58,980 nt of DNA from Deltaproteobacteria bacterium RIFOXYD12_FULL_56_24 (GTDB lineage: Bacteria > Desulfobacterota > Desulfobulbia > Desulfobulbales > Desulfurivibrionaceae). The position numbers and the translations under genes were made by a program. The DNA lies in assembly GCA_001799285.1 (NCBI GenBank), contig MGTD01000048.1, positions 1 through 58,980 on the forward strand, in the 5' to 3' direction. This document shows, in pieces, positions 1-58,980 of the stretch. Within the stretch, counting starts at the first letter, position 1. Each line of letters starts with the position of its first letter. The notes below the pieces were generated by a model. The model worked only from the letters and a program-made list of their open reading frames with translations. It ran no database searches and had not been told where the DNA came from.

Positions 1-38
1 GTTCGTGCAACCGAAGAGCGGAGGATCGAGGGATTGCC

Positions 39-617
39 ATGTCGCTAACCACCCCGGATACGATCAGGACGCTACAGAGGAAGCTGTATGCCAAGGCCAA
101 GCAAGAACCAGCCTATCGCTTTTATGCGCTCTACGACAAGATCAGCCGGGATCAGCTTCGAGGCCATAGAGAACGGAATCGGGATAGAAACGTTTCTGCG
201 GGAGTTGGCCCGTGATCTGCAAAACAAGACCTACCGAGCTCAGCCGGTGCGGCGCGTAATGATCCCCAAAGCGGGCGGCAGTCTGCGGCCGCTGGGAATT
301 CCGACGCTCCGGGACCGGGTAGCGCAAATGGCGGTGAAGCTCATCATCGAGCCGATCTTTGAAGCTGACTTCTGTACGAACTCGTACGGATTCCGACCGA
401 AGAAATCGGCCCACGATGCCGTGGACGACATCGCCAATACGCTATGGGCAAAATTCATGCGGAACAACGGATGCGTAAACATTTGATGAAACGCCACAAG
501 GTTAAAGACCGGTGGATCGGCGAAGGTCGATTCCCGAGTGTGGATCTGTACCGGCGTTACGGGCTATACAAAGTTCCAACAGCAGCGGGTTGGAAGTCAG
601 CGCATGCCTCGGCATGA
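39..617 (+). pseudogene. Group II intron reverse transcriptase/maturase, internally deleted
   Basis: Three pieces of a group II intron reverse transcriptase lie in two frames. The frame opening at ATG 39 encodes the usual N-terminus ([20 protein letters not shown]). Around 140-155 the homology moves to the frame of 88-486, which carries the RT0-RT1 blocks ([37 protein letters not shown]). After residue 120 of that frame the palm domain with its YxDD motif is missing. The reading then joins the extreme C-terminus in the frame of 471-617 (LYRRYGLYKVPTAAGWKSAH). About 25 codons are missing at the first junction and most of the enzyme at the second. The product cannot be active. The 5' part of the intron lies left of the window. 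Confidence 0.85.
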
Positions 618-625
618 AGAACATC

Positions 626-672
626 GGAAAGCCGTGTGCGGGAGAACCGCATGCACGGATTGATGGGGGGAG
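626..672 (+). ncRNA. Group II intron domain V (3' end of the intron remnant)
   Basis: A hairpin at 632-658 pairs CCGTGTGCGG with CCGCATGCACGG around a GAGAA loop and leaves a two-base TG bulge on the 3' strand. This is the expected shape of group II intron domain V, and it lies just after the maturase stop as usual. I could not place domain VI or the exact 3' splice site in 672-816, and I see no gene there. Confidence 0.75.
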
Positions 673-816
673 GTTGATGGACGACAGTGTTCGGCTGACA
701 CGTAGTAGCCGCGTGCGGCGAGGCGTTGATGAAAGTCTCCGGCAATGGTCTGATATCAGCTTCCTAACTCTACCCACTTATTCCACTAACCGGGAGAGTG
801 GCACGTAATCAAGTTT

Positions 817-1941
817 TTACTTGAACAATTGCAGGTAGGCGTCAAATACATACATTTTACCTCGCTTGCCGCCGGTGATTTCTTTCAGTATCCCGAACTG
901 CTCCAAGTCGGCAACCAGTTTGTACGCGGACGCAGGAGATATGTCCGCCACCGCGCCTGTTTTGGCGGCGTCAATCATGGGGTGTTGATATAAATAACGA
1001 AGAACCTTTTGGGCATTGGCTGTTCTGCTTCCCAGTGTCTGTATCTGGCCATCCACCTGCTTTTGCAGTTTGAGGATGTTGTCAAAAGTCGCAATGCTGC
1101 TTTTTGCAGTTTCGATAACGCCCACCAGAAAAAACTTGAACCATTGCAGCAGGTCATTTTTTTCTCTCACCCGCATAAGATTATCGTAATAATGCGTACG
1201 GTTACGTTCGAAGAAGTCTGACAGGTACAACACCGGCTGTTTCAATATCCCTTTGTTGACCAAGTATAAGGTGATCAGCAACCGCCCCACCCGGCCATTG
1301 CCGTCCAGGAAAGGATGGATGGTTTCAAACTGGTAATGCACCAAGGCAATTTTTAATAGTTCAGGGAAATACTGGGTATCGTTGTGGGCAAACAGCTCAA
1401 TATCGCTCATCAGTTCGTCGATGGCGGTATGCACAGGCGGCACAAAAACAGCATCGTTGATGGTTGCCCCGCCAATCCAGTTCTGGCTGTGTCTGAATGC
1501 GCCCGGCTGCTTGTGTTTGCCGCGCACACCTTGCAGCAGGGTTTTATGGGTTTCGCGCATCAGTCGGGCGGAAAAAGGCAATTCTTTTAACCGTGCAACC
1601 GCCTCGTTCATTGCCGCCACGTAGTTTTGCACCTCTTCCCAGTCATCCCTTTTATCCAAGGCGACATCTTCCCTTTCGAGAAGCGCATCCTCCATGTTCG
1701 TCTGTGTGCCTTCAATTTTGCTGGATTGGGTGGCTTCCTTCAGTACATGCATACGGATGAACAGGTCGATGTTGGGGATGTAGTCCGAATACATGTCCAG
1801 CCTGCCCAGTTCCCGATCCGCCTGCCCAAGTAGCTGGATCAACGCCATGTTGTCCAGCACCCAGGCGCGGTTGATTGGCTTGGGCTGAAAACTCTGGTAA
1901 TGGTCTTGCTGAACATAGAGGCCAGATTGGAAGTTTCTCAT
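817..1941 (-). CDS. Fic family protein (AMP-transferase) with C-terminal winged helix
   Basis: 374 aa. The Fic core motif HPFLDGNGRVGR is intact at residues 209-220, with H209 the catalytic histidine. An N-terminal SSKIEG segment (73-78) matches the inhibitory helix motif S/TxxxE(G/N), with E77 the residue expected to block productive ATP binding, so this is an autoinhibited class II Fic enzyme. Residues about 305-374 form a winged-helix DNA-binding domain, as in many stand-alone Fic proteins. Family knowledge: such enzymes transfer AMP from ATP to hydroxyl side chains of target proteins; the target here is unknown. It is monocistronic. The 5' region carries two copies of a long palindrome, which suggests that the winged helix regulates its own gene. 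Confidence 0.92.
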   Translation of the reverse strand: MRNFQSGLYVQQDHYQSFQPKPINRAWVLDNMALIQLLGQADRELGRLDMYSDYIPNIDLFIRMHVLKEATQSSKIEGTQTNMEDALLEREDVALDKRDDWEEVQNYVAAMNEAVARLKELPFSARLMRETHKTLLQGVRGKHKQPGAFRHSQNWIGGATINDAVFVPPVHTAIDELMSDIELFAHNDTQYFPELLKIALVHYQFETIHPFLDGNGRVGRLLITLYLVNKGILKQPVLYLSDFFERNRTHYYDNLMRVREKNDLLQWFKFFLVGVIETAKSSIATFDNILKLQKQVDGQIQTLGSRTANAQKVLRYLYQHPMIDAAKTGAVADISPASAYKLVADLEQFGILKEITGGKRGKMYVFDAYLQLFK

Positions 1942-1963
1942 TGGTGCGGGCTCATCGTGGAAT

Positions 1964-2032
1964 TAAAATAACCGTATTTGTTATTTTATATTTTAAGATA
2001 AAACTAAAATAATGCAAAGTGTTATTTTAGTT
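1964..2032 (-). promoter_or_regulatory. Tandem operator upstream of the Fic gene
   Basis: Two copies of TAAAATAA-N9-TTATTTTA occur at 1964-1988 and 2005-2029. The second extends to 11-bp perfect arms (2002-2032). Centres are 41 bp apart, about four helical turns, and the first copy begins 23 bp upstream of the Fic start codon. The identical arm sequence and spacer length are seen directly. Binding by the Fic winged-helix domain is inference. Confidence 0.6.
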
Positions 2033-2123
2033 GCTGGAGAATCTGGCCGTACACTGGGTGGTGGGATTTGGCACAAGGAGCACGCTTGGATTTAGGCCGG
2101 GATACCGGGGATGGCGTCAAATG

Positions 2124-2160
2124 AAAAAAGGGAATCAACCGCACGCGGTTGATTCCCTTT
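2124..2160 (-). terminator. Rho-independent terminator after tRNA-Glu
   Basis: Perfect 14-bp stem (2127-2140 with 2147-2160) and a 6-nt loop. On the minus strand it is followed by a run of T, just downstream of the tRNA-Glu 3' end. Confidence 0.9.
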
Positions 2161-2168
2161 AGAATTTC

Positions 2169-2246
2169 TGGCGTCCCCAACGAGATTTGAACTCGTGTCG
2201 CCGGCGTGAAAGGCCGGTGTCCTGGACCGGGCTAGACGATGGGGAC
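2169..2246 (-). tRNA. tRNA-Glu (anticodon TTC)
   Basis: Read on the minus strand, a full cloverleaf runs from GTCCCCATCG to the T arm GAGTTCAAATCTC and a 7-bp acceptor stem. The anticodon loop CTTTCAC gives TTC. The CCA end is encoded (complement at 2169-2171). It is the second gene of a tRNA-Lys/tRNA-Glu pair. Confidence 0.95.
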
Positions 2247-2264
2247 TAATATCCGTACAGAAAA

Positions 2265-2340
2265 TGGTGGGTCGTGCGCGACTTGAACGCGCGACTCTCT
2301 GCTTAAAAGGCAGATACTCTACCGACTGAGTTAACGACCC
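2265..2340 (-). tRNA. tRNA-Lys (anticodon TTT)
   Basis: Minus strand, 76 nt, acceptor GGGTCGT pairing with ACGACCC. The anticodon loop CTTTTAA gives TTT, the T arm is GCGTTCAAGTCGC, and CCA is encoded. It lies 18 nt upstream of tRNA-Glu and is probably cotranscribed with it. Confidence 0.95.
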
Positions 2341-2510
2341 AACCTGTAGGAAAAGGCACTTTTACAACAGTCGGTTTTCCGTGTCAAGTCTTTGCTGTCT
2401 TCTTTGCTCCTTTTTTTGCTCTGCCTTCTCCCTAGCTGGTCTGCCGGATAACCCCATGAGCTTGGGTAATTATTGTCGATTTTTGGCAGTGGTTTGGCCT
2501 CTTAAATAGC

Positions 2511-2539
2511 TTGTGACGTGGGCTAGGGTCTGCTATATC
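2511..2539 (+). promoter_or_regulatory. Probable sigma-70 promoter for the rdgC-like gene
   Basis: TTGTGA (2511-2516), 17-bp spacer, TATATC (2534-2539), about 80 bp upstream of the start codon at 2618. This is a consensus match only. The rest of 2341-2617 shows no gene. Confidence 0.4.
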
Positions 2540-2617
2540 TTTTGGCTTGTTGCAAAGTAAGATGTAGCCTCTGCGCCACGCAGGGCTTTTTTCCTGACTT
2601 TTTACAAAGGGTGCGCC

Positions 2618-3223
2618 ATGGGGTTGTTGGCCAGATCGGCAAGTTATGTCCGTTATGCGGTTCAGGGGGATCTGCCCGCGAATTTCTGGGAGTTCGCCGC
2701 CGAGCGGATCGCCCGCCATTGTTTCCGGGATATTGACGAGAGTTACGAAGAACGCTCCGTGGGCTGGGTTTCGGTACTCAATATGTTCGACAGCGAGTTC
2801 GCCTATGCCTCCTTTGCGGCGGCGGACCATGTTGTCCTTTCCCTGCGGGTGGACGAGCGGCGGGTCTCGCCCAAGGTGCTCAACAAGTTTTGCCTAAAGG
2901 AGGAGGAGCGGCTCAAGAAGGCGCGGCAGATCCCCAAGCTGGCCCGGGCCCACCGGGTGGAGATCAAGGAGAGCGTCCGGTTGATGCTGGTGAAAAAGGT
3001 TCCGCCGAGCCCGGCGGTTTATGATCTCTGCTGGAATCTGGCCGAGGGGACGGTTTTGTTTTTTTCCACCAGCCAGAAGGCCCAGGAGCTGCTGGAGGAG
3101 TTTTTCAAGGAGACCTTTGATCTCAGCCTGATGCTGCAGGTACCCTATCTCACCGCCGAGCACCTGCTCGACGCCCCCGGCCGCGAGGCCCTGGCCGACA
3201 TCACCCCCGCCATCTTCATTTAA
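2618..3223 (+). CDS. rdgC: RdgC-like recombination-associated protein
   Basis: 201 aa. The sequence reads like the short RdgC-like proteins of delta-proteobacteria: an N-terminal YVRYAVQGDLPANFWEF segment, then EERSVGWVSVLNMFD, the pattern LSLRVDERRVSPKVL, and a C-terminal AEGTVLFFSTSQKAQELLEEF block. Classical RdgC (about 300 aa) forms a ring around double-stranded DNA and restrains RecA; this shorter form lacks part of it, so the same activity is only inferred. A more downstream ATG is possible, but the conserved N-terminal block supports 2618. It is followed after 20 nt by a gene that appears to be its partner. Confidence 0.7.
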   Translation: MGLLARSASYVRYAVQGDLPANFWEFAAERIARHCFRDIDESYEERSVGWVSVLNMFDSEFAYASFAAADHVVLSLRVDERRVSPKVLNKFCLKEEERLKKARQIPKLARAHRVEIKESVRLMLVKKVPPSPAVYDLCWNLAEGTVLFFSTSQKAQELLEEFFKETFDLSLMLQVPYLTAEHLLDAPGREALADITPAIFI

Positions 3224-3243
3224 TTCCCAGAGGCCTTACGCAT

Positions 3244-3792
3244 ATGGATTTAGTTGATCTCATTGACGAAAAACGATTTGTGGGCCAGGAATTTCTCACC
3301 TGGCTCTGGTTCAAAAGCGAAGAGCGGGGGGGGACTATTTTTCTCCCCGAGGCCGGTGAGGATATCCAGCTGGTCTTTGAAAAGCACATGCTGCTGGAGT
3401 ACGGCGAAGGCGAGAACCGCGAGAAGCTGATCTGCCGGGGGCTGATGACCGAACTCCAGGAAGCGCGCACCGGCCTGGCCATGGGCAAGAAGCTGGAGCA
3501 GGCGAGGATCCTGCTGACCAGGGGGGAGTATGAATGGAATCTTTCCTTCAAGGCCACCCTCATGGAGTTCCGCAATGTGAAGCCGCCCAAAACCATGGGC
3601 TCCGCCGAAGAGGGCAACGACCCGGAGGCGGTGGAAGGCAGGCTGCTTGAGCATCTCAGCCTGCATGAGATGGTGGTGCGAACCGTGGATCAGCTTTTTC
3701 GGATGTTTCTTGAGTTGAGGATCGGCTCCGCCTGGGAGCAGGAACTGACCCGGATTCAGGCCTGGGTGCGGAAAGGAAAAGAGACCCACTGA
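3244..3792 (+). CDS. Conserved hypothetical protein downstream of the rdgC-like gene
   Basis: 182 aa, soluble, no signal peptide or membrane span. It opens with an acidic segment (MDLVDLIDEKRFVGQEFLTW) and ends with an amphipathic C-terminal stretch (HEMVVRTVDQLFRMFLELRI). I recognise no catalytic motif. It starts 20 nt after the rdgC-like stop and ends 48 nt before gatB, so it is probably cotranscribed with the rdgC-like gene and may work with it. That link rests on position only. Confidence 0.75.
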   Translation: MDLVDLIDEKRFVGQEFLTWLWFKSEERGGTIFLPEAGEDIQLVFEKHMLLEYGEGENREKLICRGLMTELQEARTGLAMGKKLEQARILLTRGEYEWNLSFKATLMEFRNVKPPKTMGSAEEGNDPEAVEGRLLEHLSLHEMVVRTVDQLFRMFLELRIGSAWEQELTRIQAWVRKGKETH

Positions 3793-3840
3793 CCGGCGCG
3801 GTTGTTTCGCCGCCGGGCAAGGATAAATGGAGAGAAGACC

Positions 3841-5274
3841 ATGGAATTTGAAACCGTCATTGGCCTTGAGGTCCATGCCCAGCTCAAGACCAGGAGCAAG
3901 ATTTTCTGCGGCTGCTCCACCGCCTTCGGCAACCCCCCCAACACCAACACCTGTCCGGTCTGCCTCGGCATGCCCGGCGTTTTGCCGGTGCTGAACAAAA
4001 AGGTGGTGGAGTACGCGATGAAGATGGCCCTGGCCACCAACTGCGTCATCGGCCCGCTGAACCAGTTCGCCCGCAAGAATTATTTCTACCCCGACCTGCC
4101 CAAGGGTTATCAGATCTCCCAGTTTGACCTGCCCATCGCCGAGCACGGCTGGGTGGAGGTCGAGGCGGGAGGCCGGACGAGAAGGATCGGCCTCACCCGC
4201 ATCCACATGGAGGAGGACGCCGGCAAGCTCATCCACGACGAGCGTGAGCCGGTGAGTTATGTGGACCTCAACCGCACCGGCACCCCGCTCATCGAGATCG
4301 TCAGCGAACCGGATATCCGTTCGCCGGAGGAGGCCGCGGCTTATCTCAAGAAACTGCACGCCATCCTCCGCTATCTCGACATCTGCGACGGCAATATGCA
4401 GGAGGGCAGCTTTCGCTGCGACGCCAATATCTCGCTCAGGCCCGTGGGTCAGCAGGAGCTGGGTACCCGTACCGAACTCAAAAATATGAATTCCTTCAAG
4501 AACGTGCAGAAGGCGCTGGAGTTCGAGGTGCGCCGCCAGCGCGACCTGCTGCTGGACGGCGGCAAGATCATCCAGGAAACCCTGCTCTGGGATGCGGACC
4601 GCAACGTGACCAACGCCATGCGCTCCAAGGAGGAGGCCCACGATTACCGCTACTTCCCGGACCCGGATCTGGTGCCGGTGGTGATCGACGCTGCCTGGAT
4701 CGAGGCGATGCGCGCCACCCTGCCCGAGCTGCCCGATGCCCGGAAAAATCGCTTCACGGAACAACTGGGATTGTCGGACAACGACGCTTCGGTGCTTACC
4801 TCCTCCAAGGAGCTGGCCGATTATTTCGAAGCGGCCTTGGCTGGGTATCCAAACGGCAAAAAGCTCGGCAACTGGCTGATGACCGAGCTGATGCGGCTGA
4901 TGAAGGGCGAGGAGGCCATGGACATCAGCCAGTGCCCGGTTTCCCCAAAGAATCTGGCCAAGCTGTTGACCATGATCGACACCGGCACCATCAGCGGCAA
5001 GATCGCCAAGACCGTGTTCGAGGAGATGATGCTCTCCGGCAAGGATCCGGAGGCGGTGGTCCAGGAGAAGGGCTTGGTGCAGATGAGCGACCAGGGCGAG
5101 ATCATGGCCATGGTTAAAGAGATCATCGCGGCCAATCCTGAGCAGGCGCAGCAGTTTCGCGAGGGCAAGACCAAGGTCATGGGCTTTTTCGTGGGCCAGC
5201 TCATGAAACAGACCGGGGGCAAGGCCAATCCGGGGCTGGCCAACGAGTTGTTCAGCAAGGCGCTGGCGGAGTAG
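3841..5274 (+). CDS. gatB: Aspartyl/glutamyl-tRNA(Asn/Gln) amidotransferase subunit B
   Basis: 477 aa, the family's usual length. GatB is the kinase-like, tRNA-binding subunit of GatCAB, which converts Glu-tRNA(Gln) or Asp-tRNA(Asn) to the amidated form in the cytoplasm. Visible landmarks are the N-terminal [19 protein letters not shown], the cysteine pair in [11 protein letters not shown], the family signature [14 protein letters not shown], and the C-terminal YqeY-like tail ([16 protein letters not shown]). I place the start at ATG 3841, behind GGAGAGAAG, rather than at the upstream in-frame codon at 3802, which would add 13 unconserved residues. gatA and gatC are not adjacent. The stop codon abuts an inverted-repeat cassette. 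Confidence 0.96.
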
Positions 5275-5275
5275 G

Positions 5276-5721
5276 TTTTTTGCCACGAAACCCACGAAAG
5301 GACACGAAAGTTTTGGGAGAAGAGATTGTAGAGAAGGATCTTGTCTATGCGATCAACGCTTGTGTGTTCGAGGTGTATCGTCAGCTTGGCCATGGGTTCC
5401 TGGAGAAAGTGTACGAGAATGCGCTGGTAAGGGAGTTTCAGGCCAGGGAGATTGCCGTGGAAGCGCAGGTCCCCTTTTCCGTGAGATATAAGGGGGCGAT
5501 TGTCGGGGAGTACTTTGCGGATCTGGTGGTTGCCGGCAGAGTAATCGTCGAGGTGAAAGCAATAGAGCGGCTTCATCCAGCCCATGAGGCGCAGATTCTG
5601 AACTATCTTAAGGCGACCGGCAAAAAGGTCGGCCTCCTGGTGAATTTCAACCATCCCAAGGCGACTATTAAACGGTTTGTCTTATAAATTTCGTGTCTTT
5701 CGTGGGTTTCGTGGCAAAAAA
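5276..5721 (+). repeat. Inverted repeats framing the GxxExxY gene
   Basis: The left arm (5276-5309) and right arm (5689-5721) are inverted copies built from CACGAA-type units and differ by a single base insertion. The left arm begins 2 nt after the gatB stop; the right arm ends 2 nt before the radC start codon. Both arms therefore fit exactly between the neighbouring coding regions and enclose only the GxxExxY gene. I see no target duplication. Confidence 0.75.
5280..5687 (+). CDS. GxxExxY protein (PD-(D/E)XK nuclease-like fold)
   Basis: 135 aa. The signature GHGFLEKVYENAL contains the G-x2-E-x2-Y motif that names the family. Further on are YFADLVVAGRVIVEVKA (a D...EVK pattern of the PD-(D/E)XK nuclease fold) and QILNYLKATGKKVGLLVNF. 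No activity is established for this family as far as I know. The first possible start, TTG 5280, lies inside the left inverted repeat, so the first ten codons would come from the repeat. TTG 5313 just after the arm is an equally good start and fits the family length better. The gene and its framing repeats look like one unit inserted between gatB and radC. Confidence 0.85.
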   Translation: MPRNPRKDTKVLGEEIVEKDLVYAINACVFEVYRQLGHGFLEKVYENALVREFQAREIAVEAQVPFSVRYKGAIVGEYFADLVVAGRVIVEVKAIERLHPAHEAQILNYLKATGKKVGLLVNFNHPKATIKRFVL

Positions 5722-5723
5722 TC

Positions 5724-6458
5724 ATGAATCAATCCGACTGGCAGAAAAAAGGCGATGGCCACCGGCAGCGGTTGCGGGACAGGTTTTTGGCCCAAGGGCT
5801 CGACGGCTTTACCGACGCCGAGGTGCTGGAGCTGCTTATCTCCATGGGCACCCCCCGCAAGGACTGCAAGGAGCCTGCCCGCCTCCTGCTCAAGCAGTTC
5901 AACAATCTGGCCCGCGCCTTGGATGCAAGCCAGTCCGAACTTGAACTGGTTGACGGCATCGGACCAAAGAATGCCTTTGCCCTGCGCTTTATCCAAGGGG
6001 TGGCCCGGCGCTACCTGCAACAAAGGCTGGTGGCCAAGGAATATCTTCGCTCCTCCCGCGAGGTGGGGGAGTATCTGGTTCACAGCATGCGTGGCCTCAA
6101 ACGCGAGGTGCTGACCGCAGTTTTTCTCGACTCATCTCTGGCTATCATCGCTACCCAACAGGTAGCGGAAGGCACTCTGGCCAGCAACACCGTGCATCCC
6201 CGGGAGTTGATCAAGCTGGCCCTGGAGCACCATGCCGCCTCGGTGGTCATCGCCCATAATCATCCCTCCGGCAGCCTGACCCCTTCGGCGGAGGATACCC
6301 GGCTCACCCGCCATCTCTTCATCGCCCTGGGTTTTGCCGGGATTCAGCTGCTGGATCATCTCATCGTCGGAGAGGGTGAGCAGCCTTTCAGTTTTGCCGA
6401 TCACGGCCTGCTGGAGGATATCCGGAGCCGGAGCCGGGCGCTGATTGCCGGCGAATGA
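5724..6458 (+). CDS. radC: RadC family JAB/MPN-domain protein
   Basis: 244 aa. An N-terminal helix-hairpin-helix-like region (residues about 10-90, with LVDGIGPKNAFALRF) is followed by the RadC JAB domain with the metal-binding signature HNHPSGSLTPSAED. Despite its name RadC has no proven DNA-repair role; the fold is that of a JAMM metalloprotease or deaminase-like enzyme. The ATG at 5724 lies 3 nt from the end of the upstream inverted repeat. The stop overlaps the hemW start by 4 nt (ATGA), indicating translational coupling. Confidence 0.93.
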   Translation: MNQSDWQKKGDGHRQRLRDRFLAQGLDGFTDAEVLELLISMGTPRKDCKEPARLLLKQFNNLARALDASQSELELVDGIGPKNAFALRFIQGVARRYLQQRLVAKEYLRSSREVGEYLVHSMRGLKREVLTAVFLDSSLAIIATQQVAEGTLASNTVHPRELIKLALEHHAASVVIAHNHPSGSLTPSAEDTRLTRHLFIALGFAGIQLLDHLIVGEGEQPFSFADHGLLEDIRSRSRALIAGE

Positions 6459-7639
6459 CGGGGCCCGAGAGCATGTCCACTGATTTTACCCCGACCAGCG
6501 GCGAAGAGCCGCCCAGCCTTTATCTTCACATCCCCTTCTGCCGGAGTCGATGCGCTTACTGCTCCTTTAATTCCTACGCTTGCCAAGCCCCTCCCGCGGC
6601 ATACCTCGCCGCCCTTGCCGGCCAGATCAGCCATTGGGCCGGGAAGAAGTGGTGCAGGGAGCGGCGCTTCGCCAGCCTGTTCATCGGCGGCGGCACCCCG
6701 ACTATCTACAAGGGCAGCGAACTGGCCGGGCTGGTCGGCCTGTGCCTGAAGTCGTTCAACTTCAGGGAAGATGCCGAGATTACGGTGGAGGCCAATCCGA
6801 ACACCGTAACCGTAGAGGCGTTGCTTGCCTTGCGCCGGGCCGGGGTCAATCGGTTGAGCCTCGGGGTGCAGGCCTTTTCCGACCGGCTGCTGGCCGGGCT
6901 TGGCCGAAGCCACACGGTGGCCGAGGCTCATGCCGCCATCGATGCTGCCCGGCGGGCAGGTTTTGCCAATATCAATCTGGATCTGATGTACGGCCTGCCC
7001 GGCCAAAGCGCGGCGGACTGGCGGGACACCCTGGCCAGTGCCCTTGCGCACAAACCGGGGCATCTGGCCTGCTACGAGCTGACCATCGAGGATGGGACCC
7101 CTTTTGCCCGGCTGGTGGAAAGGGGCGAACTCAGCTTGCCCGGCGAGGGGGAGGCCCTGGCCATGGTAGAGCTTACCCACGACCTTCTGGCCCGGGCCGG
7201 GTTAGGACGTTACGAGATCTCCAACTACGCCGCCCCGGGCCGGGAGTGCCGCCACAACCTCAATTACTGGCGCAACGGCGGTTATCTGGGGCTGGGGGCC
7301 GGGGCGGTCTCCTGCCTGTCCGGCTTCAGGTTCGGCACGGTGGCGGAGCCCGAAGAGTTTGCCGGGCTGGTCCAAAAAGGGGAACTTCCCCTGGCCGAAG
7401 GGGAATGCCTGCCCCTGGCGGCCCGCTTCCGGGAAAGCGTGGTCATGGGGCTCAGGCTCCTCGAAGGGGTTTCTTTTGCCCGGCTGCAACGCCAGTTTGG
7501 TTTGACGCCGGTGGGCTATTATGGGAAGATGCTGGAGGATTTGTGCCGACAGGGGCTGGTCGAGATTAGCCACGACAGGCTGCGCCTTACCAGGGCAGGT
7601 CTGCCCGTGGCCAACCAGGTGCTGGCCCGGCTTGTTTAG
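6455..7639 (+). CDS. hemW: HemW, radical SAM heme chaperone (CPO-like)
   Basis: 394 aa. The radical SAM cysteines are intact: HIPFCRSRCAYCSF gives C29-x3-C33-x2-C36. Downstream are FIGGGTPTIYKG, VEANPNTVT, SLGVQAFSDRLLAGLGR and NLDLMYGLPGQ, then the HemW pattern HNLNYWRNGGYLGLGAGA and a C-terminal winged-helix-like tail. HemW binds heme and SAM and delivers heme to membrane cytochromes; it is often misannotated as oxygen-independent coproporphyrinogen oxidase. ATG 6455 overlaps the radC stop; a second ATG at 6473 is possible. Confidence 0.93.
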   Translation: MTGPESMSTDFTPTSGEEPPSLYLHIPFCRSRCAYCSFNSYACQAPPAAYLAALAGQISHWAGKKWCRERRFASLFIGGGTPTIYKGSELAGLVGLCLKSFNFREDAEITVEANPNTVTVEALLALRRAGVNRLSLGVQAFSDRLLAGLGRSHTVAEAHAAIDAARRAGFANINLDLMYGLPGQSAADWRDTLASALAHKPGHLACYELTIEDGTPFARLVERGELSLPGEGEALAMVELTHDLLARAGLGRYEISNYAAPGRECRHNLNYWRNGGYLGLGAGAVSCLSGFRFGTVAEPEEFAGLVQKGELPLAEGECLPLAARFRESVVMGLRLLEGVSFARLQRQFGLTPVGYYGKMLEDLCRQGLVEISHDRLRLTRAGLPVANQVLARLV

Positions 7640-7645
7640 GGGCAA

Positions 7646-7712
7646 TGTGAAGTGCAGAGTGCAAAGTGCTGAGTGCTGTAGGCTGAGAGCTGACGGCTGA
7701 GTGCTGAGTCAT
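7646..7712. repeat. Short degenerate repeat tract (GTGCTGA-like units)
   Basis: The 88-nt gap between hemW and radA is largely made of imperfect 7-8 nt units such as AGTGCTG, GGCTGAG and GTGCTGAG. Similar low-complexity tracts occur at 16948-16990 and 21748-21787. No coding potential. Confidence 0.5.
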
Positions 7713-7727
7713 AGGGGAGTGTTGCTA

Positions 7728-9083
7728 ATGGCGAAAGAAAAGATTGCGTATGTCTGCGCTACCTGTAACGGGGTGTTCAGCAAATGGGCCGGGCAGTGCG
7801 AAGCTTGCGGTGCCTGGGATACCCTGGCTGAGCAACAGCCAGCCTCCGGGGTGGCCAGCCGTTTTCAGGGCTATTCCGGCTCCCTGGCCAAGGTGCAGAC
7901 CATGGCCGAGGTGGGCCGCGATGAGCTGGTTCGTTTTTCCACCGGCATGGGCGAGCTGGACCGGGTTTTGGGCGGCGGCCTGGTGCCCGGTTCGGTGGTG
8001 CTGATCGGCGGCGATCCGGGGGTGGGCAAGTCTACCGGCCTGCTCCAGGTCTGCTGCAACCTGAGCCTCACCCGCAAATGCCTCTATGTGACCGGCGAGG
8101 AGTCGCTCCAGCAGATCGCCATGCGAGCCCGGCGGCTTGGCTTGCCGGATAAGGCCCTGCTCCTGCTGGCCGAGACCAGGGTGGAGGATATCTGCGCCAC
8201 GGCGCTCAAGGAGCGACCAGAGGTCATGGTGATCGATTCCATCCAGACCATGCAGGTGGCGGACAGCCAGTCCGCCCCAGGCAGCGTCAGTCAGGTGCGG
8301 GAATCCGCCGCTTTCCTTACCCAGTTTGCCAAGCAGACCGGGGTAGCCATTTTCCTGGTGGGCCATGTCACCAAGAGCGGCGATCTGGCCGGGCCCAGGG
8401 TGTTGGAGCACATCATCGACGTGGTCTGCTACATCGAAGGCAGCGGCGACAGTCGCTTCCGGGTGATGCGAGCGGTGAAGAATCGCTATGGCGCGGTGAA
8501 TGAGCTGGGGGTCTTCGCCATGACTGACAAGGGTCTGCGCGAGATCTCCAACCCCTCGGCGATCTTTTTGTCCCGCCACGCCGAAGCCATGCCCGGCAGC
8601 GTGGTCATGGCGATCTGGGAAGGCAGTCGCCCTCTGCTTGTGGAGATGCAGGCCCTGGTGGACGACAGCCACAGCGAGAACCCCCGTCGGGTCACGGTTG
8701 GCCTGGAGCAGAACCGGCTGGCCATGCTTCTCGCCGTGCTGCACCGGCACGGCTCCATCGCCACCTACGGCCAGGACGTGTTCATCAACGTGGCGGGCGG
8801 GGTGCGGGTAAGCGAAACAAGCGCCGATCTGCCCCTGCTGCTGGCGGTTTTTTCCAGCCTGAAAAACAAGCCCCTGCCCGTGGAGCTGGTGGCTTTCGGC
8901 GAGGTCGGCCTTTCCGGGGAGATCCGCCCCGTGCCCAGTGGCCAAGAGCGCTTGCGGGAGGCGGCCAAGCACGGCTTTAAAAAGGCGATTGTCCCCCTGG
9001 CCAACGTGCCCAAGGGCGGGATCAAGGGCATGGAGATCATCGGGGTTGGGAAACTGGCCGAGGCTATAGAGGCGGTCCGGTAA
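7728..9083 (+). CDS. radA: DNA repair protein RadA
   Basis: 451 aa. The N-terminal zinc finger has four cysteines (C10, C13, C24, C27), followed by a RecA-like ATPase with Walker A GGDPGVGKST (94-103), the RadA-specific KNRYG motif (in VKNRYGAVNELGVF) and a C-terminal LonP1-like domain (SADLPLLLAVFSS, FGEVGLSGEIRPV). RadA is a hexameric helicase that drives branch migration during homologous recombination. I place the start at ATG 7728, behind GGGGAG, because it gives the canonical AYVCATCNGVFSKWAGQC opening; the in-frame codon at 7701 would add nine unrelated residues encoded in the repeat tract. Confidence 0.96.
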   Translation: MAKEKIAYVCATCNGVFSKWAGQCEACGAWDTLAEQQPASGVASRFQGYSGSLAKVQTMAEVGRDELVRFSTGMGELDRVLGGGLVPGSVVLIGGDPGVGKSTGLLQVCCNLSLTRKCLYVTGEESLQQIAMRARRLGLPDKALLLLAETRVEDICATALKERPEVMVIDSIQTMQVADSQSAPGSVSQVRESAAFLTQFAKQTGVAIFLVGHVTKSGDLAGPRVLEHIIDVVCYIEGSGDSRFRVMRAVKNRYGAVNELGVFAMTDKGLREISNPSAIFLSRHAEAMPGSVVMAIWEGSRPLLVEMQALVDDSHSENPRRVTVGLEQNRLAMLLAVLHRHGSIATYGQDVFINVAGGVRVSETSADLPLLLAVFSSLKNKPLPVELVAFGEVGLSGEIRPVPSGQERLREAAKHGFKKAIVPLANVPKGGIKGMEIIGVGKLAEAIEAVR

Positions 9084-9271
9084 ACATGACTGTCCCGCAG
9101 CGTCACTTCCACCCCAGAGCCGGCTTGTTAAACAGCGTCAAATTTGCTGGTCTCATAACAAGGGAAAGGTCACAGGTGTCGAGACACAAAAGCAAATGGT
9201 TACGCAGCGACAACCGTTGTAATCGCGGCTTTTTGCGATTTCAACAAATTTGGGGGCCGGAGAGTTTTGCC

Positions 9272-9299
9272 TTGACAGCAGACGGCGGCCTGCTAGTAT
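9272..9299 (+). promoter_or_regulatory. Sigma-70 promoter for ilvD
   Basis: A consensus TTGACA (9272-9277), 16-bp spacer and TAGTAT (9294-9299), about 54 bp upstream of the ilvD start. The rest of the 269-nt radA-ilvD gap shows no convincing gene and no leader-peptide attenuator that I can recognise. Confidence 0.6.
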
Positions 9300-9352
9300 T
9301 TACCTCTTTGATGAAGCCATAAAAAATCCAGATAATTGACGGGAATAACGCT

Positions 9353-11050
9353 ATGAAAAAGATGCGCAGTGATGCAATACGCAAAGGGGTGGAGCGGGCG
9401 CCGCATCGGTCCCTGCTCAAGGCCATGGGCTACACCAACGAGGAGATCAGCCGGCCTCTGATCGGCATTGCCCACGCCCACAACGAGATCATCCCCGGGC
9501 ATATCCATCTCGACCGGATTCTGGAAGCGGTGAAAACCGGGATCCGCATCGCCGGAGGCACTCCCATCGCCTTCGGAACCATCGGGGTCTGCGACGGCCT
9601 GGCCATGAACCATCTGGGCATGAAGTATTCCCTGGCCAGTCGCGAGATCATCGCCGATTCGGTGGAGATCATGGCCATGGCTCACCCTTTTGACGCCCTG
9701 GTGATGATTCCCAACTGCGACAAGGTGACGCCCGGCATGCTCATGGCCATGCTGCGGGTCAATATCCCGGCCATCATGGTGAGCGGCGGCCCCATGCTCA
9801 CCGGGCGTTTCCGCGGTAAGGAGGTGCATCTGGTCAGCGTCTTCGAAGGGGTCGGCCGGGTGAAGGCCGAAACCATGAGCCTGGAAGAACTGGCCGAACT
9901 CGAAGATCACGCTTGCCCAGGCTGCGGTTCCTGCGCCGGGATGTTCACCGCCAATTCGATGAACTGTCTGACCGAGGCCATCGGTCTTGGCCTGCCCGGC
10001 AACGGCACCATCCCGGCGGTGGCCGCCGCCCGGATCAGACTGGCCAAGGAGGCGGGCATGGCGGTGATGCACCTTTTGGCCGAGGACATCCGGCCCCGGG
10101 ATATTGCCACCCGCGCCGCCTTTGAAAACGCCATGGCCATCGATATGGCCCTGGGTTGCTCCACCAACACCGTCCTCCATGTGCCCGCCATCGCCAAGGA
10201 AGCAGGGGTGGATCTGCCCCTGGCCCTGTTCAATGAGGTGAGCGAGCGGGTGCCCCATCTCTGCAGCCTGATTCCCGGCGGGCCGCACAGCCTGCAGCAG
10301 TTGGATGAGGCCGGCGGAGTAGCGGCGGTGATGAGCGAACTGCTCAACACCGAGGCCGGGCTGAATCTGGAGGTCATGACCGTTACCGGTAAAACCCTGC
10401 GTGATAATCTGGAAAAGGTCCGGGTGCGGGATGCCGACATCATCCGGCCTGCTGATGAACCCTATCATAAATTCGGCGGCATCGCGGTACTCTACGGAAA
10501 TCTGGCCCCGGACGGCTGCGTGGTCAAGCAGTCGGCGGTGGCCGAAGAGATGCTTAAGCACAGCGGTCCGGCCCGGGTGTTCGACTCCGAGGATGCGGCT
10601 CAAGCTGCCATTCTGGGCGGGGAGATCAAGGCCGGGGATGTGGTGGTCATCCGCTATTGCGGCCCCAAGGGCGGCCCCGGCATGCCGGAGATGCTTTCTC
10701 CCACCTCGGCCATTGTCGGCATGGGGCTTGGCAAGAGCGTGGCTCTGATCACCGACGGCCGTTTCAGCGGCGGCACCCAGGGGGCCTGTATCGGCCATGT
10801 CTCGCCGGAAGCGGCGGACGGCGGCCTCATTGCCCTGGTCGAGGAGGGTGACCGGATCACCATTGATATCCGGCACAAGTCCATCGAGCTGAATGTGGCG
10901 GAAGAGGTTCTGGCCCAGCGACAGAGCAAATGGCAGCCGCCTGTGCCGAAGATCACCCGCGGCTACATGGCCCGTTACGCCAGGCAGGTAACCTCCGGCA
11001 GCACCGGCGCGGTTTTGCGGGATGATGCCTGCAACCGGCAGGCGGATTGA
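9353..11050 (+). CDS. ilvD: Dihydroxy-acid dehydratase
   Basis: 565 aa, full length. It dehydrates 2,3-dihydroxy-isovalerate and 2,3-dihydroxy-3-methylvalerate in branched-chain amino acid synthesis and needs an iron-sulfur cluster and Mg2+. Cluster-ligand positions are visible at C80 (FGTIGVCDG), C122 ([11 protein letters not shown]) and in [16 protein letters not shown]. The C-terminal signature [20 protein letters not shown] is also present. One oddity: the usual GHEGM segment reads NHLGM. It has its own sigma-70 promoter, and its stop overlaps an in-frame ATG of the lptD reading frame, so lptD may be cotranscribed. Confidence 0.96.
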
Positions 11051-11115
11051 TGGCAAGAACAGAGCGTGGGGCGTTAAGCCAGGCCGTGTCCTGCATCGTG
11101 CCTGACGAGGAAGAC

Positions 11116-13443
11116 ATGGCAGAGAGACGGATAACTCCATGCGGGGTTCTGTGCAGCATAGTGGCGGCGTTGGCCGCCCTTGTCGGCCCCGTCCCGGCGT
11201 CGGCCGCCCGGGCCATTCCTTGGGAGATCACGGCGGACAGCCTTATTCGCCTCAATAACCCGGACAGTATTCTGGCCGAGGGTAATGTTATTGTGATTCG
11301 GCCCAAGAGCCAGGGGCCGGACGGCATGTTTATCAGGGCGGACTGGGCTCGTTATGATGTGGAGCGCGGCACGATAAAGGCCAGGGGCAATGTCTATGTC
11401 CTTTCGGGCGTGGACGAGATCACCGCCGCCAGCGCGGATCTTGATCTCGAGGCCGAGACCGGCACCTTTACCGATTCCACCATCTTTATTGCCGAAAGCC
11501 ACATGTATATTACCGGGCAGGAGGTGGTGAAAACAGGGGAGTTCAGCTACACCCTGAAAAAAGGCTGGGCCACCGCCTGTAAGCCGGAGGAGGGCAAAAG
11601 CCCGCCCTGGTCGTTTACCAGCAGCACAACCAAGCTCACCCTGGACGGCATGGCCCAGATGACCAACGTCGTTTTTCAGGTTAAGGATGCTCCTCTGGCC
11701 TACACCCCGTATTTTACCTTCCCCGCCAAAACCAAACGGGAAACAGGCGTACTCTTTCCGGAATGGTCCAACTCCAGCCGGGGCGGGTTCGGCCTCCTGG
11801 TTCCTGTTTTTCTCAATGTTTCGCCCAGCACGGATATCACCCTCTATCCCGGCTACCTCGCCAAAAGGGGCGTCCAATATGGCGGGGAGTATCGATATGT
11901 GAAAGGGCCTGCCTCCTATGGCACCTTCATGCTCAGTTATCTGCATGATGAGCTTGTCGACGGCCCGAATCTGCAAGATGAATATAAGCAGGACGGGCTC
12001 ATCCGGCGCGAGGCCAACCGGTACTGGCTGCGGGGCAAAGCCAACCATGATTTCGGCAATAACCTGACCGGCAGACTTGACCTTGATCTCGTTTCCGACC
12101 AGGATTACCTGCAGGAATTCAGGGACGGGGCCATGGGTTTTACGGCGAACAAGCTTCAGTTTCTTGACCAGTTTGGCCGGGATCTCCAGGAGGAAACGAT
12201 TTCCGAGCGGGAATCTTCCCTCCAGCTGGTCAAGGCATGGTCCAACATGATTGCCGGCGCGGAACTGCGGACCAGGCAGGATACGCGCCATGATATCGCT
12301 CTGGCAGGAGGGGACCATGTCTTTCTTCCCCGGACCACCAGCCCCCTGCAGGCCTTGCCCAGGCTTGATTTTTCCGGACGGGTGCCCATCCGCGGGACAC
12401 GGATGAGCGCGGTCTGGGATTCGGAGTACGTCAATTACTGGCGGGAAGAGGGGGTCGGCGCCCAGCGGTTGGATATGCATCCCAAGCTGATCTCCTTTCT
12501 CCCGCCGGGCGGCTGGCTTGAGGGCAAGATCAGCGGCGGGGCGCGGGAAACGGCCTACCAGCTTGAAGCATACGGGGATTCCTCCTGGGACAAGGATAAT
12601 TTTCAGGACCGGCAGGCCTATGATTTTACCGGGAATATAGCAACCATCCTGCTGCGCGATTTTGCCCTGGGAAACAACGGCTGGCTTGAGCATCTGGTGC
12701 GGCCCAACCTCCTCTACGAATACCTGACCAGAACCCAGGAGCTGCCAAGTTTTACTGAAGACTCAACCTTTGATAACACCCCAGGCTATTTTGACAGCGT
12801 GGACCGGCTGGAACGGAAAAACTGGCTGACCTGGCAGATCAATAATTATTTTACCCTGGGCGGCGTCAACCAAAAAGGTGATTCCTGGAATCGCAATCTC
12901 GGCCTGGTCAAGATTCACCAGACCTATGATCTGCGGGAGGGAAACCCGGAAAGTTCAGGCTTGCCGGCGGAAGGCAGGCGCTATGACTGGTCCGATCTCA
13001 GGTTTGAGACGGCCGTCTCTCCGGTGCCGAACTGGGCCCTCGGCTATCAGACCAACGTGAGCATGTACGGCAAAGGCGTGACCCGGTATGAGTTGTCAAA
13101 CCAGTACAGCCTCGCCGGCGGGCATACCTTCGGCCTCAACTACCGGTATCTGAAGGACAGCGGCATGATTGCCCCATATTTTTATACCGATAGCGGTGAG
13201 TCGGCTCATGATTTGATCGGCTCGCTGGGGGTGCGGCTGAGCGAAACGTTGACGGCCTCCGCCTATCTGGCCAAGTCATTTTCCGAGAGACATACGGTGG
13301 AATCCCGGGCCCGACTGATCTATCAACCCGCTTGCTGGATGATGGAGCTGGAGATCAGCAAGACCGTTGACGATCATCGGGTGATGGTGATCTTCTCCCT
13401 TGATGGGGTGGGACGGGCTCTTCGCTTTGGTCGTGATCTCTAG
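11116..13443 (+). CDS. lptD: LPS-assembly protein LptD
   Basis: About 775 aa. The start at ATG 11116 sits behind GAGGAAGA and gives a signal peptide (residues 1 to about 31, hydrophobic core VAALAALVGPVPASA). The upstream in-frame ATG at 11050 overlaps the ilvD stop but would bury the signal peptide. Then come the OstA/LptA-like N-terminal domain (ITADSLIRLNNPDSILAEGNV, residues about 35-150) and a long C-terminal region rich in alternating aromatic strands, the outer-membrane barrel. LptD with the lipoprotein LptE inserts lipopolysaccharide into the outer leaflet. Its presence shows a diderm with LPS. Confidence 0.93.
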   Translation: MAERRITPCGVLCSIVAALAALVGPVPASAARAIPWEITADSLIRLNNPDSILAEGNVIVIRPKSQGPDGMFIRADWARYDVERGTIKARGNVYVLSGVDEITAASADLDLEAETGTFTDSTIFIAESHMYITGQEVVKTGEFSYTLKKGWATACKPEEGKSPPWSFTSSTTKLTLDGMAQMTNVVFQVKDAPLAYTPYFTFPAKTKRETGVLFPEWSNSSRGGFGLLVPVFLNVSPSTDITLYPGYLAKRGVQYGGEYRYVKGPASYGTFMLSYLHDELVDGPNLQDEYKQDGLIRREANRYWLRGKANHDFGNNLTGRLDLDLVSDQDYLQEFRDGAMGFTANKLQFLDQFGRDLQEETISERESSLQLVKAWSNMIAGAELRTRQDTRHDIALAGGDHVFLPRTTSPLQALPRLDFSGRVPIRGTRMSAVWDSEYVNYWREEGVGAQRLDMHPKLISFLPPGGWLEGKISGGARETAYQLEAYGDSSWDKDNFQDRQAYDFTGNIATILLRDFALGNNGWLEHLVRPNLLYEYLTRTQELPSFTEDSTFDNTPGYFDSVDRLERKNWLTWQINNYFTLGGVNQKGDSWNRNLGLVKIHQTYDLREGNPESSGLPAEGRRYDWSDLRFETAVSPVPNWALGYQTNVSMYGKGVTRYELSNQYSLAGGHTFGLNYRYLKDSGMIAPYFYTDSGESAHDLIGSLGVRLSETLTASAYLAKSFSERHTVESRARLIYQPACWMMELEISKTVDDHRVMVIFSLDGVGRALRFGRDL

Positions 13444-13476
13444 AACGGTTTGGCAAAGAGCGCCGAGACCGAGACC

Positions 13477-14433
13477 ATGAAGTATTACGACATCTTCAAC
13501 GGTGATGCGGACGGCATCTGCGCCCTGCACCAGCTTCGCTTGGCCGAGCCGCGGGAGGCTACGCTGATAACCGGGGTCAAGCGGGATATCCGCTTGCTGG
13601 ACCAGGTGGTCGGGGTGCGGGGGGCGGAACTCACCGTGCTGGATATCTCTCTGGACAGCAACCGGGCGGCCTTACTGAAACTGCTTGAGTCCTGCCGGGT
13701 TTTTTATGTGGATCATCATTACGCCGGGGAGCTGCCGCCCAGCCCCAACCTTATCGCCCATCTCGATCCCAGTCCCGAGGTCTGCACTTCTCTCTTGGTT
13801 GATACCCTGCTGGGCGGTCGTTTCCGGGGCTGGGCCGTGGCCGCCGCCTTTGGCGACAATCTGCATGTCTCGGCCCGCAAGGCCGCGGCGCCCCTGAATC
13901 TGGCCGAAGCCCAGGTGGCCCGGCTGCGTGAGCTGGGCGAGCTGATGAACTACAACGGTTACGGTCGGGAGGTGGCTGATCTGCATCTGCCGCCCCAGGT
14001 TTTGTATGCGGCGGTAAAACCCTATGCCGACCCCTTGATTTTTTGTGAAGAGGCCCAGGTTCTTGCCTTGCTGCGCCAGGGATTTGCCGATGATCTGCGG
14101 CGGGCTCACGCGGTGCCGCCCCTGCGGGAAACGGCCCATGGCCGGATTTTCGCCTTCTCCGCGGAAAAATGGGCCAGCCGGATCGCCGGGATATTCAACA
14201 ATGAAAAGGCCCGGGAAAGGATGGACGCAGCCCATGCCCTGCTGGTGGACAATGGCGATGGCAGCTTCATGGTCAGTGTGCGGGCGCCCCTTGCCCGGCG
14301 TACCGGGGCCGACAGGCTGTGTCGCGCTTTTCCTACGGGCGGCGGCAGGGCTGCGGCGGCTGGAATCAACGCCCTGCCCGGTGGGCAGGTGGAGGAGTTT
14401 ATTGTGAAATTTTTTGAGGTATTTTCCCCATGA
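13477..14433 (+). CDS. DHH-family phosphoesterase-like protein
   Basis: About 318 aa from ATG 13477 (a TTG at 13450 would add nine residues). The N-terminus shows the DHH superfamily metal motifs: NGDADGICALHQLR (motif I, DxD type), TVLDISLDSN, and YVDHH (motif III). A later AFGDNLHVSARK block matches motif IV. The C-terminal part ends with a glycine-rich GGGRAAAAGINALP, as in DHHA1 substrate-binding domains. The substrate is unknown; nanoRNA, cyclic dinucleotide or phosphate ester are all possible. It lies 33 nt after lptD and overlaps mltB by 4 nt, so the three genes probably form one transcript. Confidence 0.82.
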   Translation: MKYYDIFNGDADGICALHQLRLAEPREATLITGVKRDIRLLDQVVGVRGAELTVLDISLDSNRAALLKLLESCRVFYVDHHYAGELPPSPNLIAHLDPSPEVCTSLLVDTLLGGRFRGWAVAAAFGDNLHVSARKAAAPLNLAEAQVARLRELGELMNYNGYGREVADLHLPPQVLYAAVKPYADPLIFCEEAQVLALLRQGFADDLRRAHAVPPLRETAHGRIFAFSAEKWASRIAGIFNNEKARERMDAAHALLVDNGDGSFMVSVRAPLARRTGADRLCRAFPTGGGRAAAAGINALPGGQVEEFIVKFFEVFSP

Positions 14434-15488
14434 GGTTTTCCCTGGCCAATAGAACCGTGCTTGCTCTTTCCTTGCTGTTCGGGATCAGCTTTTTTTCCTG
14501 CCCGCCGAGTTCGGTCGAGGCCGGGGAGGGAGAGCCTACGCCCCTTGCGGCCGAGCTGGTTGAGGACGGACAGGCCATTGATCTTTCCAGCCCGCGTTAT
14601 CAGGAGCTTTTGCAGGAGCTGGTGACGAGCCACGGTTTTGGCCAGGAAGAGCTGGAGCGGATCTTTGCCGGGGTCACCATCAAGAAACGGGTGCTGGAGC
14701 TCATGGATACCCAGTGGGAGGCAAAGCCCTATTTTGAGTATTTCCCCCGTTTTGTCACCCCGCAGATGATCGAACAGGGAAAAAGGCAGCTTGCCGATCA
14801 TCGTGAGGTGTTGGACCGCATTGAAAATGAGCTCGGGGTCGAGCGGGAGATTGTCATCGCCATCTGGGGGATCGAAAGCAAATTCGGCGCCCACAAGGGG
14901 GCCTTCGGCCTGTTCCAGACCCTCAATACCATGTTTGACGCCTATCCCCGCCGCAGCAAGTTCTATCGGAAGCAACTGATCGAATACCTCCTGCTCTGCC
15001 GGGAAAACGAGGTTGATCCGCTGACAATCACCGGTTCTTACGGCGGAGCCTTTGGCCAGACCCAGTTCATCCCCTCAAGCTTCCGCCTGTACGCGGTGGA
15101 TTTTGACGGAGATGGCCGGCGGGATGTCTGGGAATCGGTGCCGGATGTCCTGGCCAGCATTGCCAACTATCTCCAGAGATTCGGCTGGACCTTCAACGCT
15201 CCGGTCTACCGGGAGATCGGGGCCAGGCTGAAAGGGGAGATGTTGGAAAAGGCCTACGCCCAGGGGCGGAAAGGCGTTGTCTCCCGTGCGGCGGTGGAAA
15301 AGATTCAGAATGTTGACCTGCCGCCCTCCCCGGAGAACAAGGATCTGACCATTGTCGGTCTTGAGCTTCCGGATGGCGGGATGCGGTACGTGGCAGGTTA
15401 TCCGAACTTCCAGGCCATTACCAAATGGAACAATTCCAACCGCTATGCCATGGTCGTTACCGAGCTGGCGGAAAAATTAAGGGAGTAG
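14430..15488 (+). CDS. mltB: Lytic murein transglycosylase B
   Basis: 352 aa. A signal peptide (residues 1 to about 31) contains SFFSC, a poor lipobox, so both a lipoprotein and a soluble periplasmic form are possible. The SLT_2 catalytic domain shows IAIWGIESKFGAHKG, where the glutamate of IES is the catalytic residue, then YGGAFGQTQFIPSSFRLYAVDFDGD and WESVPDVLASIANYL. It cleaves the MurNAc-GlcNAc bond of peptidoglycan, forming 1,6-anhydro products. The start overlaps the stop of the DHH gene (ATGA). Confidence 0.93.
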   Translation: MRFSLANRTVLALSLLFGISFFSCPPSSVEAGEGEPTPLAAELVEDGQAIDLSSPRYQELLQELVTSHGFGQEELERIFAGVTIKKRVLELMDTQWEAKPYFEYFPRFVTPQMIEQGKRQLADHREVLDRIENELGVEREIVIAIWGIESKFGAHKGAFGLFQTLNTMFDAYPRRSKFYRKQLIEYLLLCRENEVDPLTITGSYGGAFGQTQFIPSSFRLYAVDFDGDGRRDVWESVPDVLASIANYLQRFGWTFNAPVYREIGARLKGEMLEKAYAQGRKGVVSRAAVEKIQNVDLPPSPENKDLTIVGLELPDGGMRYVAGYPNFQAITKWNNSNRYAMVVTELAEKLRE

Positions 15489-15508
15489 GGGCACGGCATG
15501 CCGTGCCC
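15489..15508. terminator. Palindrome between convergent mltB and the symporter gene
   Basis: Perfect 20-bp palindrome GGGCACGGCATGCCGTGCCC directly after the mltB stop, between two convergent genes. Only a weak T-rich stretch follows, so it may be a terminator or a REP-type repeat. Confidence 0.5.
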
Positions 15509-15537
15509 ATGATTTAATATTTTAGTTAGAAATGGGC

Positions 15538-16860
15538 TTACCGCTTAAAATACCGCTCGGTTTCCGCCTTGACCACCTGGGCCAGCAACAGCAAGCCGAC
15601 GATATTGGGGATGGCCATCATTCCGTTCATCAGATCGGAAAAATTCCAGACGAATTCCAGTTTCATCATCGCCCCCACGACCACCACCGCGACGAAGACT
15701 ACCCGGTAGGGGGCAATGGCGCGGCGGCCCGCTAGATACTCAATGGCCTTTTCCCCGTAGTAATTCCAGCCGATCAGGGTGGAGTAGGCGAAAAGCGCCG
15801 TGGCCATGGCGACAATCACCACCCCCCCCTGGCCCAGGGTCTCGCCGAAGCTGGCGCTGGTCAGTTGTCCTGGGGCAACGCCGTCCAGCCAAGCGTGGCT
15901 GGTCAGGATCACCAGGGCGGTCATGGTGCAGACCACCAGGGTGTCGATGAAGGTCTGGGTCATGCTCACCAGCGCCTGTTTGACCGGATCCTTGGTCCGG
16001 GCGGCGGCGGCGGCGATGGGGGCCGAACCAAGACCTGATTCGTTGGAGAAAACCCCGCGGGCGATTCCGTAGCGCATGGAGGCGGCGACCATTGAGCCGG
16101 CAAAACCGCCCGTGGCAGCAATGGGATTGAAGGCGTGATAAAAAATCAGGCCGAGGGCGTGGGGGATTTCGCCGATATTGAGGGCCAGCACCAGCAGCGC
16201 GGCGCCGGTGTAGCCGACGATCATGAACGGTACCAGCAGGGAGGTGAACCGGCCGATGGACTTAATGCCGCCCAGAATCACCAGGCCGGTGAGAAGCATC
16301 AGCACCGTGCCGGTGAGCCAGGGCTCGATGTGGAAGGTCGATTGAAAGATGTTGGCCACCGCATTGGCCTGAGTCATATTGCCGATGCCGAAGGTCGCCA
16401 GGGCGGTGAACAGGGCGAAGAGCCAGGCCAGCTTGGGCAGACCAGCGCCCTTGGCCAGATAGTACATGGGGCCGCCGCGCATGCCGTGTTCGCCTTTTTC
16501 CCGGTATTTTACGGCCAGTACCGCTTCTGCGTATTTGGTGGCCATCCCCACCAGGCCGGTCATCCACATCCAGAACACCGCCCCCGGCCCGCCAAGACTG
16601 ATGGCGGTGGCCACCCCGACAATGTTGCCGATCCCCACCGTGGCCGCGAGCGCGGTCATTAGCGCGGCAAAATGGCTGATGTCTCCCTCGCTTCCAACTT
16701 CCTTGTGCCAGATCAGGCGCAATGCGTGGGGCAGGGCGCGAAACTGCATGCCGCGCAGAATCACGGTCAGGTACAGGCCGGTGCCTACCAGCAGAGCCAG
16801 CATGGGAGGTCCCCAGATCCAGCCGGAGAGGGTCGAAATCAACAGTTCGATGGATTCCAT
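15538..16860 (-). CDS. Sodium:alanine symporter family protein (AGCS)
   Basis: 440 aa from the ATG at 16860. The reading frame is open further upstream, but the conserved family start (MESIELLISTLSGWIWGPPM) lies here. About ten hydrophobic spans are visible. Family motifs include GGPGAVFWMWMTGLVGMATK and the glutamate-bearing FSNESGLGSAPIAAAAA signature. The family imports alanine or glycine with sodium across the inner membrane. The gene stands alone and converges with mltB; acs is the next gene upstream on the same strand, about 230 nt away. Confidence 0.93.
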   Translation of the reverse strand: MESIELLISTLSGWIWGPPMLALLVGTGLYLTVILRGMQFRALPHALRLIWHKEVGSEGDISHFAALMTALAATVGIGNIVGVATAISLGGPGAVFWMWMTGLVGMATKYAEAVLAVKYREKGEHGMRGGPMYYLAKGAGLPKLAWLFALFTALATFGIGNMTQANAVANIFQSTFHIEPWLTGTVLMLLTGLVILGGIKSIGRFTSLLVPFMIVGYTGAALLVLALNIGEIPHALGLIFYHAFNPIAATGGFAGSMVAASMRYGIARGVFSNESGLGSAPIAAAAARTKDPVKQALVSMTQTFIDTLVVCTMTALVILTSHAWLDGVAPGQLTSASFGETLGQGGVVIVAMATALFAYSTLIGWNYYGEKAIEYLAGRRAIAPYRVVFVAVVVVGAMMKLEFVWNFSDLMNGMMAIPNIVGLLLLAQVVKAETERYFKR

Positions 16861-16947
16861 GGCGCGCCTTTTGTGAGAGGTTTTGCAAGAGACCGCTAGT
16901 TTTCTCGGCCAAAATACCTGAAAAGGCGAAAGATGCAAAGAGGAATG

Positions 16948-17060
16948 AAGAATTCTGAGTGCTGAGTACGGAGTGATGAGTGCGAAAAGGGACAGGGACA
17001 GTCCCCGTACGGGGGGGCCGTCCCTGTTCCTTTTGAAATTTCGTGACGTTCGTGGCAAAG
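16948..17060. repeat. Mixed repeat patch with hairpin between acs and the symporter gene
   Basis: Three elements are packed here: a degenerate GTGCTGAGTAC-like tract (16948-16985); a long imperfect hairpin (about 16988-17031) with arms GGGACAGGGAC and GTCCCTGTTCC, followed on the minus strand by TTTT, which could terminate acs; and a short degenerate copy of the CACGAA-type repeat (17037-17060) resembling the arms around the GxxExxY gene. The remaining gap holds no gene. Confidence 0.5.
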
Positions 17061-17088
17061 ATTGTTTTTTGCTTTCTCCTTCTGACTT

Positions 17089-19080
<1,992 letters not shown>

Positions 19081-19289
19081 TAGTGCCTCCGAAAATTTTA
19101 TTAAGCCGACGATATAGGGATATATACCTAAGAGGGTAGAAATATATAACGAGTGTCGGAGACAATTACCACATTTTTTTATCACTTTTATAACGCAGCC
19201 CAGCCTTGCGGTTTGCATTTCTCCGGGTGCATCGCCGTGTTTTTTCTGCTATGTTGACCGTTCAGGCATTGCAAGGAGGCGCGGCGCGG

Positions 19290-20483
19290 ATGCGAACCAT
19301 GGCGGCAGCAACACGGATTTTCCCCTGGCTGATTTTTCTGGGCAGCGGGCTGTTCTTTGCCTTGCCTCAAGCCGGGGCAGCGCAAGGCGACCAGGCTGCC
19401 ACCATTCCCGTGGTGTCGGACCTCCCAATGTTTCATGATGATTTGGGCTATGAGTCCCTCGCTCTGGCCATTGAACGGAGCGTGCATTATCTCAGGCAGC
19501 TTCCCCGCGGGAAGACCTTTGTCCTCTGTGGAGAGGATTATTCGGCCGATTGGCTCAGCGAATCTCTGCTCGCTTTCCAGAAGATCATTGGGGAAAAACC
19601 TTCCCCCCAAGCCTTGACCGCCATCCTCAAAAAAGAATTTACTCTCTGCCAGGCCAAGGGCGGTAATGATGATAACCGGATTTTTCTCACCGGTTATTTT
19701 GAGCCGCTTTTCAAGGCCAGTATGACAAAAACCGCCACTTACCATTATCCCTTGTATCGCAAACCCTCTGATCTGGTTACCACTTCCGACGCAAAAGACC
19801 AGGAAAACAAAACAGGCCGGCTGGAGAATGGCGCCATTGTCCCTTATTTTACCAGGGCCGAGATCGACAAGGGTTGGTTGCTTGCCGGGCAGGAACTGGT
19901 CTGGCTGGCTGATCCGGTCGAGGCCTTTATCATGCATGTGCAAGGGTCAGGCCAGATCCGGCTGGCGGACGGCTCGCTGCGCCGGGTACAGTTCGCCGCG
20001 AAAAACGGGCATGAGTACCGCAGCATCGGGCGGCTGCTGGTGGACAGAGGCGTCATGCGCCGAGAAGAGGCGACCATGCCCGGAATCGTCCGCTATCTCA
20101 AGGCGCATCCTGAGGAACAGGAGGCGGTTCTGCACCATAACGATTCCTTTGTTTTTTTTCGCTGGGGGGATGCCGGTGCTGTTGGCCCCTTGGGTAGCCT
20201 TGGCGAGCCCCTGACCCCTGGCCGGTCGGTGGCTCTGGATCAGGACTGTTTCCCGCCGGGAAGCCTCGCTTTTCTGGCCAGTCGCAAGCCAAAGGTCAAT
20301 GCGGCCGGGGAGATTATCGGCTGGGAACCCTTAAGCCGTTTTGTGCTGAATCAGGATTCCGGCTCCGCCATCACGGGGCCGGGGCGGCTTGACCTGTTCT
20401 GGGGGGGCGGGAGTTATGCTGAGGCGGCGGCAGGAAACATGCGGCATCTCGGCACCCTGTATTTTCTGGTAAAAAAGAAATAG
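19290..20483 (+). CDS. mltA: Membrane-bound lytic murein transglycosylase A
   Basis: About 397 aa from ATG 19290, chosen because AAGGAGG lies at the right distance and the protein then opens with a signal peptide (RIFPWLIFLGSGLFFALPQA). The MltA domain spans roughly residues 100-310 (FLTGYFEPLFKAS, FIMHVQGSGQIRLADGS). The C-terminal 3D domain contains QDSGSAITGPGRLDLFWGGG, with the aspartates of the double-psi barrel active site. It cleaves peptidoglycan glycan strands. No lipobox is seen, unlike E. coli MltA. It is divergent from acs. Confidence 0.92.
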   Translation: MRTMAAATRIFPWLIFLGSGLFFALPQAGAAQGDQAATIPVVSDLPMFHDDLGYESLALAIERSVHYLRQLPRGKTFVLCGEDYSADWLSESLLAFQKIIGEKPSPQALTAILKKEFTLCQAKGGNDDNRIFLTGYFEPLFKASMTKTATYHYPLYRKPSDLVTTSDAKDQENKTGRLENGAIVPYFTRAEIDKGWLLAGQELVWLADPVEAFIMHVQGSGQIRLADGSLRRVQFAAKNGHEYRSIGRLLVDRGVMRREEATMPGIVRYLKAHPEEQEAVLHHNDSFVFFRWGDAGAVGPLGSLGEPLTPGRSVALDQDCFPPGSLAFLASRKPKVNAAGEIIGWEPLSRFVLNQDSGSAITGPGRLDLFWGGGSYAEAAAGNMRHLGTLYFLVKKK

Positions 20484-20566
20484 TTGTCAGAATCAGACTC
20501 GGTCTTATACAATCCTTGCGGGGCTTGATTAACAAGGTGATGGAACAGGTTTGAGGGGACGTACTT

Positions 20567-21745
20567 ATGAAACAGACGGAAATAGATTACTGGATCACCA
20601 GCATGTTGGAAACCTACGGCAATGTTTCCGACCTCAACATCACGGTGGGCAAGCCCCTGCAGGTGGAGACCTCCGGGCAGCTGGTGCCGGTGTCGGTGGA
20701 GCCTCCGGTTGAGTCGCTTACTCCATTCCAGGCAGAGGTCTTTGCTCTGAACCTCATCGGCGGCAACAAGAGGCTGCTTAATGATCTGGTCAAGCACGGC
20801 TCCTGCGATCTTTCCTATTGGCTGGGTCAGAAGGCCAGGTTCCGGGTGAATATTTTCTCGCAAAAAACCAATCTTTCCACGGTGCTGCGCAAACTGGAGA
20901 TGAAGATCCCCACCATCGGCCAGTTGAACCTGCCCAACCGCTTCAACGACATGGCCGGGGAACGCAACGGCATCATTCTTGTCACCGGAGCCACCGGTTC
21001 CGGTAAGACCACCAGTCTGGCCGCGCTGCTGGACAAGATCAACGATGAAAAACCGGTGCACATCGTCACCCTGGAAGATCCTATCGAGTATGTGCACCAG
21101 CACAAGATGGCGACCTTCAACCAGCGGGAGCTGGGCAACGATTTTGACACCTTTGCCTCCGGCCTGCGCGCTGCCCTGCGCCAGGCGCCCAAGGTCATCC
21201 TGGTGGGCGAAATGCGTGACAGGGAAACCATGGAGATCGGGCTTTCCGCCGCAGAAACCGGGCATCTGGTGCTCTCCACCCTGCACACCGTGGATGCGGG
21301 CCAGACCATCAACCGGATTCTGGGCATGTTCGAGCAGGAGGAACAGGCCCAGGTGCGCAACCGGCTGGTGGACACCATTCGTTGGATCGTCTGCCAGCGG
21401 CTCATGCCCAAGGTAGGCGGCGGCAGGGTGGCGGCCTTCGAGATTATGGGCATGAGCCTGCGGGTGCGCGAGCTGATCATGACAGGGGAAACGGAAGACA
21501 AGACCTTCTATGACATTATTGCCGATGCCAAGGCCCTTGGCTGGCAGACCTTTGACCAGCATATCCTTGAACTGTATGAGAATGGTCTGGTAAGCGAGGA
21601 AACGGCCGTTAGCTACTGCACCAGGAAAACTATGGTCAACCGGGGGTTGGACAGTATCAAGTCCGCCAGGGGCGAGTCCACCACCGGGATCACCGGCCTG
21701 GCCATGGATGTGAAGAAGGAAGAAAAACGGCGCTCGGGTTTTTAG
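20567..21745 (+). CDS. pilT: Type IV pilus retraction ATPase, PilT/PilU type
   Basis: 392 aa. Walker A is GATGSGKTTS (141-150), followed by the Asp box (VTLEDPIEYVH), Walker B (VILVGEMRDRETM) and His box (LSTLHTVDAGQTINR). Secretion ATPases of this class power pilus retraction from the cytoplasmic face of the inner membrane. The C-terminus (residues about 345-392) is extended and basic, resembling PilU or PilT2 forms. No other pilus gene is in the window. A zinc-ribbon protein gene follows after 56 nt. Confidence 0.9.
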   Translation: MKQTEIDYWITSMLETYGNVSDLNITVGKPLQVETSGQLVPVSVEPPVESLTPFQAEVFALNLIGGNKRLLNDLVKHGSCDLSYWLGQKARFRVNIFSQKTNLSTVLRKLEMKIPTIGQLNLPNRFNDMAGERNGIILVTGATGSGKTTSLAALLDKINDEKPVHIVTLEDPIEYVHQHKMATFNQRELGNDFDTFASGLRAALRQAPKVILVGEMRDRETMEIGLSAAETGHLVLSTLHTVDAGQTINRILGMFEQEEQAQVRNRLVDTIRWIVCQRLMPKVGGGRVAAFEIMGMSLRVRELIMTGETEDKTFYDIIADAKALGWQTFDQHILELYENGLVSEETAVSYCTRKTMVNRGLDSIKSARGESTTGITGLAMDVKKEEKRRSGF

Positions 21746-21747
21746 GT

Positions 21748-21787
21748 TTACAGCTATCAGCTTACAGCTTACGGCTGAGAGCTTAAC
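21748..21787. repeat. Short degenerate repeat tract (CAGCTTA-like units)
   Basis: Between pilT and the next gene, units such as CAGCTATCAGCTTACAGCTT and ACGGCTGAGAGCTTA repeat with 7-8 nt spacing. It resembles the tracts at 7646-7712 and 16948-16985. Confidence 0.5.
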
Positions 21788-21801
21788 ATTCGGAGGAAAC
21801 C

Positions 21802-22590
21802 ATGCTTGCCCAGTGTCCCAATTGTCAGCAGACCCTCATGCTCAGTAATGCCCAGATTGAAAAGATCAAGGCCGCTCTTGCCTCGCTGTCCATGGGGAGA
21901 ACTTTGAAAATCGGCTGCCCGAAATGCAAGCAGCCCATCGAGCTGAACAGTGATGGCTCGGTTGTCGGTCAGACAACTCCCGGCTTGATGGATGTACTCA
22001 TTGCCGAGCACGCCGGCAATGAGGATCAGGCTGCCGAGGGGATTGTGGCCGCGGCTTTAAAAAGACCGCAGCCGGTGCGTCTGCCTCCCGAGGCCCCCAA
22101 GCCGCCGGATCTCGGCTGGCTGTCCAGCGGGGTGTACAGCGAAAAAGAGGTGGTTGAGAATGTGCCCCATGTCCTGATTATGATCGGAGCCGAGGAGCTT
22201 GCCGCTCGGGTGAGTGCGGCCTTCGGCGAGTTGGGCTACCAGCCCACCTACGCCCGGTCGGCGGAAGAGGCGATCGCCAAGATGCAGTTCGTGAATTTCG
22301 AGGCGGTGGTTCTGCACAGCAGGTTTGAGGGAGGAGAGCTTAATGATTCCACGGTCCACCAGCATCTGCGGGAAATGGCCATGTCCAGGCGGCGCTATAT
22401 CTTCTATGTCCTGATCGGCCCGGAGTTCCGCACCCTCTATGATCTGGAATCTTTGGCCTACAGCGCCAACCTGGTGGTGAACGACAGCAACGCCGGTCAT
22501 TTTCCCATCATCCTGAAAAGAGGGATTAACGATTACCAGGAACTGTTCGGCCCTTATCTGGAAGCTTTGGGAAATTATGGGGTGAAGTAG
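21802..22590 (+). CDS. Zinc-ribbon protein with response-regulator-like C-terminal domain
   Basis: 262 aa, cytosolic. Two CxxC pairs (CPNCQ near residue 5 and CPKCK near residue 39) form an MJ0042-type zinc ribbon. A proline-rich linker (residues about 85-105) follows, then a 140-residue domain beginning PHVLIMIGAEELAARVSAAF that looks like a degenerate receiver domain: the phospho-acceptor position in ALSRF-type proteins reads VVLHSRFEGG and I see no clear acidic pocket. Position next to pilT suggests a regulator or adaptor for pilus function, which is inference. Confidence 0.8.
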   Translation: MLAQCPNCQQTLMLSNAQIEKIKAALASLSMGRTLKIGCPKCKQPIELNSDGSVVGQTTPGLMDVLIAEHAGNEDQAAEGIVAAALKRPQPVRLPPEAPKPPDLGWLSSGVYSEKEVVENVPHVLIMIGAEELAARVSAAFGELGYQPTYARSAEEAIAKMQFVNFEAVVLHSRFEGGELNDSTVHQHLREMAMSRRRYIFYVLIGPEFRTLYDLESLAYSANLVVNDSNAGHFPIILKRGINDYQELFGPYLEALGNYGVK

Positions 22591-22613
22591 GTATGCCGGG
22601 TAAGACGTTGTGG

Positions 22614-22793
22614 GTAACCGATCACGGGGTAAACCTATAAAGGTCAAATAACCAAGGAACAAGTGGGCACAGGGTGCCGCAGATTGCGGCAAGCGGGACG
22701 GCGATGCGTACTTTTGTACGTGAGCCGGACCGATCGCCGCTGTCAATCGTCGGCAGAAGTGCCGACAACATGTGGTGCCCTGTGATCGCTTAC
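22614..22793 (+). mobile_element. IS66-type MITE, copy 1 (180 bp, 8-bp target duplication)
   Basis: Termini GTAACCGATCAC and GTGATCGCTTAC are inverted repeats. The element is flanked on both sides by the same 8 bp, CGTTGTGG (22606-22613 and 22794-22801), a target-site duplication. GTAA termini and 8-bp duplications are the hallmarks of the IS66 family. It encodes nothing. A 40-bp internal block is identical to copy 2 at 37274-37481. The rest of 22591-22999 holds no gene. Confidence 0.88.
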
Positions 22794-22999
22794 CGTTGTG
22801 GTGCCACAGGACTCGAAGCTGTGTGCGGTAGAGGGGAGAATTGGACGTAATTTAAAATAGTTGTAATCCTGCCGATTCCATGGTTTTTTTGAGAAATAAG
22901 TAGACTAAGTGCGTTGGCAGGCAACGGGAAACGCATGAAATCATGGCGGCTCGTTATTCTGTTCAGGCGACCCCAGAGAGGCAGCGAGGGGCCTGTATA

Positions 23000-23845
23000 A
23001 TGATAAGAACACTTCAATTCGTAATAATCTTGCTCATCTGTCTGCCATGGAACATGGCCGTTGCCGAGGAGCCGCTGTTTTTTGGGGTGCTCAATCAGCG
23101 CAGCGCGATTATTACCGCACAGTATTGGAACCCCATCCTCAGTTATGTCAGCGCGCGCAGCGGCGTTCCTCTGCTATTGAAAATGGGGCGTACTGCGCCG
23201 GAAACCACAGCGATGACGGTACGTGGCGAGTTTGCTTTCGCCTATACCAACCATCTTTTTACCCCCCAACGCGATCGTCTTGGCTGGCGGGTCATCGCCC
23301 GGCCCGCCGGCAATGGTATCCAGGGCGCCATCGTGGTGCCCGAGTCTTCCCCGGTTAAAACCCTGGCGGAACTGGCCGGCACGGAGGTGGGGTTTCCCTC
23401 GCCGGAGGCATTTGTCGGCTACTGGGTACCAATGGATGCGCTACTTAAGGCGGGTGTTAAAGTAAAGCCGGTATTCGCCGGCAATCAGGAAGGGGTGATG
23501 GGACAGTTGAAGGCCGGGCGAATTGCCGCCGCTGCGGTTAACGCCCAAGTCATGGATGGTTATGCCCGCCGTGAGCAATTCGCATACCGAACCCTCTGGC
23601 ACTCTGAAAGTTATCTTAACCTGGCGATAATGGCGCACCCCAAGGTGTCAAGCGACAAGGCCGAAGCGGTTAAGGACGCCCTGGTAAAAATGGCCCAGGA
23701 CGAGGAGGGCAGGAAGATTCTGCAAGCCGGTGCGGAACTTCTCAAATCTTCCGAGGCATTGGGTTTCGTCGCCGCCGACGACAAAGAATACGATAATTAT
23801 CGGCACTTTTATCGCAACACCCTCTTGCCTCTGGTGAACGAATGA
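23000..23845 (+). CDS. Phosphate/phosphonate ABC-type substrate-binding protein (PhnD-like)
   Basis: 281 aa from ATG 23000; the upstream in-frame codon (22943) would hide the signal peptide (IRTLQFVIILLICLPWNMAVA). The mature protein begins EEPLFFGVLNQRSA, followed by YVSARSGVPLLLKMG, VRGEFAFAYTNHLF, VGFPSPEAFVGYWVPMDALL and NLAIMAHPKVSSDKA, the layout of PhnD-type periplasmic ligand-binding proteins. There are no ABC permease or ATPase genes nearby. The stop overlaps the start of a diguanylate cyclase gene, so it is more likely a periplasmic sensor feeding that enzyme than an importer. The ligand is unknown. Confidence 0.85.
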   Translation: MIRTLQFVIILLICLPWNMAVAEEPLFFGVLNQRSAIITAQYWNPILSYVSARSGVPLLLKMGRTAPETTAMTVRGEFAFAYTNHLFTPQRDRLGWRVIARPAGNGIQGAIVVPESSPVKTLAELAGTEVGFPSPEAFVGYWVPMDALLKAGVKVKPVFAGNQEGVMGQLKAGRIAAAAVNAQVMDGYARREQFAYRTLWHSESYLNLAIMAHPKVSSDKAEAVKDALVKMAQDEEGRKILQAGAELLKSSEALGFVAADDKEYDNYRHFYRNTLLPLVNE

Positions 23846-25497
23846 TCCTGGCCCGGCTGAACTCTCGGGTTTCCTTGCGGGCCAGGTTGTATCTCGGCAG
23901 CGCCGCGGTGTTGTTGATGGTCGGCAACGCTACCGTGATGTTGACGACGGTCAAGGAGTCGCGCGAATATCGCGGCGACATCAAGCAGGAAGCCGAGGTC
24001 ACGCTGACCATTCTGGAACGGGAATTGACGCGCGAGGTAATCATCGGCGATTTTGCCACCATCGAGGAGATCCTGCGGGATCGGGCGCGGCGTGACAATA
24101 TCGATACTGTGGTCTGGCAGGATGAAGGCATGTCGCCGCTCGTGGCTCGCAACGGCAACACCGTGGCCACCCGGCCGGAATGGTTCGCTTCGCTGATAAA
24201 CATCGGTCATCCCGCAGCATCGCGCGACCTCGTGGTGGGCGGAGTACCCTACGGCAAGATCACTGTGTCATTCAATGCCGTGCCCATGGAAAACCGGCTG
24301 TGGCAGAGCGTGCTGTTAAACGTCGAATCGTTCGCCGCGATGCTGGTAATGATGTTCGTTTTTCTCGCCGTCATTCTGCGGGCCGGGCTTGCACCTCTGG
24401 AGCGTCTTGTCGAAACGGCTTGGGGCATCGGCGCGGGTGATTTAAGCAGGCGGGTGGCCGAATTTCCCGGCGATGCGCCTGATATGCGAGTTATCCTGGG
24501 CGCTTTCAACCGAATGGCGGACAACGTCGAAACCCTGCTGGTGAATCTGGCCGAGCAGCGCCGCGTCATTGACAATGCCGCGCTGGTTACCGAGACCGAC
24601 CTGGACGGCATCATCACCTACGCAAACGAAAAGTTCTGCTCTCTGATCGGCTACAAGGCGGAAGAATTACTGGGCGCCTCCCACAATATCGTCAATTCAG
24701 ACGAGCATCCGCCGGAATTTTTCGCCATGATGTGGCAAACGGTCCTGGCCGGCGAGGTTTGGAGCGGCGAAATCGCCATTCGTACTCGCCAGGGTGAACT
24801 GCGCTGGATGGCCACCTCGATTACCCCGGTTTTGGGAAGCGACCGCACGCCGGTGAAATTCGTCGCCATCCGTTTCGATGTGACCGAAAAAAAGCTGGCC
24901 GAACAGGCCCTGCGCCAATCCCACGACGAACTTGAACAGAAGGTCGCCGAACGCACCCACGCTCTTGAAGAGGCCAACCGCAGACTTGCAACGCTATCCA
25001 GCACGGACGGATTGACAGGTATCGCCAATCGGCGCCATTTTGACGAGGTGTTAGCCAATGAATGGCAGCGGGCGGTTCGCGTTCGGCAACCTCTCGCCTT
25101 ACTGATGATCGACGTCGATCTGTTCAAAAACTACAACGATCATTACGGTCATCAGCTGGGCGATGATTGCCTGCGCAAAATAGCAGAAATGCTGCTGGCA
25201 AGTTCCCGTCGCGCCAGTGATTTGGCTGCCCGCTACGGTGGAGAGGAATTTGTGCTGATTGCGGTTGATACAGATATTGAAAGCGCCCGGCATCTTGCCG
25301 AGGTAGTTCGCACGTCCATAGAATCCCTTGGTAAGCCCCATGCCGGATCGCCATTTGGCAAGGTCACGGTAAGTATTGGTGTTGCGGCTCTTATCCCCGA
25401 TAATGCCCAACAGCCTGAGCTGCTGATCCAAAGAGCGGACAAGGCGCTGTACCTCGCCAAGAATCAAGGGCGAAACCGCGTTGACATCTTTGAGTGA
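23842..25497 (+). CDS. Membrane diguanylate cyclase with HAMP, PAS and GGDEF domains
   Basis: 551 aa. TM1 about 15-36, periplasmic sensor region 37-160, TM2 about 161-181, HAMP about 182-235, PAS about 243-350 (ending with a PAC-like FVAIRFDVTEKK), a coiled coil (RTHALEEANRRLATL) and a GGDEF domain with active-site GGEEF (466-470). The I-site RASD (457-460) is present five residues before it, so product inhibition is expected. It makes c-di-GMP from GTP. Its ATG overlaps the stop of the PhnD-like gene, indicating coupled translation and a two-protein periplasm-to-c-di-GMP signalling unit. Confidence 0.93.
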   Translation: MILARLNSRVSLRARLYLGSAAVLLMVGNATVMLTTVKESREYRGDIKQEAEVTLTILERELTREVIIGDFATIEEILRDRARRDNIDTVVWQDEGMSPLVARNGNTVATRPEWFASLINIGHPAASRDLVVGGVPYGKITVSFNAVPMENRLWQSVLLNVESFAAMLVMMFVFLAVILRAGLAPLERLVETAWGIGAGDLSRRVAEFPGDAPDMRVILGAFNRMADNVETLLVNLAEQRRVIDNAALVTETDLDGIITYANEKFCSLIGYKAEELLGASHNIVNSDEHPPEFFAMMWQTVLAGEVWSGEIAIRTRQGELRWMATSITPVLGSDRTPVKFVAIRFDVTEKKLAEQALRQSHDELEQKVAERTHALEEANRRLATLSSTDGLTGIANRRHFDEVLANEWQRAVRVRQPLALLMIDVDLFKNYNDHYGHQLGDDCLRKIAEMLLASSRRASDLAARYGGEEFVLIAVDTDIESARHLAEVVRTSIESLGKPHAGSPFGKVTVSIGVAALIPDNAQQPELLIQRADKALYLAKNQGRNRVDIFE

Positions 25498-25550
25498 AAT
25501 AAAAACAAAGCAACCTTGAATAGTACGGAAAAGCTGCTGAGGGCGACGGG

Positions 25551-26522
25551 TTAGCGGGATGCTAAACTTGAGAGGTACGAGACGATCTGGTAGCGCAGGG
25601 CCAGCAGGAAGATCAGGGTCAGGCAGGAACCTGCCAGCATCAGCCGGTTGACGCGGAGGATGTCCTGCGGGGTGATGGGGTGGCTGGCCTCGCCGATGGT
25701 CGGTTTTTCCATTACCTGGCCGAAATAGAAGTTTGCCCCGCCGAGCTGCACGCCCAAGGCGCCGGCCACCGCCGCTTCGGTATGGCCCGAATTGGGGCTG
25801 GCGTGCCTGAGCCGGTCCCGCAGGAGGATGAAGAGGGAGCCTTTGGCGTCAAGGCGGAGCAGGAAGGCGGCGGCCGGAATCATCAGGGCGGTGAGCCGGG
25901 CCGGGATGAAGTTGGCCAGATCATCCAGCCGGGCTGCAGCCCAGCCGAATCTAAGATATCGCTCGTTTTTGTAGCCGAACATTGAGTCCATGGTGTTGAC
26001 CGCCTTGTAGAGCATGGCCGCCATGGGCCCGCCCAGCACCGCGAAAAAAAGCGGGGCGGTCACCCCGTCCACCATGGATTCCGCCACCGATTCCACTGCC
26101 GCTCTCGCCACTCCTGCCTCATCCAGACCAGCCGTGTCCCGGCCGACGATCATCCCCACCCGTGTGCGTGCTTCCGGCAGATTTCCGTCCCGCAAAGACT
26201 TGTAGACCTCAGCACTGTGGCGCACCAGATCGCGGGGGGCGATGGTGGTGTAGAGCAGGAGGATGGAGATCAGGCTGCCCAGCCAGGGGTGGATCAGCTT
26301 TGCTCCGGCAAGCACAGTCCAAGTCGCGGTTCCGGTGAGCCCCAGAACCAGGAGGACGGCGCAGAGTCCGGCCGCAAGAGGGGGGAGCACGGCGCGGGCG
26401 AGCCGCTCGCACCAGACGCAGGCCGCGCCGATGACCCGCACCGGATGCGGCAGCCAGCGGGGGTCGCCGAGCAGCTGATCGAGAAGAATGGCAATGAGGA
26501 TCTGGTATTCGAGGGAGATCAT
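25551..26522 (-). CDS. cbiB: Adenosylcobinamide-phosphate synthase CbiB/CobD
   Basis: 323 aa with several membrane spans. It attaches the aminopropanol arm to adenosylcobyric acid. Motifs: [59 protein letters not shown] and the C-terminal [21 protein letters not shown]. The start overlaps the cobQ stop (ATGA), so both are translated from one message. I found no cobalamin riboswitch upstream of the pair. Confidence 0.95.
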
Positions 26523-28006
26523 TTGCCCAGAAGCCCATAGATGGCGCTCATGTCGAGCTGGCTGCGTACCGCCTCGGCCAGCCGGTCAAAGGCAGGTTCC
26601 AGATCATAGGAGGCCTGGACGCTGTTAAGCGGGGCAAGCCCCCGTCTTTGCCGCAACCGGTCGATGAACCAGCGCCGGAAGGGGTCCGCGTCGAAGATTC
26701 CGTGCAGATAGGTGCCCCAGATGGTCTGGGCGGGGTTGCCGGCCCCGCCGCTTTCCCCGTTGTCGAAGGTGAGGATGTCACAGGTCCCGGTGGCCCGGCT
26801 CTGGCCGTGGTGGATCTCATAGCCGTGCACCGCAAGACCCGAGGCGAGATGGCGGCCGCTCTGCCGGGTCAGGGTTTTGTCCCTTTCGAGCACGGTGGCA
26901 AGGTCGAGCAGGCCGAGGCCGGTCAGGGATTCGCCCGCAGACTCGATGTGGTATGGGTCGTCGATGCTTATGCCCAGCATCTGAAAACCCCCGCAGATGC
27001 CGACGATCTCTCTCCCCTCCCCACGGTATTTTTTCAGGGCCTCGGCCAGGCCGGAGTTGAACAGCCACTTAAGATCAGCGATCACGTTCTTGCTGCCCGG
27101 CAGGATCACCCCGTCGGCGTCCGCGAGATCGGCCGGGGTTCTGGCGATCTTGACAAACAGGTCCGGCTCGGCCAGAAACGGCTCAAAATCGGTGAAGTTC
27201 GAGATGTGCGGCAGGTCGATGAGCGCCAAGGTGACATGTTCGCCCGTGGGTCGGTGCGGGCTGAACAGCCCGGCCTTGAAATTCACCGAATCTTCCTCCG
27301 GCAGCCCCAGATTGGCCAGGTAATCCACCACCCCCAGCACCGGCTTGCCGGTGCGTTGTTCCATGTAGGTAAGCGCTTCGGCCAGCAGCGATTTCTGGCC
27401 CCGGAAGCGGTTCACCACGTAGCCGGCAATCAACTCCCGTTCCCAGTCGTCCAGAATCTCCATGGTTCCGACAAAGGAGGCGAACACCCCGCCCCGGTCG
27501 ATGTCGCCGACGAGCAGCACCTTGGCCTGGGCATACCGGGCCATGGGCATGTTGACGATATCGTGGGCCTTGAGATTCACCTCGGCAGGACTCCCGGCCC
27601 CTTCCAGGACCATGACCTCGTACTCACCGGCCAGCGAATCGTAAGCCGCCTGCACCGCGACAAAGGCCTGGGGTTTGTAGGCCAGATAGTCGTTCACCGT
27701 CATGTTGCCCACCGGCCTGCCCATAACAATGACCTGGCTGCCCGTGTCGCTGGAGGGCTTGAGCAGGACCGGGTTCATCCGCACATCCGGGTCGAGGCGG
27801 GCGGCCTGGGCCTGCACCACCTGGGCCCGGCCCATCTCGCCGCCCTCCCTGGTGACAAAGGAGTTGAGCGACATGTTCTGGGCCTTGAACGGCGCGACCC
27901 GCAAGCCATCCTGCAGGAGGATGCGGCACAAGGCGGCGGTGAGCACGGATTTGCCCGCGTTGGAGCAGGTGCCCTGGAACATGATGGCTGGGGTCAAGCT
28001 TGACAT
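26519..28006 (-). CDS. cobQ: Cobyric acid synthase
   Basis: 495 aa. It amidates adenosylcobyrinic acid diamide at four positions using glutamine. N-terminal ATPase: [20 protein letters not shown] (P-loop); then [13 protein letters not shown] and the C-terminal class I amidotransferase domain with nucleophile cysteine in [11 protein letters not shown] and the histidine region GTYLHGIFD. The first six codons (MSSLTP) lie inside one arm of an inverted repeat at 27988-28191, and no clear ribosome-binding site precedes them. The alternative start at ATG 27982 would give MFQGT. Confidence 0.95.
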
Positions 28007-28191
28007 TTTGATATTCGCTCAAGTTTCAGTAATTCAAGCCACCGGCATTGCCGGTGGTAGCTGATTTAACCCTTTACGCAACAAGCCGTCCCACACGTCT
28101 CCAAGCACGGTGGAGTATTTATCCCGCCCCCTTTCCCTGCGTTCGCGAGCAAAATAACAAAAAAATGTCCGAAAGTCATGCTTGACCCCAG
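27988..28191. repeat. REP-like patch bounded by 17-bp inverted repeats
   Basis: CTGGGGTCAAGCTTGAC at 27988-28004 recurs inverted at 28175-28191 with one mismatch. Between them is a hairpin CCACCGGC-ATT-GCCGGTGG (28039-28057). The left arm covers the cobQ start codon. A further 19-nt string shared with the left arm (28001-28019) recurs at 29481-29499 with one mismatch. No transposase is present. Apart from this, 28007-28247 holds no gene I can support. Confidence 0.6.
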
Positions 28192-28247
28192 TTGCACTCC
28201 GGACCGCTTCGCGAACCCTCTGCTCCGCCACCGGAAGGATGGGTGAT

Positions 28248-28697
28248 CTACGGTCTGCTGTTTAGGGTCTGCGTCGCCGCCGGTTCCCGCTGCCAGAGGT
28301 GATAGAGCGCTGCCGCAACTAAGAAATCCGCCCAGGCCAGAGCGATATCCGGCAAGGTCGATTTGAAGAGCAGCAGGTACAAGGGTTGGGAATGGTCCAC
28401 GGAGAGCTTGGCTATGGAGAAGTGGGTCATCAGCACGGTGCCGAAGATGACCAACATCCCGTTCAGGACGTAGCCGTACACCGCGGTCCGCCGCCTGGTA
28501 AAAAGCAGGCTCACCACCACCAGATCCAGCAGGGCAAAGAGGCTGGCCGCTACAAAGGAGCCCACGAACAGGGTTTGCCCTGGGTTGGCTTTGTCGGGAA
28601 CCAGAAAGGGGTGGACCCGGAGATGGAGATAGAGTGCCCCTGTCGCCATCAGGACTAAGGCGGTAAAGAGCAGGTGCCGCATGGTTCGGTCATTCAT
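28248..28697 (-). CDS. Four-helix membrane protein of the mini-cytochrome operon
   Basis: 149 aa. Four hydrophobic spans: about 8-25, 42-64, 72-92 and 112-135. Several histidines sit near span ends: YLHLRVHPF after span 1, LMTHFSIAKLSVDHSQ after span 3 and LYHLWQ at the end of span 4. They could bind heme or metal, though this is inference. I do not recognise the family. I place the start at ATG 28697 because it overlaps the stop of the upstream 34-aa gene (ATGA); the longer frame to 28763 would run through that gene. It is the last gene of a three-gene operon of small membrane proteins. Confidence 0.75.
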   Translation of the reverse strand: MNDRTMRHLLFTALVLMATGALYLHLRVHPFLVPDKANPGQTLFVGSFVAASLFALLDLVVVSLLFTRRRTAVYGYVLNGMLVIFGTVLMTHFSIAKLSVDHSQPLYLLLFKSTLPDIALAWADFLVAAALYHLWQREPAATQTLNSRP

Positions 28698-28798
28698 TGC
28701 GTGAACCTGGTAAGGGTGCCGAGCCAGAAGGTCATCCCGATGACGATCAGGTGCAGAATCCACCAGCCCGGCTGGTAGCGCATGAAATATTTGAGCAT
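28694..28798 (-). CDS. 34-aa single-span protein, cytochrome b559-like motif (gene B)
   Basis: A 34-aa protein with one membrane span. The stretch GWWILHLIVIGMTFWLG has the heme-histidine pattern of the cytochrome b559 alpha subunit (cyanobacterial PsbE, as I recall: RYWVIHSITIPSLFIAG), with 6 of 17 residues identical including W, H and G. The single histidine (H16) would be the axial ligand. The gene starts 4 nt after gene A and overlaps the next gene by 4 nt, which strongly supports translation. Biochemical function is inferred only. Confidence 0.65.
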   Translation of the reverse strand: MLKYFMRYQPGWWILHLIVIGMTFWLGTLTRFTQ

Positions 28799-28802
28799 GC
28801 CT

Positions 28803-28916
28803 TCAACCCCCGCAGATGAGATGACCGAAGGTGTAAACGGTGGCAATGGCAGAGGTGTGCAGCAGCCACCAGCGGACAGAGAGAAAGGGGGTGAGGTTGC
28901 GAAAAGGGGGTTTCAT
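28803..28916 (-). CDS. 37-aa single-span protein, cytochrome b559-like motif (gene A)
   Basis: A 37-aa protein starting at ATG 28916 behind a strong GGAGG. Its span contains VRWWLLHTSAIATVYTFG, which matches PsbF of cytochrome b559 (as I recall: VRWLAVHGLAVPTVFFLG) at 8 of 18 positions including the R-W-x3-H heme pocket pattern and the glycine. H20 would be the heme ligand. A short N-terminal tail (KPPFRNLTPF) precedes the span, and the C-terminus is HLICGG. With gene B it could form a two-peptide b-heme site with one histidine from each. It is too short for routine gene callers. Confidence 0.65.
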   Translation of the reverse strand: MKPPFRNLTPFLSVRWWLLHTSAIATVYTFGHLICGG

Positions 28917-29046
28917 GGGTGGTCCTCCAGGTAAATTGAAGCGGGCAAGATAGGAAGTAGCTATTAAAAGGATATCAAATTTATCCGCCGGCGAACAATA
29001 GTCCGAGACCCATTTTGTTTTTAAAGTGGCTCCATTAGGGTGCTCA

Positions 29047-29418
29047 TTAATCCTCATCCTCCACCAGTTCGGTGTCACCATGTCGGTACGGCGGCGCGCA
29101 GCAGCAGAGAACCACCAAATCTACGGTCCCGCTGTTCCGCAGCCGGTGCTTGGTTCCGGCCGGAATCACCAGGGTGTCGCCTTTTGTCGCTTGGAATTTT
29201 TCCTGGCCAAGGATTAGAATACCCTCTCCCGCAAGGATGTGGTAGATCTCGTCGCTTTCCAGGTGGCGGTGGAGCATGGTCTCCCGCCCCACCGCCACTG
29301 TTGCCTCCGCCAGGCTGAGCTTTCCCGGCCAGCCATGGCGATGGGGATGGGCCAGTTCCCTGATCAGGGAACCATCCTTGGTAGTGTACGGAATCACGGT
29401 GCTACGGGAAATCTTCAT
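29047..29418 (-). CDS. Cupin-domain protein
   Basis: 123 aa, single small cupin barrel. Motif 1 is HRHLESDEIYHILAGEG with the two histidines and glutamate of the metal site; motif 2 is IPAGTKHRLRNSG with the third histidine. A metal-binding site is therefore complete. Members act as small isomerases, dioxygenases or sugar-binding proteins; none can be assigned here. The start at 29418 follows GGAGACC. A perfect palindrome lies 43 bp upstream of the start. Confidence 0.88.
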   Translation of the reverse strand: MKISRSTVIPYTTKDGSLIRELAHPHRHGWPGKLSLAEATVAVGRETMLHRHLESDEIYHILAGEGILILGQEKFQATKGDTLVIPAGTKHRLRNSGTVDLVVLCCCAPPYRHGDTELVEDED

Positions 29419-29460
29419 CGCTGGTCTCCGGCCGGACCAATCCAGGAACGGTGTTCATTT

Positions 29461-29480
29461 CCTGATTAGCGCTAATCAGG
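29461..29480. promoter_or_regulatory. Perfect 20-bp palindrome between rsmG and the cupin gene
   Basis: CCTGATTAGCGCTAATCAGG is a perfect 20-bp palindrome 42 bp upstream of the cupin start and 20 bp after the rsmG stop. No T run follows on the minus strand, so an operator is more likely than a terminator. Confidence 0.45.
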
Positions 29481-29500
29481 TGACATTTTGATATTTGCTT

Positions 29501-30193
29501 TCATTTCTCCAGGCAGTTCTCTTTACTGAAGATGACCAGGTTGCGGACCTTGCCGGAAAAGGGCAGGGTCAGTTCGACGATCTCCTGCAACCTGTAGGGG
29601 CTGTCCGGCTGGGCAAGCCGCCAGGCGGCGATTTCTTCCTCGGCTCGGGGGCCTTTCATGCAGATAACCCGGCCGCCCACCGGGTTGACTGCGGCGGTGT
29701 GCAGGAGAAATTCCCCGATATTGGTAAAGGCCCGGCTGGTGATGAGCGGCGCGGCCAGGGTCTTGCCGGCCACCTCGGCTGAGCCTTTTTCAAGCCTGCC
29801 GCAGAGAACCTCGATATCATTCAGCCCCAGAGTGCGGATGACATGGCGCAAAAAAGAGACCCGCTTCTGGCGGGGTTCCACCAGAATGACCGGTAGCTCC
29901 GGCCGGGCCGCCTTGAGGGCCAGGCCGGGAAATCCGGCCCCGGTGCCGATATCGAGGAGCGGTTGCTGGGCGCTGCTCAATGGCGGGAGAATCCTGAGCA
30001 GGCTCAGGGAATCGAAAAAGTGGCTCTCCCATATCTCGCGCAACTCCGCCTTGGCAACCAGATTGATTTTGCTGCTCCAGCGGAGTAGCTCGGCGCAATA
30101 AAGCAGCAGCCGCCGCCGGGCCTGGTCGTCAAGGGTGATACCCATGGCACCGAGGCCTTCCTCTAAAATTTTTTGGCCCGGAGTGTCACTCAT
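29501..30193 (-). CDS. rsmG: 16S rRNA (guanine-527 N7) methyltransferase RsmG
   Basis: 230 aa from ATG 30193, which overlaps the stop of the upstream gene (ATGA). The open frame extends further but is out of family. SAM-binding motif LLDIGTGAGFPGLALKAARP, then LVEPRQKRVSFLRHV and a C-terminal VNPVGGRVICMKGP. The enzyme methylates N7 of G527 in 16S rRNA in the cytoplasm. Unusually it is not beside gidA or parAB but downstream of a membrane GH17 gene. Confidence 0.93.
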   Translation of the reverse strand: MSDTPGQKILEEGLGAMGITLDDQARRRLLLYCAELLRWSSKINLVAKAELREIWESHFFDSLSLLRILPPLSSAQQPLLDIGTGAGFPGLALKAARPELPVILVEPRQKRVSFLRHVIRTLGLNDIEVLCGRLEKGSAEVAGKTLAAPLITSRAFTNIGEFLLHTAAVNPVGGRVICMKGPRAEEEIAAWRLAQPDSPYRLQEIVELTLPFSGKVRNLVIFSKENCLEK

Positions 30194-32151
30194 GCGCAAG
30201 ATTTTTGAGAGTTTTTCCGGTGGACCAGGGTGATTCCGGCCAGAACAAAGGCCAGGGCCGCCAGATTGACATTGTAAAAGGCCAGTCCGGCCAGGCTCGC
30301 GACCAGGGCCAGGGAGCACAGCCACACCGCGTTGCGCCAGACGGCAAGGAGGGCCAGAACCAGGCTCGTCCAGGCAAAGACCTGATTGTACATCAAGCGG
30401 CCGATCATGGCGCGAACCTGGCAGATTGTCTTGTCCGGCGTCTCCGTACACACCCCCACCAGTTGTTCCGAGATAAAGACGCCGTGGCGCAGAGCGGCAA
30501 AGGCGCCAAAGGCCCCCAGCACCAGAAGGGCAAAGGGGAGCAGGGGGAGCAGCGGGATGCTCCGGCTATTACGCCAGAGAGGGTAGGCCAGTAGCAGGCA
30601 GATGACCACCCAGATATCGGCTTGCCAGTTCAGCGGGGTTTCATTGAACAGAATCGCCATCCCCCCGGCGGCGAGCAGCAGCCCGCTGAGGTGTTCGAGC
30701 ATGCCCTGGGCAGGCCCGTCTTGTTTCCGGGAAAACCAGGCATAGGCCAGGGCTGGAATAGCGAAAGCGAAGTTGTTGAAACTTCGGTATCGCGCGTCCA
30801 GGACCAGGCCGAGGACGGCAATCAGGGCACAGGTGATGACCCCCAGCCGCAGGGTGCCGTATACTGCTGCGGGGCTGAGGCTGGACTTGCCCCGCAGAAA
30901 ATCCAGGGACGCATCCAGGCTGAGGTGGCTGGGGATGGTGCCGGAGGCAATGGCTTTCAGGGCCAGCAGGTATACGCCGGCCGCAAGGGAAAGGACGACA
31001 AAACCCCAAAGGTATTCATAGGTGTTGGTGGAAATAAGAGAGAACTGATGTCCCTGCAGCGCGATCAGGATGGCGCCTCCGGCCAGGGCGGCGGAAAATT
31101 GCAGCCGGCGTGTCGCGCTCATCTCAAGGTGGCGGCGGGCAATGAGCAGGGTCAGCAGGGCAATGGCCGCGGACTGGGCAAAGAGCATCCACCAGTTTGG
31201 AAAATTGGAGACCGGCCCGGAGAGGACATGCTTGTCGGCCCGTTCCGAATTGTACAGCCCCCAATAGCCGCCCACCGCCCCTTCCTTGATCCGTTTCCAT
31301 GGCTGGTCAAAGGCCTCGATCAGGTTGTATTGCCAATGCTCCTGTTCGGCCAGGGCGATGAAGCCGCGGATAAAACGGGCCTGATTTACCAGGCTGGGCA
31401 AAGCCCCTTCCCGCATCCGGCCCTGGGAGGGCCAGCCGGTTTCGCCGATGACGATTTCCTTGCCGGGGATCTTGGCGCCGACCTCTTCCCGGATCTTTTT
31501 GATGTGGGCCATGGCCTGCTTGATGCCGACCGGGTTGTCTTCCCAGTAGGGCAGGATGTGGATCATGACAAAATCGCAGGCCTGGGCCACCTCTGGATGC
31601 CTGAGCCAGAACTCCCAGACATCGGCGTAGGTGACTTCCACCCCGGGCAGGGCAGCATTGACCTGCCGGATATAGCCGGCCAGCTGCTCGCCGGTGATTT
31701 CCCGGCGCAGCAGGGCCTCGTTGCCCACCACCACCGCTCGCACCACGGCGGGATTTTTGCGGGCCAGGCCGATCAATTTGTCAATCTCCTGCTGATTGAG
31801 CTTGGGGTCCGCGCCGATCCAGGCGCCAAGCAGCACCTGCATGCCGTATTTTGCCGCATACTCGGGTACCGCTTCCAGTCCGGCCACCGAATAGGTGCGG
31901 AGACAGGAAAAACGCCGGGAGAGCATGGCCAGATCCTCGTCTATCCTGGCGGGGGAAATGGTCAGGCCCGTGGCAAAATCAAAAGGGGACTGGTCCTTTT
32001 CAAAGGGGGCATAGGACACGCATTGCAGCGGGTGATCGGTAGCCAGCGCCGCTTCCGGGATCGGGCGCGGCTGGCCGACGTAGTACCAGAAAGCGAAGAT
32101 CGCGGCCAGGGCCAGGCTATAGGCAAGGGCTGTTCGCAGGATTATTTTCAA
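30190..32151 (-). CDS. GH17-like glycoside hydrolase fused to a polytopic membrane domain
   Basis: 653 aa. TM1 at residues 5-24 is followed by an extracytoplasmic glycoside hydrolase family 17-like domain (about 40-320) and nine or more membrane spans (about 330-650). The acid/base glutamate is in VVVGNEALLR and the nucleophile in IVIGETGWPSQGR, both as in beta-1,3-glucanases and transglucosylases of the family. A plausible role is trimming or branching of an exported beta-glucan, inferred from the fold. The stop overlaps rsmG. The start follows AAAGGGGG. Confidence 0.85.
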   Translation of the reverse strand: MKIILRTALAYSLALAAIFAFWYYVGQPRPIPEAALATDHPLQCVSYAPFEKDQSPFDFATGLTISPARIDEDLAMLSRRFSCLRTYSVAGLEAVPEYAAKYGMQVLLGAWIGADPKLNQQEIDKLIGLARKNPAVVRAVVVGNEALLRREITGEQLAGYIRQVNAALPGVEVTYADVWEFWLRHPEVAQACDFVMIHILPYWEDNPVGIKQAMAHIKKIREEVGAKIPGKEIVIGETGWPSQGRMREGALPSLVNQARFIRGFIALAEQEHWQYNLIEAFDQPWKRIKEGAVGGYWGLYNSERADKHVLSGPVSNFPNWWMLFAQSAAIALLTLLIARRHLEMSATRRLQFSAALAGGAILIALQGHQFSLISTNTYEYLWGFVVLSLAAGVYLLALKAIASGTIPSHLSLDASLDFLRGKSSLSPAAVYGTLRLGVITCALIAVLGLVLDARYRSFNNFAFAIPALAYAWFSRKQDGPAQGMLEHLSGLLLAAGGMAILFNETPLNWQADIWVVICLLLAYPLWRNSRSIPLLPLLPFALLVLGAFGAFAALRHGVFISEQLVGVCTETPDKTICQVRAMIGRLMYNQVFAWTSLVLALLAVWRNAVWLCSLALVASLAGLAFYNVNLAALAFVLAGITLVHRKNSQKSCA

Positions 32152-32165
32152 AATTCCCCCTTTTT

Positions 32166-32203
32166 ATAGGTCCCATGGGTCATATCCGACCTATGGGACT
32201 TAT
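32166..32203. repeat. Imperfect palindrome upstream of the GH17 gene
   Basis: Arms ATAGGTCCCATGGGTC (32166-32181) and GACCTATGGGACTTAT (32188-32203) pair with two mismatches around a 6-nt loop. A related CCTATAGGTCCTAT string occurs at 48846-48859. No T run follows, so a repeat or leader structure is likelier than a terminator. Confidence 0.4.
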
Positions 32204-32287
32204 GATAATCTCTTTTACCCTGCGCGGGTTTGGCGGTCAACGGCAAAGGCCGGGCCGGGCCGGTAGGAGATGGGGTTGGATGGCAGG

Positions 32288-33226
32288 TCAACTCTCGCGG
32301 GTTTCCGGCAGATCTTGGCATTCTTGGGGGTTACGGCGGTAGCGGGCCGGATTGCGGGGATCCTGGTGGATGAGGACATCGGCCTGGGGAAAGGCGGCCA
32401 TGATGGCATTTTCCACCTCATCCGCCACCCGGTGCGCCTCGGCAAGGGGCAGGGCCTGGTCAAGATCCAAATGGAACTGGATGAGCATGGTCTGCCCGGA
32501 CTGCCTGGTCCGCAGGCCGTGGAGGCCGAGCACGATCCCATGGGCCAGAACGATGTCGCAGATCCGCTGGCGGGTTTCTTCGGGGAGTTCATGGTCCATG
32601 AGAACCTGCATGGCCTCCCGGCCGATCCGCCAGGCGCTGTAAAGGATATACCCGGCAATGCCAAGGGCGCCTAACGGGTCCAGCAGGGGCCAGCCCGAAG
32701 CGGCAAAAAACAAGGCGGTGATGGCGGCCGCGTTGGTGAGCAGATCGGATTGGTAATGCAGGGCGTCGGCGCGGATGGCGGCAGAATTGGTCTGCCTGAT
32801 GACGTAGCCCTGAAAGGCCAGGAGCCCCAGGGTGGCGGTCATGGCAAAGGCCATGACCCAGAGGCCGATATTGATCTCCAGCAGGGGTTGCGGGTGGCTC
32901 AGCCGTTCGGCTGCGTGCATGAGCAGAAAGATGGCCGAGCCGCCGATAAAGCAGGCCTGGGCAAGCCCGGCCAGGGATTCCGCCTTGCCGTGGCCGAACT
33001 GGTGATCCTGGTCGGCGGATTTCAGCGAATAGCGCACGGCCAGCAGGTTGATCAGCGAGGCGGCCGCATCCATGAGCGAGTCCACCAGGGAGGCCATGAG
33101 GCTTAGGGATCCGGTCATGAACCAGGCAGCGCCCTTTACGCCGATGAGCATCACTGCCGTGGCCGTGGAGGCATAGGTTGCCAGCCGGAGCAGGCGGGCG
33201 TTGTCGTAGGGGTTGTCCGCTCTCAT
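32288..33226 (-). CDS. Cation diffusion facilitator, FieF-like
   Basis: 312 aa from ATG 33226. Six membrane spans are followed by a cytoplasmic C-terminal domain (about 215-300, HGLRTRQSGQTMLIQFHLDLD). Metal-site motifs: DSLMDAAASLINLLAVRYSL in TM2 (DxxxD) and ALHYQSDLLTNAA in TM5 (HxxxD); the FieF signature HQFGHGKAESLAGLAQ follows TM2. The family exports Zn2+ or Fe2+ in exchange for protons. It stands alone, about 130 nt upstream of the GH17 gene. Confidence 0.9.
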   Translation of the reverse strand: MRADNPYDNARLLRLATYASTATAVMLIGVKGAAWFMTGSLSLMASLVDSLMDAAASLINLLAVRYSLKSADQDHQFGHGKAESLAGLAQACFIGGSAIFLLMHAAERLSHPQPLLEINIGLWVMAFAMTATLGLLAFQGYVIRQTNSAAIRADALHYQSDLLTNAAAITALFFAASGWPLLDPLGALGIAGYILYSAWRIGREAMQVLMDHELPEETRQRICDIVLAHGIVLGLHGLRTRQSGQTMLIQFHLDLDQALPLAEAHRVADEVENAIMAAFPQADVLIHQDPRNPARYRRNPQECQDLPETRES

Positions 33227-33379
33227 GAAAGGCTCTGGCCCTTGCGCATGGTGATCATTGGTTGCCGGCAGGAGCGCTGGTTGCGCCGAGAATATCATCA
33301 ACCGTATCATAGCGGGATTGGGGATTGCTGTCGAGGGGTTGGCGTCGAAGCGGCCAGATTAACTTGGGCCCAGGGTTGT

Positions 33380-33976
33380 CTAATAAGGCCTTTGGCCAAC
33401 CACGTTCCCGGTCGGGGCATAGTTGCACACCCAGACCTGCGAGTTGTCACGGCAGACGGCTTTGGCGCAGCCCACTTCCATGGTGTTTTCCCAGACTATC
33501 TGGGTGTAGTGACTGCAGGTTTTCCCGGGAGGCGCGTTGCAGGTATTTCTGCTCCGGGAATACCACTGCCTTTCGCTGGCCCAGCTGGTGACCACGTCTT
33601 GTTCCGTGATGGGCTGCGGGGTCGAGGTCCATTTCCAGTTGCCGCCATGTTTATTAGTGGCCTTTTTTACAGCACTGGCCCAATAGAGATTTTCCCCTAG
33701 ATTGGTACGGCTGTGCTGTATGTTGCCGCCTGATTTTTTTAGCTTGTTGGCCCAGGCTGCCGCTTCACCGGCAAGGGAGTCGGACCAGCGTAGCTTGGGG
33801 ACGCCGACGGCGGTGCGCAGGAGATTGTGTTCTTCCAGCATGCGGATCGCTTCAATCTTGTAGTCTTGCGCCGAGCTTTTGCCAGCCGGGATAAGGAAGA
33901 GGATAAGCAATAAAGAGACGTTGACCAGGGGGCGAGTACTCCGGTCTCGGGAAATTATCTTCTGTTGCTGTTGCAT
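33380..33976 (-). CDS. CAP/SCP/PR-1 domain secreted protein
   Basis: 198 aa. Signal peptide (core VSLLLILFLIPAGKSSA) then one CAP domain: EEHNLLRTAVGVPKLRWSD, ENLYWAS, HYTQIVWENTMEVGCA and WVCNYAPTGNVVGQRPY at the very end. This is the plant PR-1-like type with the conserved HYTQ histidine and the paired cysteines. The role in bacteria is unknown; secreted binding of lipids or cell-wall material is proposed for the fold. The start overlaps the preceding small gene by 22 bp. Confidence 0.88.
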   Translation of the reverse strand: MQQQQKIISRDRSTRPLVNVSLLLILFLIPAGKSSAQDYKIEAIRMLEEHNLLRTAVGVPKLRWSDSLAGEAAAWANKLKKSGGNIQHSRTNLGENLYWASAVKKATNKHGGNWKWTSTPQPITEQDVVTSWASERQWYSRSRNTCNAPPGKTCSHYTQIVWENTMEVGCAKAVCRDNSQVWVCNYAPTGNVVGQRPY

Positions 33977-34149
33977 TGGCAGGTCTGGGTGATGGCGAGG
34001 TCGAGGTTCTTGAAAAAATGCAAGGTCTCGTGGTCATCCGGGTTCTGCAGGAGCCTGGCCTCGTACAGGGCGAAAAGCCGGGTGAGTACATGGGACATTT
34101 CTTCCTCGGGCAGGGAGCCCATGGCGTCCCACAGTTCCGAGGTATTCAT
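33955..34149 (-). CDS. Small hypothetical protein after the RND pump gene
   Basis: 64 aa. It begins MNTSELWDAMGSLPEEEMSH and contains a helical stretch (VLTRLFALYEARLLQNPDD). Its ATG overlaps the stop of the RND pump gene (ATGA), which supports coupled translation. No motif is recognised, and the tail is polar with CQCNSNRR. It may be an accessory of the pump, but only position supports that. Confidence 0.65.
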   Translation of the reverse strand: MNTSELWDAMGSLPEEEMSHVLTRLFALYEARLLQNPDDHETLHFFKNLDLAITQTCQCNSNRR

Positions 34150-37100
34150 GGCGTTGCCGTCTCTGCTTCGGCGGTATTGGCCTCCGGCCTCCGGTTCCGG
34201 CCATGGTCGCGGGCCACCAGCATGTAGATGGAAGGCACCACGAAGAGGGTGAAGAGGGTGCCCACGGCCATACCGCCCACCAGCACCAGACCGATGGAAT
34301 TCCGGGCCGCGGCCCCGGCGCCGCTGACCAGGGTCAGGGTAAAATGGCCGGCCACTGTGGCGGTGCTGGTCATGAGGATGGGGCGCAGTCTGGTAAGGGA
34401 GGCCTCCCGGATGGCGGCCAGTTTGGCGTGCCCCTGTTCCTGAAGGGTATTGGCGAACTCGACGATGAGGATGCCGTTTTTTGCTACCAGACCGACCAGG
34501 GTCACCAGCCCCACCTGGGAATAGATGTTGAGGGTGGTGGTCCAGCCATTGGTCCAGAAGGGGGTGTTGGGGTCGGGGATTTTGAGAAAGGTGAAGATCA
34601 GGGCGCCGAACATGGCCAGGGGCACCGAGCCGGCTAGGATGACAAAGGGGTCGCGGAAGCTGTTGAACTGAGCGGCCAGGACCAGAAAGATCAGGACCAC
34701 GGCCAGGACGAAGGCGGGCAGGAACTTGTTGCCCTCGCTGCGCAGTTGACGGGACTCGCCGGTGTAGTCAAGCACATAGCCCTGGGGCAGGATCTTGGCG
34801 GCCTCGTCTTCCAGATAGCGCAGCGCTTCGTCCAGGGGGCGCACCGAGACGCCGCTGATCTTGACCGCGTTCAGTTGCTGGAAGCGGTTCAGGGAGCGGG
34901 GCACCGTGGAGTTCTTGATCGTGGCCACGGTGGCAAGCGGCACCAGCTGGCCGTTTGGTCCGGTGATGTGAATCTTTTGCAGCTGTTCCGGGGTGAGGCG
35001 GTCGACTCTGGCGATCTGGGGGATGACCTTGTAGCTGCGGCCAGCGATGTCGAAGCGGTTGACGAAGTTGCCGCCCACCATGGCCCCGAGGTCCGCGCCC
35101 ACCTGTTCCAGACTGAGGCCCAGGTCCGCCACCTTGTCGCGGTCGATGATGAACTCGGCCTGGGGCTGGTCGATTTTCATGTCAATGATCGGCGGAAAAG
35201 CGAACATCCCGCTCTGCATGGCTTTCTGTTGGATCTGCTGGGCAAATTCCATGATCTGGGCGGGTTCGGCGGTGGAGGCCAGGATGAATTCCACCGGAAA
35301 CTGGCCGCCGCCGGGGAGTGCGGGGCGTAATACCGGAAAGATCCGGATGCCCGGTAACCCCTGGAGTTTCTGTTGTACCTCGGGCATGATCGCAAAAATT
35401 GAGCGTTTCCGCTCGTCCCAGGGCTTGGTGACCATGCCGCTGAACCCTGAGGTGGGCTGGGTGACCTGGAAGGTGAATTTCGTTTCCGGGATGGAGAGGA
35501 AGACCTTGTTGGCGGCGGCGGTAAAAGTTCGGGTCTGGTCCAGGGTGGAGTTGGCCGCTGCGTCGACGATGCCGAAGATGACCCCCTGGTCCTCGTTGGG
35601 TGCCAGTTCCTTGGCCGACATGGTGAACATGGGGAAGGCCAGCAGGCTGATGACGAGCCAGACCGTGTAGACCGCGGGCCTGGCCGCAAGGGTGGCGTCC
35701 AGCCAGCCTCCGTACATCCCGCGCAGCCTGGCAAAGCCGCGGGCGATCCTGCCCGCCAGGCCATGCTCTTCGAGTCCCGGTTTGAGCAGCTTGGCCGACA
35801 TCATCGGCGACAGGGTCAGGGCCACCACCCCGGAGATGGTCACCGTTCCGGCCAGGGTGAAGGCGAATTCCCGAAAGAGCGAGCCGGTGAGCCCGCCCTG
35901 AAAGCCGATGGGCGTGTAAACTGCGGCCAGGGTGATGGTCATGGCGATGATCGGCCCGACCAGCTCGCGGGCCCCCTGCAGGGCTGCGTCCAGCGGCGAC
36001 TTGCCTTGACTGAGGTGGCGTTCGACATTTTCCACCACCACGATGGCATCGTCCACCACCAGCCCCACCGAGAGGACGATGGCCAGCAAAGTGAGCAAAT
36101 TGATACTAAAGCCGAAGACCTGCATCAGAAAAAGGCCGCCGATCAGGGACAGGGGGATGGCCACTACCGGAATCAGCACCGAGCGCAGGGAGCCGAGGAA
36201 GAGGAAGATGACCACGATCACGATGAGCAGGGTTTCGCCCAAGGTCTTCAACACCTCGTTGATGGCATCGTCGATGTAGGCCGTGGCATCGTAGGCGATG
36301 CGCCCTTTGAGGCCGGTGGGCAGATCTTTTTCAATGGCCGCCATTTCCGTGCGGACCAGTTTGATCATGTCCAGGGAATTGGCGTTGGGCAGGGGCCAGA
36401 TCCCCATGAAGGTGGCGGTTTGGCCGGAAAAGCGGACCTCTGCGTCATAGTTTTCCGCGCCGAGCGAGACGTCGCTGATGTCTTCCAGATGGACAGTGGC
36501 CCCGTTCTCTTCCCGGATTGCCAACCGCTTGAATTCCGCCACCGAACGCAGATTGGTGTCGGCGGTGAGGTTGACCTGGATGAGGGAGCCCTTGGTGTTG
36601 CCAAGGGCGGCCAGATAGTTGTTGGCGGCCAGGGCCTTGCGCACCTGGGCCGGGCTGATGTTGTAGGCGGCCATGCGCTCGGGCTTGAGCCAGATACGCA
36701 TGGCAAAGGTGCGGCCGCCTAGAACATCGGCGCGCTGCACGCCTTGGATGGCGGAAAGCCGGGGTTGCACTACCCTGGTCAGGTAATCGGTTATTTCGTT
36801 CTGGGTAAGAACCTCGGAGGTGAAGCTGAGATAGGCCGCGGCAAATCTGCTGTCCGCCGACTCGATGTTGATTATCGGCACCTCTGCCTCGGGCGGCAGG
36901 TCCCGGCGGACTTGATCAACCTTGGCACCAATCTCGGCCAGGGCCTTGGTGGCGTCGTAGTTGAGTTTCAGGCGGACGGAGATGGTGGAGACGCCTTGGC
37001 TGCTCTGTGATTCCAGGTAATCAATGCCGTCGGCTGCGGCAATAGCCCGTTCCAGCGGGGTGGTGATAAAGCCCCGCACCAGTTCGGCATTGGCCCCGAC

Positions 37101-37253
37101 ATAGACAGTGGTCACAGTAACTGCCGCGTTCTCGCTTCGGGGAAACTGACGGACATTGAGGGAGCGAAACGCCTGCAATCCGGCAATGATAATGAGCAGG
37201 CTGATTACCAGGGCAAGCACGGGGCTGCGGATGAAAAGATCGGTAAATTTCAT
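34146..37253 (-). CDS. RND efflux pump inner-membrane transporter (HAE-1 type)
   Basis: 1035 aa, full length. The typical twelve-span RND architecture has two large periplasmic loops. TM4 contains the proton-relay pair in GLVVDDAIVVVENVERH. Other landmarks: an N-terminal FIRSPVLALVISLLIIIAGL and the periplasmic NVRQFPRSENAAVTVTTVYVGAN-type opening. It would export hydrophobic drugs, dyes or metabolites through a tripartite pump. The adaptor gene lies upstream, separated by a 208-bp MITE; no outer-membrane channel gene is in the window. MexF and MdtB are the closest types I can name. Confidence 0.93.
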   Translation of the reverse strand: MKFTDLFIRSPVLALVISLLIIIAGLQAFRSLNVRQFPRSENAAVTVTTVYVGANAELVRGFITTPLERAIAAADGIDYLESQSSQGVSTISVRLKLNYDATKALAEIGAKVDQVRRDLPPEAEVPIINIESADSRFAAAYLSFTSEVLTQNEITDYLTRVVQPRLSAIQGVQRADVLGGRTFAMRIWLKPERMAAYNISPAQVRKALAANNYLAALGNTKGSLIQVNLTADTNLRSVAEFKRLAIREENGATVHLEDISDVSLGAENYDAEVRFSGQTATFMGIWPLPNANSLDMIKLVRTEMAAIEKDLPTGLKGRIAYDATAYIDDAINEVLKTLGETLLIVIVVIFLFLGSLRSVLIPVVAIPLSLIGGLFLMQVFGFSINLLTLLAIVLSVGLVVDDAIVVVENVERHLSQGKSPLDAALQGARELVGPIIAMTITLAAVYTPIGFQGGLTGSLFREFAFTLAGTVTISGVVALTLSPMMSAKLLKPGLEEHGLAGRIARGFARLRGMYGGWLDATLAARPAVYTVWLVISLLAFPMFTMSAKELAPNEDQGVIFGIVDAAANSTLDQTRTFTAAANKVFLSIPETKFTFQVTQPTSGFSGMVTKPWDERKRSIFAIMPEVQQKLQGLPGIRIFPVLRPALPGGGQFPVEFILASTAEPAQIMEFAQQIQQKAMQSGMFAFPPIIDMKIDQPQAEFIIDRDKVADLGLSLEQVGADLGAMVGGNFVNRFDIAGRSYKVIPQIARVDRLTPEQLQKIHITGPNGQLVPLATVATIKNSTVPRSLNRFQQLNAVKISGVSVRPLDEALRYLEDEAAKILPQGYVLDYTGESRQLRSEGNKFLPAFVLAVVLIFLVLAAQFNSFRDPFVILAGSVPLAMFGALIFTFLKIPDPNTPFWTNGWTTTLNIYSQVGLVTLVGLVAKNGILIVEFANTLQEQGHAKLAAIREASLTRLRPILMTSTATVAGHFTLTLVSGAGAAARNSIGLVLVGGMAVGTLFTLFVVPSIYMLVARDHGRNRRPEANTAEAETATP

Positions 37254-37273
37254 GGGTCTTTACTCAGGGGCTC

Positions 37274-37481
37274 GTAAGCGGTCACAGGGCACCACATCTT
37301 GCGGCGATCGGTCCGGCTCACGTACAAAAGTACGCATCGCCAACCCGCTTGCCGCAACCTGCGGCACCCTGTGGCCGTTTTTAGTTGAGTTGAGCAGCTT
37401 GTCTGCTCAAAACGAAACTTATACCCGAAGGGTGGTTTCGTGGTTATTTGACCTTTGTGGGCTTCCCCGTGATTGGTTTAC
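37274..37481 (-). mobile_element. IS66-type MITE, copy 2 (208 bp, 8-bp target duplication)
   Basis: Inverted relative to copy 1. Termini GTAAGCGGTCAC (37274-37285) and the inverse of GTAAACCAATCAC (37469-37481). The 8 bp AGGGGCTC occurs directly on both sides (37266-37273 and 37482-37489). It shares the 40-bp core with copy 1 and carries about 30 extra bases containing a small hairpin. It sits between the adaptor and pump genes of one operon. Confidence 0.88.
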
Positions 37482-37487
37482 AGGGGC

Positions 37488-38618
37488 TCAACTGTTGTCC
37501 GGCGTGGGATTCAGGCTGAATTTCGGGTTCAGGGCATTGTCGATTACGACCTGCTGGCCGTTGCGCAGCTTGAACACGCCGGTACTGACCACGGTGGCCC
37601 CATCTTCAAGGCCGGAAAGCACGGCGACGAAATCACCGCGGCTTTCTCCGAGGCGGACAAACTGCTGACGTACCACCAGGCCGGTCTTGCCGCTCTTTTC
37701 TTCTTGCCGCTCTTCCACCACGAAGACCGAATCGCCGTAAGGGGCGGGGAGTACGGCGGTGGCGGGGATGGCCAACACCTGGGTTTTGCCGGGCAGCACT
37801 ACGGCCACCGTGGCGAACATGCCGGGGCGCAAGCGTTCGTCCTTGTTGGCCGCGGTGGCCTGCACCCGGACATTGCGGGTGGCGCTGTCCGCCTGCGGGT
37901 TGATGGCGGTGATCTTGCCGGCCACGGTCCGGCCGGGCAGGGCGTCGGAGGTTATCCGCACCGGCAGGCCCGGCTTGACTCTGGCCAGCTCCTGCTGGGG
38001 CAGCATGAAATTGATAAACATCGGATCCATGGCTTGGAGGGAAACAATGGGCTCGCCTTCCTTGAGGCTCTGCCCCAGATTGACCAACCGGATGCCGAGA
38101 CGGCCGGAGAATGGGGCCAGGATGGTTTTTTTGGCGATGGCGGCCCGGATCGTATCGGCCTGGGCCATCGCCTGCTTGAATTTCGCCTCTCCGTCATCGT
38201 AGGCTGCCTTGGAAACGGCGTTAGTCTCGATGAGGAGACGGAGTCGCTCGAAATTGGCCTTGGCCAGGGCTGCCTCCGCTTCAGCCGCCTGGAGTTGCGC
38301 CTTCTCGGAAGAAGTATCCTGTTGGAGCAGAAGGCTGCCCGCCTTTATCCAGGTGCCAGGGGTAAAGGCAAGGCGCGTCACCTTGCCGGGCAGCTCGGCG
38401 GCAACGGTCACGCCTTGCACTGCTTCCAGCGAGCCTACGGCGGGCAGGGTGGCCTCCCAGGACTCCGGGTGGGGCTGGGCCGTGGTTACCGTTTCGGGCG
38501 GTGGGGTGAAACTCTTGCCGCTCTTCACCATTTTGAAGATCTGTAACCCCTTGATGCCGGCAAGGATACCGACCACCAGCAGCAGGCCGAGGAGGGAAAG
38601 AAGGAGGCGTTTTTTCAT
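37488..38618 (-). CDS. RND efflux periplasmic adaptor (membrane fusion protein)
   Basis: 376 aa. An N-terminal anchor or signal (KRLLLSLLGLLLVVGILAG) is followed by the barrel-sandwich hybrid half-motifs (LPAVGSLEAVQGVTVAAELP and TILAPFSGRLGIRLVNLGQ), a coiled-coil hairpin of alanine-rich helices (residues about 105-165), a beta-barrel domain and a membrane-proximal domain (AIPATAVLPAPYGDSVFVVE). It links the inner-membrane pump to an outer-membrane channel. It is first in the operon; the MITE between it and the pump gene may alter their ratio. Confidence 0.93.
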   Translation of the reverse strand: MKKRLLLSLLGLLLVVGILAGIKGLQIFKMVKSGKSFTPPPETVTTAQPHPESWEATLPAVGSLEAVQGVTVAAELPGKVTRLAFTPGTWIKAGSLLLQQDTSSEKAQLQAAEAEAALAKANFERLRLLIETNAVSKAAYDDGEAKFKQAMAQADTIRAAIAKKTILAPFSGRLGIRLVNLGQSLKEGEPIVSLQAMDPMFINFMLPQQELARVKPGLPVRITSDALPGRTVAGKITAINPQADSATRNVRVQATAANKDERLRPGMFATVAVVLPGKTQVLAIPATAVLPAPYGDSVFVVEERQEEKSGKTGLVVRQQFVRLGESRGDFVAVLSGLEDGATVVSTGVFKLRNGQQVVIDNALNPKFSLNPTPDNS

Positions 38619-38792
38619 GGGCGGTATTCTTTTGAGGAAGTGTGAGGGTGGATTGTTAAAAGATAAGTTAAACGCATATTTGACTTATCCCCCATGTCAC
38701 GTCAAGGGTTTTTTGGCCATTCACCTAAATGCCCCCGACACCGATAATGCTCGCCATCAAATGAAAAGGATTATGTAGTTTGTTTTTATTGC

Positions 38793-38805
38793 CAAAAATG
38801 TAACA
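38793..38805 (+). repeat. 13-mer CAAAAATGTAACA, copy upstream of glnK
   Basis: The same 13-mer occurs at 43433-43445 in the nifA-nifH intergenic region, with a related inverted copy at 43538-43549. A candidate operator shared by nitrogen promoters. The rest of 38619-39043 holds only AT-rich promoter DNA. Confidence 0.4.
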
Positions 38806-38945
38806 AAAAAGAGATCTTCATCATAATTTATTAACATAAATGTATCGTATTTTGCGTAAGGCAATTTCTTGGCCAGTTTTCATCTTCCTGTTTAATTTGT
38901 TTTATATCGATATGTTATGCGTTTTGCTCCATTCTTTTTAGTTGC

Positions 38946-38961
38946 TGGCACGCTCTTTGAA
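38946..38961 (+). promoter_or_regulatory. Sigma-54 promoter candidate for glnK-amtB
   Basis: TGGCACG-CTCT-TTGAA: the -24 box is a perfect match, while the -12 box has GA where GC is the consensus. It lies 83 nt upstream of the glnK start. An NtrC or NifA activator would be needed. I found no clear TGT-N10-ACA site here. Confidence 0.5.
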
Positions 38962-39019
38962 TAATCGGTGAGCCAAGAGTATCACACTCGCTGGTAAGCG
39001 TGGGGAATTTTCATGATGA

Positions 39020-39382
<363 letters not shown>

Positions 39383-39427
39383 GGAAGTATTATGAGTGAC
39401 ATCAAATCAACCCATGAGGATATTTCA

Positions 39428-40843
39428 ATGAACATGTCTATTGCAAAAAAAATGGTCCTGCCCCTGACCATGGCTATGGTTGCCCTGGCCGGGACCGCCC
39501 TGGGCGCGGAGGGCGTCGCCGAGGTTGCCGGCGCTGTCGCCGAAGTTGCTGCCCCCGCGGTCGAAGCAGCCAGCGCTACTGCGGAAGTTGCCGTTAAAGC
39601 TGCCGAAGTCACTGGCGCAACCGCCCTTTATGTTGTCAATAATACCTGGATGATGGTGGCCACCTTGCTGGTGTTTATCATGCATCTCGGTTTTGCCACC
39701 CTTGAGGCCGGGCTGTGCCGGTCGAAAAACACGGTCAACATCCTTTTCAAGAATACCGCCATTGTGGCCATCGGGCTTTTGACCTACGCGGTGATTGGTT
39801 TCAACTTGATGTACCCTGGTGATTTTTCCATTCCGGGCATTTTTGGTTTCTCCGGTTTTGGTATCGGGGTAGATCCGGAGAACATGATGGTTGCCGGAAA
39901 GGACGGGGTGGGGATTTACACCTACTGGACCGATTTCATCTTTCAGGCCATGTTTGCAGCCACTGCGGCTACCATCGTTTCCGGGGCGGTTGCCGAACGG
40001 GTTAAGCTGCACAGTTTCTTGATCTTTACCATAATCTATGTGGGACTGGTCTATCCCTGGGTAGGAAGCTGGAAGTGGGGTAAAGGCTGGCTGGACGCTA
40101 TGGGATTTTATGACTTCGCCGGTTCGACTTTGGTCCATTCCGTGGGCGGCTGGGCCTCGCTGGCCGCAGTGATGCTGCTCGGACCCCGTCTTGGCAAGTA
40201 TGTCGGTAATAGCATTAAACCGATCATGGGCCATAGCATGCCCCTGGCAACCATTGGTGTTTTTATGCTCTGGCTTGGCTGGTTTGGCTTTAACGGTGGC
40301 TCGGTGCTATCTGCCGATCCTGCCTTGGTATCCTTTGTTTTTGTAACCACCTGTCTTGCCGCCGCCGCCGGTTTGGCCGGCGCCGTCATCCTGAGCTGGA
40401 TGATCCAGAAAAAGCCGGATCTGAGCATGGCCCTTAACGGGGTGCTTGCCGGATTGGTCGGGATTACTGCTGGCGCCGATGTGGTCAGCGTGATGAATTC
40501 CGTGGTGATCGGTTTTATTGCCGGACTTCTGGTTGTTGCTTCGGTCATGATCTTTGATCGGGTAAAGCTTGATGATCCGGTCGGCGCTCTTTCCGTCCAT
40601 CTCGTCTGCTGTATCTGGGGCACCTTGGCGGTGGGAATTTTCAGCGCGGCCCATTCCTTTACGACCCAGTTGATCGGGGTGGCTGCCTACGGCGCAGCCT
40701 GCTTTCCCGCTGCTTTTGTCATCTTTTTTCTCTTGAAGGTTACCCTTGGTATCCGGGTTGATGCGGAAGAGGAGATGAGGGGGCTGGATGTAGGTGAGCA
40801 CGGCATGGAAGCATATGCCGGCTTTGAGATTAAAAACGTCTAG
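39428..40843 (+). CDS. amtB: Ammonium transporter
   Basis: About 471 aa from ATG 39428 behind GAGGA, giving a signal peptide (LPLTMAMVALAGTALGA); ATG 39392 would add 12 residues and is possible. A curious Ala/Val/Glu-rich segment (residues about 27-62 of mature sequence, repeats of EVA and AAE) precedes the eleven-span core. Core motifs: FATLEAGLCRSKNTVNIL, DFAGSTLVHSVGGWASLAA (twin-histidine pore, first His) and SVHLVCCIWGTLAVG (second His). It conducts ammonium across the inner membrane and is gated by GlnK. Confidence 0.93.
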   Translation: MNMSIAKKMVLPLTMAMVALAGTALGAEGVAEVAGAVAEVAAPAVEAASATAEVAVKAAEVTGATALYVVNNTWMMVATLLVFIMHLGFATLEAGLCRSKNTVNILFKNTAIVAIGLLTYAVIGFNLMYPGDFSIPGIFGFSGFGIGVDPENMMVAGKDGVGIYTYWTDFIFQAMFAATAATIVSGAVAERVKLHSFLIFTIIYVGLVYPWVGSWKWGKGWLDAMGFYDFAGSTLVHSVGGWASLAAVMLLGPRLGKYVGNSIKPIMGHSMPLATIGVFMLWLGWFGFNGGSVLSADPALVSFVFVTTCLAAAAGLAGAVILSWMIQKKPDLSMALNGVLAGLVGITAGADVVSVMNSVVIGFIAGLLVVASVMIFDRVKLDDPVGALSVHLVCCIWGTLAVGIFSAAHSFTTQLIGVAAYGAACFPAAFVIFFLLKVTLGIRVDAEEEMRGLDVGEHGMEAYAGFEIKNV

Positions 40844-40864
40844 CTTGTTTTTCCGAACAATAAT

Positions 40865-40914
40865 AATCCCGGGACCGAAGGGGGCCACCTCTCCGGTCCC
40901 GGGATTCCTTTCTT
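40865..40914 (+). terminator. Terminator after amtB
   Basis: A 13-bp perfect stem, AATCCCGGGACCG (40865-40877) with CGGTCCCGGGATT (40894-40906), followed by CCTTTCTT. Confidence 0.8.
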
Positions 40915-40940
40915 GAAGAATCACTCTGAAAACAAAAAAA

Positions 40941-41660
40941 ATGAAACTCCTCGTTTTGCAACATACCCCTTGGGCCGGACCCGGGCGACTGCTTCTTGAG
41001 GCGTTCACCAGGCACCGGCTCGATTTTGATCTCGTCAAGGTCTGGCAGGATTGGATCCCCGACTTCAACGATTACGGGGCGATCATTCTTTTGGGAGGTT
41101 CACCCAGTGTCGATCAGGAGGAGAAATACCCGTTTCTCGTAGAGGAAAAACGGTTCATCAAAAGGGCGATCGGTGCGGACAAGCCTATTCTAGGCTTCTG
41201 TCTCGGTCATCAACTGCTGGCCTCGGTACTCGGCGCCCAGATCGGGCCGAACTTCAAGCCGAGCATCGGCTTTGTTCAGGGGCATCTCACTCACGATGGC
41301 CGGGAGTACCCGGCCTTCAGGAATCTCGGCAAGGCCTTGCCCATGTTCAAGTGGCACAGCCAGATGGTGCTGGAGCCGTTGCCCAAACATTTCTCTCTGC
41401 TCGCCACCTCGGAGCAATGCCAGGTGGAGGCCTTTTCCCTTGAGCAGCGACCGCACATCCTCGGCTTGCAGTTTGACAACCAGGCCGCGGATGCCGAGGA
41501 TATCAGCCACTGGCTGGAACAGGACTGGCAGTGGCTGGCCTCGTTTCGCTCCCTGGTGGTGCGGCCCGCCGATCTGCTGGCCGAGGCCAGGCGCTTGCGG
41601 ACGCGGATTTCCGACGATTTTCAGCAGTTTTTCCGTGATTATCTAAGCCTTATCTCTTGA
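40941..41660 (+). CDS. Class I glutamine amidotransferase-like protein, triad incomplete
   Basis: 239 aa. The fold is that of GuaA-type class I amidotransferases: LLVLQHTPWAGPG, ILLGGSPSVDQEE, the nucleophile elbow GFCLGHQLLASVLGA (cysteine present) and PMFKWHSQMV. The position that normally reads G-x-QFHPE reads LGLQFDNQ, so both the histidine and glutamate of the catalytic triad are replaced. Glutaminase activity is therefore doubtful. It lies between the amtB terminator and a strong bidirectional terminator, so it is its own transcription unit in a nitrogen-related region. Confidence 0.85.
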   Translation: MKLLVLQHTPWAGPGRLLLEAFTRHRLDFDLVKVWQDWIPDFNDYGAIILLGGSPSVDQEEKYPFLVEEKRFIKRAIGADKPILGFCLGHQLLASVLGAQIGPNFKPSIGFVQGHLTHDGREYPAFRNLGKALPMFKWHSQMVLEPLPKHFSLLATSEQCQVEAFSLEQRPHILGLQFDNQAADAEDISHWLEQDWQWLASFRSLVVRPADLLAEARRLRTRISDDFQQFFRDYLSLIS

Positions 41661-41693
41661 TTGTTCTGTAAGGGAACAGGCCGCTAAAAATGT

Positions 41694-41733
41694 AAGCCGG
41701 GTTTTCCCTTGCGTGGGAAAACCCGGCTTTTTT
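41694..41733. terminator. Bidirectional terminator between the amidotransferase-like gene and nifA
   Basis: A 15-bp perfect stem, AAGCCGGGTTTTCCC (41694-41708) with its complement (41715-41729) and a 6-nt loop, followed by a T run on the plus strand. It separates convergent genes and ends within the nifA stop codon. Confidence 0.9.
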
Positions 41734-43339
41734 AGTGGGAAAAATCCGGCAGGACAATATCGTATTTCTTGATGCGGTAGCCCATCTGGCGCTGGGTCAG
41801 GCCCAGCTCCCGGGCTGCCCTGGCCTGCACCCATCCGTGCCGCCGCAGGGCCGCGACCACCTCTTCCTTTTCCATATCCTTCAAGGACTTGTGCGTGGCT
41901 TTGCCGGGCAGCGGCACGCCGGTCGGTCCCGGCCCTTCCGCGAGAGGCGGGGCAAGGCGGCAGGATGGCGGGGCTAACATCTCTGTTTCCGGTTCTGCCG
42001 TGATATAACTGGGCAGCTCTCGAGATACGATGGCGTCGCTGTCCGCCATGATCACCAGCCGCTCGATAAGGTTCTGGAGTTCGCGGACGTTGCCGGGCCA
42101 GGAGTAGCTGCAGAGAAGCTGAACCACCGGGCTGGACAGGCGTACTTCCCGTTTGTTCATGCGGTTGCTCTCCCGCAGGAAGTGGTCGAGGAGCAGGGGG
42201 ATGTCTTCCCTGCGCTCCCTGAGCGGCGGCAGTACCACGGGAACCACGCTGAGGCGGTAAAAAAGATCTGCCCGGAAACTCCCCTGCTCAACGCATTCTT
42301 CCAGGATGCGGTTGGTGGCGGCAATGACCCGGACATTGACCGTGATGGTCTGGGTGCCGCCCAGCCGCTCGAACGCCTGCTCCTGCAGCACCCTGAGTAG
42401 CTTGGCTTGCAGAGGCAGGGGCAGCTCCCCCACTTCGTCGAGAAAGATGGTGCCGCCGTCGGCCAGTTCGAAGCGCCCTTTCTTTAGGCCGACCGCGCCG
42501 GTGAAGGCGCCCTTTTCGTGACCGAGCAGCTCGCTTTCCAGAAGATTTTCCGGCAGGGCCGCGCAGTTGATCTTGATAAAGGGCTTGTCGGCGCGCGGGC
42601 TTGCCTGGTGGATGGCCCGCGCGACCAGCTCCTTGCCGGTGCCGGATTCGCCCAGGAGCAGGGCGGTGGCCCGGCTGGGCGCCACCTTGTCGATGTAGTT
42701 GTACACATCCTGGATTCGCTTGCACTGGCCGATGATATTGTGCAGGTTGTAACGGCTGCGCAGCTCTTTTTTGAGCAGCAGGTTTTCCTCCACCAGGACC
42801 TGCTGTTTGTGGGAGACCGCCTTGTGCAGCCGCAAAAACTGGGCAATGAGCATGGCGACCACGGTGAGAAAGCGAATGTCTTCCTCCGGGGATATTTCCT
42901 GGCCGAACAGGCGATCCACCGAAAGGACGCCGACCGGTCCCTCCGGCAGCATGACCGGGACGCCGATAAAGGAGATTTCTCCCTTTGGAAGATTGGCGCG
43001 GGCGCCGGTCCGGTTCAAAAAGAGCGGTTCGCGGTGAATGTCCGGCACTACAAAAGGAAAGGCGCTTTGAAAGATGCGGCCGATCACCCCTTCGTCGGGC
43101 CGGTAGATGCCTCGTTTCTCCTCCACTTTGCTGAGGCCGTAGGAGGCGGCAATGGAAAGGTGCTCACCGCCTTCTTCCTGCAGGACCAGGGTGGCTCGCT
43201 CCATGCGCAGGGTGTCGTGCAGGATCTCCAATATTTCGGCCAGGGTTTTCCTGATGTCCAGGGCGGAGCCGATGAGCTGGCTTATCTGATAGAGAGCCTG
43301 CAGTTCAAGGCGTTCGGTGGGGTAGTCTGGTTTGGGCAT
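41732..43339 (-). CDS. nifA: Nif-specific sigma-54 activator NifA
   Basis: 535 aa from ATG 43339 (the open frame upstream has no conserved sequence). N-terminal GAF domain about 25-175 ([20 protein letters not shown]); AAA+ domain with Walker A GESGTGKE (230-237) and sigma-54 contact loop GAFTGA (277-282); C-terminal Fis-type helix-turn-helix ([20 protein letters not shown]). The linker before the helix-turn-helix has one cysteine and not the paired cysteines of oxygen-sensitive NifA. It is divergent from nifH, and its expected site lies at 43635. Confidence 0.94.
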
Positions 43340-43432
43340 GGGCTTGGTCCGCCTCTGCTGGTGCGTGCTGGGATTGAAATTTAAATCGCTGGTTTTCAGG
43401 TAGATGGTTAAGCAAAAAATGTTCCAATGCTT

Positions 43433-43445
43433 CAAAAATGTAACA
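43433..43445 (+). repeat. 13-mer CAAAAATGTAACA, copy upstream of nifA
   Basis: Identical to 38793-38805. Related strings: GTTACATTTTGG at 43538-43549 (inverted) and ACATAAATGTA around 43572, the latter also found near 38834 upstream of glnK. Confidence 0.4.
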
Positions 43446-43634
43446 TTATGAATTAGTATAATATATAACTATTTGAAATTAAAAATAAATATATTAGCCG
43501 TAGTCATGCAGCAAGTTGGCCTGCCCACGCAAAAAAAGTTACATTTTGGGAGGGCAGTTTTTTGCTTAACAACATAAATGTAAGTAAATTCCCTTCTCAG
43601 CTCATTTTCCAAAGTGGCATCCGACCTTCCGTTT

Positions 43635-44674
<1,040 letters not shown>

Positions 44675-44704
44675 TACCTTCGCCAATATTATTTTAGATA
44701 AATT

Positions 44705-44883
44705 GTAACTACTCAGCTTGATGCCGGAATTAAACAAAAGCCACAGAATGTAACTGCTCCGTAGTGCCGCAGATGCGCGTGTCAGTCGTCGGCAGAAGTG
44801 TCCGACCAAGAGGCCTGCGAAGTGTGCTGTTCGCACATGAGCAGGCCGATGACAAAGCAGATGTGGTGCTGCTGAGCAGTTAC
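44705..44883 (+). mobile_element. IS66-type MITE, copy 3, between nifH and nifI1
   Basis: 179 bp with termini GTAACTACTCAGC and GCTGAGCAGTTAC (inverse, 12 of 13 match) and an 8-bp direct repeat GATAAATT on both sides (44697-44704 and 44884-44891). Internal sequence is largely different from copies 1 and 2 but shares GTGCCGCAGAT and TCGTCGGCAGAAGTG with copy 1 and the block near GCCTGCGAAGTGTGCTGTT with copy 4. Non-coding. Confidence 0.88.
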
Positions 44884-44944
44884 GATAAATTTCAAAATTA
44901 CCGGTCAGGTGACAGCACCCGCCGGCAAGCATGGAGATACGGCT

Positions 44945-45298
44945 ATGATGATTATGATTCGATCAATTATTCGCCCTGAAAAGGCAGATGCAGTTTTGGC
45001 GGCTCTCATGGATGCGGGTTTTCCGGCCGTCACCAAATATGCCGTTGCTGGTCGCGGCAAACAACGCGGTATTAAAATCGGCGAGGTCACCTATGACGAG
45101 CTCCCCAAGGTCATGCTGATGAGTGTAGTCAATGCGGCAGACAAGGACTTCGTCATTCAAACCGTAATGGATACGGCCCGCACCAAAGGCAAAGGTGCAT
45201 TTGGTGATGGTAAGATTTTTGTCAGCGAGGTGGAGGAAGCCTACACCATTAGTTCAGGTGCCAAGGAGGCCGCCGCCTCAGAGGGGGTGCCGGCATGA
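44945..45298 (+). CDS. nifI1: Nitrogenase-regulating PII protein NifI1
   Basis: 117 aa from ATG 44945; GGAGA precedes it. PII fold: MIRSIIRPEKADAVLAALMD, then the NifI1-type T-loop region GRGKQRGIKIGEVTYDELPK, which lacks the uridylylation tyrosine context of GlnK, and KGKGAFGDGKIFVSEVEEAY. NifI1 and NifI2 together bind the MoFe protein and block it when 2-oxoglutarate is low, that is, in ammonium. It overlaps nifI2 by 4 nt. Confidence 0.94.
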   Translation: MMIMIRSIIRPEKADAVLAALMDAGFPAVTKYAVAGRGKQRGIKIGEVTYDELPKVMLMSVVNAADKDFVIQTVMDTARTKGKGAFGDGKIFVSEVEEAYTISSGAKEAAASEGVPA

Positions 45299-45669
45299 AA
45301 GAAGTGATCGCTATTGTGCGTATCAATATGATGAACCAGACCAAGCAGGCTCTTACCGATTGCGGGATTGACGCCTTCTTTGCCCATGAGGCTCACGGTC
45401 GCGGCAAGGGGTTTGTCAATCCCCATGTTTTGGAGGGTGCGGAACAAGGGTATGAAGAGGCCGCTTCCCTGCTTGGGGAAAAAGGCAAGCTCTACCCGAA
45501 ACGCCTGGTTACCGTGGTAGTAGAAGACAAGCAGGTGGCTTGCGTCGTGCAGACAATTATCAACATAAACCAGACCGGTATGCCGGGCGACGGCAAGGTG
45601 TTTGTCTTGCCGATAAGCGATGCCGTCAGGGTCAGGACTGGAGAGGTGGGCGTTAAGTCCATCTTATAG
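45295..45669 (+). CDS. nifI2: Nitrogenase-regulating PII protein NifI2
   Basis: 124 aa. It starts MKEVIAIVRINMMNQTKQAL and carries the longer NifI2-type T-loop (AHGRGKGFVNPHVLEGAEQG, then a further 20 residues) before RLVTVVVEDKQVACVVQTII and the C-loop GMPGDGKVFVLPISDAVRVR. It forms a complex with NifI1. The start overlaps the nifI1 stop (ATGA), as usual for the pair. nifD follows after 11 nt. Confidence 0.94.
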   Translation: MKEVIAIVRINMMNQTKQALTDCGIDAFFAHEAHGRGKGFVNPHVLEGAEQGYEEAASLLGEKGKLYPKRLVTVVVEDKQVACVVQTIININQTGMPGDGKVFVLPISDAVRVRTGEVGVKSIL

Positions 45670-45680
45670 GGGGAGAGATA

Positions 45681-47321
45681 ATGGCTACAGCAACGAAAAA
45701 AAAGATGGTGCAGTGGGATGCGACCGACATCAAGGCAGAACTTCTTTCGAAGTATCCGCCTAAGGTGGCCCGCAAACGCGCCAAGCAGATAATGATCAAC
45801 GAGGCCCTGCAGAATGATACCCCTGCGCTCACTGCAAACGTGCGGACTATTCCGGGGATCATGACTATGCGCGGTTGCACATACGCCGGTTGCAAAGGCG
45901 TTATCATGGGGCCCACTCGTGACATCGTCAACTTAGTTCATGGCCCTATCGGCTGTAGCTTCTATGCCTGGCTGACAAGGCGGAATCAGACCGATGCCGG
46001 TCCTGACGGTGAAAATTACATGAACTACTGCTTTTCCACGGATATGCAGGAGCAAGATATCATCTTTGGCGGTGAAAAGAAGCTGGCCCAGGCGATCCAA
46101 GAGGCCTACGACCTCTTTCATCCTAAATCAATCGCCGTATTTGCCACCTGTCCGGTTGGTTTGATCGGTGATGATATCCACACGGTCACCAAGAACATGA
46201 AGGAGAAATTCGGTGACTGTAATGTCTTCGCTTTTTCCTGTGAAGGCTATAAGGGGGTCAGCCAGTCTGCCGGCCATCATATTGCCAACAATCAGGTTTT
46301 TCGCCATCTTGTCGGTCAGAATGACGAGGTGAAACCGGGCAAGTATAAGATCAACCTGCTGGGTGAGTATAACATCGGCGGCGACGGTTTCGAGATTGAC
46401 CGGATCCTCAAGAAATGCGGCATCACCTGCATCTCGACCTTTTCCGGCAACTCCACCTATGACCAGTTTGTCTCCTCCCATACCGCGGACCTCAATGCGG
46501 TTATGTGCCACCGCTCCATCAACTATGTGGCGGACATGATGGAGACCAAGTACGGCATTCCCTGGGTCAAGGTGAATTTCATCGGCGCCAAGGCCACGGC
46601 CAAGTCGCTGCGCAAGATTGCCGGCTACTTCGGCGAACAAGAGCTTATCGACAAGGTTGAACAAGTTATCGCTGAAGAGATGCCTGCCGTTGAAGCTGCG
46701 CTGCTCAATATCCTGCCCCGCACCGAAGAAAAGACGGTCATGATGTTTGTCGGCGGTTCTCGGGCCCACCATTACAAGGAGCTCTTTGATGAACTTGGCA
46801 TGAAGACCATCTCGGCGGGCTATGAGTTTGGCCATCAGGATGACTACGAAGGCCGCCAGGTGCTGCCCAACATCAAACTTGATGCTGATAGCCGTAACAT
46901 CGAGGAGCTCGAGGTCGAAGCGGACGAAGGCCGCTACCGACCGCGCAAAAGCGACCAGGAGCTTCAGGCCCTCGACCAGGCGGGTTACAAGTTTAAGCAG
47001 TATGACGGCTTGGCAATGGATATGGACAAAGGCACTCTGATTATCGACGATCTTAACCAGTACGAGGCAGAAAAACTGGTGGAAATCATGAAGCCGGATC
47101 TTTTTTGCGCCGGCGTTAAAGAGAAGTATTCCATCCAGAAACTTGGTGTGCCCATGAAGCAGCTTCACAGCTATGACTCCGGCGGCCCTTATGCTGGTTT
47201 TGTCGGGGCCGTCAACTTCTACGAGGAGATCGATCGCTTGGTGAACTCCAAGGTTTGGAGCCATATGAAAGCTCCCTGGCAGAAGAACCCCCAGCTCTCA
47301 GGGTCGTTTAACTGGGAGTGA
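45681..47321 (+). CDS. nifD: Nitrogenase MoFe protein alpha chain NifD
   Basis: 546 aa. P-cluster ligands C66 (MRGCTYAGC), C92 (GPIGCSFYAW) and C157 (FATCPVGLIGDD); FeMo-cofactor ligand C276 (AVMCHRSINYV) and the later histidine in QLHSYDSGGPYAGF. Second-sphere Q195 and H199/H200 (GVSQSAGHH) are kept. So the cofactor site is intact. An insertion around residues 395-455 (EGRQVLPNIKLDADSRNIEE onward) matches the longer NifD of the anaerobe cluster III type. The start follows GGGGAGAG. Confidence 0.97.
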   Translation: MATATKKKMVQWDATDIKAELLSKYPPKVARKRAKQIMINEALQNDTPALTANVRTIPGIMTMRGCTYAGCKGVIMGPTRDIVNLVHGPIGCSFYAWLTRRNQTDAGPDGENYMNYCFSTDMQEQDIIFGGEKKLAQAIQEAYDLFHPKSIAVFATCPVGLIGDDIHTVTKNMKEKFGDCNVFAFSCEGYKGVSQSAGHHIANNQVFRHLVGQNDEVKPGKYKINLLGEYNIGGDGFEIDRILKKCGITCISTFSGNSTYDQFVSSHTADLNAVMCHRSINYVADMMETKYGIPWVKVNFIGAKATAKSLRKIAGYFGEQELIDKVEQVIAEEMPAVEAALLNILPRTEEKTVMMFVGGSRAHHYKELFDELGMKTISAGYEFGHQDDYEGRQVLPNIKLDADSRNIEELEVEADEGRYRPRKSDQELQALDQAGYKFKQYDGLAMDMDKGTLIIDDLNQYEAEKLVEIMKPDLFCAGVKEKYSIQKLGVPMKQLHSYDSGGPYAGFVGAVNFYEEIDRLVNSKVWSHMKAPWQKNPQLSGSFNWE

Positions 47322-47355
47322 GACGGCTACGCCGAGTTGAGAGTTAAAAATGAAA

Positions 47356-47414
47356 AGTGAAAAGTGGAGGGTGGCGGAGATAAATTTATCATTCTCCACT
47401 CTTCGCTTTTCACT
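47356..47414 (+). repeat. Hairpin in the nifD-nifK intergenic gap
   Basis: Arms AGTGAAAAGTGGAG (47356-47369) and CTCCA...CTTTTCACT (47394-47414) pair with a 7-nt internal loop. The 113-nt gap is long for nifDK. No T run follows, so the message is probably read through; the hairpin could affect RNA processing or stability. Confidence 0.5.
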
Positions 47415-47434
47415 CCCCAATTGAGGATACGACC

Positions 47435-48808
47435 ATGCTCTTACGACATACACCTACTGAAATAACCGAGCGCACAGCCTTGACCATTAATCCGGCCAAG
47501 ACCTGCCAGCCCATCGGCGCCATGTACGCGGCTCTTGGCGTCCACGGATGCCTGCCGCACAGCCATGGCTCCCAGGGCTGCTGCGCGTATCATCGCAGCG
47601 CCTTGACCAGGCATTACAAGGAGCCGATCTCCGCCACTACCAGCTCGTTTACCGAGGGTGCTTCGGTATTCGGCGGTCAGGCTAACATGCTGCAGGCCAT
47701 CAATAATATTTTCACTGTCTATAATCCCGAGGTGATTGCCATCCACACCACCTGTCTCTCGGAGACCATCGGCGACGATCTGCCTCAGATGAAGAAAAAG
47801 GCACACGCGGAGGGCACGATCCCGGAGGGTAAGTATGTGATCAGTGCCTCCACCCCGAGCTATGCTGGGTCCCATGTCACCGGTTTTTCCAACATGGTCA
47901 AGTCCATGGCTGAGATGGCAGAGCCCAAGGGTAAGAAGAACGGCAAGGTCAACATCATCCCCGGCTGGGTGGAGCCTTGCGATATGGAGGAGATCAAGCG
48001 GCTGACCGCCATAATCGGAGTCAAGACCATCCTCTTTCCGGATACCTCCGGGGTGCTCAACGGCCCTCTGTCAGGAGAGTATAAGATGTTCCCCGATGGC
48101 GGCACCACCGTGGCCGAGCTCCAGAGTACAGGCGACTCCCTCGGCACTCTGGCTTTAGGCGAATGGTGCTCGGCCGATGCGGCCCGTACCCTCGATACCA
48201 AGCATAAGGTGCCCTGTTCGATATTGGATATGCCTTTTGGTCTCATGGCCACGGATCGTTTCATCGATGCCCTGCGTACCATTGCCGGGGTAACGATACC
48301 CGAGGAGATCGCCTACGAACGTGGGCAGCTGGTCGATATGATTTCCGATATGCACCAGTACCTCTACGGTAAGAAGGTGGCCCTGGTGGGTGATCCGGAT
48401 CAGCTTATTGCCATGACCGAGTTTCTGGTCTCCATGGACATGAAACCAATTCACATTGTCACCGGTACCCCTGGCAACAAATTTGAGAAGCGTATCAAGG
48501 AGATCACCAAGGACATGGGCTGCGAGGTCAACGTCCGGGCCAAGGGGGATATGTTCCTGCTCCATCAGTGGATCAAGAACGAGCCGGTGGACCTGATCAT
48601 CGGTAACACTTACTGCAAGTATATTGCCAGGGACGAAGACATTCCCTATGTACGCTGGGGCTTCCCGATCCTAGACCGGCAGGGGCACCAGTATTTTCCC
48701 ACCGTGGGCTACAAGGGGGGCTTGAGGTTGCTGGAGAAGATCCTCGGAGTTTTGCTCGACCGTAAGGACCGGGACGACTCGGAAACGAAATTCGAGCTGG
48801 TGCTTTAG
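47435..48808 (+). CDS. nifK: Nitrogenase MoFe protein beta chain NifK
   Basis: 457 aa, the short NifK form without the N-terminal extension of Azotobacter-type NifK. P-cluster ligands C24 (KTCQPIGAM), C49 (GSQGCCAYH) and C107 (HTTCLSETIGDD). Downstream blocks: PSYAGSHVTGFSNMV, FPDTSGVLNGPLSGEYKMFP and VRWGFPILDRQGHQYFPTVG. With NifD it forms the alpha2beta2 tetramer with P-clusters at the interface. Confidence 0.97.
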   Translation: MLLRHTPTEITERTALTINPAKTCQPIGAMYAALGVHGCLPHSHGSQGCCAYHRSALTRHYKEPISATTSSFTEGASVFGGQANMLQAINNIFTVYNPEVIAIHTTCLSETIGDDLPQMKKKAHAEGTIPEGKYVISASTPSYAGSHVTGFSNMVKSMAEMAEPKGKKNGKVNIIPGWVEPCDMEEIKRLTAIIGVKTILFPDTSGVLNGPLSGEYKMFPDGGTTVAELQSTGDSLGTLALGEWCSADAARTLDTKHKVPCSILDMPFGLMATDRFIDALRTIAGVTIPEEIAYERGQLVDMISDMHQYLYGKKVALVGDPDQLIAMTEFLVSMDMKPIHIVTGTPGNKFEKRIKEITKDMGCEVNVRAKGDMFLLHQWIKNEPVDLIIGNTYCKYIARDEDIPYVRWGFPILDRQGHQYFPTVGYKGGLRLLEKILGVLLDRKDRDDSETKFELVL

Positions 48809-48828
48809 AAAAAGCCCAGGCTGTAAAA

Positions 48829-48861
48829 GCATAGGGCCAATAAATCCTATAGGTCCTATGC
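48829..48861 (+). repeat. Short hairpin between nifK and the NifB-like gene
   Basis: GCATAGGGCC (48829-48838) pairs with GGTCCTATGC (48852-48861) with one mismatch. No T run, so probably a processing or attenuating structure or a repeat related to 32166-32203. Confidence 0.4.
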
Positions 48862-48879
48862 CCTTCCGAGGAGGACGAT

Positions 48880-50022
48880 GTGACCATTATTCCTTTTCCC
48901 GAAACCAGGCAGGGCTGCTGCTGCAGTATTCCCGAGTGGCTTAGCCTGCCGGTGGCCCCCCAGGCTGCGGCCAGGATTCGTTTTTGCGGCGAGGACAAAC
49001 TGCCCCAGGCGGTTTCCCTGCAGGGGGCGCTTACCTGGCTTGCGGATCTGGCGGCCCAGGGAAAGACCATCGCCGGTCTTGATCTCAACGGCCCTGGAGA
49101 CCCTCTGGCCACCCCGGCCATGACCCTGGGGATTCTGGCCGGCCTGCGGGAGCATTATCCCGGATTGTCCGTGGGCGTAACGACCATGGGGCTTGGTCTT
49201 GCCGAGCAGGCCGGTTTATTGGCCGAACACGGCGTTGCAAGGGTTACTCTGCTGCTGGATGCAATCAGCCCGGAAACGGTCAAAAAGATCTACACCTGGA
49301 TTAGGCCGGGCAAGCGGAGCATTCCCTTGGCAGAGGGGGCGGATATCCTGATTACGGAGCAGACCAAGGGGATAGCCGCCTGCAAGGCGGCAGGCTTTAC
49401 GGTTTGTATCCGGACCACGGTGTATGCCGGAATCAATGAACAGGAAGTGGAAGAGATTGCCCGCCTGGGTTCCGCCCTCGGGGCGGAGTCCATTAGTCTG
49501 CTGCCCGGCAAGGGCTGGCTTGATCCGGAAGTGAAACTGCTGCCGCCTGCGCCGGAGGTAATGGCGGCGCTGATCAGGAAGGTTGCTGGGCAGATGACCG
49601 TGGTCTGTCTGCCGGAAGAGGCGATTTTAGGCGAGGCTGTGCCCAGGTCCGGCAAAAACGGCCCTGGCCTGCCCAAGCCGACAGCGGCCAGGCCCAACGT
49701 GGCCGTACTCAGCTCCAATGGCATGGATATCGATCTTCATCTCGGCCAGGCCATTAAGGCCCTGATCTATGGCTCGAGGGAAGACGGTCTGGCCTGCCTG
49801 CTTGAGGCCAGGGATTTGCCCGAACCCGGCAACGGCGACAACCGCTGGTTGCAGGTGGCCGAAATCCTGGGGGATTGTTTTGTCCTCCTCGCCACCAGCG
49901 CCGGACAAAAGCCGCGGGAGATTTTAAGCAGCCACGGTCTGGCGGTGCTTTTGCTGGAGGACAATGTCGAAGGTTCGGTTGATGTATTGTATGGCGGCGG
50001 CAGGAAAGGGAAAAACAGGTAA
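48880..50022 (+). CDS. NifB-NifX-like protein lacking the radical SAM cysteine triad
   Basis: 380 aa from GTG 48880 behind GAGGAGGA. It follows NifB clearly: GLDLNGPGDPLATPAMT, VTLLLDAISPETVKKIYTWI, GADILITEQTKGIAACKAAG and VYAGINEQEVEEIARLG. NifB's C-x3-C-x2-C (VAPACNIQCNYC) aligns with VAPQAAARIRFC here, so two of the three cluster cysteines are A29 and I33 and only C36 remains. It should not bind the radical SAM cluster. Residues about 275-375 (NVAVLSSNGMDIDLHLGQAI) form a NifX-like cofactor-binding domain. Its TAA stop lies within the terminus of MITE copy 4. A carrier or scaffold for cofactor precursors is plausible. Confidence 0.85.
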   Translation: MTIIPFPETRQGCCCSIPEWLSLPVAPQAAARIRFCGEDKLPQAVSLQGALTWLADLAAQGKTIAGLDLNGPGDPLATPAMTLGILAGLREHYPGLSVGVTTMGLGLAEQAGLLAEHGVARVTLLLDAISPETVKKIYTWIRPGKRSIPLAEGADILITEQTKGIAACKAAGFTVCIRTTVYAGINEQEVEEIARLGSALGAESISLLPGKGWLDPEVKLLPPAPEVMAALIRKVAGQMTVVCLPEEAILGEAVPRSGKNGPGLPKPTAARPNVAVLSSNGMDIDLHLGQAIKALIYGSREDGLACLLEARDLPEPGNGDNRWLQVAEILGDCFVLLATSAGQKPREILSSHGLAVLLLEDNVEGSVDVLYGGGRKGKNR

Positions 50023-50162
50023 CTATCGAGCAGCACCGCATCTGCTTCGGAGTCTCGCAGGCTTGCTTACTTGTCATCGGCCTGCTTGTGTGCAACAGCA
50101 CACTTCGCAGGCTTCTGCCTGGCAGATACGACAGCAGCGAAGCGGCGCTGCTGAATAGTTAC
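50019..50162 (-). mobile_element. IS66-type MITE, copy 4 (144 bp, no target duplication seen)
   Basis: Termini GTAACTATCGAGCAGCACCGC and the inverse of GTAACTATTCAGCAGCGCCGC match at 18 of 21 positions. The core around GCCTGCGAAGTGTGCTGTT is shared with copy 3, in the opposite orientation. Flanks (AAAAACAG and CATCACAA) differ, so this copy is older or rearranged. Its first bases provide the stop codon of the NifB-like gene. Confidence 0.8.
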
Positions 50163-50199
50163 CATCACAACCAAGAGTAACAGAGAGGAGAAATATAAC

Positions 50200-50505
50200 A
50201 TGGCCATACCAGCGCGTCAGATAATCGTTTGCCAGAGCTTCCGGGTTTCCGGTGACAAGAAGGGCATTTGCCACAAGCAGACCGAAGGGTTCCTGCAATA
50301 CATCGAAGAAGAGGTGCTCGACCGGGGGCTGGACTGCCTTATCAGCGCCACCACCTGCCTCAAACAATGCGACTCCGGGCCCATAATGGTGATCCAGCCG
50401 GAGAACTGGTGGTTCAAGGGCGTGGACAGCGAAGAGGCGATTGATGCGATCCTGGACGGCCTTGAGGATGGCGAGCCCGCCGCCGACTATTTGATCACCG
50501 CTTAG
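50200..50505 (+). CDS. Thioredoxin-like [2Fe-2S] ferredoxin (Shethna protein I type)
   Basis: 101 aa, soluble. Four cysteines in the family arrangement: C11 (IIVCQSFRV) and C24 (KKGICHK), then C53 and C57 (TTCLKQCDSGP), followed by IMVIQPENWWFKGVDSEEA and a C-terminal EPAADYLI. The family includes the Azotobacter [2Fe-2S] Shethna protein I found beside nif genes; it may carry electrons or help cluster assembly. It lies directly after MITE copy 4, with GAGAGGAG before the start. Confidence 0.85.
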   Translation: MAIPARQIIVCQSFRVSGDKKGICHKQTEGFLQYIEEEVLDRGLDCLISATTCLKQCDSGPIMVIQPENWWFKGVDSEEAIDAILDGLEDGEPAADYLITA

Positions 50506-50556
50506 GCGGAGAGCAAAAGAAGAGTTCATGAAACCGTCCGGAGGGAGGAAAACACC

Positions 50557-50856
50557 ATGAGTCTAAAACCCCTGGGGCTGGTAAAAACCATGGTCGAGGC
50601 GGCAGGGATGGGTATCTCCTATGCCTATGATGATCTGGTCTTTCTGGAGCACAACTCCTTTTTGCTCCAGTTTACCGACAACGACCATGAGATCGCGGTC
50701 CACGTGAACAGCGAGGCGGACGAGGCCACGGTGTGGGGAGATATAGAGCGGTTGCAGGAGGCCGCTCTCAAGCAGGCCATGCATTGTACCCGAGAGGGGC
50801 ATTACACCCTGGCCCCGGATGGGGAGGATTCTATCCGTATCGAGTTCACTGATTGA
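50557..50856 (+). CDS. Small hypothetical protein of the nif block
   Basis: 99 aa, acidic, soluble. No cysteine cluster motif. It begins SLKPLGLVKTMVEAAGMGIS and has a beta-rich middle (LVFLEHNSFLLQFTDNDHEI). I do not recognise the family. It lies 51 nt after the ferredoxin gene behind GGAGGGAGG, ending just before the GNAT gene, so it is in the same operon. A nitrogen-fixation accessory role is inferred from position only. Confidence 0.75.
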   Translation: MSLKPLGLVKTMVEAAGMGISYAYDDLVFLEHNSFLLQFTDNDHEIAVHVNSEADEATVWGDIERLQEAALKQAMHCTREGHYTLAPDGEDSIRIEFTD

Positions 50857-50870
50857 GCCGAGAGAGACAC

Positions 50871-51320
50871 ATGGCTCACGCAGTGATACGACCCGCCAGG
50901 CCTGACGACCTCGATGCCTTGGTGGGTCTGCTCCGGATTCTTTTTGGTATCGAGGCGGACTTTGATTTTGACGCAGCCCGGCAGCGCCAGGGGCTGGCGA
51001 TGCTGTTGGCCAACGAGGCGGCGATTCTTCTGGTTGCCGAGGCGGCGGGCCGGGTTATCGGCATGTGTTCCGGGCAACTGACCATCTCCACGGCAGAGGG
51101 AGGCTTCGCCCTTCTGGTGGAGGATGTGGTGGTTGCCGAACCATGGCAAGGGAAAGGAATTGGACGGGAATTGCTGGCAGCCTTGGAGAAGTGGGCTGCC
51201 GTCCGAAAAATCGGGCGCCTTCAGCTCCTGGCCGACAGGAACAATGCCTCGGCCTTGGAATTTTATCGTAAGCTCGGCTGGGAGTCCACGGAGCTTATCT
51301 GCCAACGCAGACGAATTTAG
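50871..51320 (+). CDS. GNAT family N-acetyltransferase
   Basis: 149 aa from ATG 50871 (TTG 50853 would overlap the previous stop). GNAT motifs: IRPARPDDLDALVGLL, LLVEDVVVAEPWQGKGIGRE (acetyl-CoA loop QGKGIG) and ADRNNASALEFYRKLGW (motif B). Substrate unknown. It lies in the probable nif operon and could be a nif-associated modifier or a passenger. Confidence 0.9.
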   Translation: MAHAVIRPARPDDLDALVGLLRILFGIEADFDFDAARQRQGLAMLLANEAAILLVAEAAGRVIGMCSGQLTISTAEGGFALLVEDVVVAEPWQGKGIGRELLAALEKWAAVRKIGRLQLLADRNNASALEFYRKLGWESTELICQRRRI

Positions 51321-51335
51321 GAGCCGTTAAGAAAG

Positions 51336-51408
51336 AACCTGTACTCTCCAGATTGTTGCGATACGGCTCCTTATGCCGTGTACGATATCCAATAGCACAG
51401 GTTATTTT
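51336..51408 (+). terminator. Large hairpin with T run after the GNAT gene
   Basis: Outer arms AACCTGT (51336-51342) and ACAGGTT (51397-51403), inner arms ATACGGC and GCCGTGT, followed by ATTTTTG. It may end the ferredoxin-GNAT transcript, but its long loop makes that uncertain. Confidence 0.4.
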
Positions 51409-51439
51409 TGCACGATGGCTTAAACAATGAGGGAGAATC

Positions 51440-51898
51440 ATGCCGGAATCATGCAAGGATGCAATTGCCAACCTGGCTGGGTTTCCCGCTCTCCACAGCG
51501 AACCCATCAACGGATGGGATGAGTTTCTGCGGGAGGGCAATCAGTTTCTGTCCACGGCCAACAATGCCTATGTCCGGCGGAAAGAGGCCTTCACCACCGC
51601 GATTCTGTATAATCTGGTGGCAATGGCCATTGAGAAACTGATCATGGCCTTGCTAATGAAAAGCGGTAAGCTGCCGTATAACCACACCATGCATGATTTG
51701 GTGGAGGCCATTGACGAGTTTCTGCCCGGCGAACTGGCGGGGCTTGGCGAAGAGCTCAAGAGCCTGGATGGATTTCAGGATATCTGCGAGATAGAGAGCT
51801 ACTCCATCAGCCACCCGACCATGGAGCAGATAGGCGGCATGCTCACCCTGGCCCTTGAAGTTCAGTCGCGAGTCATGACCTCTGTTGCCGATTGTTGA
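51440..51898 (+). CDS. Hypothetical helical protein of the nif block (HEPN-like)
   Basis: 152 aa, mainly helical. The middle (RRKEAFTTAILYNLVAMAIE, then HTMHDLVEAIDEFLPGE) resembles the helix bundle and HDL turn of HEPN-type proteins, but I see no RNase Rx4-6H motif. Function unknown. RBS GAGGGAG precedes ATG 51440. It is part of the gene block downstream of nifK. Confidence 0.65.
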   Translation: MPESCKDAIANLAGFPALHSEPINGWDEFLREGNQFLSTANNAYVRRKEAFTTAILYNLVAMAIEKLIMALLMKSGKLPYNHTMHDLVEAIDEFLPGELAGLGEELKSLDGFQDICEIESYSISHPTMEQIGGMLTLALEVQSRVMTSVADC

Positions 51899-51986
51899 AA
51901 GAGCGGGCGACGCGGACTTTGCCTCGCCGCGCTGGCAACGGAGATTAATTTTACAACCCAATTATTTCATAATAAGGAGAACGACC

Positions 51987-52208
51987 ATGGCGAGAAAAGA
52001 GGTAGAGGCATTGCTTGTTGCCGGTGGCGGAGATAAACATTTGCGAGCCAAATATGACGTCCCCGGCACCAGGGAAGAGTTTGTCGCCCTGGCGGCGGAA
52101 GATGGCTACCATTTCACCGTAGAGGAGCTTGACGCGGTACTCAAGGAGTCGGGAGATGTCTTTGAAAAAAACGGCAACCCGGCCAAACGGCAGATCTGGT
52201 GGGTATGA
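51987..52208 (+). CDS. Nif11 domain protein
   Basis: 73 aa from ATG 51987 behind AAGGAGA. Sequence follows the Nif11 family: EVEALLV, HLRAKYDVPGTREEFVALAA and GYHFTVEELDAVLKE. The family was named from nitrogen-fixing bacteria and gave rise to natural-product leader peptides; here the nif context and the absence of a modifying enzyme suggest the original nif-associated form. Its tail is short and polar (KNGNPAKRQIWWV) with no glycine-glycine cleavage motif. Confidence 0.85.
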   Translation: MARKEVEALLVAGGGDKHLRAKYDVPGTREEFVALAAEDGYHFTVEELDAVLKESGDVFEKNGNPAKRQIWWV

Positions 52209-52276
52209 GGCGAGGTGGTTCTCTTGCTGTTTTGCCGAAGAGCGAAACGCAACAACCTTAAAGAGGAGAGAAAAGA

Positions 52277-52519
52277 ATGAAGGCGACCTGGGAGAAGATT
52301 CTGGAATATGCCTCAATGCCGGTTCACGGCACGATGTCGCGGAAGCTGCGTAAGGGCGTCACCCTGCAGATCAACGAGGGGAAGATGTACGAGTCCGCAG
52401 TGATCTTCATGGGGGAGTTTGTCCGCATCTCGGAAGACGGGGAGGACGGCAAAAACATCAATACCTACTATGACTGGAGCAGCATCGAAACGATCAGGAC
52501 GTACAGCCCGAAGGAATAA
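52277..52519 (+). CDS. Small hypothetical protein at the end of the nif block
   Basis: 80 aa, soluble, likely beta-rich (GVTLQINEGKMYESAVIFMG, NTYYDWSSIETIRTY). No recognised motif. A good RBS (GAGGAGAG) precedes ATG 52277, 68 nt after the Nif11 gene. Function unknown. Together with the 99-aa and 152-aa proteins it makes three unrecognised proteins in this block. Confidence 0.7.
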   Translation: MKATWEKILEYASMPVHGTMSRKLRKGVTLQINEGKMYESAVIFMGEFVRISEDGEDGKNINTYYDWSSIETIRTYSPKE

Positions 52520-52656
52520 GAATGTGCGGGTTGACGGCGGATCAATGCCGCCAGCCTGCTTTGTTGGTAAAGGGACATTCCCCTGGCCCCTCCTCAGGCA
52601 GAGATGAGTGCGCCGCTTTTCTTGCAGCCCCCCTGTAACTGTTTCCTGTTTTTTCC

Positions 52657-52692
52657 TTGAAAATGGCCATAATCAGAGCTATATTTGTAGCT
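52657..52692 (+). promoter_or_regulatory. Promoter and operator of the Phd/YefM antitoxin gene
   Basis: TTGAAA (52657-52662), 17-bp spacer, TATATT (52680-52685). An inverted repeat AGCTA-N6-TAGCT (within ATCAGAGCTA...TAGCTGAT) overlaps the -10 box, the usual layout for antitoxin autorepression. The rest of 52520-52713 has no gene. Confidence 0.6.
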
Positions 52693-52713
52693 GATAATTC
52701 AAGGAGGGAATGT

Positions 52714-52965
52714 ATGGATACGATCTACGCCGACTACTCGATCAGCATGTCCGAGTTCAAGAAGAACCCGGCGCAGGTACTACGCTCCGCAGGCGAAAAG
52801 CCGGTGGCGGTACTCAATCACAACCGTCCTGCTTTTTATATGGTCACCCCTAAGCTTTTCGAAGCCTTGGTCGAGAAGTTGGTCGACCTGGATCTGGTTG
52901 AGCTTGTACGCCAGCGACTGGAGTATAAAGATACGGCCATAGAGGGCGATATTGACAAAATCTGA
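52714..52965 (+). CDS. Type II antitoxin, Phd/YefM family
   Basis: 83 aa from ATG 52714 behind AAGGAGGG. The N-terminal YefM/Phd DNA-binding fold is visible: YADYSISMSEFKKNPAQVL, then GEKPVAVLNHNRPAFYMVTP. The C-terminal tail (YKDTAIEGDIDKI) should wrap the toxin. The gene overlaps the remnant of its RelE-like toxin, so the antitoxin is now probably an orphan. Confidence 0.9.
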   Translation: MDTIYADYSISMSEFKKNPAQVLRSAGEKPVAVLNHNRPAFYMVTPKLFEALVEKLVDLDLVELVRQRLEYKDTAIEGDIDKI

Positions 52966-53179
52966 AGTCGCTCCAGGTATCCCGAAGTACCGGCTCAAAT
53001 TTATGCCGGAAGAACTGGCGGAGTGTAACGCCCTCGACGGGAGCATCAAGGCGGTGTTGCGCAAAGTTCTCAAAAAGCGTCTCGAGCAACCCTGCCCGCC
53101 TGGCTTGAGATGGCTTTATCTTGTAGTCGAAGTTTGCCCATCCCCCATAGAGTTTTTCCCCGCGCCTCTAGATTTTTAA
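52952..53179 (+). pseudogene. Truncated RelE/ParE-family toxin
   Basis: It starts at TTG 52952 within the antitoxin gene, as many relE genes do. The first 45 residues match RelE (YRLKFMPEELAECNALDGSI, AVLRKVLKKRLEQP). After that the expected catalytic half, with the basic residues and the LVYEV strand, is missing; the frame continues as unrelated GLRWLYLVVEV and stops. About half of a normal 85-90 residue toxin is gone, so it should be inactive. Confidence 0.75.
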
Positions 53180-53204
53180 GATGATTCTTTAAGAGACCAT
53201 AACC

Positions 53205-54002
53205 ATGAGCGAACACCCTAAACGATTCAAACTGGCCCTGGAGTTTGACGGCGGCCGTTACAGCGGCTGGCAGAAACAGGCAGACGCCAAAAGCATTCAG
53301 GGCAGCCTGCTCACGGCGGCGGCCGAACTTTTTGAAGGCGAGGTAGATGTGCAGGGCAGCGGCCGCACCGATACCGGGGTGCATGGGTTGCGCTTTGCCG
53401 CCCATCTGGAGGCGCAGACCGAGCACAGCCCGCAGGAGATCAGAGAGCGGCTGAACGACCTTTTGCCCAAGGATATCGCCATCATGGAGTGCAAAAGGGC
53501 AGGGGCTCGCTTCCATGCCCGGCACAACTGCATCGGTCGCAGCTATCTTTACCGGATTGCCAAGCGCAAGACGGCGCTGGGACGGAATTATGTCTGGCAG
53601 ATTTCGGAGCCGTTGCACGCCGGGTTCATGCAGGAGGCGGCGACCACCCTGGTGGGGATGCACGATTTCACCTCCTTCACCGACCGCCAGGCGATCAAGA
53701 AGAAATCTCCGCTGGTTATGGTCCATCAGGCCCGGATCGCGGAGACCGAGGATCTTATCCTCTTGCGCATCGTGGGCTCGCATTTCTTATGGAAGATGGT
53801 GCGCCGCATTGTCGGGGTGTTGGCCGAGGTCGGCAAGGGGCGGCTCACCGTGGCCGAGGTGCGTCAGTTTCTGGAGGTGCCAGTGGTGCTTAAGGAATAC
53901 ACCGCGCCGAGTCAGGGGCTTTTCTTTGAGCGTGCCTTTTACGATCAGGAGGAGCTGGATGCCTTTCTGGCCGAGGAGGTATTGCCACCGGCCTTTTTCT
54001 GA
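53205..54002 (+). CDS. truA: tRNA pseudouridine(38-40) synthase
   Basis: 265 aa. Catalytic aspartate in GSGRTDTGVHGLRFAAH. Other blocks: LALEFDGGRYSGWQKQ, ARFHARHNCIGRSYLYRI and GSHFLWKMVRRIVGVLAEVG. It isomerises U38, U39 and U40 in the anticodon stem. A good start at ATG 53205. Single gene between the decayed toxin-antitoxin module and msrAB. Confidence 0.96.
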   Translation: MSEHPKRFKLALEFDGGRYSGWQKQADAKSIQGSLLTAAAELFEGEVDVQGSGRTDTGVHGLRFAAHLEAQTEHSPQEIRERLNDLLPKDIAIMECKRAGARFHARHNCIGRSYLYRIAKRKTALGRNYVWQISEPLHAGFMQEAATTLVGMHDFTSFTDRQAIKKKSPLVMVHQARIAETEDLILLRIVGSHFLWKMVRRIVGVLAEVGKGRLTVAEVRQFLEVPVVLKEYTAPSQGLFFERAFYDQEELDAFLAEEVLPPAFF

Positions 54003-54065
54003 TTGTTTTTTCCGGTCTGTGCTTATTTTTTGGTAAAATGAAAAAAATAAGCAAAGAGGTGGCAT

Positions 54066-55130
54066 ATGAAAATGATCGGACAGATAGTGGAGAACGCGGG
54101 CCTGCTCTTGCTGGGCCTTGCCTTGTTGAGCCTGTTGAGCGCGCCGGAGGCCTCGGCCGCGGAGAAGCGGGCAAAGGCGATCTTTGCCGGGGGCTGTTTC
54201 TGGTGCATGGAAAAGCCCTTTGAGCAGATGGACGGAGTGTTTTCCGTTACCTCCGGCTATATCGGGGGCACGACCAAAAACCCCAGCTATGAGAATTACG
54301 GGGCGGGCGGGCATATTGAAGCGGTGGAGATCGTCTATGATCCGGCAAAAGTCAGTTATCCGAAGTTGCTGGAGCTCTTCTGGCGGCAGATTGATCCCAC
54401 CGACAGCGGCGGCCAGTTTGTGGACCGGGGTCACGCTTACACCTCGGGGGTTTTTTATCTTGACGAGGAGCAGCGGCAGCTGGCCGAAAAATCAAAAAAA
54501 GAAATGGACGCCCGCAAGGTTTTTGCCAAGCCCATTGTGACCCCGATCCTGGCGGCAACCCCATTTTATCCGGCGGAAGAGTACCATCAGGATTATTACA
54601 AAAAGAATCCCATTCGCTATCGCATTTACCGCGGCGGTTCGGGGAGGGATCAATTTTTGGAGAAGGTCTGGGGGGATGAAAAACGTGGTGCCAGGAAATG
54701 GAGCGAGGCGGAATTGCGCAAGCGGCTCACCCCCTTGCAGTACAAGGTCACCCAGGAAGAGGGCACCGAGCCGTCTTTCAGGAACGAATTCTGGGATAAC
54801 AAGCGGCACGGCATCTACGTGGATATTGTTTCCGGTGAGCCGCTGTTTTCCTCGCTGGACAAGTATGACTCGGGCACCGGCTGGCCGAGTTTCATCCGGC
54901 CGCTGAAGCCGGAAAATATTGTCGAGCGGGAAGACCGGAGGCTTTTTGGCAAGCGGACCGAGGTGCGCAGCCGGGAAGGCAATTCCCACCTGGGGCATGT
55001 TTTTGATGATGGCCCGCAACCCACCGGCTTGCGTTACTGCCTGAATTCCGCAGCCCTGCGCTTTATTCCTGTAGCCGATTTGGAAAAGGAAGGCTACGGG
55101 GAGTTTATTCCGCTTTTTCAGAAGAAATAG
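54066..55130 (+). CDS. msrAB: Exported methionine sulfoxide reductase MsrAB fusion
   Basis: 354 aa. A signal peptide ([19 protein letters not shown]) sends it to the periplasm. MsrA domain (about 36-190): catalytic [37 protein letters not shown]. MsrB domain (about 215-345): [40 protein letters not shown] and catalytic RYCLNSAAL. The MsrB half lacks the four zinc cysteines, like Neisseria PilB, and has SGTGWPSF where PilB has the resolving cysteine (SGCGWPSF). It reduces both S- and R-methionine sulfoxide in exported proteins. Confidence 0.95.
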
Positions 55131-55151
55131 CGCAAGGGAGCACTTTCGAAT

Positions 55152-55352
55152 TCAGTCGTGGCCGTGTTTGCAGCCGCAGCCGCAGCCGCTGCTCTGCTTC
55201 TGGTGAAAATGCGCCAGAGCATCGGCGATCTTGTTCTTGAGTTCGGGCGGGGCATTATCCAGGCAGTAAATAAGAGCAGCCTCCTGCTCGTCGCTGCCGG
55301 GGGTGGCAGTCATGCAGATATGCAAGGCTTGTTCAAATGAGTCGAAGTCCAT
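55152..55352 (-). CDS. Small protein with Cys/His-rich metal-binding tail
   Basis: 66 aa from ATG 55352 behind GGGAGAAAA. A helical acidic body (DFDSFEQALHICMTATPGSD, APPELKNKIADALAHFHQKQ) ends in SSGCGCGCKHGHD, a compact cluster of three cysteines and two histidines suited to bind a metal ion. Function unknown. It converges with msrAB. A longer frame to 55430 exists but has no RBS. Confidence 0.7.
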   Translation of the reverse strand: MDFDSFEQALHICMTATPGSDEQEAALIYCLDNAPPELKNKIADALAHFHQKQSSGCGCGCKHGHD

Positions 55353-55572
55353 GGTATTTTCTCCCAAAAACGTGTGGTAAGCAATTGACTTTCCGCAGCC
55401 AGAGTTACCCGGTCTTTTCCTGGATTGCAAGAGAAGAAAACCGGAGCTGATTCGTCCATTCGTCGTAATTACTTTGCCACTGGCGCTTCCGCTTTTTCCG
55501 ATGTAACATCGACATCTTTCGGGGTGGCAGGATTATGCCTGTCTCAAATTAATTTTGCTGCGCGAGGTCACG

Positions 55573-56721
55573 GTGCCGGACTCCTTTGTCTATCAGAAGA
55601 ACAACAGCTACTTCGCCCAGGTTGCGGAGAATGTCGAGCCTCTTGCCGAGCGCGAGTTGGCGGCCCTGGGCGCGACCCAGATCAATCCGGTGTACCGGGG
55701 CGTCTATTTCACCGCCACCCCCGAGGCCCTGTACCGGATCGTCTACCAGACCCGGATCTGCACCAGGGTCCTGGCCCCGCTCCTTCATTTCGACTGCCAT
55801 AGCACCAAGTATCTCTACAAGACCGCACTGACCATCCCCTGGTTTGAGCTCTTCGGCCTGGACCAGACCTTTGTCATCACCGCCACGGTGAGCGACAGCC
55901 TGATCACCCATTCCCAGTATGCCTCGCTCTGCCTCAAGGATGCCATCGTCGATCAGTTTCAGGAGAAATTCGGTTCTCGGCCCAACGTGGACAAGCGCAA
56001 CCCAGATCTGGTTTTCAATCTTCATATCCATAAAAATACGGCGGTGATCAGCCTCGACGCCTCGGGGGCATCCCTGCACCGGCGGGGCTACCGGCAGGAG
56101 TCGGTGGAAGCGCCCATCCAGGAATCCCTGGCCGCGGCGATCATCGACCTGACCCAGTGGGACGGGGAACGCCAGCTGATTGACCCGATGTGCGGCTCGG
56201 GCACCTTGCTCTGCGAGGCCCTGATGCGGTATTGCCGAATTCCGGCTTCCTATCTGCGGGAGAGCTTTGGCTTCATGCGCTTGCCCGATTTTGCCCCCGA
56301 GGTCTGGCGACAAGTAAAGGCTGAAGCGGATGCGTTGATCCGTGATTTGCCCGAGGGGCTGATTATAGGCAGCGACGCCGCGAAATTGGCTGTAAAGGCG
56401 GCGCGGATCAATCTCGGCCAGCTGCCCTACGGCAAGGAGGTGGAGGTATACACCCGCCGTTTCCAGGAACTTGAGCCGATCAGCAATGCGGTGATCGTCG
56501 CCAACCCGCCCTACGGGGTCCGCTTGGGTGCCCAGGAGGAAGCCGCGGCCCTGGTGGGGGAGCTGGGCAGTTTTCTCAAGCACAGATGTACCGGCTCCAC
56601 GGCCTATCTCTATTTCGGTGACCGGGAGCTGGTGAAGAAGATCGGCCTCAAGCCCGCCTGGAAGAAGCTGCTGAGTAACGGCGGTTTGGATGGGGTGTTG
56701 GCCAAGTATGAGATGTATTGA
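55573..56721 (+). CDS. THUMP-domain rRNA methyltransferase (RlmL N-terminal-like)
   Basis: 382 aa from GTG 55573 behind GAGGT (TTG 55555 is an alternative). N-terminal THUMP-type RNA-binding region (LAERELAALGATQINPVYRG, LHIHKNTAVISLDASG) and a Rossmann methyltransferase: DPMCGSGTLLCEALM (SAM motif I), GSDAAKLAVKAARIN and the N-methyltransferase motif NPPYG. The family methylates N2 of G2445 or a neighbouring guanine in 23S rRNA. The gene lacks the second methyltransferase half of E. coli RlmKL. Confidence 0.9.
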   Translation: MPDSFVYQKNNSYFAQVAENVEPLAERELAALGATQINPVYRGVYFTATPEALYRIVYQTRICTRVLAPLLHFDCHSTKYLYKTALTIPWFELFGLDQTFVITATVSDSLITHSQYASLCLKDAIVDQFQEKFGSRPNVDKRNPDLVFNLHIHKNTAVISLDASGASLHRRGYRQESVEAPIQESLAAAIIDLTQWDGERQLIDPMCGSGTLLCEALMRYCRIPASYLRESFGFMRLPDFAPEVWRQVKAEADALIRDLPEGLIIGSDAAKLAVKAARINLGQLPYGKEVEVYTRRFQELEPISNAVIVANPPYGVRLGAQEEAAALVGELGSFLKHRCTGSTAYLYFGDRELVKKIGLKPAWKKLLSNGGLDGVLAKYEMY

Positions 56722-56726
56722 ACCGT

Positions 56727-56747
56727 CCTTTTATGGCCATAAAAAGG
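56727..56747. terminator. Palindrome between the methyltransferase gene and the toxin gene
   Basis: CCTTTTATGG pairs with CCATAAAAAGG with one offset base, 6 nt after the stop, between convergent genes. The T- and A-rich ends allow it to act as a weak terminator in both directions. Confidence 0.5.
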
Positions 56748-56796
56748 CAAATTAAGGCCTGATATGATCGGGATTTTCCTCTTTTGTGATGTCAGA

Positions 56797-57596
<800 letters not shown>

Positions 57597-57622
57597 GGAA
57601 GGATCTCCTCAGTTTTTTCTTG

Positions 57623-57651
57623 ATTCTAACTTATCGCGCTGACATTGTCAT
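57623..57651 (-). promoter_or_regulatory. Promoter and operator of the DUF1778-GNAT module
   Basis: On the minus strand ATGACA (57651-57646), 17-bp spacer, TAGAAT (57628-57623). A palindrome TGACATTGTCA at 57640-57650 overlaps the -35 box, a likely ribbon-helix-helix operator. Confidence 0.55.
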
Positions 57652-57730
57652 TACGTTTTTTGAAAGATCAGAGGGGAGGTTGTTGACTTAGTGGCGGGCA
57701 GGCTTTCCGCTATTCCGGAACCGGGCGTAA

Positions 57731-58258
57731 TTATACCAGCAGGAGAAAGGTCTTAGGCGCATGGAAGTCGGGCCTCTCTTCCGGGTGAGCCAGAGCCCAG
57801 TAGCTCAGCCGGGAATCCCGGTGCTTGAGCACGGTGCTGACGCCAACCCGGAGGGGGGCATTGTCCAGATGGAGTATGCCGATCCTCAGTTCGGCGGTCA
57901 GGGAGAAGCTGTCCGCTGTTCTGTGGGTTGTGATAATCGGTTCTCCAATCCGTCCTTCCTCCCGCATCCCCGTTCGGTACCCGGTAAAAGCGTAGACATT
58001 CCAGGCCCCGCTCGGGGCAAGGTTCAATTCCCAGTAGTTTTTTTCCCCTTCTTCAGCCCAGAACATCTCAAGGCAGGTGGCCTGCCAGAGGTTGTCGCAC
58101 CGTTTTTCTTCCGTCGCGGTCGGGAGGACGAGTCCGCCCAGATTCCCTTGCAGGAGAAAGGACAGCACCAGCGCCTGCTCCGTGTGCGCGATGGCGCCCC
58201 GGATGGTCACGCCGTCGGAATCCTGGTCGGGGAAGGGGTGCAGGCTGAAAGCGGTCAT
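57731..58258 (-). CDS. DOMON-like domain protein
   Basis: 175 aa, beta-rich, no signal peptide. Blocks such as RCDNLWQATCLEMFWAEEG, YWELNLAPSGAWNVYAFTGY and RPDFHAPKTFLL match the DOMON-like type 1 proteins, a carbohydrate- or heme-binding-like sandwich of unknown function in bacteria. The start overlaps the stop of the upstream kinase gene (ATGA), so the two probably act together. Confidence 0.8.
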   Translation of the reverse strand: MTAFSLHPFPDQDSDGVTIRGAIAHTEQALVLSFLLQGNLGGLVLPTATEEKRCDNLWQATCLEMFWAEEGEKNYWELNLAPSGAWNVYAFTGYRTGMREEGRIGEPIITTHRTADSFSLTAELRIGILHLDNAPLRVGVSTVLKHRDSRLSYWALAHPEERPDFHAPKTFLLLV

Positions 58259-58980
58259 AATTTCTGGAAATCCTCGACTATCTTTCTGATCTCCCTTTCC
58301 TGGGCCTCGATGCTTTGGCAGAGGGCGAACTGGATCATGGCGCGGTGTAGGTTCTGCCCCTCCCTTCTGCTCTTGAAATAGACATCCCCGGCCAGATGGT
58401 CGGAAAAAAAACGCAACCCCAGCTCAAAGGCGATGAGCCGGACGGCGTCATAGATATAGCGGTAGTCAAAGGGGGAAAAAAACGGGGCGACCTCGGGCAG
58501 GTATCCGCGCAGTACGGCGCCGCAGTAAGCGAGGTTGAAGTTGACCCTGTCAAGATCCGCGTCTTCTCCTTCCGGGTTGCCGCAGGAGCGGAGGCAGTCG
58601 CCGAGGTCGTAATGGAGCAACCCCGGCTTGACGGTGTCCAGATCGATGAGACTGACCGCCCGGCCGGTCTCGCGGGCAAAGAGGATGTTGGCTGGTTTGG
58701 GATCGCCGTGGATCGGGCAGAGTCGTAGTTCTCCGCGGACCAGCGCGGCTTCGAGTACCCCGGCTGCCTCTTGCCGCTCGGCGATGAAGCGGTGGCAGAA
58801 AATCGCATCCGCCGAAGAATCCGGGCGGGGCGGGGCGGCGGCGAGCGCGGCATACTGGGCCAGATAGCTGGGGGTGACATGGAAGCCGGGTAGGGTGTCG
58901 TGCAGCAGTTCGACGGGCAGGTCATGGATCAGGGCATGGAAAAAGCCCAGCCCCCGGCCCGCTTCTTCGGCTTTGGGCTC
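58255..58980 (-). CDS. APH-family phosphotransferase, 5' end outside the window
   Basis: The C-terminal 241 residues are visible; the frame is open to the window edge, so the N-terminus lies beyond 58980. The catalytic loop is PIHGDPKPANILF with D and N of the family, and the Mg-binding loop is SLIDLDTVKPGLLHYDLGD, close to the sequence of N-acetylhexosamine kinases and related sugar kinases. A sugar or amino-sugar kinase is therefore likelier than an antibiotic-resistance enzyme. Coupled to the DOMON-like gene. Confidence 0.85.
   Translation of the reverse strand, partial: EPKAEEAGRGLGFFHALIHDLPVELLHDTLPGFHVTPSYLAQYAALAAAPPRPDSSADAIFCHRFIAERQEAAGVLEAALVRGELRLCPIHGDPKPANILFARETGRAVSLIDLDTVKPGLLHYDLGDCLRSCGNPEGEDADLDRVNFNLAYCGAVLRGYLPEVAPFFSPFDYRYIYDAVRLIAFELGLRFFSDHLAGDVYFKSRREGQNLHRAMIQFALCQSIEAQEREIRKIVEDFQKL

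What the first reader, a model, noticed from the sequence alone, without database searches (positions are those of the whole stretch)
5276..5721. GxxExxY gene as a self-contained cassette between perfect inverted repeats
Inverted repeats of 33-34 bp made of CACGAA units enclose exactly one gene and fill the space between the gatB stop and the radC start. One possible start codon of the gene lies in the repeat. The family is a nuclease-like fold with no assigned function, so the gene may mobilise or maintain its repeats. A degenerate single copy of the repeat occurs near 17037-17060 without the gene.
Basis: partly seen in the sequence, partly recalled or inferred. Interest (0 to 1): 0.55.

Follow-up and report, generated by a model that had tools for sequence, protein, structure and literature searches.

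The report
Mobile-element cassette with GxxExxY nuclease gene
A small uncharacterised nuclease gene sits between mirror-image arrays of a short repeat, and this pairing recurs across many bacterial and archaeal phyla together with gene-free copies of the repeats that have spread in genomes, which suggests a little-noticed family of mobile DNA.

Summary
A TIGR04256/PF13366 (GxxExxY) gene fills the gatB-radC gap between inverted arrays of CACGAA units (25 nt perfect, about 33-34 nt with one slip). It is general: inverted repeats lie within 350 nt of GxxExxY genes in 78/89 loci of the window's phylum (7/89 in shifted windows) and 55/66 loci from many phyla (4/52). Named units are 8-10 bp apart in 243/250 cases. 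Unit type follows the protein tree (32 changes; shuffles at least 71). Gene-less hairpin copies are dispersed, match the resident gene's unit type and have moved: ten copies in one relative, one insertion against 13 clean empty sites among 15 relatives, 6-10 nt target duplications in 14/24 copies of one family. One gene-less copy is an internal deletion of a gene-bearing one. The gatB-radC copy is under purifying selection and lost in many relatives. Best reading: a REPIN/RAYT-like partnership built on a Cas4/RecB-like PD-(D/E)XK nuclease. That the nuclease drives movement is inferred. PF05635 genes show the same architecture with 7-bp units (26/28 against 1/28). My paper searches found nothing linking GxxExxY to such arrays.

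The parts
5276..5309 (+). left array: T-run plus three CACGAA units reading towards the gene
5313..5687 (+). GxxExxY gene, 124 aa (likely TTG start 5313; longer frame from TTG 5280)
   Evidence: TIGR04256, 149.9 bits, cut-off 35; PF13366
5688..5721 (-). right array: three CACGAA units on the minus strand plus A-run
3841..5274 (+). gatB, upstream neighbour (name from the finding and recalled; no family search run on it)
5724..6458 (+). radC, downstream neighbour (name from the finding and recalled; no family search run on it)
17040..17055 (-). solitary two-unit remnant of an array, no gene, no array partner found nearby

Best explanation
The cassette is the gene-bearing member of a family of very small mobile elements. 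Two inverted arrays of about three 8-10 bp units each lie near the ends of an element whose only gene encodes a compact PD-(D/E)XK nuclease of the Cas4/RecB type. I propose that the nuclease recognises the units (most likely in the hairpin formed by one DNA strand) and cuts there, moving or copying both gene-bearing copies and the more numerous gene-less hairpin copies. Shown: association, inverted orientation, unit spacing, co-variation with the protein, dispersal of gene-less copies, one insertion against empty sites, target duplication in one family, deletion origin of one gene-less copy, purifying selection. Inferred: that this nuclease recognises the units, cuts, and catalyses the movement. 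In the window's family of bacteria the gatB-radC copy looks vertically kept, like a RAYT gene with its REPIN population.
For: Inverted repeats near 78/89 and 55/66 GxxExxY genes, against 7/89 and 4/52 in shifted windows and 2/89 with a shuffled right flank. Unit spacing 8-10 bp in 243/250. Unit type changes 32 times on the tree of 109 proteins, mean of 500 shuffles 78.6, minimum 71; the nearest protein in another host phylum shares the unit type in 43% against 9.9%. Gene-less arrays match the resident gene's type (one value per host family p 0.013 and 0.020, no excess in the cross tests). Dispersed copies and an insertion. Target duplications in 14/24 copies of one gene-less family. Deletion derivative, 430 to 91 nt. 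dN/dS 0.07-0.13 in nine comparisons. Invariant D81, E91, K93, Q105 in 50 sequences; fold near SSO0001 and exonucleases. Four elements fold as hairpins, z -7.4 to -13.7.
Against: Gene and arrays are physically linked, so co-inheritance alone could make unit type follow the protein tree. At gene-bearing elements there is no convincing target duplication (8 of 131 with 8 nt or more, mean 2.75 and maximum 7 in 100 shuffles; the longest cases, L023 and L133, read as tandem copies). In G030 the outer ends of the gene-less family differ from those of most gene-bearing copies read. Some genomes have arrays and no gene found (G003, G010, G015). Some loci with a repeat at score 26 or more have inverted repeats that are not unit arrays (such as L055, L056, L167). 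No fresh jump of a gene-bearing copy was seen.
Confidence: 0.68

Rival explanations
1. The GxxExxY gene is a passenger. The arrays or outer ends are moved by an unrelated (for example DDE) transposase acting in trans, and the gene is carried because it benefits cell or element.
For: In G030 outer ends of the gene-less family differ from those of most gene-bearing copies read; the target duplications are of the kind DDE enzymes make (general knowledge).
Against: Unit type tracks the protein across phyla; the span between arrays is narrow, median 518 nt (131 loci). I did not search whole genomes for a transposase with matching ends, so its absence is not shown.
Confidence: 0.17
2. A domesticated host system: the arrays are binding sites through which the nuclease controls its own gene or trims hairpins, with movement long past.
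For: Strong purifying selection at a fixed site; gene-less elements at the same places in several members of the genus (by eye).
Against: Dispersed similar copies in G009 and G030, empty sites, target duplications, and loss at gatB-radC in many relatives.
Confidence: 0.1
3. Homing-like spread: the nuclease cuts sites without the cassette and the cassette is copied in by repair with co-conversion of flanks.
For: Between G004 and G002 a tract of about 900 nt with the cassette differs at 4 places, while most 150-nt windows around it differ at 5-16 places or more; the gatB-radC site holds an open cassette in five relatives and a frame-shifted one in a sixth.
Against: One case, in draft genomes listed with 4% and 6% contamination; one flanking window also has only 2 differences; ordinary recombination or assembly error would look alike. 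Does not explain dispersal to new sites.
Confidence: 0.05

Closest known systems
REPIN/RAYT system
   Same: Short inverted repeats folding as hairpins, dispersed between genes, with a single-copy, vertically inherited transposase gene (PMC3116915 abstract, PMC8049555 passages). RAYT genes are said not to be seen on plasmids (passage); a relative of this GxxExxY protein was found in 8 of 72,556 plasmid and 0 of 50,697 phage records (one query protein).
   Different: The enzyme is a PD-(D/E)XK nuclease, not a tyrosine (HUH) transposase; the repeats are arrays of about three 8-10 bp units; one family shows target duplications.
Insertion sequences and their MITEs
   Same: Terminal inverted sequences, a deletion derivative without the gene, target duplications in one family.
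   Different: No known transposase gene in the cassette; outer span between arrays median 518 nt; arrays are tandem units, subterminal in G030.
23S rRNA intervening sequences with an S23/IVP gene (PF05635)
   Same: One small gene between inverted repeats; similar length (Coxiella IVS 428 nt, 28-bp stem, PMC4990558 passages). PF05635 genes tested in this phylum lie between inverted arrays too (26 of 28).
   Different: Unrelated protein, 7-bp units, and the classical IVS lies in rRNA.
Tn7 TnsA/TnsB ends (recalled, not tested)
   Same: A PD-(D/E)XK nuclease and several short binding sites near each end.
   Different: Tn7 also needs a DDE transposase and is far larger.

Membership tests
GxxExxY protein (TIGR04256) / PDDEXK_3 (PF13366) | score above the curated cut-off | tested here: met
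   149.9 bits against 35; 145.7 against 22
PD-(D/E)XK nuclease superfamily | conserved D...(E)xK in the fold core | tested here: met
   D81, E91, K93 and Q105 invariant in 50 sequences; model pLDDT 91.6; nearest folds are such nucleases. Activity itself not testable
RAYT | tyrosine (HUH) transposase of the TnpA-REP kind | tested here: not met
   only TIGR04256 and PF13366 match at E 0.001; fold matches are PD-(D/E)XK enzymes
REPIN | dispersed inverted doublets folding as hairpins, more in genomes with the partner gene | tested here: met
   works like REPINs, no homology claimed; intergenic position judged from a few loci only
Insertion sequence | carries a known transposase | tested here: not met
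   one gene, GxxExxY
Insertion sequence / MITE | target site duplication | tested here: inconclusive
   gene-less family of G030: 14/24 with 6-10 nt, 9% expected; gene-bearing copies: no convincing signal; G009 copy: none evident
MITE | gene-less copy derived from a gene-bearing one by internal deletion | tested here: met
   G009:C39, 91 nt against 430 nt; one case
23S rRNA IVS | lies in a 23S rRNA gene and encodes S23p/IVP | tested here: not met
   lies between gatB and radC; protein is GxxExxY
Homing endonuclease element | co-conversion of flanks at the same site | tested here: inconclusive
   one suggestive tract, G004/G002
Cas4 | iron-sulphur cysteines and CRISPR context | not tested
   fold similarity only (SSO0001, Z 10.9, 98 residues, rmsd 3.2); that SSO0001 is a Cas4 is recalled

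The most novel reading that the evidence does not exclude
GxxExxY is a transposition enzyme class of its own: a lone PD-(D/E)XK nuclease that moves elements bounded by inverted arrays of 8-10 bp units, spread over bacteria and archaea and supporting large gene-less hairpin populations; PF05635 four-helix proteins with 7-bp arrays are a second, independent occupant of the same architecture ('inverted-array cassettes').
Probability: 0.4. Interest if true: 0.88.

Novelty: new variant of a known kind. Interest (0 to 1): 0.76.

Why it matters
GxxExxY is a common family without an assigned function (matches in 109 of 297 genomes sampled from this phylum). Tying it to its repeats gives it a testable role, accounts for many dispersed hairpin repeats (CACAGAG, CACGAA and other types), and offers natural protein-site pairs that differ in a few bases, so that recognition could be read from sequence. 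If the nuclease alone moves DNA it would be a new kind of transposition enzyme.

Tried and rejected
Terminator reading: the T-run precedes and the A-run follows the hairpin on both strands, so it is not a standard intrinsic terminator (sequence). Plasmid or phage origin: 8 of 72,556 plasmid and 0 of 50,697 phage records hold a relative of this protein at E 1e-5. Solved relatives by sequence: one hit at E 0.79, which I take as chance. Target duplications at gene-bearing elements: no convincing signal. Literature: 'GxxExxY' in 2 papers, one seen as a passage in which it is incidental (PMC8934634), the other (PMC12085832) in the listing only; PF13366, TIGR04256 or PDDEXK_3 in 1 (listing); six unit strings in 3 papers, unrelated by title (listing); another unit string in none; a search for new nuclease-type insertion sequences gave one unrelated title (listing); four terms on IVS and four-helix proteins gave 17 papers (listing; PMC4990558 passages). 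STRR heptamers and TAACTGA repeats were considered (listing, passages of PMC4679880): heptamers, so nearer to the PF05635 case; not tested further.

Weak points of the counts: the loci are the best-scoring or first-listed ones, not a random draw, and are not independent (L009 and L010 nearly identical; L012 is the window; L150 and L213 identical in protein). In one search, 30 of 119 loci were dropped for short flanks or partial matches, 14 of 80 for contig ends. In one search, 22 of 153 intact proteins had no repeat at score 26, and 23 of 131 had no assigned unit type (some of them plain palindromes, not arrays), of which L199 was then labelled by hand (109 used). The unit labels are a simple rule of mine, and spacings over 14 nt were not counted. 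The array counts include overlapping hits in long arrays and the arrays beside the gene; subtracts two per gene. In one search CAGAG arrays were fewer where a CGAA gene is present (2/15 against 20/43 with three or more, Fisher p 0.03).

Full report
What is there. Between gatB (stop 5274) and radC (start 5724) lies one gene of family TIGR04256/PF13366. It is bounded by inverted arrays, 25 nt perfect and about 33-34 nt with one slipped base, each with three CACGAA units. The longest frame starts at TTG 5280 inside the array; the in-frame TTG at 5313 is conserved in G002, G004, G009 and G011.

The own genome. It holds one GxxExxY gene but seven hits of the triple-unit pattern with up to two mismatches, against one for the reversed pattern. 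Six of these are elsewhere and without a gene found, and four of them (L002, L003, L006, L008) clearly show the second, inverted arm within about 130 nt. Two more paired sites appear (C7:38423/38606 and C52:9802/9913). Folded as single DNA strands, four such elements (two from G000, one each from G030 and G299) are strong hairpins, z -7.4 to -13.7.

Generality. Of 119 GxxExxY loci from the window's phylum, 89 had full flanks. An inverted repeat scoring 26 or more within 350 nt of the gene was found in 78 of 89, against 7 of 89 in windows shifted outwards in the same loci; at 30 or more 70 against 1. With a shuffled right flank it was 2 of 89, and with right flanks taken from other loci 9.8% of 265 pairs. 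A separate set, the best 80 of 551 loci from many phyla, archaea included, had 66 testable: 55 of 66 against 4 of 52. Eleven loci in each set lacked such a repeat at this score, and some of the repeats found are plain palindromes rather than arrays (23 of 131 got no unit type). Where a unit could be named, neighbouring units are 8, 9 or 10 bp apart in 243 of 250 cases, with a spacing typical of the type (CAAAG mostly 8, CGGAT 9, CAGAT 10), and 195 of 218 arms read towards the gene. The outer span between arrays has a median of 518 nt (131 loci).

Protein and unit go together. On a tree of 109 proteins with 14 unit types the type changes 32 times; 500 shuffles gave a mean of 78.6 and a minimum of 71. 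The nearest protein from a different host phylum has the same unit type in 43% of cases (permutation mean 9.9%, maximum 21%). The ACAGGAT types, from Verrucomicrobiota, Spirochaetota, Pseudomonadota and the window's phylum, fall in one weakly supported group of 12 rows with two AGGGAT and one CGGAT row. Linkage of gene and array would also give this, so it does not prove recognition.

Gene-less arrays match the gene. In 58 genomes, triple CAGAG arrays give 505 hits (reversed-pattern control 15) and triple ACGAA arrays 195 (control 6) (sums of my own for the controls). Three or more occur in 12 of 14 genomes with a CAGAG gene against 10 of 44 without, and in 9 of 15 with a CGAA gene against 5 of 43. 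With own arrays subtracted and one value per host family the p values are 0.013 and 0.020; the cross tests show no excess.

Movement. In relative G009 one gene-less family has ten places at 82-100% identity, besides shorter matches. For one of them the site was compared in 15 genus members: 13 have the flanks 24-31 nt apart, G013 45, G012 177 (another insert), against 140 in G009; no target duplication is evident there. In G030, 25 places of another gene-less family were aligned and 24 tested: 14 have direct repeats of 6-10 nt at the ends (9% expected from shuffled pairs; mean 5.25 against 2.02), by eye roughly AAANTTG. There the arrays are subterminal, with further end sequence outside them. 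At gene-bearing copies I found no convincing duplication: 8 of 131 with 8 nt or more against a mean of 2.75 and a maximum of 7 in shuffles, the longest being tandem copies. At G009:C39 a 91-nt copy is an internal deletion of the adjacent 430-nt gene-bearing copy.

The gatB-radC site. Of 38 genomes 36 match gatB; 30 loci were fetched and 27 junctions read, four of them (G001, G007, G016, G030) for only the first 200 nt. The cassette is open in G000, G002, G004, G009, G011 and G023; it is frame-shifted in G021; G018 keeps the gene's end and one arm; G001, G014, G015 and G016 keep a left-arm stub; 15 show no clear array (G007 and G012 may keep a few bases). This fits one old insertion kept and lost several times, though repeated insertion is not excluded. 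Nine comparisons among five of the open copies give dN/dS 0.07-0.13 at dS 0.47-0.92; G002-G004 has no synonymous change and pairs with G023 are saturated. The G002-G004 pair shares a near-identical tract of about 900 nt around the cassette (4 differences) inside mostly more diverged flanks: homing-like conversion or ordinary recombination.

The protein. D81, E91, K93 and Q105 are invariant in 50 sequences and Y109 nearly so (numbering from TTG 5280). The model (pLDDT 91.6, pTM 0.82) is nearest to SSO0001 (Z 10.9, next 8.8) and to alkaline and lambda-type exonucleases. That SSO0001 is a Cas4 and that QxxxY marks RecB/Cas4-like nucleases is recalled. A paper reports a gene beside a CRISPR-type reverse transcriptase that seems to be cas4 but was recognised only as GxxExxY (PMC8934634 passage).

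How it most likely works. The nearest known arrangement is REPIN/RAYT: a vertically kept transposase gene with a population of small hairpin elements (PMC8049555 passages, PMC3116915 abstract). The parts here are unrelated: another enzyme fold and unit arrays. I take the nuclease as the enzyme acting on the units; this step is inferred. A transposase acting in trans is the main rival.

An extension. PF05635 genes (four-helix protein of 23S rRNA intervening sequences), sought on a recalled lead, lie between inverted arrays in 26 of 28 testable loci (of the 30 best fetched) against 1 of 28 shifted windows; these have a period of 7 (match 0.60 at lag 7, 0.58 at lag 14). Two unrelated small proteins thus occupy the same architecture.

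Noticed in passing
L267-L296: PF05635 (23S_rRNA_IVP four-helix) genes lie between inverted arrays of 7-bp units in 26 of 28 testable loci (1 of 28 in shifted windows): the same architecture with an unrelated protein and another period.
   Followed up: partly
L317, L320, L324, L325, L326; L008 interior: A second dispersed repeat (about GGTTGGGGCGTTGAGTAGTTAC) lies beside or inside several of the gene-less elements (by eye).
   Followed up: no
L003 right arm, L105 left arm, L303: A short hairpin repeat (about TGTCAATCATCGGCAGTAGTGC) is nested in the arms of CACGAA elements in G000, G009 and G015, as if REP-like elements insert into the palindromes (by eye).
   Followed up: no
window 88-486: Open frame that reads like the start of a group II intron-type reverse transcriptase (by eye only, no family search).
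   Followed up: no
L316 (G009:C39), L080 (G009 gatB-radC), L171 (G182:C3): Tandem arrangements: gene-less copies on both sides of a gene-bearing copy; a deleted copy before an intact one with the gatB end duplicated; three gene copies within 3 kb in G182 (listing, not examined).
   Followed up: partly

Follow-up and report, generated by a model that had tools for sequence, protein, structure and literature searches.

Whether an element lodged within a nitrogenase operon has become part of its regulation is the question raised by the gap between nifH and nifI1 in the window (the whole stretch of DNA analysed, 58,980 nucleotides). Here, nifH (positions 43844-44674, + strand; TIGR01287) is followed by a PII-type gene in the NifI1 position (44945-45298, + strand), an order shared by the 28 relatives (15 congeners) in which a single stretch holds a readable nifH-nifI1 gap. 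An earlier note had described a recent MITE insertion between the two genes, with an intact 8-bp target duplication, and had proposed that its RNA structure sets the ratio of NifH to the other products.

The MITE is 179 bp long (44705-44883, + strand), has GTAA...TTAC ends, beginning GTAACTACTCAGC and finishing GCTGAGCAGTTAC, and is 96-98% identical to 179-bp copies elsewhere. It is enclosed by an exact 8-bp target-site duplication, GATAAATT (left copy 44697-44704, right copy 44884-44891, both + strand). Its three-armed layout consists of a left end A, a spacer and a hairpin (B/core/B'), in which an internal repeat is paired to the right end around a conserved core. At the left, the terminal inverted repeat A (GTAACTACTCAGC, 44705-44717, + strand) is complementary to the right end at 12 of 13 bases; the internal repeat B (GTAACTGCTCCGT, 44750-44762, + strand) forms the 5' side of the hairpin stem, and the right terminal inverted repeat B' reads GTAACTGCTCAGC on the - strand (44871-44883). 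Comparison of long and short copies placed an optional module of approximately 27 bp (TGTCAGTCGTCGGCAGAAGTGTCCGAC) at about 44780-44806 (+ strand), which distinguishes 179-bp from 151-152-bp copies. From the nifH stop codon it is 30 nt to the MITE and 22 nt to the duplication; 61 nt separate the MITE from nifI1, whose start lies 54 nt past the right duplication. These spacings replace the 31 and 62 nt given before. The span first given, 44697-44945, starts with the duplication and runs too far at the other end: the MITE stops at 44883, and 44945 belongs to the nifI1 start codon.

With its 179 bp (<500 bp), the element carries no coding ORF and no transposase gene, and an Rfam covariance-model search of it returned no match up to E = 1. 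Together with the inverted ends, the fixed-length duplication and dispersed copies with corresponding empty sites (the pairs L216/L292 and nif/L072), these features are those of a MITE, and the ends, the copies and the exact GATAAATT pair confirm the original description of the insertion.

The family is numerous. At least two other 179-bp copies, 98% and 96% identical, have their own exact 8-bp duplications (CGGTTTTT and GAAAGATC), and the 3.0-Mb Desulfobulbales-type genome contains at least 117 matches to the core (reversed control pattern: 0) and 240 end motifs (control: 4). The census was built on sampled genomic stretches and 40 of 213 candidates were scored, so that all copy numbers are lower bounds. 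Copies fall into length classes of 151-152 bp and 179 bp, set apart by the hairpin module of some 27 bp; sister families combine other cores with the same ends. The window itself contains a full copy of a sister family (22614-22793, + strand; duplication CGTTGTGG) and a decayed one (37274-37388, - strand). The family was found in all 16 congeners searched, and those contigs with the core that bear a name belong to Desulfobulbaceae or deltaproteobacterial MAGs; the exact core pattern was not found in viral contigs.

In a sample of 76 full copies of this genome, the flanking 8-mers agreed at 8/8 positions in 32 and at 7/8 in 17 (49/76 together), a level reached by mismatched flank pairs (7-8 of 8) in approximately 0.1% of cases. 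Flank identity was 0.71-0.80 at each of the eight duplication positions and 0.25 just outside. These duplications bear on whether the repeat is a transposon at all. A structured or REP-like RNA spread by recombination would account for the conserved fold, which is paired in 98.7% of cells (shuffles 95.5%, at most 96.0%) with two-sided changes at 9 pairs, and for the older copies, which are hairpin-only and REP-like; however, REP-type repeats leave neither the 8-bp duplications found in most full copies nor precise empty sites, and this origin is scarcely credible. The same duplications led us to reject an IS200/IS605 or REP/RAYT origin. An attC-like site, considered because the hairpins come after stop codons, is likewise opposed by the target duplications. 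The arms of the MITE do not fit the R'/R'' core consensus of attC sites.

Two side observations concern the make-up of family copies. One is a hairpin module of 27-28 bp (TGTCARTCRTCGGCAG...CCGAYAA) that is found on one side of the core loop or the other, and in one case by itself (L019, L026, L030, L036), as if it were exchangeable or itself mobile. At L009/L245, in this same genome, the left arm and spacer of a MITE encode the C-terminal residues of a gene product (TIQLKAKK*), a small transposon-derived protein tail.

Assignment of the family to a mover was based on its ends and duplications. IS66 elements are recognised by GTAAGCG ends and 8-bp direct repeats (PMC11946415). The family end sequence is GTAACYGTTCASC; the nif copy starts GTAACT and sister copies start GTAAGCG, beginning exactly GTAAGCGTTCAGC, and the 8-bp direct repeats are present both in the nif copy and throughout the family census. 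IS66 and its derived MITEs thus share with the family inverted ends starting with GTAA and an 8-bp target duplication, and IS66 copies of the same order have 11-12 of 13 terminal bases in common with family copies. One of these elements (L112, 2414 bp) has perfect ends, GTAACTGTTCAGG / GTAACTGTTCAGGTCA, and an 8-bp duplication, ATTTTATT; it agrees with the right end of the nif MITE at 11 of the first 13 bases. The family differs from IS66 in lacking an internal transposase, none having been found in the genus, in its three-armed layout, with the right end base-paired to B, and in its outer ends, A and B' being alike for no more than about 13 bp. Inverted repeats of IS66 measure 20-30 bp; the pairing of B to B' extends across about 21-22 bp. 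An autonomous partner with the same ends was not found in the genome, similar ends being confined to the same-order IS66 elements; a relic MITE does not need such a partner today. Because the IS66 transposase (PF03050) gave 0 matches in this genome and the 16 congeners, we infer the mover rather than observe it: the transposase may have been lost, may be missing from the assemblies, or the mover may be of another family.

The age of the insertion was assessed from the relatives, in which the MITE occupied 0 of 28 nifH-nifI1 gaps. In a relative of the same family (L072; NifI1 94% identical) the gap reads ATTTTAGACAAACT...ACCGG, an orthologous empty site; its counterpart in the window reads ATTTTAGATAAATT, then the element with GATAAATT, then TCAAAATTACCGG. 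The congener G007 also has a perfect single-copy empty site for L216, a further family copy that bears a duplication. NifI1 identity between congeners is about 77-84%, the genus itself being diverged. Judged from these comparisons, the nif insertion is lineage-specific and recent relative to the genus, and the notion of a recent event holds in the sense that it came after the split from the relatives examined.

Transcription of the operon bears on how the MITE could act. A sigma-54-like promoter (TGGCAC-N5-TTGC, one mismatch) lies 5' of nifH at 43748-43763 (+ strand), with nifA divergent from nifH; matches to the pattern are about as frequent in the window as expected by chance, and the site is supported by its position. 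No second sigma-54-like site was found between nifH and nifK, and no promoter was found inside the MITE. With its sole sigma-54-like site upstream of nifH, the operon leaves nifI1, nifI2, nifD and nifK dependent on read-through. This weighs against the MITE attenuating nifI1I2DK as a partial terminator of transcription, since all the downstream nif genes would have to be reached through it. The strong GC-rich hairpin would suit a terminator, and related copies (L033, L146, L186, L195) that acquired A and T runs resemble an intrinsic terminator; the nif copy has no T-run (U-tract) 3' of its hairpin, so that the hairpin-then-T-run signature of an intrinsic terminator is absent from the coding strand, and no terminator-like site was found on the + strand. 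Attenuation, one of the two mechanisms suggested in the earlier note, is therefore disfavoured in a strong form, and we consider the terminator very improbable.

The strength of the RNA structure itself, as first proposed, is borne out. The B-core-B' RNA (44750-44883) folds at -77.6 kcal/mol versus -45.2 for shuffled sequences (z -8.8; 0/200 shuffles as good), and its outer stem is very stable and near-continuous. The MITE was inserted 5' of a native hairpin (CCGGU-CA-GGUG-ACAG-CACC-C-GCCGG, 44901-44925, + strand) that is intact 3' of it and has the same fold at the same place in L072 (CCGGC-C-GGGC-AUGC-GCCC-U-GCCGG), where the inner stem differs by two two-sided pair changes. Retention of the native hairpin by compensatory change is suggestive, as the comparison comprises two sequences and the z-scores are modest (-0.9 for the stretch in the window, -1.5 for the L072 gap). 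Gap hairpins of unrelated sequence are frequent (z below -2 in 7 of 28 relatives), and their recurrence would fit a useful structure at the nifH-nifI1 position. In the nifH-nifI1 gap of L092 (G037), another unrelated repeat, a GTTAGC-type tandem array, forms a long hairpin (z -5.5).

Such structures make a post-transcriptional role conceivable, in which RNase III cutting or an exonuclease stop at the MITE would let nifH mRNA outlive nifI1I2DK mRNA and so yield NifH in excess. The stable outer stem and the apparent compensatory conservation of the hairpin after nifH would accord with it, as would two precedents: the Correia MITEs of Neisseria, which are cut by RNase III (PMC10969869, PMC2229807), and the nif1 cluster of Anabaena, where processing and stem-loops serve nifH stability (PMC4284476). 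The latter matches loosely the premise that the insertion occupies a usual processing spot, since the mapped processing site and stem-loop of Anabaena lie 5' of nifH, not 3' (PMC4284476). Against an adapted regulator, every relative examined does without the MITE, the gap already has a native hairpin, and the nif copy is young and outside the arrangement that the family preferentially retains. By analogy, a role in NifH stoichiometry is possible, and a real effect on nifH decay is still conceivable because the hairpin of the MITE far exceeds the native one in strength; overall, we regard the regulator as unlikely.

The explanation that we favour, and hold to be quite probable, is that a non-autonomous IS66-type MITE entered the nifH-nifI1 spacer through an 8-bp staggered cut and that it is near-neutral, not an adapted regulator. 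An IS66-type transposase, the putative mover, would have made the cut in one lineage. The insertion left the nif operon intact, as the MITE lies between genes and is without a terminator, and the MITE is presumably transcribed within the nif message, given the single upstream sigma-54-like promoter. Any effect of its RNA hairpin, which adds to the native hairpin downstream, is probably modest at most: nifH mRNA may be shielded at its 3' end, or RNase III may cut the hairpin.

The arrangement preferred by the family emerged from the placement of its copies relative to genes, which were called by a simple codon-usage script. For copies with B' facing a gene 3' end (L210-L289, L122-L201), the right end B' was counted as being at the stop codon when it lay from -4 to +10 nt relative to it, and expected counts presume uniform placement within the same gaps. 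B' was at the stop codon in 43/61 copies of this genome (16.3 expected, p < 1e-4), and the count for other MAGs was 44/59 (19.2 expected). For the A end there was no excess (7 versus 6.9 expected in this genome; 6 versus 5.3 in other MAGs). At offset -4, the GTAA of the MITE itself provides the stop codon.

The excess grows with age: 8/18 among copies with a perfect duplication (4.5 expected), 10/15 with 6-7 of 8 duplication positions, 18/21 among full copies without a duplication and 51/66 among copies with a decayed A end, a class in which A ends were sometimes missed (L262 actually has an intact duplication, CCATAAAA). In the congener G007, 0/15 insertions with a duplication versus 7/18 without one were present at the same gene end (one-sided hypergeometric approximately 0.007, hand-computed). 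Because the youngest copies are nearer expectation and the share rises in older classes, targeting of stop codons by the transposase is disfavoured; differential retention fits the pattern better, and suggests that retention is selective. Four apparently orthologous copies, those with A and T runs mentioned above, follow a gene ending ...ATC GAG CA(A/G) TAA; the runs were gained at the stem base, and the copies now resemble bidirectional intrinsic terminators.

Both kinds of copy occur in the nif operon. The copy after nifH is young (8/8 duplication) and opposite in orientation to the favoured class, with A facing nifH at 30 nt and B' facing the nifI1 start; by age and arrangement it is outside the preferentially kept class. 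A second, older copy (50019-50162, - strand) belongs to the favoured class: its GTAA end forms the stop of a nifB-like gene (48880-50022; AAC AGG TAA). It is absent at that site in two congeners, G007 and G011. We put forward, tentatively and as somewhat less than an even chance, that the family gives rise to transposon-derived gene 3' ends, old copies being selected in one orientation at stops, where they often contribute the TAA and, after it, a conserved hairpin; the family would then be an oriented 3'-UTR element across the genus, and the two nif-operon copies would represent two stages.

Known MITEs offer partial likenesses. Chunjie of Geobacter uraniireducens, as cited in PMC10969869, is 178-235 bp long with inverted ends, direct repeats and many decayed copies, and lies within an operon; that operon serves phosphate uptake, not nitrogen fixation, and the likeness is one of description, not sequence. 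QMITE2 of Coxiella burnetii is about 190 bp long, with direct repeats of 7-9 bp and a stable hairpin, and also has REP-like truncated copies, mostly within 3' untranslated regions; its host is unrelated, and the lines on QMITE2 in PMC10969869 mention no orientation-specific abutment on stop codons. Correia/NEMIS elements of Neisseria are hairpin MITEs of 100-155 bp found in transcripts and are a model for RNase III processing; their ends differ (by description, not sequence), and their function has been demonstrated experimentally, whereas any function of the present family is conjectural.

The nif insertion is real, recent and IS66-type, and the MITE is of a kind already known; the retention of family copies at stop codons is the more interesting lead. 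The insertion is a well-documented MITE in a nitrogenase operon with gene order intact, for which relatives without the MITE form a natural control. If the MITE hairpin alters nifH mRNA decay, transposition could be a way of tuning nifH stoichiometry. The age-graded, orientation-specific enrichment at stop codons would make the conversion of mobile elements into gene 3' ends testable within one genus, with many copies per genome.
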